In this document: positions 1 to 30,322 of the stretch, one piece after another
How the letters are laid out: the number at the start of each line of letters is the position of its first letter
Position numbering within the stretch: position 1 is the stretch's first letter
Origin: a virus
IMG/VR virus record: IMGVR_UViG_3300021379_000360
Coordinates: 1-30,322 of that record
Length of the DNA stretch: 30,322 nucleotides
Direction: 5' to 3' (one strand)
The notes under the pieces: model-generated
The model's input: only the letters and a program-made list of their open reading frames with translations
The model's database searches: none
Told to the model about the DNA's origin: nothing
Program-made: the position numbers and the translations under genes

Positions 1-27
1 GCTCTTACATCTTACGATAATTAAGTT

Positions 28-837
28 ATGGAATGTTTTTGTGAGCGTTCAGTATTGGCTATGACTTATCCACCAAACAACCTAAATTCAGTTATGGCTG
101 AAAAAGGTGTTCTACAAAGAATGCTACTCTTTGTTTGGGAGGTTCCGGAGTTTTTACAACATAAAATGAGAAGTGAACAGATTGCGAAAGCAGGAACAGT
201 TGAAGAAATCAATCAGCCTATCGAACAGTATGTAAAAGCCCTGCTTGAATTGTATAAAATAACAAAGGCAAGGTTTGAAGAAGTAGGTGGCGACCCTCTA
301 AAGACAATGACCTTTACAAGAGATTTCAATGATGTTTTGCAGTTAGAATATGAAAACATGAGAAGGTATCTCCAAAATACAAGAAGTGATGTAAATGCCA
401 TAGCATCTAACTTTACTACTCGTTTGATGAAGATTCTAATCAAAATGTCAGTGCTTTGTAGTGTAGCGTCTGCACCTTCTATGCTTGATAAATCAGACCG
501 CTTCAAAGTCACAGGGCATAATGTCCGTCAAGCGGCTACTATCGTCCGACAATGTTATATGACATTGGTAGATTGGTTAGAACGAAGCCTAAAGGCAAGC
601 AGGTCAAGCATAACCGAAGTGTCGTTGGAATCTTTCTTTAGTAATGTGTATGATAAAATAGACAAAGATGAAGAGGGATATGTCAATAAGTCTATATTTT
701 TCAAGGAAGTAAAGAACAAGGCAAAGAAATCTCAAGCACAAATTTACAGACATTATGAAGTAATTAGACACAAGTTTGATGAAATGAAAGTAGGAAGAAG
801 CGTATTTGTAAAATATAACAAAGGTGATGAAGAATGA
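28..837 (+). CDS. Helicase/primase-type replication protein, C-terminal part
   Basis: A 269-residue protein that I recognise only loosely. The first 40 residues (an LAMTYPPNNL segment followed by GVLQRMLLFVWEVPE) resemble the turn in phage DUF3987/DnaB-like helicase proteins where the ATPase core ends and a helical region begins. Residues about 125-190 form a helical block of the type that follows the core in those proteins. The last 70 residues look like a winged helix. No Walker A or B motif is present, so this would be only the C-terminal half. ATG 28 has no Shine-Dalgarno, and an in-frame TAA lies at 22-24 with plausible coding sense before it. The gene may therefore be split, or be the tail of a longer protein broken by a real or sequencing stop. 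It overlaps the next gene by ATGA, so it leads the plus-strand operon within this window. The function assignment is weak. Confidence 0.5.
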   Translation: MECFCERSVLAMTYPPNNLNSVMAEKGVLQRMLLFVWEVPEFLQHKMRSEQIAKAGTVEEINQPIEQYVKALLELYKITKARFEEVGGDPLKTMTFTRDFNDVLQLEYENMRRYLQNTRSDVNAIASNFTTRLMKILIKMSVLCSVASAPSMLDKSDRFKVTGHNVRQAATIVRQCYMTLVDWLERSLKASRSSITEVSLESFFSNVYDKIDKDEEGYVNKSIFFKEVKNKAKKSQAQIYRHYEVIRHKFDEMKVGRSVFVKYNKGDEE

Positions 838-1076
838 AGTGGGAAAATACATACTTAGTATTTGAAGTAGCAAAAGGGCCAAAAGTAATAATTGACACAC
901 TAAATACCTATGGTGATGAAGGTTGGGAATGTTGTTCTCAACTTATTGTTGCCGGTTCTCAAATAGTGTGTTTCTTAAAGAGAAGAACAGACCTAGATGA
1001 ACAACCTAAAGTTGACAAAGAAGAACAAAAGGTTGCTAAACTATGGTCAAGTCCAACTACTTCTACTAAGGAATGA
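834..1076 (+). CDS. Small DUF4177-like protein
   Basis: An 80-residue protein. The core resembles the DUF4177 family: an opening YLVFEV strand, then LNTYGDEGWE at about residues 24-33, then a strand ending in CFLKRR. The NxxGxEGWE turn followed by a short strand and a KR end is the hallmark I used. The family's function is not known, and in phages these proteins occur among replication or accessory genes. The last 30 residues are charged and probably disordered. The start overlaps the previous stop (ATGA), and GGTGAT lies eight bases before the ATG, matching the ribosome-binding motif used across this window. Confidence 0.75.
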   Translation: MKWENTYLVFEVAKGPKVIIDTLNTYGDEGWECCSQLIVAGSQIVCFLKRRTDLDEQPKVDKEEQKVAKLWSSPTTSTKE

Positions 1077-1081
1077 GTTGA

Positions 1082-1675
1082 ATGTCTGTTTTAGCAATTG
1101 ATTTAGAAACCAAAAATATGTCTTATGACATAGGCGGTTTTGGTAATACTCATATGTTTCAAGTATCTACTGTTGCTACTTGGAATGGTGATATTGGAAC
1201 TGTTTATGTAGATGAGCCTGTTGAAAGTTTTGCTAAATCGGGTCATGTTATTAAGTCTTTAAGAGAATTAAAATACGATTTAGATGAACATTTTGAAAAA
1301 GGTGGATTATTGTTAGGGCATAATATTGCTGCTTTTGATTTGCCTATTCTTAGAGATTCTATGGATATTCATTGTATTAATAAATACATTAATGAAAAAC
1401 AATACATAGATACTTCTAAAATTCTATTGAAAGAATATAAAGAAAGATTCCAATTAAAGAATTTAGTAAAATGCACAATGAATGATTCTAAACTAATGGA
1501 TAGTGCAGATGCGCCTAAATTGTGGAAGATGGGTCAGTATGATGAAGTTGTAGAGTATTGCATGAAAGATACTCAATTAGTTTATGACTTATGGAAATAC
1601 GGCCAAGATAACGGATTAGTAAAAGCATTTTCTATTGAAGATGGAGAATATAAAGATTTGGAGGTGAATTGGTAA
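1082..1675 (+). CDS. DEDD-family 3'-5' exonuclease
   Basis: A 197-residue protein with the three exonuclease motifs of the RNase H-like DEDD superfamily. Motif I is DLET (Asp7, Glu9), motif II is GHNIAAFD (Asn81, Asp86), and motif III is YCMKD (Tyr159, Asp163), which makes it the DEDDy type found in family B polymerase proofreading domains. It is a stand-alone nuclease with no polymerase part. It probably trims 3' ends during viral DNA replication, repair or recombination, or acts as a separate proofreader. It follows the DUF4177-like gene by five bases, and its TAA stop overlaps the ATG of the next gene, so it belongs to the same operon. An AAGGA lies about 11 bases before the ATG. The exonuclease family is clear; the exact role is inferred. 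Confidence 0.88.
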   Translation: MSVLAIDLETKNMSYDIGGFGNTHMFQVSTVATWNGDIGTVYVDEPVESFAKSGHVIKSLRELKYDLDEHFEKGGLLLGHNIAAFDLPILRDSMDIHCINKYINEKQYIDTSKILLKEYKERFQLKNLVKCTMNDSKLMDSADAPKLWKMGQYDEVVEYCMKDTQLVYDLWKYGQDNGLVKAFSIEDGEYKDLEVNW

Positions 1676-1827
1676 TGACAGGTTGGGATTGGTTCGGTCT
1701 TATTGTTTTTATCACTATTCTAATGCTTCTTTTCTTTGCTGCTTTCGGTGGGTCTAATATAACCGACCAAAGCGTTGAAGATTACATGAAGCGTTTAATG
1801 AATGAAGATAAAGGCGGAAAGAGATGA
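1675..1827 (+). CDS. Small single-pass membrane protein
   Basis: A 50-residue protein. One strongly hydrophobic segment spans about residues 7-26 (LIVFITILMLLFFAAF) and is followed by a charged C-terminal tail. The start ATG shares its A with the TAA of the exonuclease gene, and the TGA stop overlaps the next ATG, so both ends are set by translational coupling. GGAGGTGA lies just upstream (1660-1667). Small membrane proteins in this position can be holins or anchors, but nothing in the sequence decides this. Confidence 0.72.
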   Translation: MTGWDWFGLIVFITILMLLFFAAFGGSNITDQSVEDYMKRLMNEDKGGKR

Positions 1828-1967
1828 AATTAAAACAGGTATGTCGCTACTGTAATGAATTAACAGTGGCCAAAAGACTACGAGGTTTTTATTTAGGTTC
1901 TTCTGAACAAGTAAAACTTTGGGAATGCAGGGCTTGTAATGGCATTTGGTCTGAAAAAACAATTTGA
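1824..1967 (+). CDS. Small zinc-ribbon protein
   Basis: A 47-residue protein with two CxxC knuckles, Cys7-Cys10 and Cys36-Cys39, separated by 25 residues. This is the layout of a zinc ribbon. Such proteins often bind nucleic acid or adapt host transcription, but no specific family is recognised. It is the last gene of the plus-strand operon. Its start overlaps the preceding stop (ATGA), and its own stop codon is the first part of the terminator stem. Confidence 0.75.
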   Translation: MKLKQVCRYCNELTVAKRLRGFYLGSSEQVKLWECRACNGIWSEKTI

Positions 1968-1996
1968 GGGGGCTTCGGCCTCCTCACTTTTTTTTT
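1965..1996 (+). terminator. Hairpin terminator between convergent operons
   Basis: A nine-base-pair stem (1965-1973 with 1978-1986, one G-T pair) is closed by a TTCG tetraloop within C(TTCG)G, one of the most stable RNA loops. It is followed by one base and nine Ts (1988-1996). Read on the other strand, the same stem is followed within five bases by six Ts (1959-1954), so it can stop transcription from both sides. A second run of nine Ts lies at 2015-2023. The hairpin plus T-tract is the form of a bacterial intrinsic terminator; archaeal polymerases can terminate on the T-tracts alone. Confidence 0.85.
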
Positions 1997-2033
1997 GGTT
2001 TTTCAGCCATACAATTTTTTTTTCATAAGGCGA

Positions 2034-2198
2034 TTAACGCAAAGACTCGATATGTGCCATAGTAGGGCAAGGGCAAATATGGGTAGGCCAATCTACCAAC
2101 ATCAAATATGCACCGTTACCATCATTATGTAATACATTTCCTTCTTTTAACACTTGATAATAGTGTTGTTCCAATACTTCTCTATAACTTTTTTTCAT
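2034..2198 (-). CDS. Small hypothetical protein, last gene of late operon
   Basis: A 54-residue protein of unknown function. The ATG overlaps the TGA of the fibre gene (ATGA), and AGATGGTGAA lies at the usual distance upstream, so it is very likely translated. The C-terminal half holds a compact WPTHICPCPTM segment with a CPC pair and two histidines nearby, which suggests metal binding or a disulphide, but this is not diagnostic. It ends about 40 bases before the shared terminator. Confidence 0.65.
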   Translation of the reverse strand: MKKSYREVLEQHYYQVLKEGNVLHNDGNGAYLMLVDWPTHICPCPTMAHIESLR

Positions 2199-3472
2199 GC
2201 TATTTTCACCATCTCTACCAGCGTTGTTGGTAAATTACTACTTCCACCCTTCTTAATGTTATAATGGTCGCCACTTGAGCCTGTATGTCCTACCATCTTA
2301 TGTTTATTTACAAGTGTATCTCCACTTGCTAAAGTTACAATATAACTACTAAAAAAATGAGAATCAGCCCAAAAACCGTTTATCTGCACTCTACCAAACC
2401 CAACGATATTGGCTTCGGCACTTCCATTTTTATATGCTAATAATTGTAATGTGTATTTAACCCCGCTTACTTGGTCTAAGGAATTAGTGCTTCCTGTTCC
2501 GAATTGATACTGAACCCTAACCATATATGTTCCTGCCGTTGAAGCAGTAGCAGTAAATGTTCCATTGGAAAAACCTGTTAGATTTCCTGTTCTAGCATAC
2601 GCTGAATCAGTATCATCTGCATCATGTGTATTAGCGGTGTCTGTATCAAAATCAGTTTTATCAGTTCTTAACTCCCATACACCATAAGTTAGACCACTTT
2701 CTAAAGCCTCTAAAGCCGCTTTACCATTAGAATGAGTATAAGTTAATACATAACCATCTTGACCCGACCCTACTGTTTGGTCGCCATCAATCTTGAGCGT
2801 TCCTAACTTTACATCTCCTTGTCCGTTTGGCGTTAAGTTAATATCAGCATTAGTAATAGTAGAACTAATATCAATACTGTTGCTATCGCCTGTTATTTTA
2901 CCTGATTCGGTGTAGCCCGAATTATCATAGCCAATACTTACTTCATTAGTGACTTTACTTGTAGTTAAGAATTGAACCAATCTATCCGAACTCGAAATAG
3001 AATCATCGTCAGAACCACCTACAATTTTGATAATAGCAATAGGAATATCATCATCAAGTAAATCCGGAACCCTATTTGGTGTAGCATTAGAGCCTCTTAA
3101 TACCATAGTATTGTCAGCCTTCGCTACTAATACCAAATAAAAATCATCAGACGCAAGCGGAGTAATATCTACTGCGCCTGTTCCCGAATCATATGTGGTA
3201 TTCATAGCAGTAGCAGTTAAAGCAGTAATTGTTTCTAATTTACCATCTCTATATGCTTTACCTGTTGTAACCGCAATAGTAGTAAAAGAACCACCATCTG
3301 CAAAAGTAATATCAAAATCAGTAGCACTTCCTTTGATAGCATAATTTCCTTGCATTCCTTTACTTAATGCTTTAATTAGTCCGGAATGAGGATAATCTAC
3401 TTCATCTGTTATTTGTGCAGTAGGGGTTGTTCCCGAAGTTGTGCTATAATTATGTGGGTTTTCTATTGCCAT
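2195..3472 (-). CDS. Tail fibre / receptor-binding protein with C1q-like C-terminus
   Basis: A 425-residue protein rich in Thr, Ser, Asp and Gly, as in trimeric fibres. An N-terminal region (to about residue 170) has the look of a tail-attachment domain with short beta strands. A middle stretch contains a LTPNGQGDVKLGTLKI segment of the type repeated in many marine viral fibre proteins. Residues from about 300 to the end resemble a C1q/TNF-like jelly roll: FTATASTAGTYMVRVQYQF, then a core of strands, then a final VEMVKIA. That domain commonly trimerises and binds receptors. The start has a GAGGTAGAGTAAT leader. It sits at the end of the tail cluster, where host-range proteins usually lie. Confidence 0.75.
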   Translation of the reverse strand: MAIENPHNYSTTSGTTPTAQITDEVDYPHSGLIKALSKGMQGNYAIKGSATDFDITFADGGSFTTIAVTTGKAYRDGKLETITALTATAMNTTYDSGTGAVDITPLASDDFYLVLVAKADNTMVLRGSNATPNRVPDLLDDDIPIAIIKIVGGSDDDSISSSDRLVQFLTTSKVTNEVSIGYDNSGYTESGKITGDSNSIDISSTITNADINLTPNGQGDVKLGTLKIDGDQTVGSGQDGYVLTYTHSNGKAALEALESGLTYGVWELRTDKTDFDTDTANTHDADDTDSAYARTGNLTGFSNGTFTATASTAGTYMVRVQYQFGTGSTNSLDQVSGVKYTLQLLAYKNGSAEANIVGFGRVQINGFWADSHFFSSYIVTLASGDTLVNKHKMVGHTGSSGDHYNIKKGGSSNLPTTLVEMVKIA

Positions 3473-3473
3473 A

Positions 3474-3815
3474 TTACTCTACCTCAAATACAAAATATAC
3501 TTCTAAGTCACCTGTTGTAGCGACACTAATACCATTAAAATTTACTCTTGCCAACATATCCCCTGCCGAAGTAAAAAATCCTGCCTCTCTAATAGTTTTA
3601 CCATTTATTTTAGAATTTGACCCCGCAACTGTAAATGAATATTCTACCGTATTTTCATCAGATTTAACTGCGGTAGCGGTAACAGAAATGTCACTATCTA
3701 CATCTAAATTATTAGAAGAAGGACTTGTAGAATTACCACCAAACCCTACTCTTCCGGTGCTTAGAATGCTTACTGCTTGTGTGGCTAGTAGTTCTTTAAA
3801 TTTATCAGTTATCAA
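3474..3815 (-). CDS. Small tail tip / fibre-associated protein
   Basis: A 113-residue protein. The first 20 residues are helical and the rest is beta-rich. A KTIREAGFF segment (about residues 73-81) resembles the conserved turn in phage tail-collar and fibre-attachment proteins, which often read 'ikEiGLfn'. It starts with TTG, supported by GGAGGAAGA at the normal distance. The TTG overlaps the TGA of the hub gene (TTGA). It is probably a structural component joining the hub to the fibre encoded next; the precise role is inferred from position. Confidence 0.6.
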   Translation of the reverse strand: MITDKFKELLATQAVSILSTGRVGFGGNSTSPSSNNLDVDSDISVTATAVKSDENTVEYSFTVAGSNSKINGKTIREAGFFTSAGDMLARVNFNGISVATTGDLEVYFVFEVE

Positions 3816-6800
3816 AAATCTTCCTCCAATAATGTAGTATGTGTGACTCCACTTCCACCACTGAATCCTAATGGGCGAGTGTTCGTATTTAGAGTTGTTC
3901 CGAATCCTAGTGTTGCACCTCCGCTACTTGCTCTTTCTTTGAGAATTAATCTAATTGGTTTAATTTTCATATTATCTATAAAAGTATAAAGAACATTGGA
4001 ATCGCTTAAATTTTCGTCAAGAGTTTCTGTATTTAATTTACTTTGTTCTACTTCTATTTCAGAAAATCTATCTTCAAGACCTTTGCTATATCTTCCTAAT
4101 TCTAATTCTATATTTCCTGTTAATAGATGCTTTAATTGTATAATTAAATATTGTTGTCTTGGTAGATTTTCTCTTCTTATTTCTAATTCTACAATATCTC
4201 CTGCTTTTAATTGAGAAGCCCCTGTATGTCCTATTACTACCTTTATTTTTACATTATTATCTGTATGAATTTTTAATAACTCATAACTTCTTTTGTCTAC
4301 TTCTTCTTGAGTAGTTAATTGAGAATCAAATTCAGTTAGTGTTTTCTTTCCTATTTCTTTTATGCTTCTAATGTTTCTTCTTACTGATTTGTAGCCACTA
4401 CCATAAACAATTATTTCATTATACAAATCAAATAAATTTTCGCTCTTTTCATATTCATATAATTCAACACCATCAACATCGTTGATAAATACACCAGAAC
4501 TAAAATAAGAATCTTCTTTATCTTTGATATAAAACCCATTATCATAATACAGTATTTTATTTTTCTTAGATAATAAAAAGTTAATAGCGGAATACAAATC
4601 TATATTCTTAAAATAAGGGGCTATAAAAGTAGGATAATCAATAGCAGATAAAGTAAAGTCAATATCATTTTCTTCTAATAATTCCGAAACTAAAGTTTCT
4701 GTTTCGTTACAAATAGTTACACCTGCCCCTATCAATGCTCTTTTTCCTAAATCAATTGAGCCATTTACCTTTATTGTAAATGGTTCTGTTATTGAAACAA
4801 CTCCTATTTGTTTTTGCATTTCACTAAATTCTAAATAATGACCTATTACATCTCCATTATCAATATGTTTTACTTTTGTTTTATATCCTCTTTCTCCATC
4901 AGAAACATACATAGTTTTTTCAGAAGGCAATATACTATTGAAATAAGTTTCATTTCTAATTACTAAATGTTCAGAAGCAGATTGAACATCAGGGTCAACA
5001 ATAACATACATGGATAAAGCAGCCTCTTGTCCTCCTGTATTGTTTTTAGTATTAGTATCATTAAATCTTCTCGGCCCTGCTTTATTAGATAACATATAGT
5101 CGTTAATATCTCCTGCATAACAAGCATTTTCATTTGGTTTTTTAGTATATTCAGATGATAAAGTATTTATTCTAATATTTTTAGGAGAATAGTCATAAAA
5201 ACACACATGGTTAGGTTGCATTATTCTATAAAAATGACCTTCACCGGAAGAAGGGTCAAGTTCCGCATCTAAGGTTAATATGTGTGTTTCAGTAGTATCA
5301 GATACATCTATTTCATGAGAAATAACATAAGCAAAATGAGAAGGCGTTCCGTTATTAATTGAAATAGTGTCTATTACTTTATCTCCACTTGAAGTAATAG
5401 GAGGAGAGTCTGTTATTGATACTTCATCATCATAGTATCTAACTGATTCAGATACTAAATAACAACCTGTTAAATCATTTATTAATTTAAGAGCAGTTCT
5501 ATTAATATTATTAAACGCTTGATTTCCTCCGTTTTGGAAATACTCAATGTCTGTTATATCTGTATCTACTACGATAGTATATACATATTGAGCAGTATTA
5601 CCGACACTACTCATACTTCCACTACCTACTAAAGTATCGGGTGTTTGGCTTGTATCAATATACAGTTTAGGTTTATATGCTAACATTACACCGTCAGCAT
5701 CTTCATTATATGTTCTCGCAGTTCCTTCTACATCTTCAAATTGTGCAAAATCATTGTGTAAAGATACTCCAAATATAGTAGTATCGTTTGAACCCGAATC
5801 AAATTGCATAGCCGACATACTTCTAACTATTCCTGCCACTGTTCCTTTAGAAGCCTTAGACCCGTTATCAGCATCTTCAATATTAAATCTGTCTAAAACT
5901 AAAGGCATCATACCTGCATATACACTTTCAGAACCGGCAGGTGCAACTGAATCTTGAACATCTTTTAGTTCATCTAATAACTTAAATATTTTAGAAGGAT
6001 GATTAGTTAAAGTAATAGCATTATCTTCATCTCCTAAAATTGAATCTGCTTCTACTGCGATAGGTAAATAGGTATTAGTTTCTCTTGAAGAATCAGAACC
6101 ATTGTCTAAAGTTTCTCCATATTTAGAATACCATGCGGAAGGGTTTTCTCCATAATTTCCACTTCCGGTATCATGAACTAAAGCCGTTCTTAGCATATGA
6201 ATAGACTTATCAAAATTAACAAAGGTATCTTCTGAACCGTGTCCTGTTACATCAGTAGTGTATGCCCCTGTTGTTTTAATAACATATAAAGTTCCTCCAT
6301 AGTAGTTGGTTCCATCTGTTTTAAAAGTTCCACCGGAAGCAAATATTCTTGCATTAGCAGTAGAAGAACCATTAGTTTCTAGTGCCGTAACCTTACAAAT
6401 GAACCTACCTTCTGAATCTACAATCAAATCATCTGCTGAAACTAATGCGCTCATATCCGCAGTTCCTTCAATATGAAGATTACTTACACTTGAGAATTTT
6501 CCTGTTCCTCCCGAAAAATAAGCACTTAAACTTACAGGTAAAGTAGCAGTATATTTAAATTTAGAAAGAACTTCTGTTTTCTTAGGAACATTTTCGGGGT
6601 CAATTTGATTAAACGCCCAATCAAAACATATTTCTGTTAATCTCATTAAACTAAATCGTTTTAAATCAGAAAGAGTTTTATCTGCTGAAATAATATTACC
6701 CATAGAATAACTTTTGTCTACATAATTCAAAGAAGTAGTTTGTCCTAATATTCTACTTTCTTTGGTATCAAAAGAAGTAGTAGGCGAAGATTCAGATATA

Positions 6801-9800
6801 GTCATAATATTATATTTTGAAATATCTCTACTTTGATTCATTAGACTATCTGTTCTTTTAGAACTGTATGGGGTTAAATCACCATTACTAAATAAAAACA
6901 TTCTTGCTACTTTAGGGTCTATTAAATCTATTCTTTTAATAAAGTAAGGATTAGCATTGTCTATATTACTTGCACCACTTCTTGAAAAAGTTATAGGGTC
7001 ATAACTTCCTCCGCTTTTATGAACAAAAGTATCGAAAAACCTTGAACCGCTAGTAGGTAAAAATCCTCTTGATTCGGGCAATAGATGGTTATATTTATCG
7101 CCACTTGAAGGGCTATATCCTGTTTTTCCTACTCCTGTTATTCTATTATCGTAAGTTCCCGATATTAGAGTATATCCTCCATTAAATCTATATGCAGTAG
7201 CATAGTATTGTATTTCACTTAGATTATTAGCGTAGTAGTTTGGATTAAAACCACCTTTAGCATCATTACCGTAATTATCGTATAGAAATCTTCTTGTTGT
7301 TGTAGCATTATAATTTCCTTTTTCCATGTTAAATATTCTATAATAGGGGCTTCCAAACTTTTCAGCATAAGTTATAGAATGACCTTCGGTGTCATAATAT
7401 AAAACATAATTTAGAATCATAGGATAATCGTCATCAGAAATCAATGAATGTAAAGGAGAAATTATTTTTCCCCCATGTAAATGCGCCCCATTTAGCATAT
7501 TCAATTCATGAGTTAATTTTGTGGTTTCTCCATAATTACCCGTTCCTTCTATTATTTGTAAAGTATCTCCGGCAGTAGGTTCACTTTCTAATAATCTATC
7601 TAAATAAATGGCGACATAATCATCTACTCCTGTTGTAGCAGTAGATGAAGGGTGTTGTATTTCCGCAATTAAACCCATAAATACACCATTAGCATACAAT
7701 GGTTTTCCATGATATTTTCTTGGATTAGTTAAAGAAGATAATAAATTTTCACTACCCGAACCTATAACAGAAGCAAAAATTAAATTATAATTAGTAAAGA
7801 AAGAATTAACTGTTCCAAAATTGGTAGCGTTGAAAGTAGTATCTCTTAGATTACCGTAATTAATATCAACTCTTCCTAAAGTCAATGGTAGATAAGGTGC
7901 TAATTCAATAATAGTATTTCCTTCTTCTTGACTTTGTTGTATAACTGTAAAATCTAATAAAGTATTTACTGTTTGAAAAGTTTCCTTTGTATTATTTACA
8001 TCTGTTAATCTTCCTTGAAATATAGAATCGCTTTTTATGTTTTTATTATTAGTAAGGTAATAACCAACTGCATTAGCATTTGTTATAGTAGACGCTTTAC
8101 TATTAATTAAATCAGTATCATCAGCACCTAAAGAATTTAATTTTGTTCCACCGTTAAAATATAATCCTTTATTTGCTGCGCCATTTAAAGAAGAGGCACT
8201 ATCTAAAGAAACATTAGAAGATAATGCTTTATTGAAAGAATACTCTACTTTATCTTTGTATCTAATGTATAAATAATCATAAGAATTATTTGTGCTACTT
8301 TTTGTCAAAGGAAATTCTTCTAAGACAATATTATCTGTTCCTGACAAAGAAGCAATTTTCCCAACATAACTAAAAGTTCCGTGTTCTTCGTGTTTTAAAA
8401 ATAAATGCGCCCCGATAACATTAGAACTTGCTGATAAATTATTACTAACACAAGTTATTGTTTTGCTATTAGGATTAACTGTTGCTATTTTTTCTGAACC
8501 GCTAACAGGTGATAAATTACCAAAAGCACTAATAGAAGAATAAATCATATCTTCTGAATGTAATCCATTTTTAGTTATTTTAGGCCCAATTAGTTTTCTA
8601 ATATCACTTCTTCCGAATAATTGCATAATAGTTTGGCCATTATCTCGATAGGTAGAAATATTTTCTACATCTCCTGCAAACTTTTCTACTTCTATATAAT
8701 AAGAACCAAACATGTAATCTAAAGAAGAAATACTTGTAGTTTGAGAAGAATCAGTAAAACTTAATGTAAGCAATTGTTTTGATTTATCAGAAGAAGAAAC
8801 TGTTGCTTCTAAAAACCCAAATTCTTTAGAAATTAATTTAACATACAAATTTTCATTTCTATTTTCTACTATTTCAAAATTAGTTAATAAAGTAGAATCA
8901 GTAGTATTCCACGCTCTCCTGTATAAAACATCAGAAGAAGATAAAACATAACCACTTGATGTAAATATTGCTTCCGTTTCTAATCTACTTTCTGCTCTAA
9001 AAGTAATATCTTGTTCATTACCTGTTGCACCGGAAACCATAGAATCTATTGTATCAACAATTAAAATATTATTATCTATTTTAACTTCATCTCCGACATT
9101 AAACATAGTAGATAAATCATAATTAGTAGTAAAAGTATATTCATTAGTTGACCCTATTCTTGTTTTAACTGTGGCTTTTAATGCAAACCAATCATTAAAA
9201 TCTGCTTGAAAAACCCTATGTCTAATTCTAAGTCTTTCAAATGGTTTTATTTTTTTTCTCATTATTCTTTTATTATCTATTATTTTTAGTTCGGCATAAC
9301 TGCCCCTTTTACCAATGGATTCTTCTAAAACTAAATCTATTGTATTTGTATTTTTATTTGCTTTTGTTGGAGAGTAATCATAATGAATGTATCTTTTTGG
9401 CCCTGTAAATAAAACATCACTTGCGGGATTAATATCTAAATCTGAATCTCTTCTAGCGTTTGGAAAACATTCATCGTAGTCAGTAAAATCAATAGGTGTA
9501 ACTGAATTTTGTATTGTTAAATCAGTATCATACTCATTAGATAATGAAGCAGGTAAATTCGTAAAAGTTTCTAAATATGCGGGATAATCTAATTCTTTTA
9601 GATTATCAACTAATTTAACATTCATAGTAAATTTACTCTTATCTAATATTTTATTTGAAAATGATTGTGCCGTAATAAATGTATTAGTCACATTAGGAGT
9701 AATTGTTCCTGTTCCTGCATCAGAAATAAACTTCATAAAATATTTAGTATTATGATTAAGTTCTCCCTTCTTATCTAATAACTCATCAAAGAAATAAAAC

Positions 9801-10522
9801 AATGGATTAGAACAAAGTAAATTATTTTTTAAATCATTACCTATACCTGCTGATATTGCTACTATGTCGCATCCTCTTGTAGTATTAGAAACAGGTGGCC
9901 CCTTGAATACTTTAAATTTAACATCTTTATTGATTTGATTTCCTAATTTTGGTTCAAATTCAAACGAGTCACCGTCTGCATCAAAATTAGTTACTTCTTT
10001 TATTCGTGCAAAGTGGTGTTGTAAATAATCATCAGAATGAATTAAAACAAAATAATAGTCAGTAGTCAAATCAATAGAAGATAAATCTAAACCTGTTTGT
10101 GAAAAAGAATCATAACATTTTATTTGATAACCGTTTGTGTTTTCTAAATTAGAAAATTCAGCACCGCCTTGTAATACAAAAGTTTCAGCACTTCCCGATG
10201 GGGCTTGTTCATAAATAATAGTGTATAAAAAACTTGTATATGAACCGTTATTAAATGTGGTAAAACGAGGATTGGTAGGAACATTATAGTTTGTTTTATT
10301 GAATGTAGCAGTAATATTAGGAGTAGAGTCGGTTGCAGTTTGAGAAAGAGTTAGTTGATTAGAACCCAAAGCAGTAGCGGAAATATAAGTATTGTCGGGA
10401 ATATCTGTTCCTGTCACTCCCATTCCGATATAATATATACCATTAACATTGGATAGAGTAGTATTACCGTTTGTATCAACTGTTTCTTGAACAGTATCTT
10501 TAGATAAGGCAAATACGCTCAT
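3812..10522 (-). CDS. Giant tail hub / tip protein
   Basis: A 2236-residue protein, the largest in the window. Residues about 10-75 are a small beta module (IGMGVTGTDIP, then LTLSQTAT) that recurs in the connector protein. The long middle is rich in Ser, Thr, Asn and beta strands, like an adhesin or central fibre. The last 350 residues look like a siphovirus baseplate-hub/tail-lysin-type domain: a DLYSAINFLLSKKN helix, then beta strands with YNEIIVYGSG, a tract of charged helices, then LKAGDIVELEI and a final LIIQLKHLL strand pair. The hub-like part is thus C-terminal, with the adhesin part before it. It follows the distal-tail genes, as the tip protein does in other siphoviruses. The start has GAGGAGGT at good spacing and overlaps the previous stop (ATGA). 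No peptidase motif was seen. Confidence 0.75.
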   Translation of the reverse strand: MSVFALSKDTVQETVDTNGNTTLSNVNGIYYIGMGVTGTDIPDNTYISATALGSNQLTLSQTATDSTPNITATFNKTNYNVPTNPRFTTFNNGSYTSFLYTIIYEQAPSGSAETFVLQGGAEFSNLENTNGYQIKCYDSFSQTGLDLSSIDLTTDYYFVLIHSDDYLQHHFARIKEVTNFDADGDSFEFEPKLGNQINKDVKFKVFKGPPVSNTTRGCDIVAISAGIGNDLKNNLLCSNPLFYFFDELLDKKGELNHNTKYFMKFISDAGTGTITPNVTNTFITAQSFSNKILDKSKFTMNVKLVDNLKELDYPAYLETFTNLPASLSNEYDTDLTIQNSVTPIDFTDYDECFPNARRDSDLDINPASDVLFTGPKRYIHYDYSPTKANKNTNTIDLVLEESIGKRGSYAELKIIDNKRIMRKKIKPFERLRIRHRVFQADFNDWFALKATVKTRIGSTNEYTFTTNYDLSTMFNVGDEVKIDNNILIVDTIDSMVSGATGNEQDITFRAESRLETEAIFTSSGYVLSSSDVLYRRAWNTTDSTLLTNFEIVENRNENLYVKLISKEFGFLEATVSSSDKSKQLLTLSFTDSSQTTSISSLDYMFGSYYIEVEKFAGDVENISTYRDNGQTIMQLFGRSDIRKLIGPKITKNGLHSEDMIYSSISAFGNLSPVSGSEKIATVNPNSKTITCVSNNLSASSNVIGAHLFLKHEEHGTFSYVGKIASLSGTDNIVLEEFPLTKSSTNNSYDYLYIRYKDKVEYSFNKALSSNVSLDSASSLNGAANKGLYFNGGTKLNSLGADDTDLINSKASTITNANAVGYYLTNNKNIKSDSIFQGRLTDVNNTKETFQTVNTLLDFTVIQQSQEEGNTIIELAPYLPLTLGRVDINYGNLRDTTFNATNFGTVNSFFTNYNLIFASVIGSGSENLLSSLTNPRKYHGKPLYANGVFMGLIAEIQHPSSTATTGVDDYVAIYLDRLLESEPTAGDTLQIIEGTGNYGETTKLTHELNMLNGAHLHGGKIISPLHSLISDDDYPMILNYVLYYDTEGHSITYAEKFGSPYYRIFNMEKGNYNATTTRRFLYDNYGNDAKGGFNPNYYANNLSEIQYYATAYRFNGGYTLISGTYDNRITGVGKTGYSPSSGDKYNHLLPESRGFLPTSGSRFFDTFVHKSGGSYDPITFSRSGASNIDNANPYFIKRIDLIDPKVARMFLFSNGDLTPYSSKRTDSLMNQSRDISKYNIMTISESSPTTSFDTKESRILGQTTSLNYVDKSYSMGNIISADKTLSDLKRFSLMRLTEICFDWAFNQIDPENVPKKTEVLSKFKYTATLPVSLSAYFSGGTGKFSSVSNLHIEGTADMSALVSADDLIVDSEGRFICKVTALETNGSSTANARIFASGGTFKTDGTNYYGGTLYVIKTTGAYTTDVTGHGSEDTFVNFDKSIHMLRTALVHDTGSGNYGENPSAWYSKYGETLDNGSDSSRETNTYLPIAVEADSILGDEDNAITLTNHPSKIFKLLDELKDVQDSVAPAGSESVYAGMMPLVLDRFNIEDADNGSKASKGTVAGIVRSMSAMQFDSGSNDTTIFGVSLHNDFAQFEDVEGTARTYNEDADGVMLAYKPKLYIDTSQTPDTLVGSGSMSSVGNTAQYVYTIVVDTDITDIEYFQNGGNQAFNNINRTALKLINDLTGCYLVSESVRYYDDEVSITDSPPITSSGDKVIDTISINNGTPSHFAYVISHEIDVSDTTETHILTLDAELDPSSGEGHFYRIMQPNHVCFYDYSPKNIRINTLSSEYTKKPNENACYAGDINDYMLSNKAGPRRFNDTNTKNNTGGQEAALSMYVIVDPDVQSASEHLVIRNETYFNSILPSEKTMYVSDGERGYKTKVKHIDNGDVIGHYLEFSEMQKQIGVVSITEPFTIKVNGSIDLGKRALIGAGVTICNETETLVSELLEENDIDFTLSAIDYPTFIAPYFKNIDLYSAINFLLSKKNKILYYDNGFYIKDKEDSYFSSGVFINDVDGVELYEYEKSENLFDLYNEIIVYGSGYKSVRRNIRSIKEIGKKTLTEFDSQLTTQEEVDKRSYELLKIHTDNNVKIKVVIGHTGASQLKAGDIVELEIRRENLPRQQYLIIQLKHLLTGNIELELGRYSKGLEDRFSEIEVEQSKLNTETLDENLSDSNVLYTFIDNMKIKPIRLILKERASSGGATLGFGTTLNTNTRPLGFSGGSGVTHTTLLEEDF

Positions 10523-11736
10523 TCGTCTACCTCCTCAAATGTAAGATATAGTAAAGCATTATCATAATTAGGGAGTAAATTATCTATACCTGCAAAGTTA
10601 CTAATTTTATTTTCAATACTTAATTCATGAAATTCTCCCATAAATTGCTTACAAGTAGTCGCTGCATTTGGCCCTGTTGCCGTTCCACCGTCAACTAAAT
10701 TATCTATTCCGCTAACAGACATATCGTTTAGGCCATTTGAACCTAAGTAGGTATCTGTTTTAGCAAAAACAAAATCTGCCGTTTCACTATGAGTATCAGA
10801 AGTAATTAATACACCATTCAAAAAAACCTGTATTAATTTATTGGTGTTATTAAAAATACAACCTATGTGAAATTGTTGGTCTATATATGAAGCGTGTTTG
10901 TATGTAGGAAGATAAAGAGCAGTTCCCGAAGTAAGTTCGGTAGCATAAGTATCTGTCAAAGTAAGAGTAGTGGAAGCCACTGAATTAACAGTTCCTAAAG
11001 AAGTAAAAGTAAATCCGTCACGAATAAATATTTCTTGCTTGTTTCCATCAACAATAGGATGAGTAGAGGAAGTTGTAATAATTGTTGCACTACCCGCACT
11101 ATGAGAAGATACTTCTGCTACCTTAGCATACATTACTCTACCTTCTTCATCAAACCCACTTAGTAAATCAGAAGCATTTGTAGAATTGTATCTAAAAGCA
11201 TGGCCTTGAGAAGATAATATTATTTTATTACTTGTGACTACTTTATTAGTAGTTCCTATTTTAACTTGTATTTTTATTTTATATTCAGCAGGTTGGTTTT
11301 GAGCATGAGTTGTATCATTCAATAAAGAAACTTTAAAATTGTCATTATTAAATATCATCATTTCATGTGATAATCTATTAGCCCTAGATAAGTAAATTAA
11401 GTCTTGAATATCTTCGCTTATTGAATTTACAGTAGCATCGCTATGGTTAGGCATAATTTTTTTACTATCTAATCTTCTTTGCCCTACTCCTAATGATGTG
11501 CTACCATAATTTACTCTAGTCTGATGAGTTCCATTACCGTTTATATCATAAGGAGTAATTATAGATTGAAATGTAAAAGAACCTTCATGCGACCAAAAAC
11601 CGTATGCAGTATCATTAGAAGTATCTCCATCAGAACCCGTATCTGGAACATTTTCTCCATAATCCATTTTAACAAAAGCATTACACATAATAGGAAAAAC
11701 CAAAGAGCGTTTTTTGCCGGTTAAAACTTCATACAT
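10519..11736 (-). CDS. Distal tail protein with LamG-like domain
   Basis: A 405-residue protein. From about residue 175 onward it has the pattern of a laminin-G/concanavalin-type sandwich: HIGCIFNNTNKLIQVFLNGVLI (interrupted at 280-305), TYLGSNG, then FMGEFHELSIEN near residue 370. A small inserted beta module lies between about 205 and 270. LamG-type domains in tail proteins usually bind glycans. It lies between a 207-residue tail protein and the hub gene, so it is probably a distal tail or tip component. The start is preceded by CCGTGAT, a one-base variant of the usual GGTGAT. Confidence 0.65.
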   Translation of the reverse strand: MYEVLTGKKRSLVFPIMCNAFVKMDYGENVPDTGSDGDTSNDTAYGFWSHEGSFTFQSIITPYDINGNGTHQTRVNYGSTSLGVGQRRLDSKKIMPNHSDATVNSISEDIQDLIYLSRANRLSHEMMIFNNDNFKVSLLNDTTHAQNQPAEYKIKIQVKIGTTNKVVTSNKIILSSQGHAFRYNSTNASDLLSGFDEEGRVMYAKVAEVSSHSAGSATIITTSSTHPIVDGNKQEIFIRDGFTFTSLGTVNSVASTTLTLTDTYATELTSGTALYLPTYKHASYIDQQFHIGCIFNNTNKLIQVFLNGVLITSDTHSETADFVFAKTDTYLGSNGLNDMSVSGIDNLVDGGTATGPNAATTCKQFMGEFHELSIENKISNFAGIDNLLPNYDNALLYLTFEEVDE

Positions 11737-11740
11737 AGTA

Positions 11741-12364
11741 TCACGGCCCTACTGTTGCTACTTCAAATTCCATAGAAAAACTAAGGTCAATTGCTTCCGC
11801 TTCCATATTAAAACTAAAACTTCGTATAAATCCCGTCATTCCTGTATCTGTTTGTGCATCGGGAAATGTTGATTTTCTAAGTGATACTCCTAAATTATCT
11901 CCAAATCCTTCTTCACCTCTTGATGCGAAATTAAAAGGAACCAAAGTTTCTGTTCTTGCTTGATAATTATTTCCTACTTTAGAAGGATAAAGAACAACTA
12001 ATTCATTCATGCTTTGGTTATCTTGAAGTCCGGTTGAATCTACACCGGAAGCAATCATTTGTGCTATTTCATGTGCAGTATAAGTTAAAGCCGTATTAGT
12101 TTCTGTTCCTCCCGAAGATGCAGTTCTTGTTTTTCTTATCGTTGTTTCACTAATAAAACCACTTAAAGATATAGTTTTAGTTGCCATTCCTAAATCTAAA
12201 GCAGCCGTTAAAGATTCACCTGTTACTACACCGGAAAAAGGAATAGGAAAAGCAGGTATTGTTTTACTTACAGAAACTCCAACAGAAGTGACATTAAGAG
12301 GAATAGTATCAATGTTTAAATCTGTTCCTGTGTATCTTCCTGTTTTTAAATATACATATGTCAT
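11741..12364 (-). CDS. Tail protein downstream of tape measure
   Basis: A 207-residue protein. It alternates beta strands (LNVTSVGVSVSK, KTISLSGFI) and ends with SFSFNMEAEAIDLSFSMEFEV, a closing strand pair like those in tail tube and distal tail (Dit) proteins. By position, directly after the tape measure, it is the best candidate for the distal tail adaptor. GGTGAT precedes the ATG by three bases. The family is not confirmed. Confidence 0.6.
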   Translation of the reverse strand: MTYVYLKTGRYTGTDLNIDTIPLNVTSVGVSVSKTIPAFPIPFSGVVTGESLTAALDLGMATKTISLSGFISETTIRKTRTASSGGTETNTALTYTAHEIAQMIASGVDSTGLQDNQSMNELVVLYPSKVGNNYQARTETLVPFNFASRGEEGFGDNLGVSLRKSTFPDAQTDTGMTGFIRSFSFNMEAEAIDLSFSMEFEVATVGP

Positions 12365-12368
12365 TTAA

Positions 12369-14036
12369 TCACCCTAATGTTCTTGTTGAAGATGTTCTAT
12401 TCATCTTATTATTTACCATATTTCCTATTTTATCAGCAATTCTTCTTAGTTCTGCATCGGAAGTATCTCTTGCATTTATTGTTATGTAGTTATTTACTTG
12501 CATTCCTCTATTAGAAACCATTGACTTAGATTGTTGGTTTGTATATACTCTTGAGCCTTTAGGTAAAGAAACTAATTCCGGCCCTCTTTCTCCTACTATT
12601 TGCATAGGACTTGAACCTACTACGCCCCCGTTAGCAAATGGATTTATTTTATCAGCAACCCATTTTACTGCTTTCCATAATAAAGCCCCTATTAGTATTG
12701 CTACCATAACAGGAAGTGCATAAATTCCAATCAATAATAGGGCTTGAGATGCTAAATATTTAATGAAATAAGCAACTAAAAGAATTTTACCAAACTTTGT
12801 TAAAACAGGCATAAGCATTTTCCAAGTTTCTTTTTTAGTTAAAGCCATACCTAATTCAAAAATTCCAACAAATATTCCTGCTAAAAAGCCATATGCACCC
12901 ATAAACACAAGATAAGCCCCTGCCAACAATAAGTTCAAAACATTATCTAATATTTTTACACCATAATCAATTACGCCTTGATAATCTCCTTGTATAAAAG
13001 CACCTACTAAACCAAAGAAATTAGTTGCTATATTCAATACTTCTAAAAATGCGTATTTAAGAACATCTAATATAAATAATTCTTCTAAAACTCCATACAT
13101 TTCATAGGCTATTTTAGCCACACCTAACAACGCTATTATTCCAATTATGCCAAATACAAAATATTTGAATGCTATGTCTAATACAAATTGTGCTGATTTC
13201 TGAAATGCTAATGCTTTAAGTTGTAGTTTGATTTTAAATTTTTCATATCTTTCTCCTAAATTTAATTTCTTTAATACAGATTGTCCGTTTTTCTTAGAAA
13301 ATTTAAAAAACATTTTTAAAGAGTTAATGGGTGCAAAAAGAGGCATAAGAGAATATCCTATTGTTTCTGCTATTTTCTTAAAATTATCTTTTGCGCCTTG
13401 TTGTCTTTTTTCAAATTGTTTTTTTAGGCTTCTTTGTGAAGATGAAATTCCTGCTTTTATTCTTCCTCTACCCGCCCTTGTTTTCATGTTTTCTTCTAGT
13501 CTTGTCGTTTTTTCGGCTTGTCGAAACAATTCGGCTTGTTGTTTAAATTTTTTATTTAATTCTTCTGCGCCTTCTATTTGTGCTTCTCTTTCAGATTTTC
13601 CTAACAAAATAGCCTTTGAATAACTTAAAGTATTTCTTATAGCCTCTTCTTGACTTTCATTAAATTTTCCATTTGAATTTACTACTTTATCAAGTTGACT
13701 TTCTAATTCAGAATATTCTTCTTTTAATTTACGAAAACCTGCAACTTGTTTAATAATAGTTTGGTTTGCTTCCATCTGTGCCTTTGCATTTGCCTTTGAC
13801 CTTTGTTCAAAACCACCAAGAATAGCCAAGTATGCTCTTGCTTTATTTTGTAAAGCCCAAAGAGGACTACCCGAAACTAATCTACTAAATACAGTCCATT
13901 TTTTACCTGCATTAGAAGTAGCGTCTGCGGCTACAATTAACGATTTAGTTAATCCTTTAAATTCTATTCCGGAGGTAATCATAGTAGAGTTTAGACCATC
14001 TAAACTACTTGCTATCTTATCTATTTCATCTGCCAT
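12369..14036 (-). CDS. Tail tape measure protein
   Basis: A 555-residue protein with the standard layout. An N-terminal helical, charged coiled-coil half (to about residue 260) is followed by three or four hydrophobic segments between about 285 and 470. The C-terminal FANGGVVGSSPMQIVGERGPELVSLP region carries the 'GERGPE...lPkGs' signature shared by many phage tape measures. Tape length suggests a tail of about 80 nm by the usual 0.15 nm per residue. It is preceded by the two chaperone genes and overlaps the second by 11 bases, with AGAGGG upstream of the ATG. Confidence 0.92.
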   Translation of the reverse strand: MADEIDKIASSLDGLNSTMITSGIEFKGLTKSLIVAADATSNAGKKWTVFSRLVSGSPLWALQNKARAYLAILGGFEQRSKANAKAQMEANQTIIKQVAGFRKLKEEYSELESQLDKVVNSNGKFNESQEEAIRNTLSYSKAILLGKSEREAQIEGAEELNKKFKQQAELFRQAEKTTRLEENMKTRAGRGRIKAGISSSQRSLKKQFEKRQQGAKDNFKKIAETIGYSLMPLFAPINSLKMFFKFSKKNGQSVLKKLNLGERYEKFKIKLQLKALAFQKSAQFVLDIAFKYFVFGIIGIIALLGVAKIAYEMYGVLEELFILDVLKYAFLEVLNIATNFFGLVGAFIQGDYQGVIDYGVKILDNVLNLLLAGAYLVFMGAYGFLAGIFVGIFELGMALTKKETWKMLMPVLTKFGKILLVAYFIKYLASQALLLIGIYALPVMVAILIGALLWKAVKWVADKINPFANGGVVGSSPMQIVGERGPELVSLPKGSRVYTNQQSKSMVSNRGMQVNNYITINARDTSDAELRRIADKIGNMVNNKMNRTSSTRTLG

Positions 14037-14268
14037 GTTTAGCCCTCTCCGCTTGTTTTTGAATCTTATCCATTTCTTCGGCCTTTCTTTCCTCCACTAT
14101 GTAATGAACAGTTAATAAATCTTTGACTAAACTAACGGGCATTTTGTATATTTCTAACGGGCTAATAGCCAATGCTTTTGAGAGCAAATACACGGTAATT
14201 AAAGATGCTACTTTTGGACTACTTGGTTTTCCTTGAAAGGCATCTTTAATTGTCCTTTTTTTCTTCAT
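14026..14268 (-). CDS. Tail assembly chaperone, second frame (T-like)
   Basis: An 80-residue protein placed between the first chaperone and the tape measure, the position of lambda gpT or its equivalents. It is helical and highly charged. Its ATG lies inside the end of the upstream gene, and a GGAGG sits directly against the ATG with no spacer, which is poor for independent initiation. A run of seven As (14256-14262) lies in the overlap. A ribosomal frameshift of +1 or -2 on this run would join it to the upstream gene, giving a protein of about 200 residues. Confidence 0.7.
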   Translation of the reverse strand: MKKKRTIKDAFQGKPSSPKVASLITVYLLSKALAISPLEIYKMPVSLVKDLLTVHYIVEERKAEEMDKIQKQAERAKHGR

Positions 14269-14623
14269 CCTCCTGCATCATCATCATTGGATTAGGAAGG
14301 ATTTCTTTTATTTGATTACCAACATAAGGACTTAATCTTAACATATCTATTGTTGATAGTGCTGGTTCAGTTTTTTCTATAAAATTCTCTATCATGTATC
14401 TATACATGGCATTTAAATCAATATCAAAACTTTGAGTTTTTGAATCTACTTTCATTATAGCGTTTAATGCTTTTTCTGCTTCAAGCCATGTAGGTTCTTT
14501 TATCCAAATTTTTAGGTATTCTTCGCTTTCGGGTGCTACTTTGACATAGTGAAGAGTTGATTCACTTATCGCAAATAGCAAATTTTTGTTGCTTACAATT
14601 TTCTTTTCAATCATTTTATCCAC
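14246..14623 (-). CDS. Tail assembly chaperone, first frame (G-like)
   Basis: A 125-residue, mostly helical protein with the look of phage tail assembly chaperones: a short beta start, AEKALNAIM and MYRYMIENFI helices, and an acidic C-terminus. It follows the tail tube region and precedes the tape measure, the conserved place for this function, where it would hold the tape measure protein during tail assembly. AGAAGGTGG precedes the ATG region; the listed start is the first of two Mets three codons apart (MDKM), and the second is equally possible. Whether the listed first codon is ATG or an alternative was not decisive. Confidence 0.7.
   Translation of the reverse strand: MDKMIEKKIVSNKNLLFAISESTLHYVKVAPESEEYLKIWIKEPTWLEAEKALNAIMKVDSKTQSFDIDLNAMYRYMIENFIEKTEPALSTIDMLRLSPYVGNQIKEILPNPMMMMQEDEEKKDN
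14255..14273 (-). other. Possible ribosomal frameshift site in tail chaperones
   Basis: GGAGG (14269-14273) stands seven bases before an A-AAA-AAG heptamer in the zero frame of the upstream chaperone gene (seven As at 14256-14262). The second chaperone frame is +1 relative to the first, so joining needs a +1 or -2 shift; a -1 shift meets a stop after about 15 codons. A -2 shift for tail chaperones is known in phage Mu. The internal Shine-Dalgarno-like element resembles known stimulators. Confidence 0.45.
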
Positions 14624-14663
14624 CTTCTATACCAACAAACAAACTAACGGTGTTGGTGGAATA

Positions 14664-14789
14664 TTATTCAGTTGCAGGTTCAGTAGGAGTTTCTGAAACA
14701 GGTTCAGAAACCTTCTTTACCTCCTTCTTTTTTCTTGTTTTTGTTTTTGCGTTTTCTGCAAAGAGCCTTCTTTTTTCTCTTCTATCCAA
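14664..14789 (-). CDS. Small basic protein with TTG start
   Basis: A 41-residue protein, supported by a TTG start with GGGGTGAT three bases upstream, exactly the spacing used by neighbouring genes. It begins five bases after the tail tube stop. The first half is strongly basic (DRREKRRLF, then RKKKEVKK); the second half is Pro, Thr and Glu rich. The function is unknown. The composition resembles the C-terminal tail of the small head protein at 23985-24362. Confidence 0.6.
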   Translation of the reverse strand: MDRREKRRLFAENAKTKTRKKKEVKKVSEPVSETPTEPATE

Positions 14790-14793
14790 AAAA

Positions 14794-16383
14794 TCACCCC
14801 TGCAAAACCCAATGAGTTTTAACTTCGCAAGAATCTAAGGTTCTTGGCATTACTGTTCCTTCTACGGTGATTGCGCCCTTATCATCCGGAACAGTCACAT
14901 TAGCAGTAGAAAGGAAATAGTCTTGGAAGTTAAATAAAATTTGTTCTCCCGAAGCCTTGTCAAATTGTAATACTATTTCTTGTCCTGCGCCTGTATTTTC
15001 AGAATCATTAATTAATTCTGTTAGTAGTCTATCATCGGTAATCATAGCAGTAAAAGCAATTTCATATGTTCTTTGTGCAGGAATACCGTCTTTGATTGCT
15101 TTATTTCCTACGCCTATAAATCTCTTATCTTGTAAATTATTATTAATAGTCAAAGTTAAATTGGTTATCTTAAGGAAGGTATGGCCAAATACAGAAAAGG
15201 TTCCACTTGAAAAGAAGAAAGGCTCTAAGGCTTCTGCATTACTATCAAAGTTAAACAAAGAAGTGTTTGTGCCTACATTATTTCTCGGAGTATAAACTTC
15301 TGTTGTTGTTAAGTCATTGATATGGTCTACTGTTCTTGTGTTTAAATCCATAGTCATTTTAACTTCTTCATTTTCGTTAGCAGTTAAGGTTAGAGTATTT
15401 ACTCTATTTCCTCTTGCTATTCTTACTACTGTTTCTGTTTCGATAGCAGTTCCTTCTGTGGCAGTTGTAGTAGTAGTTTTAGTCATACTGTGTTCTAAAC
15501 TAAATGATGGTAAGTCTTCTCCGTTTGCTTCTGCAAATCTGTAAGTAATAGGATTAGTTATTGAACCACTTGTATATGTAGGTCTTGTTAATAAATTCAT
15601 ATTAGCGAGTGTATCTGAACCATTTACAAGGGGAGGCAATAGTGTTTGAGAAGAAGCATCTGCCCTGTAAAATATCGGGCCTTGATTCAGATGTGCAGTT
15701 TCAAATACACTTCCATCAGTTGTTGAAGTATCTCCTGTATCAATATAAACATCCCCTGCCGTGACCGCAGTAAAAGCATCAGTCGGTGTAGTAGCAACAG
15801 AAGTATATTTTACCCCTGTGCAAAGCCCTAAAGCATAATATAAGAAAGCACCATGATTTGCCACAAGTGCTATATTTCCACCACTTGCAGTTTCAATACC
15901 TTTGTATTGATGAGTAAAGTTTCTTGAGCCTCCAAGAGAAAGATTCAATTGTTTCATTTCTATTTCAGTATTTGGGAATGTAGCAGTTTCTACTATCCCC
16001 AACCAATTATCGGCATTTAATCTGTATGAATTTGCCCCTGTTTTATTAGCAGGACAAGGTGCGCCATAGGGAAGAATAATACAAAAATCAGTATTACTAA
16101 CATTTAAATCATGACTGTGTGCAGGAGTAATAGTAAGAGCAGTTTCACTATTACCTGTAATAGTATGTGTAGAAACAGGATTAGCGGTATCTGCTGAATC
16201 ATATAGTTCTACTTTACAACCTATGTAAAGATTAGGAACTAAAAGAAGATTAGTTGAAAAAGAAGATAAAAGAGCCAAACTTGTAGAAGTTGATGCGCTT
16301 TGATTTATAAATGAAGTTAGTTGTAATTCCGGCACTAATGTTGTAGTTGCCCCGCTTCCTAAAAATATGTTATTGTTTGTCAT
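14794..16383 (-). CDS. Major tail tube protein
   Basis: A 529-residue protein. The segment from about residue 125 (LNADNWLGIVETATFPNTEIEM, broken here only as description; then GGSRNFTHQYKG) follows the form of siphovirus/Thermus-type tail tube proteins, and the C-terminal third (RTYEIAFTAMITDD, then QEIVLQFD, then ITVEGTVMPRTL) forms the closing beta strands. It is long for a tube protein, because a beta module is inserted near residues 40-110 and another in the middle. It lies upstream of the chaperones and tape measure, as expected. GGGGAGA precedes the ATG. Confidence 0.82.
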   Translation of the reverse strand: MTNNNIFLGSGATTTLVPELQLTSFINQSASTSTSLALLSSFSTNLLLVPNLYIGCKVELYDSADTANPVSTHTITGNSETALTITPAHSHDLNVSNTDFCIILPYGAPCPANKTGANSYRLNADNWLGIVETATFPNTEIEMKQLNLSLGGSRNFTHQYKGIETASGGNIALVANHGAFLYYALGLCTGVKYTSVATTPTDAFTAVTAGDVYIDTGDTSTTDGSVFETAHLNQGPIFYRADASSQTLLPPLVNGSDTLANMNLLTRPTYTSGSITNPITYRFAEANGEDLPSFSLEHSMTKTTTTTATEGTAIETETVVRIARGNRVNTLTLTANENEEVKMTMDLNTRTVDHINDLTTTEVYTPRNNVGTNTSLFNFDSNAEALEPFFFSSGTFSVFGHTFLKITNLTLTINNNLQDKRFIGVGNKAIKDGIPAQRTYEIAFTAMITDDRLLTELINDSENTGAGQEIVLQFDKASGEQILFNFQDYFLSTANVTVPDDKGAITVEGTVMPRTLDSCEVKTHWVLQG

Positions 16384-16416
16384 ATATTTTCTCCCCTTAT
16401 TTTTTTACCTACTTAC

Positions 16417-16929
16417 TTAGGGAATACTTACTGCATGTCTTTTTGCTTCTAAATTTACTTTATATCCATAGAGTCTTTTTGCTCGGTCATTACTTTCACT
16501 TCTCGAACCTAAAAACAATTGTGTGAATTTACTCCCATCAGTTGCAGTATAACCTGTTCGGTTGCTCTCAATAACTCTACTTAATATCAAGTATATAGCC
16601 CTTAGCCTATCCTTGCCATAAGAAGCATCTAATCCCGACCTTTCATCATGTAAAACTCTAATGTGCATTGTAAAAGAATACACTTCATGTTTAATATCAT
16701 AATGAATTGTAGGATAATCAATGTTTTGTGAATCTTCAAAAACAACAATAGTAGCGGGGCTTCTACTTAAATCTACTCTAACTCCCTTATTTACAGTAGT
16801 GTTTCTAATATCTAAAATGTCCGGAGTCACCGCATGAGAAGCATCTATTTTACCTGCTGAAACTAAAGCAGTAGCGTTAGAAGACCAATTAGTTGTAAGC
16901 AAATCTATGAGAAGGCTAACTTCATCCAT
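16417..16929 (-). CDS. Tail terminator / completion protein
   Basis: A 170-residue protein. An N-terminal helix (DEVSLLIDLLTTNW) is followed by strands and a YSFTMHIRVLHDERSG segment and then a helix with DRLRAIYLILSRVIE, as in minor tail or tail-terminator proteins of siphoviruses. It lies just upstream of the tail tube gene, which is where the terminator usually is. GGAGGAG precedes the ATG. The role is inferred from fold pattern and order. Confidence 0.6.
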   Translation of the reverse strand: MDEVSLLIDLLTTNWSSNATALVSAGKIDASHAVTPDILDIRNTTVNKGVRVDLSRSPATIVVFEDSQNIDYPTIHYDIKHEVYSFTMHIRVLHDERSGLDASYGKDRLRAIYLILSRVIESNRTGYTATDGSKFTQLFLGSRSESNDRAKRLYGYKVNLEAKRHAVSIP

Positions 16930-17105
16930 TTGTTTAACTCCTCCTGTATTTTATTTGATAGATTTTTAGTATATGCTTCTGTAATATGTTGTTCTAATTC
17001 TTCATCACTAAATGAAATATCCATTCCTATTAATTGCGATATTTCTTTCATGGCTAATTGTCTTTCTTTATGGATTTCTATTATTCTTCTCAAATCTTTA
17101 TCCAT
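16905..17105 (-). CDS. Small helical protein in the neck/tail region
   Basis: A 66-residue, fully helical and charged protein. The first helix is basic (DKDLRRIIEIHKER) and the C-terminal helix contains KIQEELNKWMKLAF. It overlaps the next gene by 25 bases and has GAGGAA before its ATG, so it is probably coupled to the completion protein. The function is unknown. Confidence 0.6.
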   Translation of the reverse strand: MDKDLRRIIEIHKERQLAMKEISQLIGMDISFSDEELEQHITEAYTKNLSNKIQEELNKWMKLAFS

Positions 17106-17114
17106 AACTATTCC

Positions 17115-18419
17115 TCAAATCAAATAAACTATATCTCCTTTTCCGGATAGTGTTTCCATAGCCTCTTTTCTTAGAATATCATATTTTTCTTTTGTAGTAA
17201 TATTGCCACCTGTTTCAGCAATTAAAACTGTTTGGTCGTCCATTCTAAGTATTTCCGCAGCAACTAATTTAGTGGAAGCGTCATGAATCGCTGCGGGAAC
17301 TCTTGTAGAACCTGCTAAATATGAAACAAATATAGAGTTATTAGGATGATATGGGTATTCTTGTAAAAAGAAAATTCTACCTTCTTCGCTTAATAACCAA
17401 TAATCTTTCAACCTACCCATTCTTTCTTTATCAGTAAATGAAGTTAATTGACATACTGTTGGTATTTCATCCGTAGTAGTAAATGTTCCTGTGCTTGAAC
17501 CTGTGTTTGTAGCAGATTGGCTCATAGTAACAGTGGTTGAATCTACAATAGCGGTAATAGTAGTTCCCGAAGGAATGTGATTATTGTCATCTTCTATTTC
17601 CATACCCACTTTAAGTTTAGAAGAATCTGCTACGGTCAAAGTAGTGCTTGCATTTGTGTGGCTTATTGCTTGTTCTATTGTTGCTTTGATTACACAATCA
17701 GCCCCATCATCTCCCGATAACAAAGAAGAAATAAATACAGAAGTTCCATCTTGGCTATTTTTTTGAGCAAAGAAGAAATCAGATATAGATAATTGAGAAG
17801 AAGTTAATGATTTAGCCGCACTTGCATTTGTAAATTGAGAAGTCTTAGGATATTCTTCGTTAATCAGTGCAACAATTTCATCATTGGTTGTTTTTATTCC
17901 GAAGGTATTACAAAATTCATCGTTGCCTAATTGATTAATAGTGTTTTCAGAATTAAGGGTAAAAGAAACACCGCTATTAGGTAATTGTAAAATTATAGAT
18001 TTTAAATCTCTAAAGTTTTCTAATAATGTTATTCTTGCTTGTGCAGAAGCAATTTCAATATAATCATTACCATTCCATACTTGTAAAGAAACTACCTTTC
18101 TTATTTTCATTTGAGTTAATTGAATGAATCCTACATAACCGCCATAAAGCGTATAACCGGGCGAATTTCTATATTCAAAACTATGGAACTCTTGTTTAGT
18201 AAGAATAGGTCTATGGGAACGCTTAACTTTATCATCTACGATTCCTTCTATTCTTTTAATCATATTTCCTACTTGAGCAAGTGTAGGATATGTAGATACA
18301 GAAAAGGCAGGTATTTGTAATAGATTTGCTACTTCAGTAGCATTAGTGTAATAACCTCTACCGTTAGTATAATCCGGATTGATTTCTGTATAATCGCTTG
18401 GTGAATTAGTTAGGCTCAT
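17115..18419 (-). CDS. Head-tail connector protein with inserted beta module
   Basis: A 434-residue protein. Residues 25-110 contain a helical pair (ATEVANLLQI, then LAQVGNMIKRIEGIVDDKV) resembling gp6-type head-tail adaptors, and the C-terminus (ASTKLVAAEILRMD, then KYDILRKEAMETL) is the helical close seen in such proteins. Residues about 253-315 are an inserted beta module with VGMEIEDDNNHIPSGTTI and VTMSQSAT, also seen at the start of the giant hub. Adaptors of this kind are usually 100-200 residues, so this is an enlarged version. GAGGTGA precedes the ATG. The position between head and tail genes supports the call. Confidence 0.65.
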   Translation of the reverse strand: MSLTNSPSDYTEINPDYTNGRGYYTNATEVANLLQIPAFSVSTYPTLAQVGNMIKRIEGIVDDKVKRSHRPILTKQEFHSFEYRNSPGYTLYGGYVGFIQLTQMKIRKVVSLQVWNGNDYIEIASAQARITLLENFRDLKSIILQLPNSGVSFTLNSENTINQLGNDEFCNTFGIKTTNDEIVALINEEYPKTSQFTNASAAKSLTSSQLSISDFFFAQKNSQDGTSVFISSLLSGDDGADCVIKATIEQAISHTNASTTLTVADSSKLKVGMEIEDDNNHIPSGTTITAIVDSTTVTMSQSATNTGSSTGTFTTTDEIPTVCQLTSFTDKERMGRLKDYWLLSEEGRIFFLQEYPYHPNNSIFVSYLAGSTRVPAAIHDASTKLVAAEILRMDDQTVLIAETGGNITTKEKYDILRKEAMETLSGKGDIVYLI

Positions 18420-18420
18420 T

Positions 18421-21006
18421 TTATTTCACCTCTAATCCATACCTTTTTACTCTTCTTACTTTAACTGCTAAATTATCTATTTCTTCTTTTAGTTTTTTAT
18501 TAACTCCTTCTTTTCCTTTTCCTTTTGTAAAAGGATTGAAGTTAAAATAGCCTAATTTTCTAATATAATAATCGCACACCAATGTTGCGTCTTTTAGTGC
18601 TTCTACTAAATTTTCTTTTTCCGCAGATTCTCCTACATCAATTCGTCCAAAATCATCGGACTGTCTTACTGTAATATTATTGTCTTGTATTTCTGTTAGT
18701 GAAAATTGCCCTGTTTCTTGTAATTCTTTTGCTCTTTCTGCACTTAAAGGAACTTCTCTTACGGGCTTTTTAAGTGCCTCTATTTCTTTTTCTGCTTCTT
18801 GTATTAAAGTTTCTAATTGGGATGGAGTTAGGGATTTTGCCTTTCTATACACCTTTCTTTCTTCGTTAGTTAATTTTTTATTTACCGTTTTTGATGATGT
18901 GGTATAATCTTCTTTATTTTCAAAATCTATTCTTTTTCTATTAACAAGTCTTATTGAGGGATAAGGATTATTTTTCATATCTTTTTCGTATTCTCGTTGT
19001 TTAGAATCATATTTTCTTTTAGTAATAAATGAGTTTTTATCATTTATATCGAAATCTTCTACCGTAGTTTTTTCATATATCTTGTCAAATAAATCTGAAA
19101 GAACTATTCTTTTTCCACTTTCACCTACTTCAGATGCTCTTATAGTATTTATTTTTCTTTTAATTTCTTCAAAGTTTTTATCATCCTTTTTAACTAAAAT
19201 AGGTCTTTTGAAAGTATCATACATAGAAAATGCTTGTGGTTTATTTTTATCTATAATTTTATTATCCATTATTGTAGCCACAATAAAGTCATTTAGTGAC
19301 ATAATTTTTTGTTTTATTTCTTTTTCTTTGTCCTCTTCATTTTTTATTTTTTTATTTCTTTCTTCGATTCTTTTATTTGCATCTATTCTATAATCCTGAT
19401 TTATTTCTACTCGTTTTTTACTATCATACAATTTTTTATCCTTTATCATTTTTTTAATTTCTTCTACTTTTTTTAACTTATATGCTTCTACTTTTTTAGT
19501 CGCTAATTGAGCATAAGCATTCTTTGGTGCATTTTTTAATTTATAATTATATTCCTTAGTTTTGATTGATTTAGGAATTGGTCTATCCGGTGATTCTAAA
19601 TAATCTATTCTTTTTTCTAATTGTTGTATTCTGTCTAAATTTTCTTTTGGGATTTTTGATGAAGAAACCAATTCAACTAGAGATTCAATGTTTTCATTTG
19701 CTTCTGATTTTGATTTTGCTTTTTTTTGGTAAGAGGGTAGTGAGCCTGTTCCTCTTGATTTTGTTGTTACTTTACACTGTATTTCAATTAAATTTATTTC
19801 TATTGGATTGTTTAGCATAGATTTAATTGGTTTTAATATAGTTGATTTTTTATCATCAAACCAACTTATAATAAAGTCATCTAAATCATCAGATAAATCA
19901 GCGACTATGTATTCATTTTTTCCTCTTAAAAAACCAAAACTTTCTACTCGATATGTATTTTTTCCATAAGTAAATGTAGGATTATTATCGTTTTTAGTAG
20001 AAAGAGCAGAAATAATGTCTAATATTGTGTTTAATTGATTCTCTTTAAAATAATCTTTAATGGATTTAGTATCTCTAAAGTTTTCTTTTCCTTCTATTCT
20101 AACTGATTTGGGTTTTACCTTTTTGGTTTTTCCTGTAAATGGGTTAATGGTTTCTCTTTCTTTTGTTCTTGCTCTTGTTGCTTTACTTTTTGTCAACTTA
20201 GAAACTTTGATACTATCTAAGTTAATACCTTTAGTTAATTTAGCAATTTTTGGTAAATCTAATTTAAAAGGAAATAGTTCTCTAATTATTTTTTGTTTTG
20301 AATTTTTTTGAGAAACAAATTTAAAATTAGAAACTCCCCTATTTTCAATAAATTTCTTTTTGGCTTCTATTTGAGAAGTTTGTTCTCCTATTTTTATTAT
20401 CGAATGAGTATCTTTTAAAGATTTATTATTAGAAACACTAAAAGATATTTTACCACTCGGTATTTTGACGGTTTCTTTTGTTTCTCCTATTTTTACTTCT
20501 TTTTGTCCTTCTCTTAAAATAAATTCTGATTCTATTTCTACTGCATCCATTATTTTTTTATCATCTAAGGAATTAAAAGTTTGAGGTATTTTTTCTAATC
20601 TTCTGCCGAATTTGATAAAAGAAAAACCTATCAAATCATTAACTAATTTGCTATTAGTTAATATGTCTTTGTAAGTAATTTTTTTAAATTTTCTTTCTAT
20701 TTTTTCTTTTATTTCTTTTTTATCTTCGGCAGTTGCATCTTTTGGAATAACATATAGAGAAGATAAAGCGTTTTTTTCTTCTAAAAAATCATATATATTT
20801 TCATCTAATACTTCATTAAACAATCTATTCATTATTTCCATAAACTGTTCTGTTTGATTTGTTTTTCTTGTCTGCCTTAAAGCCTCTCTTAAAGAAGAAT
20901 TAAAGTTAGTAGAAGAACCGTGTAAGAGTTTTTTTATGGCTCTTTTTATTTCCTCTTCATCTTCGGGGAATTTTTTGGGGTAACTCCCCCATATAAAAGA
21001 AACCAT
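18421..21006 (-). CDS. Large Lys-rich protein of unknown function
   Basis: An 861-residue protein that I do not recognise. It is extremely rich in Lys, Glu, Ile and Asn, with long predicted coiled-coil helices at about 490-590 and 755-775. A more globular, beta-containing region lies between about 315 and 420 (FTYGKNTYRVESFGFLRGKN, then DDFIISWFDDKKS). The basic stretch at about 260-305 (KVSKLTKSKATRARTKE, then GKTKKVKPK) could bind DNA. It lies between the Gln-rich protein and the connector, in the morphogenesis operon, so an internal virion, DNA-ejection or maturation protein is possible. GAGGT precedes the ATG. No catalytic motif was found. Confidence 0.7.
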   Translation of the reverse strand: MVSFIWGSYPKKFPEDEEEIKRAIKKLLHGSSTNFNSSLREALRQTRKTNQTEQFMEIMNRLFNEVLDENIYDFLEEKNALSSLYVIPKDATAEDKKEIKEKIERKFKKITYKDILTNSKLVNDLIGFSFIKFGRRLEKIPQTFNSLDDKKIMDAVEIESEFILREGQKEVKIGETKETVKIPSGKISFSVSNNKSLKDTHSIIKIGEQTSQIEAKKKFIENRGVSNFKFVSQKNSKQKIIRELFPFKLDLPKIAKLTKGINLDSIKVSKLTKSKATRARTKERETINPFTGKTKKVKPKSVRIEGKENFRDTKSIKDYFKENQLNTILDIISALSTKNDNNPTFTYGKNTYRVESFGFLRGKNEYIVADLSDDLDDFIISWFDDKKSTILKPIKSMLNNPIEINLIEIQCKVTTKSRGTGSLPSYQKKAKSKSEANENIESLVELVSSSKIPKENLDRIQQLEKRIDYLESPDRPIPKSIKTKEYNYKLKNAPKNAYAQLATKKVEAYKLKKVEEIKKMIKDKKLYDSKKRVEINQDYRIDANKRIEERNKKIKNEEDKEKEIKQKIMSLNDFIVATIMDNKIIDKNKPQAFSMYDTFKRPILVKKDDKNFEEIKRKINTIRASEVGESGKRIVLSDLFDKIYEKTTVEDFDINDKNSFITKRKYDSKQREYEKDMKNNPYPSIRLVNRKRIDFENKEDYTTSSKTVNKKLTNEERKVYRKAKSLTPSQLETLIQEAEKEIEALKKPVREVPLSAERAKELQETGQFSLTEIQDNNITVRQSDDFGRIDVGESAEKENLVEALKDATLVCDYYIRKLGYFNFNPFTKGKGKEGVNKKLKEEIDNLAVKVRRVKRYGLEVK

Positions 21007-21016
21007 TTTATTTACC

Positions 21017-21667
21017 TCACATTAACCATTTAGCCCAAGCAGCCCCTTTTTGGATTGCTGAACCTAATCCTAAACCAGCAGAAGGAGGCTCATAACTCAT
21101 TTGTCCGGTTTGTGGGTCAATCCAATATGGTCTACCATATCCGTCTTGACCGGAAGGAGGAACAGGATAACCACTACCATTATTCATAGCACCCTGCATT
21201 TGGTTATATTGTTGCACATTTCCTGTAACTCCTGCAATTGCCATACCTGCTGAAACTTGTTGCATTCCCGAATTGAATCCTTGAGATTCAAGGTATTGTT
21301 GTTTTGCTAATTTTCTTTGATTTACTACTTCTGTATTGATAGCCGATTGTAGCAATTTTTGAATATCTAAATCAATATTTTCTTGAGTTATCTTTTCAAA
21401 TTCTCTCATAGCATCGGGATTTATAGTAATGTTTCCCGAATTAGTAGTGAAGGATAACTTAGAAAGCATTTGTGAAACTACTCTTTCTATTACATCTTCC
21501 ATTAGTTTTTCTAATGCAGTTAGAAAATGCTCACCATGATATTGAAAAAATTCTTCAACATGATTATCTTGTAAAGATAACAAATTATTCATGCTCTTGA
21601 ATTGTTGGTCGCCTTGTTGTTGAACCGCATTTAATACAGTTCCATTACTTGTTCCCATTATTCCCAT
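21017..21667 (-). CDS. Gln/Gly-rich virion-type protein
   Basis: A 216-residue protein of unknown function. Residues 1-130 are helical and Gln-rich. Residues about 150-200 are Gly, Pro, Gln and Tyr rich with a WIDPQTGQMSYEPP segment, a low-complexity linker. The last 15 residues form a small amphipathic helix ending KGAAWAKWLM. AGAGGTAG precedes the ATG. It follows the zinc-finger gene by one base, so the two are probably co-translated. A structural or assembly role is inferred from location. Confidence 0.6.
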   Translation of the reverse strand: MGIMGTSNGTVLNAVQQQGDQQFKSMNNLLSLQDNHVEEFFQYHGEHFLTALEKLMEDVIERVVSQMLSKLSFTTNSGNITINPDAMREFEKITQENIDLDIQKLLQSAINTEVVNQRKLAKQQYLESQGFNSGMQQVSAGMAIAGVTGNVQQYNQMQGAMNNGSGYPVPPSGQDGYGRPYWIDPQTGQMSYEPPSAGLGLGSAIQKGAAWAKWLM

Positions 21668-21668
21668 A

Positions 21669-22334
21669 TTATTCTACCTCTTCTGTTTCTTCTTGATTAA
21701 TGGCTTTGACATTTTTGTGTATCATTAGGTGATTTAATCTATCTGTTAATATATTAATTTCGCCAACTATCTCAATTGCTTCATTAGTGGCTGACCTATT
21801 ATCTCCTAATGTGGGTGGCTTTATTAAATAACCTACTGCCGTTAGTGAAACAATATCTTCTTTTGTTAAGTTTTTAATTGGGCCGGACTTTAGCATTTTA
21901 GGCATTGATGGAATAAATGCTTTAAATTCTAAACCGTGTTTGTCTGCAAGCATCTGTTGTTGTAACATTTCTAATTGCATATACATTGAAGCGTGTTTAG
22001 GACAATAAGTTCCATTAAGGGGCCTACCCTTTACTACTTTATCTAAAGGAATAGGAGGTCTTCTAAAATCACCTTGTTCCCAAATATGATGAAAACCACA
22101 AACTACGCATCTGTCTTTTAGATTAAATTTTTTACCATATTTAAAAAATAAAAACTTTTTAGGTTCAGAAGATAATACCATTATTAATTCTTTTAATTGT
22201 TTCTTAGGTTTATGTGACATAAATTTGTATTCGGTCACAATTCCTGTTGCTCTTGCTTGTTGTAGTGGACTTAAAGTAAATCCGCTAAAACTTTGGTTCG
22301 GTGTGTTTTGTCCTATTAATTGGTTTTGATACAT
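21669..22334 (-). CDS. Zinc-finger protein next to the GTPase
   Basis: A 221-residue protein. A probable zinc site is formed by Cys76-Cys79 (CVVC), His82/His83 and the Cys111-His114 pair (CPKH). The first 70 residues contain a basic KPKKQLKEL helix. The C-terminal part is helical (LTKEDIVSLTAVGYL, then EIVGEINILTDRLNHL) and ends acidic. No family is recognised. It begins nine bases after the GTPase stop, with GAGGAAGT upstream, and ends one base before the next gene. The tight coupling suggests it works with the GTPase or the virion proteins. Confidence 0.65.
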   Translation of the reverse strand: MYQNQLIGQNTPNQSFSGFTLSPLQQARATGIVTEYKFMSHKPKKQLKELIMVLSSEPKKFLFFKYGKKFNLKDRCVVCGFHHIWEQGDFRRPPIPLDKVVKGRPLNGTYCPKHASMYMQLEMLQQQMLADKHGLEFKAFIPSMPKMLKSGPIKNLTKEDIVSLTAVGYLIKPPTLGDNRSATNEAIEIVGEINILTDRLNHLMIHKNVKAINQEETEEVE

Positions 22335-22343
22335 TTTACTTCC

Positions 22344-23012
22344 TCAATAATCTTTTACCATTGTCATGATTCCTCGATAAACCATTTCGGGGTCTGATTT
22401 AGCAGAAACAATATATTTGAAACAGGGAATGCCTTTATCGTTTAACTGCCTCATACCATACTTGAAAGGTTCAAATATTTCATGTTTATCTATACTTTGT
22501 CCTTCTTTCAATGGGTATTTTTCTCCCCATATATCATATTTGTTAGCCCAAATTCCTAATGCTATCGGGTAGTCGCTTTCTTTTTTTCTTCTTCCCGTTG
22601 GCCAAGTATTAGATGTAATAGTATCTACTAAGAATTTCCATGCTACTTGATGGTCTAAATTGGCTTCATTATCTAAATGCCTATGGTCTATCATAAAAAT
22701 AATATATTTTACTCTACGACTTTGCATGTCCTTTACCCATTCTTTCCAATAAATTGCTTCTCCTCCAATATCAGCACTTTTTACTGTATGCGAATCCCCG
22801 TCTATCTTTACTGTTTTTCTTGTTGCTCTATGTAGTCCTACCGTTCTTTCATTAATAGGGGGAACCTCCCCCCTCGTTCTTAGTTGATTACTAAGAGTAG
22901 TTTTACCAACCATTGTAGCACCATATACTCCGAAGTTAATAGCATGGACTTTCTTCCAAAAACCAATCATAGCCTCGCCAACTAATATGGCAAAACCCGT
23001 CATTAACGACAT
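22344..23012 (-). CDS. Ras/Arf-like small GTPase
   Basis: A 222-residue protein with all five G motifs of the Ras superfamily in order. G1 is G31-ATMV-GKT38, G2 is probably Thr57, G3 is D81-IGG84 followed by a Trp helix (IYWKEW), G4 is N157-KYD160, and G5 is S203-AK205. The DIGG form of G3 and the following aromatic helix are closest to the Arf/SR-beta branch (DVGGQ in Arf), though the catalytic Gln position is Glu85 here. Residues 1-20 form a hydrophobic or amphipathic helix, placed as the membrane helix is in Arf proteins. Two membrane-protein genes precede it and a zinc-finger gene follows. It probably binds GTP and switches shape; the partner is unknown. GGAGAT precedes the ATG. A packaging ATPase is excluded by the NKxD and SAK motifs. 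Confidence 0.88.
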   Translation of the reverse strand: MSLMTGFAILVGEAMIGFWKKVHAINFGVYGATMVGKTTLSNQLRTRGEVPPINERTVGLHRATRKTVKIDGDSHTVKSADIGGEAIYWKEWVKDMQSRRVKYIIFMIDHRHLDNEANLDHQVAWKFLVDTITSNTWPTGRRKKESDYPIALGIWANKYDIWGEKYPLKEGQSIDKHEIFEPFKYGMRQLNDKGIPCFKYIVSAKSDPEMVYRGIMTMVKDY

Positions 23013-23013
23013 A

Positions 23014-23229
23014 CTAAATCTCCCATGAATGCCAAAGAGTATCTACTATCCATCCTATTATATTTATATCGAAAACACCCAATATATTACCTATAAAAAA
23101 AGCAGAAAGAGTTGCACAAGAACCCCAAAACCAAGCCCTTATTTTAAAAAATAAAAGGTCTGCTGAATGCGCTCTTTGTTGATTATAAGCGTAATCAGAA
23201 TCAGTGAATCCTAACATATCGGAAATCAA
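23014..23229 (-). CDS. Small membrane protein, TTG start
   Basis: A 71-residue protein. After a polar N-terminus, residues about 31-67 are hydrophobic and Trp-rich (WFWGSCATLSAFFIGNIL, then IIGWIVDTLW), which allows one or two membrane passes. The TTG start is supported by GGGGTGA four bases upstream; the first ATG is only four codons further in and lacks such a site. It ends one base before the GTPase gene, so the two are likely translated together. The function is unknown: a membrane anchor for the GTPase, a virion membrane component or a holin are all possible. Confidence 0.65.
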   Translation of the reverse strand: MISDMLGFTDSDYAYNQQRAHSADLLFFKIRAWFWGSCATLSAFFIGNILGVFDINIIGWIVDTLWHSWEI

Positions 23230-23240
23230 TTATTCACCCC

Positions 23241-23621
23241 CTATTGTAAGGCGGCTAAAAATTCATTTCCTACTTCGTTAGTATCTTCTTGTGCAGGGGA
23301 ATAAAAGTTAGTGTTATATTGTCTTGCACTTTCTCTCATCTTCTGTCTTTGTTGTTCATCTCTTGCCTTTCTTTCCCAATAAGCAGCAATTTTTCTATCC
23401 AAAAGCCACAATTCAATTCGGTCATTTAAGGCTAAATCAAACAATGCTTTCATTACCATAATTACTCCTATTGTTCCTAAACCAAATAGAATAGAATGTG
23501 CAAAGGCCCCATATGGAAAGTTCATTCCAAAAGAAGCGTAAGCCCAAACATTTGTTCCACTTAATGCACCAACAAAAAGTATAGTCATAACTAATCTTGT
23601 ATCTTGACTTAATACTGCCAT
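23241..23621 (-). CDS. Two-pass membrane protein
   Basis: A 126-residue protein. Two hydrophobic segments lie at about residues 10-31 (LVMTILFVGALSGTNVWAY) and 39-66 (AHSILFGLGTIGVIMVMKAL), followed by a charged helical tail (WERKARDEQQRQKMRESA) that should face the cytoplasm or virion interior. A holin-like function is conceivable, but the long charged tail and its place beside the GTPase suggest a complex with the neighbours. Its start lies after the stop of the 101-residue gene, with GAGGTT upstream. Confidence 0.65.
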   Translation of the reverse strand: MAVLSQDTRLVMTILFVGALSGTNVWAYASFGMNFPYGAFAHSILFGLGTIGVIMVMKALFDLALNDRIELWLLDRKIAAYWERKARDEQQRQKMRESARQYNTNFYSPAQEDTNEVGNEFLAALQ

Positions 23622-23630
23622 TATAAAACC

Positions 23631-23936
23631 TCAATTAAATTCAACGGAAACGGCTGCACCTGTTGTTCCTCCGGATTCTATATCAAGATATAATCCATTA
23701 GAACAAATAACTCCATGCAAGTCAAATTCTATACAGTTAGGAGAAGTAGGAGAAGCAGGGTCATTTAGAACTATTCTTATCAATTCTTTACCCGATGCAG
23801 AAGTATTGTCATACAGTTTAACAAAAGTAGAATCGCCTCCACCTGTATATTGAGCATGAACACTTATTAATTTACACCTTTCAGAACTAATAACACTACT
23901 TGCAGTTTTAATACCACTACTACGACAACTCGACAT
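23631..23936 (-). CDS. Small beta-sandwich head protein
   Basis: A 101-residue protein. Its pattern (GIKTASSVISSERCKLISVHAQ, interrupted; VKLYDNTSASGKELI; GVICSNGLYLDIE) matches a small beta-sandwich type seen in many uncultured marine phages, commonly written 'LYDNasasG', which lies near capsid genes. It is probably a capsid decoration or a tail-tip accessory protein. GGAGATGAG precedes the ATG. The pattern is recalled from experience rather than from a named family. Confidence 0.6.
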   Translation of the reverse strand: MSSCRSSGIKTASSVISSERCKLISVHAQYTGGGDSTFVKLYDNTSASGKELIRIVLNDPASPTSPNCIEFDLHGVICSNGLYLDIESGGTTGAAVSVEFN

Positions 23937-23984
23937 ATAGACTCATCTCCGTCAATCAATTTAGAAAGACGCTACTTCTTAACC

Positions 23985-24362
23985 TTATTCCTTAGAAGAA
24001 GGAGTTTCGGGTTCTTCGGCAACTTCTTCTACGGCTTTTTCAGCCTTTTTGGTAGATTTTGCTTTAGATTTTGGTTTGCTTAGAATTGGTTTCTTCTTTT
24101 TTGGAAGAAGAAGTGCTTCTAATTCAGCATGAGTAGTCAAATCCGTTCCTGTCGTTTTTGCCGCTAGTCTTAGTCTTTTTTCAGATAAAGAATTTAGCGT
24201 TTCTCTATCAGACTCTTCAAAAGTAAATTCTAAATTAAGGTCATTAAGTCTTGGTAAAGACCACAAAACAGATACCGTAGCGGGTCGCTTTTTTGTTATG
24301 CGACCCGCAGGGGTATCTATTCCATTAAATCCTGCGGTTTCAGAAACTCTTACAGATACCAA
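23985..24362 (-). CDS. Small head protein with basic/acidic tail, TTG start
   Basis: A 125-residue protein. The N-terminal 85 residues include LNLEFTFEESDRETLNSLSEKRLRLAA (as short strands and a helix) and could be a small capsid-associated domain. The C-terminal 40 residues change from a Lys run (PKKKKPILSKPKSKAK) to an acidic Pro/Glu-rich end. The TTG start has GAGGGAT about five bases upstream. It is located two genes after the capsid gene, where decoration or head completion proteins are common. The function is unknown. Confidence 0.6.
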   Translation of the reverse strand: MVSVRVSETAGFNGIDTPAGRITKKRPATVSVLWSLPRLNDLNLEFTFEESDRETLNSLSEKRLRLAAKTTGTDLTTHAELEALLLPKKKKPILSKPKSKAKSTKKAEKAVEEVAEEPETPSSKE

Positions 24363-24371
24363 GTAAATCCC

Positions 24372-24728
24372 TCAAAGATTACCAAAGACTCTAACTCTAA
24401 CTACGCCAACATCGTCAGAAGCCGAAGCAACTGCATTGGTTCCGTCAAAATCAGTGGCAACAATTTGGAATGAAGAACTGCTTGCTAAATCACCTGCTGA
24501 ACTCAATTCTGTTGTTGCCAAGAATCCGGTATTACCTACTCCTTTTTCTTGTCCTGTAATTATTACTGCGGTTATACTGCTAAGTCCTAAAGAGGTAGCG
24601 GTAATTACTTCACCACCCGAAGTATAAGAGGTAATGTCAATGTTTGCGTCAACAACATATTCATCACCGCTAACTCTTGGACGAGCATATCCTTTGTGAT
24701 TTGCCACAATAGTTACTGTATGTGTCAA
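24372..24728 (-). CDS. Capsid decoration-type protein, TTG start
   Basis: A 118-residue beta-rich protein directly after the major capsid gene. Its pattern of short strands (VVDANIDITSY, SITAVIITG, SFQIVATDFDG, VVRVRVFGNL) is like that of small capsid-associated proteins commonly encoded beside marine phage capsid genes. The TTG start is supported by GGGTGAT four bases upstream. It could stabilise the capsid surface. No named family is claimed. Confidence 0.6.
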   Translation of the reverse strand: MTHTVTIVANHKGYARPRVSGDEYVVDANIDITSYTSGGEVITATSLGLSSITAVIITGQEKGVGNTGFLATTELSSAGDLASSSSFQIVATDFDGTNAVASASDDVGVVRVRVFGNL

Positions 24729-24739
24729 TTAAATCACCC

Positions 24740-26137
24740 TCACAGTAAGTTGGTAATCTTTCCTTGACCCTTAAAGTATGAACAACCTACTTCTGCAATT
24801 GTTCGGTAAAGAGCCTTGTTTCCAAGAGTCCCTACACCGAATGGGTTTCCGTTAGAAATACCGTCTTCAAAGTATTGAGTTGGCTTCATAACAGATAGCC
24901 AAATGTGGTCTGTATCTAAGAATAGCATGTCACTAATAGCGTTAGATGTAGCCGAAGTTTGTGGCATAGCAGATACAGGAATTAGAGGAATGTCGTAATA
25001 AGTCGAAACTCTAAATCCTACTTCTGCACCCTTTACTCCACGAACACCATTTACAGTAGGAACTATTTCCTTTCTATCCATGAATCTTTCTTGTGCTTGT
25101 AGCAAATCAGCCAATGTCTGAATTGTATCATATCCTGTTAGAATAACCTTTGGTGAACCACCTGCTTCTCTCAACAATCTTAGAGTTTTGTTGATTAAAG
25201 TTAGTGTTAGTTGTCGTCCACCTGTTGCTGAATAATCATCGTTATCATCAACTTGTGCGTCAAGGAAACCTGTTCCGGAAGCACCACGAACAGTTCCGTA
25301 AAGTTGCTTCATAGGAGTATTGTCAGCATCATCTGTTCCTGCGTTATTGTCATACTTTAGGGAATAGAAGTCATCTGAATCCATTTGTGTTATTTCAGCA
25401 GCACTTGAAACTACCTTCAATAGAGAAGTATAGTTTCGGTCAAGCAAATCAAGACTTTCTCCGCTACCGGAACCTAAGTAGAACTCAAATGGCATTACAA
25501 GCATTTTGTTCTGAACTTCTGCGTGGTGCTTACCCATATCTTCTCTCATTTGCGCTCTAATGTCACCAATTCCGTCATCAATTGCTGCCATTTCCATAGC
25601 CAATTCGCTGAAATTGAATTGGTGAGCAACAATCTTAGGGCTTGTGAACAAGGTTGTATAAGTTGGTGCAATTGGGGAAAGTCCATCAGCCGCAGTATCT
25701 AAACCTGCATTTTCGGGAACACCACCAATAGTATCTGCTCTTGGTGCAGTAGAACCAATGTTAGAAGCAGTTGGTGAACTAACCGTATCATCGGAGTTTG
25801 CGGCAACTGCGAAAGAGTTTCCACTACCACCAGCAGGTCTTTCTGTCATGATTCTCCATCCGGAAGAAGTGTATGGCCTCTTTGAAATCATTGAAAGAGC
25901 GTTACATTCTCGGTTTAGCATAGACCAAACCTTTTGTCCGTAAATTTTGTTGTATAGTCCTGCTACATCAGAAATACCCGATGTTCCGGAACCCAAATCA
26001 GTTCCACCGGATGCGTGTCCGGTATGTAGTCCTGCTACTGTTCCGGATTGTTTCAACAATTGGTTGTTAAAACCTGTTGCGCCTGTCAGTCCATATGTTC
26101 TTGCTTCTAAATCTGCGATTGTATTTACATAACTCAT
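24740..26137 (-). CDS. Major capsid protein, HK97 fold
   Basis: A 465-residue protein placed directly after the protease/scaffold gene. The N-terminal 80 residues are Gly and Thr rich, like a flexible arm (SGGTDLGSGTSG). The middle has an HK97-type long helix region (FNFSELAMEMAAIDDGIGD, with QMREDMGKHHAEVQNKML following) and the C-terminal half alternates strands and helices (LTLTLINKTLRLLREAGG, then KVILTGYDTIQTLADLL) ending with a hydrophobic AEVGCSYFKG strand. This pattern and the gene order give the call. GGTGAT precedes the ATG by three bases. The codons used here (more C and fewer rare codons) look more selected than in neighbours, as expected for a highly expressed gene. Confidence 0.88.
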   Translation of the reverse strand: MSYVNTIADLEARTYGLTGATGFNNQLLKQSGTVAGLHTGHASGGTDLGSGTSGISDVAGLYNKIYGQKVWSMLNRECNALSMISKRPYTSSGWRIMTERPAGGSGNSFAVAANSDDTVSSPTASNIGSTAPRADTIGGVPENAGLDTAADGLSPIAPTYTTLFTSPKIVAHQFNFSELAMEMAAIDDGIGDIRAQMREDMGKHHAEVQNKMLVMPFEFYLGSGSGESLDLLDRNYTSLLKVVSSAAEITQMDSDDFYSLKYDNNAGTDDADNTPMKQLYGTVRGASGTGFLDAQVDDNDDYSATGGRQLTLTLINKTLRLLREAGGSPKVILTGYDTIQTLADLLQAQERFMDRKEIVPTVNGVRGVKGAEVGFRVSTYYDIPLIPVSAMPQTSATSNAISDMLFLDTDHIWLSVMKPTQYFEDGISNGNPFGVGTLGNKALYRTIAEVGCSYFKGQGKITNLL

Positions 26138-26147
26138 AATATCACCT

Positions 26148-26825
26148 TCAATAAATTCCTCCGACCATCTTGTGAATGTCGTTCCAATCCATTTCGGCTA
26201 GTTCATCCATTGATGGGAGTTTAATTTGTGCCTCTTCTTGTGCCTTTAGAATTGTTTCTTTTTCAGCAGTTAAGGACTTTCTTAGTGCAGTAAATTCTTC
26301 CTTTAGGGAAGCGATTTCGTTTTGTGCATCATAGTTTTGTTTCTCTAAGATGTTTTCACGAACTTCTCTTTCTTGAGCAAATCTGCTTTCAAAAGATTTT
26401 TGTAGATTGTCGTATGCAATCTTTTCTAGTTGTTCTTGGCGGAATGCTTCATAAGCCTTCTCAATATTAGCAACACTCAAATCAAGTGTTTCTAATTCAT
26501 TGTTTCCAAACGCTTTTACTACGGGCAAATCTGATGAAGTTGGTCTGCCATTGTTGATTACAACCCTATCAGCAGGTTCTCCAATTTCAACGCCAGCACC
26601 ATCAAGAGTAGATACATACGCTTTGTTTGCATCGTCCTCATAGTCTGCCATTTCTTTTTCATCATCGGCTCTTTCCATCATATTAGGATTCATAGCCTTT
26701 TCTTCATCAGAAACTTCCATGTATTCGCCCATGCCCTTTTCTTCTTCTTCTTCTTCCTTCCTCAAGGTATTAACTTCTGCCATAAGAGCATCAAGTTCCT
26801 CAAGTGCTTTCTCTATTTTACTCAT
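26148..26825 (-). CDS. Nested scaffold protein from internal start
   Basis: An in-frame ATG at codon 178 of the protease gene has AGGTGA five bases upstream (26831-26836), the same motif and spacing as the true starts of this operon. It would give a 225-residue acidic coiled-coil scaffold without the protease part, comparable in design to lambda Nu3 nested in gene C. The start lies exactly at the domain boundary. This is a prediction from sequence only. Confidence 0.55.
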   Translation of the reverse strand: MSKIEKALEELDALMAEVNTLRKEEEEEEKGMGEYMEVSDEEKAMNPNMMERADDEKEMADYEDDANKAYVSTLDGAGVEIGEPADRVVINNGRPTSSDLPVVKAFGNNELETLDLSVANIEKAYEAFRQEQLEKIAYDNLQKSFESRFAQEREVRENILEKQNYDAQNEIASLKEEFTALRKSLTAEKETILKAQEEAQIKLPSMDELAEMDWNDIHKMVGGIY

Positions 26826-27356
26826 TTTTTTCACCTTTTTTTCTTGCTTTAAAATGTCAAATCTCGCTTCGGGGTTTATTCCTTTTTCACAAATCGTCAC
26901 TTCATGTAATTCTAACTTGCTTATCTCATTGTATTGTCCTAATTCGGGATGGCTTTTTTTTACCTTCTGAATTGCTTGTCCTCCAATGCTAAAACTCCTA
27001 AGCGAACCTTTTCTTATGCCTCTTCCTATTTCTTTGGCTTTTTCTATATCATCTCTTAATTTTATTACTACAAAGAATCCTACATCATCTACTTCGGTTT
27101 TCCATATTTTGCCATTTTTATCTCTATATGATTTTATTACTTCTCCGACTTGAACATTTGAGTGATTTGTCATTACATTTCTAAATTTTGGATTCTCCAT
27201 ATATTTTTCTACTGCTTCTTCAAGTGCTTTAAGTGTGATTAAATCGTTTTGCTTGTCAACAATTTCAATGCTTGCATATCCTCCAATCATTAAATCGTCT
27301 TGGCTTTTGAGAATACTGAAATCCATATTATTGTGCATCATAACGGTGGAAGCCAT
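26148..27356 (-). CDS. Prohead maturation protease fused to scaffold
   Basis: A 402-residue protein. Residues 20-170 form an XkdF/S78-type serine protease: GGYAS at 25-29, likely catalytic His65 (TNHS), Ser123 within SFSIGG, and the closing LELHEVTICEKGINPEA. Residues about 178-402 are acidic and coiled-coil rich (EALMAEVNTLRKEEEEEEK as part of a long helix, later FTALRKSL), as in scaffolding proteins. The protease processes the scaffold and possibly the capsid during head maturation. The gene starts after a promoter-like TATA box, with AAGGAG ten bases before the ATG. A second in-frame start at codon 178 could make the scaffold alone. Confidence 0.86.
   Translation of the reverse strand: MASTVMMHNNMDFSILKSQDDLMIGGYASIEIVDKQNDLITLKALEEAVEKYMENPKFRNVMTNHSNVQVGEVIKSYRDKNGKIWKTEVDDVGFFVVIKLRDDIEKAKEIGRGIRKGSLRSFSIGGQAIQKVKKSHPELGQYNEISKLELHEVTICEKGINPEARFDILKQEKKVKKMSKIEKALEELDALMAEVNTLRKEEEEEEKGMGEYMEVSDEEKAMNPNMMERADDEKEMADYEDDANKAYVSTLDGAGVEIGEPADRVVINNGRPTSSDLPVVKAFGNNELETLDLSVANIEKAYEAFRQEQLEKIAYDNLQKSFESRFAQEREVRENILEKQNYDAQNEIASLKEEFTALRKSLTAEKETILKAQEEAQIKLPSMDELAEMDWNDIHKMVGGIY
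26831..26836 (-). promoter_or_regulatory. Internal ribosome binding site in protease gene
   Basis: AGGTGA followed by five As and an in-frame ATG (26823-26825). It lies in the junction between protease and scaffold domains and supports separate scaffold translation. Confidence 0.55.
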
Positions 27357-27386
27357 TTCTTCTCAACTCCTTGTAGTATTGTTTAG

Positions 27387-27394
27387 TATATAAA
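27387..27394 (-). promoter_or_regulatory. TATA-box-like promoter of the head gene block
   Basis: TTTATATA on the minus strand lies in the 48-base gap between the ligase stop and the protease start, its centre 34 bases before the ATG. This is the consensus form of an archaeal TATA box. A start site about 25 bases downstream would fall near 27365, close to the AAGGAG site (27367-27372), leaving a very short leader, which somewhat weakens the call. No good bacterial -35 was noticed. Confidence 0.45.
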
Positions 27395-27404
27395 GAGGGC
27401 GTAA

Positions 27405-29897
27405 TTAACGGGGTATTTTTACCGAATTGAACTTATCTTCGTATATGTTCCATTGACCTTTATCTTTTTCTTTATCAGCCGGTTCTTGTTTATATCCCGT
27501 CCATGCTACCCACATCTTTACTCCTTTAACGGGAACCAAACGAATATGTAGTTTTGTTTGGAACTTATTTCCTTTTAGGAAGTATTCATGGTAGCCATCT
27601 CTTTGAACTCCTAATTCTACTTCTCCCGAATCAATTACTTTTTCTCTCTCAAAAGATTCGGCTACTTCGGCAGGATATTTACCTGCTTTACCGAATAAAT
27701 CAAAAAGTTCTTCTTCATTTTCTGTATTTACCAACCAATTAATAGTTTCATCATCTAATTTCATTACTATATTTACTTGGTCGTCTTGTCTTGAATAGAT
27801 TTTAAATTGACCTTTTCTGTATTCTGATGGGGTTTTGTATTTTATAATAGACTCTTCGCCCATTATTTTATCTGATTCGGCATGTAATTTATTTCCATCA
27901 AAACTAATACCATCTCTTTGTTCAGCCCAATCTTTTATTTTAGAAGAACTAGATTCTAAAATATCTTCATAGAGATTTGGATATTTTTTAACTAAGAAAT
28001 TATGTAACGCTTTAGGAGTAGCACCATTTTTTTCTTTTAAGAAATTAAAAATACTAACTGTTAATTTACTTTGTTTGGTTTTCATTATTTCTTCTGCTTT
28101 TGATTTCCACATATCTAAATCTTGTAAAGCGTTTTTAGACATTAGATTTTCTTTTTCAAAACCATAGATAGTAAATCCATCTAATTCGGATTTAATAATT
28201 ACTTCTGTTTCACCATGAATATAATCAGTAATCATTACCCCTTTTTCTAAAGCCTTCACATCATAGTTAAGAGATTTCTTAGTATCTTGAGATAGTAGTT
28301 CAAGAGTAATTAATTTATCCGGCATATCTACCTCCGGCAATTCAATTACTTTTGCTGAATACAATGTGTATCTATCTCCTGTTTTCTTGACTTCATCTAT
28401 TTTAACTCTAATAATATCTCCTACATCTGCTTTGATTTTAGTATTGAGAGCCTTTCCTACTTCCATATATTTTTTCTTATTTATTTCTTTAATGTATTTA
28501 CCTTCTTCATCAGTAGGGCCAATATCAATACCAACGGTATAAGAATATAAATTACTTTTTGTTTTCTTTACATCTAAAACAATAACATCTAAATCTACAA
28601 ATTTTTTCCATTTAATCCATTTAGGGTTTTTCTTAGTTCCCACATAATAAGTAGATGTAATGTCTTTGATAACAACTCCTTCGGAAGTAGGCATTTCCAT
28701 TATCTTTTTAGAATACTCTTCAATATCTTTTAGACTATCCGCTTCTCTTGTGTCTTTTTTAGATGGGAAGTTAATAGCATCAGATGAATGAGAAGAATAA
28801 TTATTAAATAAGGTAGTAATTCTTCTTTCTAATGGTTCATCTAATAAATTTTCATCATTGTGTCGCATAATATCAAACACATGGCATCTTAATTTAGCAT
28901 CGGGGTATTTACCTTGAAATACATGAGCAATAGTATCTGCTCTATGTAGTGCTTCATCACCATCAAATAGAATTAATTCAGCATCAAGAATGCAATCTCC
29001 ATATTTTTTCTCTTTTAGTTCTTTTACTTGGTCTTTACATTTATCAGTAATATTTTTTTCGTTGTAGGAAAATATCTTGATATTATTATCTATTTTATGC
29101 AATTGAACTCTCATGCCATCATACTTTTCTTGGACTATCCATGTTCCACTAAATCCTTTCAATTCATTAATGTCCTCAATGTCGAAAATACGATACATGG
29201 GTTTGTTAGGTGTGATGAAATCACTTTGCGATTTTTCTGTTTCTGCCTTTTCTATATCTTTTAAGTCCTCTACATATTCCTCGCTATGCCTCGATAATAG
29301 CAAAAGGTCAAGCATTTCTAAAGCAGACTCTACCTTCTTTTCTACTTTCTTAGAGTCCTTTCCATCCCCATAATGCTCAATAATATAGAGGGATATGTCG
29401 TCCACTTGTAGGTCAAGTCCGGTAAGACCCTCCGTTATTTCGTCACTTTCCATGTCTTTGATAGCCAATAATTCGGGAGAAAGAGCCTTATTATCGCTTC
29501 TTATAGCATAATGCACGAATTTCAGCATTGATTCGGGATTAGACATTAATTCTTCTAACACATCGCCTTTGAATCTTTTAGCGAATGGGTCAACAACTAA
29601 ATCAGAACTATACCTTAATCGTTTTATATTTTCATATATATCTTTAGCCTGTGAAGATTTAGGGTCTTTTGCTTCTTTGGAATCAAGAATCTTATCATCA
29701 AGGTAATTTTTCATTTCTCTACCTGCACCATCTAATTCATCAAAAGATTCTCTAATGGTTTCCACCATATTACGCCAACGACCCCCGTATTCATCGGGGT
29801 CACTTCTTGCAGAAAGATAAGCAACTCTTGTTTTTTCAAATAACCTTAGTATTTCTTCCGAAGGCATTTTGTCCTTTTCTATGTTAGACAATTTCAA
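27405..29897 (-). CDS. ATP-dependent DNA ligase with long C-terminal extension
   Basis: An 830-residue protein (numbered from TTG 29897). The nucleotidyltransferase motifs are intact: motif I K258-YDGMR with adenylated Lys258, motif III Glu307 (LDAE), IIIa (HVFDIM), IV SEGVVIK at 405-411, and V KWIKWK near 426-431. An OB fold follows to about 535. The first 220 residues are helical and would take the DNA-binding-domain place. About 290 further residues are not part of a usual ligase; the last 130 (ending LKGNKFQTKLHIRL, then WVAWTG) vaguely recall the LigD phosphoesterase fold without its histidines. It seals nicks in viral DNA. GTG 29906 is also open, but that GTG is itself part of the GGTG ribosome-binding motif, and TTG 29897 has the spacing used elsewhere. 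It is placed between a probable portal gene and the protease. Confidence 0.88.
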   Translation of the reverse strand: MKLSNIEKDKMPSEEILRLFEKTRVAYLSARSDPDEYGGRWRNMVETIRESFDELDGAGREMKNYLDDKILDSKEAKDPKSSQAKDIYENIKRLRYSSDLVVDPFAKRFKGDVLEELMSNPESMLKFVHYAIRSDNKALSPELLAIKDMESDEITEGLTGLDLQVDDISLYIIEHYGDGKDSKKVEKKVESALEMLDLLLLSRHSEEYVEDLKDIEKAETEKSQSDFITPNKPMYRIFDIEDINELKGFSGTWIVQEKYDGMRVQLHKIDNNIKIFSYNEKNITDKCKDQVKELKEKKYGDCILDAELILFDGDEALHRADTIAHVFQGKYPDAKLRCHVFDIMRHNDENLLDEPLERRITTLFNNYSSHSSDAINFPSKKDTREADSLKDIEEYSKKIMEMPTSEGVVIKDITSTYYVGTKKNPKWIKWKKFVDLDVIVLDVKKTKSNLYSYTVGIDIGPTDEEGKYIKEINKKKYMEVGKALNTKIKADVGDIIRVKIDEVKKTGDRYTLYSAKVIELPEVDMPDKLITLELLSQDTKKSLNYDVKALEKGVMITDYIHGETEVIIKSELDGFTIYGFEKENLMSKNALQDLDMWKSKAEEIMKTKQSKLTVSIFNFLKEKNGATPKALHNFLVKKYPNLYEDILESSSSKIKDWAEQRDGISFDGNKLHAESDKIMGEESIIKYKTPSEYRKGQFKIYSRQDDQVNIVMKLDDETINWLVNTENEEELFDLFGKAGKYPAEVAESFEREKVIDSGEVELGVQRDGYHEYFLKGNKFQTKLHIRLVPVKGVKMWVAWTGYKQEPADKEKDKGQWNIYEDKFNSVKIPR

Positions 29898-29911
29898 AAA
29901 TACCACCTTCT

Positions 29912-30322
29912 TTAGCGGTATTTGTTTTCGGGTCTTTTAGGAATTAAAGGTTTAGTTCTTGTAGGTTTTGACTTTGTTCCTCTCTTTGGATTTTGATATG
30001 CTCTTTGCATTGTTTTTAATGCTGCCGTGAATCTTTCAATCATTTCCGGTTCAGTAATTTTTCCTCGCCTATAAGATTGTGTTAATCTATCTAATTCTTT
30101 GAAAGTATCTTCATATATTTCTTTATTTTCTAAAGACCTATCCCTTTCTTCATTAAAAACAGGGTTATCATCATAATCTTCCGGAAGTATGTTTTTGAGT
30201 ATGTTTTCTATTGCTTTTTTAAATTCAGTAATTTCTCCACCTAAACCATATCCTTCATCTTTTCTTGTTTGGTTTTTTATAGTGTCTGCTTTTTTGGCTT
30301 TAGGCCTCGTAGGTGTGATGGC
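29912..30322 (-). CDS. C-terminal part of unidentified gene (portal candidate)
   Basis: An open frame of 136 residues that enters from the right edge and ends at TAA 29912-29914, just before the ligase gene; no start lies within the window. It is charged and helical (EFKKAIENILKNILPEDY, then EIYEDTFKELDRL, then EMIERFTAALKTMQRAY) and ends with a very basic tail (KRGTKSKPTRTKPLIPKRP). Charged helical C-termini of this kind occur in portal proteins, and the place upstream of protease and capsid fits a portal, but no portal core is visible. Confidence 0.6.
   Translation of the reverse strand, partial: AITPTRPKAKKADTIKNQTRKDEGYGLGGEITEFKKAIENILKNILPEDYDDNPVFNEERDRSLENKEIYEDTFKELDRLTQSYRRGKITEPEMIERFTAALKTMQRAYQNPKRGTKSKPTRTKPLIPKRPENKYR

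Follow-up and report, generated by a model that had tools for sequence, protein, structure and literature searches.

A 30,322-nucleotide stretch of viral DNA (virus record IMGVR_UViG_3300021379_000360, positions 1 to 30,322; hereafter the window) encodes an Arf-like small GTPase as the third gene of a five-gene cassette, whose order is identical in two virus clades. The placement of an Arf-like switch, together with two membrane proteins, between head and tail genes suggests that these viruses control a membrane step of infection by means of the type of switch with which cells shape their membranes. Our preferred reading, which we hold tentatively and with slightly less than even confidence, is that a functional Arf-like GTPase is the core of a co-inherited membrane cassette within the late operon, where it would drive or time a membrane event late in infection. 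The initial annotation had placed the gene at 22344-23012; these coordinates stand, whereas the strand does not, as evidenced by a plus strand that is full of stops across this interval. The gene lies on the minus strand, among the following features.

26148-27356, minus strand: prohead protease (S78)
24740-26137, minus strand: major capsid protein (HCTV-1/SU10-like), the upstream anchor of the empty-site comparison
23631-23936, minus strand: g101, a small head-region protein that flanks the cassette upstream
23241-23621, minus strand: TM1, a 126-aa small membrane protein judged by hydropathy, the first cassette gene
23014-23229, minus strand: TM2, a 71-aa small membrane protein judged by hydropathy, whose stop lies 1 nt upstream of the GTPase start
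22344-23012, minus strand: Arf-like small GTPase of 222 aa with an ATG start at 23012, recognized from profiles, motifs and a structural model
21669-22334, minus strand: ZN, a 221-aa protein with a putative zinc site, starting 9 nt past the GTPase stop
21017-21667, minus strand: g216, a 216-aa protein, the last cassette gene
18421-21006, minus strand: g861, a large fast-evolving protein that flanks the cassette downstream
17115-18419, minus strand: g434, head-tail adaptor-like as judged from its position, the downstream anchor
14794-16383, minus strand: tail tube protein (Phage_tube_2)

The minus-strand genes run in the order ATP-dependent DNA ligase, prohead protease, HCTV-1-type capsid protein, three small head-region genes, TM1, TM2, GTPase, zinc protein, g216, g861, adaptor-like protein, tail tube, probable tape measure and large tail proteins, which confirms the earlier claim that the GTPase gene lies between capsid and tail genes in a morphogenesis operon. 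When searched against 50,697 phage records, the capsid protein matched haloarchaeal and methanogen-associated tailed viruses only, and it is 28% identical to its HCTV-1 counterpart. A ligase gene adjoining the prohead protease gene is known from a group A magrovirus (PMC7318539), and the Magrovirales, according to the ICTV, have morphogenesis and replication blocks on opposite strands and genomes of 90-110 kb (PMC12999244). Long relatives of the virus are mostly 92-101 kb in length, and four of ten of them encode a Cpn60/TCP-1-type chaperonin, which has been described from MGII viruses (PMC5332604). Because the halovirus-related capsid, the ligase beside the prohead protease, the opposed blocks, a length within 90-110 kb and the chaperonin all fit published descriptions of magroviruses, we take the virus as a magrovirus-type tailed virus, judged by its layout; going by the magrovirus literature, its host would be a member of the Poseidoniales. 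Magroviruses are thought to rank with the most abundant marine viruses (PMC10160649).

Two side observations concern this genome setting. One relative (L042, IMGVR_UViG_3300021958_000021) measures 184,733 bp, approximately twice the usual length, and carries a pair of chaperonin genes separated by about 90 kb; it is possibly a duplicated or concatenated assembly. The probable tape-measure protein of the window (12369-14036) is short, at 555 aa, and has a dense hydrophobic block at 282-445.

All five G motifs noted in the initial annotation are present in order, namely the G1 P-loop GATMVGKT (residues 31-38), the switch-I Thr57 within RTVG, D81-IGGE, the G4 motif N157-KYD and the G5 motif VSAK (202-205, with S203-AK). 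Three scans of viral contigs returned 181, 238 and 307 GTPase-related stretches, and the search for homologues in marine virus contigs that had been proposed earlier thus revealed a family occupying more than 300 of them. G1, DxGG and VSAK are kept in all 176 full-length homologues; NK[Y/F]D occurs literally in 161 of the 176, and the remaining form seen among the representatives, NKHD, is still an NKxD. Residues K37, T38, T57, D81, G83, G84, N157, K158, D160, S203, A204 and K205 are invariant in 52 representatives (60-91% identical to the window GTPase), and the loss of NKxD and SAK in close homologues that was looked for did not occur. The median dN/dS against the window GTPase gene was about 0.05 (20 pairs, dS<1.5), a rough value given that dS is near saturation. 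Since the motifs are kept, the profiles described below agree and dN/dS is this low, the gene is real and constrained and not a product of chance. It also encodes the most conserved protein in both clades in a comparison that took in 20 other late proteins; median identities to the window are 84.9% in clade 1 and 62.2% in clade 2 for the GTPase, and 67.3% and 57.8%, respectively, for the capsid protein. The GTPase is therefore unlike a dispensable accessory.

The initial annotation had pointed out that the switch-II Gln is replaced by Glu85, and had taken this to mean that hydrolysis may be slow or need a partner. The replacement holds for the window protein but not as a fixed loss, because Glu and Gln alternate naturally at this position (of 176 homologues, 135 have Glu and 41 have Gln), with all of the Gln85 cases falling outside the group with a TMVGKT P-loop. 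For the corresponding Ras substitution, Q61E, both raised intrinsic activity (PMC10515638) and reduced activity (PMC6813200) have been published. As these data conflict, no hydrolysis rate can be inferred from Glu85, and we dropped the residue as a sign of slow hydrolysis.

Profile searches place the protein among the small GTPases. The NCBIfam model TIGR00231 (small_GTP) matched 52 of 52 members, with a best E of 1.8e-7, and scored 21.0 bits against the window GTPase, under the curated 42.5; Pfam MMR_HSR1 (PF01926) reached 22.8 bits, over its curated cut-off of 21.9. Among the 52 members, Pfam matches were to MMR_HSR1 in 50, Roc in 42, SRPRB in 40, Ras in 27 and Arf (PF00025) in 16, the last at E<0.1 only (best 2.1e-4). 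Pfam Arf had no match to the window GTPase; it was the top Pfam match of the clade-2 consensus, at 19.0 bits versus a cut-off of 22.3. A small-GTPase fold is supported by an AlphaFold2 model of moderate confidence, built on a diverse alignment (pLDDT 70, pTM 0.70, switch I <50); an earlier model from 14 near-identical sequences (pLDDT 52) was set aside. Foldseek of the model returned Ras, Rab, Arf and Galpha chains with E near 1e-7. When the top 1000 chains were re-aligned with VIA, approximately 47 of the best 50 rows were Arf/Arl, at Z 14.8-16.1, and other chains within about 1 Z in these 50 included a Lokiarchaeal Rag-like protein (15.5) and mimivirus Rab (14.9). No SRbeta, MglA or ArvA chain stood in the best 50 of the 1000, which is not evidence against them. 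The roadblock (MglB-like) domain Robl_LC7 (PF03259), which marks the regulators of MglA/Rag-type GTPases, scored over its cut-off in none of ten magrovirus-type records.

These data bear on whether the protein might be another P-loop NTPase, such as a Sak4/RecA-like protein or a kinase. Such a reading could draw on a weak match to PHROG 124 (Sak4), with a best value of 0.0006 in two of 52 members, which in the window protein covers the P-loop only (21-44). The invariant NKxD and SAK, which denote guanine specificity, the DxGG motif and the small_GTP match in every member are against it. A best structural match to a non-GTPase P-loop family was looked for as well, and the matches listed were small GTPases or Galpha. 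We rejected this candidate on NKxD, SAK and structure, and consider it highly improbable. From sequence we infer a Ras-superfamily small GTPase that would in practice bind and hydrolyze GTP.

Of the earlier description as an Arf-like small GTPase, the superfamily was upheld, an Arf-like fold is probable from the moderate-confidence model, and membership of the Arf family itself was not upheld. The Arf/Arl proteins (ARF1, ARF6, ARL1-3 and the Asgard ArfR structures 8oum and 8ouk) resemble the model in fold and topology, with rmsd values mostly of 2.6-2.9 A over approximately 160 residues at 16-22% identity. Common to Arf and the viral GTPase are a helix before strand 1, a T-(V/I)-G switch I, D-x-G-G-(Q/E) and ANKxD. 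The viral Trp92, 7 residues past residue 85, sits at the place of ARF1 Trp78, which follows Gln71 of ARF1 by the same 7 residues. Unlike Arf, the viral protein has SAK for CAT and an insertion after NKxD, and it lacks Gly2, the N-myristoylation site of Arf proper; Ser2 is invariant across all representatives. The spacing from Thr57 to Asp81 is 24 residues, longer than the short Arf interswitch, which is 19 residues in ARF1 (Thr48-Asp67). An Arf-style hydrophobic N-terminal helix, also part of the initial annotation, was predicted at residues 3-22; with a mean hydrophobicity of 0.40-0.61 and a moment of 0.22-0.35 (0.15 and 0.27 for ARF1 residues 2-17), it is hydrophobic, more so than that of ARF1, and weakly amphipathic. 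Because of scores under the Pfam cut-off, the long interswitch, the lack of Gly2, the SAK and the insertion, we describe the GTPase as Arf-like and not as an Arf.

The cassette has the order TM1-TM2-GTPase-ZN-g216 in two virus clades (88 + 88 loci), and its genes are separated by gaps of 1-11 nt in the window. TM1 lies directly upstream in 86 of 88 loci of clade 1 and 85 of 88 of clade 2; the corresponding counts are 87 and 88 for TM2, 84 and 86 for ZN, and 84 and 82 for g216, and many of the loci are contig fragments, which may explain the missing genes. TM1 has a clear hydrophobic segment, another that is weaker, and a long charged C-terminal tail, and ZN has an invariant C76-x2-C79 ... C111-x2-H114 arrangement (C2CH, the putative zinc site). 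No convincing Pfam family was found for TM1, no convincing Pfam or PDB relative for ZN and no convincing known family for g216. In g216 we noted a conserved YWID..TGQ..Y.PP stretch (PYWIDPxTGQ), WW-like by a weak match only (E 0.03-0.05); close to the C-terminus, the residues AWAKWL are invariant. Within clades, distances of the GTPase correlated with those of g216 (r 0.84) and TM1 (0.78), and less with those of the adaptor (0.57), ZN (0.52) and the capsid protein (0.37), which supports a GTPase-TM1-g216 core. A role of ZN as a regulator of the GTPase is weakly supported, as its correlation is no better than that of the adaptor. Several loci have accessory genes inserted into the cassette, either between TM2 and the GTPase (L047, L057, L042, L002) or between the GTPase and ZN (L062, L057, L149), with the cassette order kept; one inserted type carries LFQGxQG...WTPxLxEAL.

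In the loci examined, the cassette is situated between the head genes and the head-tail adaptor, that is, within the structural operon. This position, together with the very strong conservation, would suit a virion or entry device, in which the cassette proteins are packaged or placed at the head-tail vertex and GTP hydrolysis gates membrane passage at entry. GTP is not expected inside a virion, and we know of no Ras-type switch in a tailed virion; two small membrane proteins would, moreover, better suit a cell membrane than a non-enveloped tailed particle. We judge an entry device unlikely.

The search for cassette-free viruses used an alignment headed by the halovirus capsid protein. In 67 loci there was no GTPase match; of these, 56 had a recognizable prohead protease and 49 a recognizable adaptor (g434), and none of the 67 contained the GTPase, ZN or g216. 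TM1/TM2 occurred in two contigs only, which are fragments from the cassette clades as evidenced by a close capsid match and an early end. Of archaeal tailed-virus records searched whole, 13 cassette-free ones gave no GTPase match and two cassette-bearing ones matched. HCTV-1/HVTV-1 and other archaeal Caudoviricetes share the gene order capsid, protease (most of them), adaptor and tail, with a capsid-to-adaptor interval that lacks the GTPase cassette; in the haloviruses, this interval holds only three to five small genes. In the sister viruses, a small gene precedes the site; a gap of typically 9-12 nt separates it from the gene for a protein of 577-977 aa, and the adaptor comes next. Weak homologues of g101 precede the equivalent site in some of them; homology of g861 with the large protein that occupies this place was unsupported (hhalign probability 0.5%). 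Since the operon is otherwise collinear with and without the unit, the five genes were gained in the cassette lineage or lost in the others.

The with/without comparison also bears on the idea of an assembly-site organizer, in which the GTPase would position or license capsid-tail joining, as a localization factor or chaperone, and remodel no membrane. Its place between head and tail genes and the 1-11 nt spacing would agree with such a role; yet sisters whose capsid, protease, adaptor and tail genes are homologous assemble in its absence, and the presence of two membrane proteins dedicated to the cassette speaks for a role at a membrane, making an organizer of this kind quite unlikely. The same comparison weighs on the reading that we prefer, the late membrane switch, in that sisters with similar head genes evidently spread without the cassette, which counts against the proposed function.

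A separate observation from the morphogenesis regions of the cassette and sister viruses is that more than 50 ORFs, many otherwise dissimilar, start with MW-x-x-[I/L]-[L/I]-K, with mostly D or N at position 4 (e.g., L047:9479-9985, L042:9056-9688, L057:9459-9992 and L052:10675-11130; further examples are L037:10675-11136, L148:16701-17708, L086:15488-16154 and L117:7420-8403). The search gave 57 distinct starts on the structural strand and 0 on the other strand; five control patterns gave 0 and an MF control gave 5. Because its codons vary synonymously, the start is a peptide signal. T4 internal proteins carry capsid-targeting sequences, and by comparison with these the MW peptide may be a tag by which cargo proteins are packaged or targeted.

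By analogy, the best functional precedent for the viral GTPase is ArvA (OapA, HVO_3014), an archaeal vesiculating GTPase. In Haloferax, vesicles no longer form when ArvA is deleted and become more frequent when it is overexpressed; the protein starts with an amphipathic helix, has a zinc-ribbon neighbor, is labelled PF01926 and was nearest to Arf in a remote search (PMC10927574). Going by the published description, both proteins are below 250 aa, belong to PF01926, lie near Arf and have an N-terminal helix and a neighbor with a zinc site, which in the virus is putative. Unlike ArvA, the viral GTPase is encoded in a structural operon, beside two membrane proteins and a C2CH protein and not ArvB/ArvC. 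Pfam matched no relatives of ArvB (DUF2073), ArvC (OapC) or ArfGAP in the cassette genes, and OapC (PF09845) scored over its cut-off in none of ten magrovirus-type records. Given that no ArvB/ArvC was found, the viral GTPase may work like ArvA and is not callable a member of its family.

Host switches of this kind are the basis for a further alternative, host takeover, in which the viral protein would mimic or compete with a host GTPase (ArvA, MglA/Rag-like or SRP-receptor type) and titrate host effectors, so that vesicle shedding, division or trafficking is blocked during infection. Many Euryarchaeota have GTPases of the ArvA type (PMC10927574), and Ras/Rab proteins are common in giant viruses. 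Nevertheless, the catalytic motifs are all kept, the gene is invariably accompanied in the late operon by four viral partners of its own, and an interferer would have no need of TM1, TM2, ZN and g216. Host takeover is unlikely in our estimation.

For the late membrane switch, the hydrophobic N-terminal helix of the GTPase, the two dedicated membrane proteins and the place in the late operon argue for a membrane-anchored protein. The N-terminal helix, probably aided by contacts of the GTPase with TM1/TM2, would keep the protein on the inner side of the host membrane. Loading with GTP would then change switch I/II and the interswitch such that TM1/TM2 or g216 could be engaged, and hydrolysis involving Gln/Glu85 would reset the GTPase, with the zinc protein possibly serving as a GAP or regulator. 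Most likely, the switch would drive or time a late event, whether the membrane is remodelled locally to let virions out or virions still under assembly are docked to it, an action that may be likened to ArvA-driven vesiculation in haloarchaea. Membrane anchoring, partner contacts, late timing and a role in remodelling or egress are what we infer for the GTPase. The more specific proposal of GTPase-controlled egress, in which the virus-encoded Arf-like switch and its membrane partners remodel or gate the archaeal membrane for release, is possible but rather doubtful.

The initial annotation described small GTPases as rare in tailed viruses, and our searches agree: neither the window GTPase nor human ARF1 had a relative in 50,697 phage records, no PHROG family matched the window GTPase at E<0.01, and, in the best 50 viral structure matches, the named ones were giant-virus proteins. 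Giant-virus Ras/Rab proteins such as mimivirus Rab (5xc5) are virus-encoded small GTPases of similar fold; in contrast to these eukaryote-like proteins, the GTPase studied here is from a tailed archaeal virus, is fixed in a late cassette and shows 8-21% identity to them. A plasmid collection gave one meaningless match covering 18% of the query. A cellular homologue was rejected, as the sole genome_contigs match (L087, NZMJ01000024.1) is apparently viral, in a scan that reaches close relatives only. That contig is part of a GTDB genome labelled Maricaulis (a MAG) and contains viral capsid and GTPase genes; on account of the capsid gene, the MAG is apparently contaminated by a magrovirus-type contig. 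No GTPase is mentioned in the magrovirus and archaeal tailed-virus literature covered here, which excludes the founding 2017 account (Philosof et al.); we found no earlier description of it, and an annotation in that account or in GenBank records is possible. The five-gene cassette and its absence from the sister viruses were not part of the initial annotation.

To our knowledge, the way in which tailed archaeal viruses exit from their hosts is largely unknown. A GTPase cassette that is very strongly conserved and near-universal in one branch and absent from collinear sisters offers a concrete, testable entry to egress, with five genes, a clean with/without comparison and, in Haloferax ArvA, a model archaeal system for membrane effects. 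With this GTPase, tailed archaeal viruses join the short list of viruses that have Ras-superfamily switches and, if the proposed function is true, the cassette would be a prokaryotic-virus counterpart to Arf/ArvA membrane budding.
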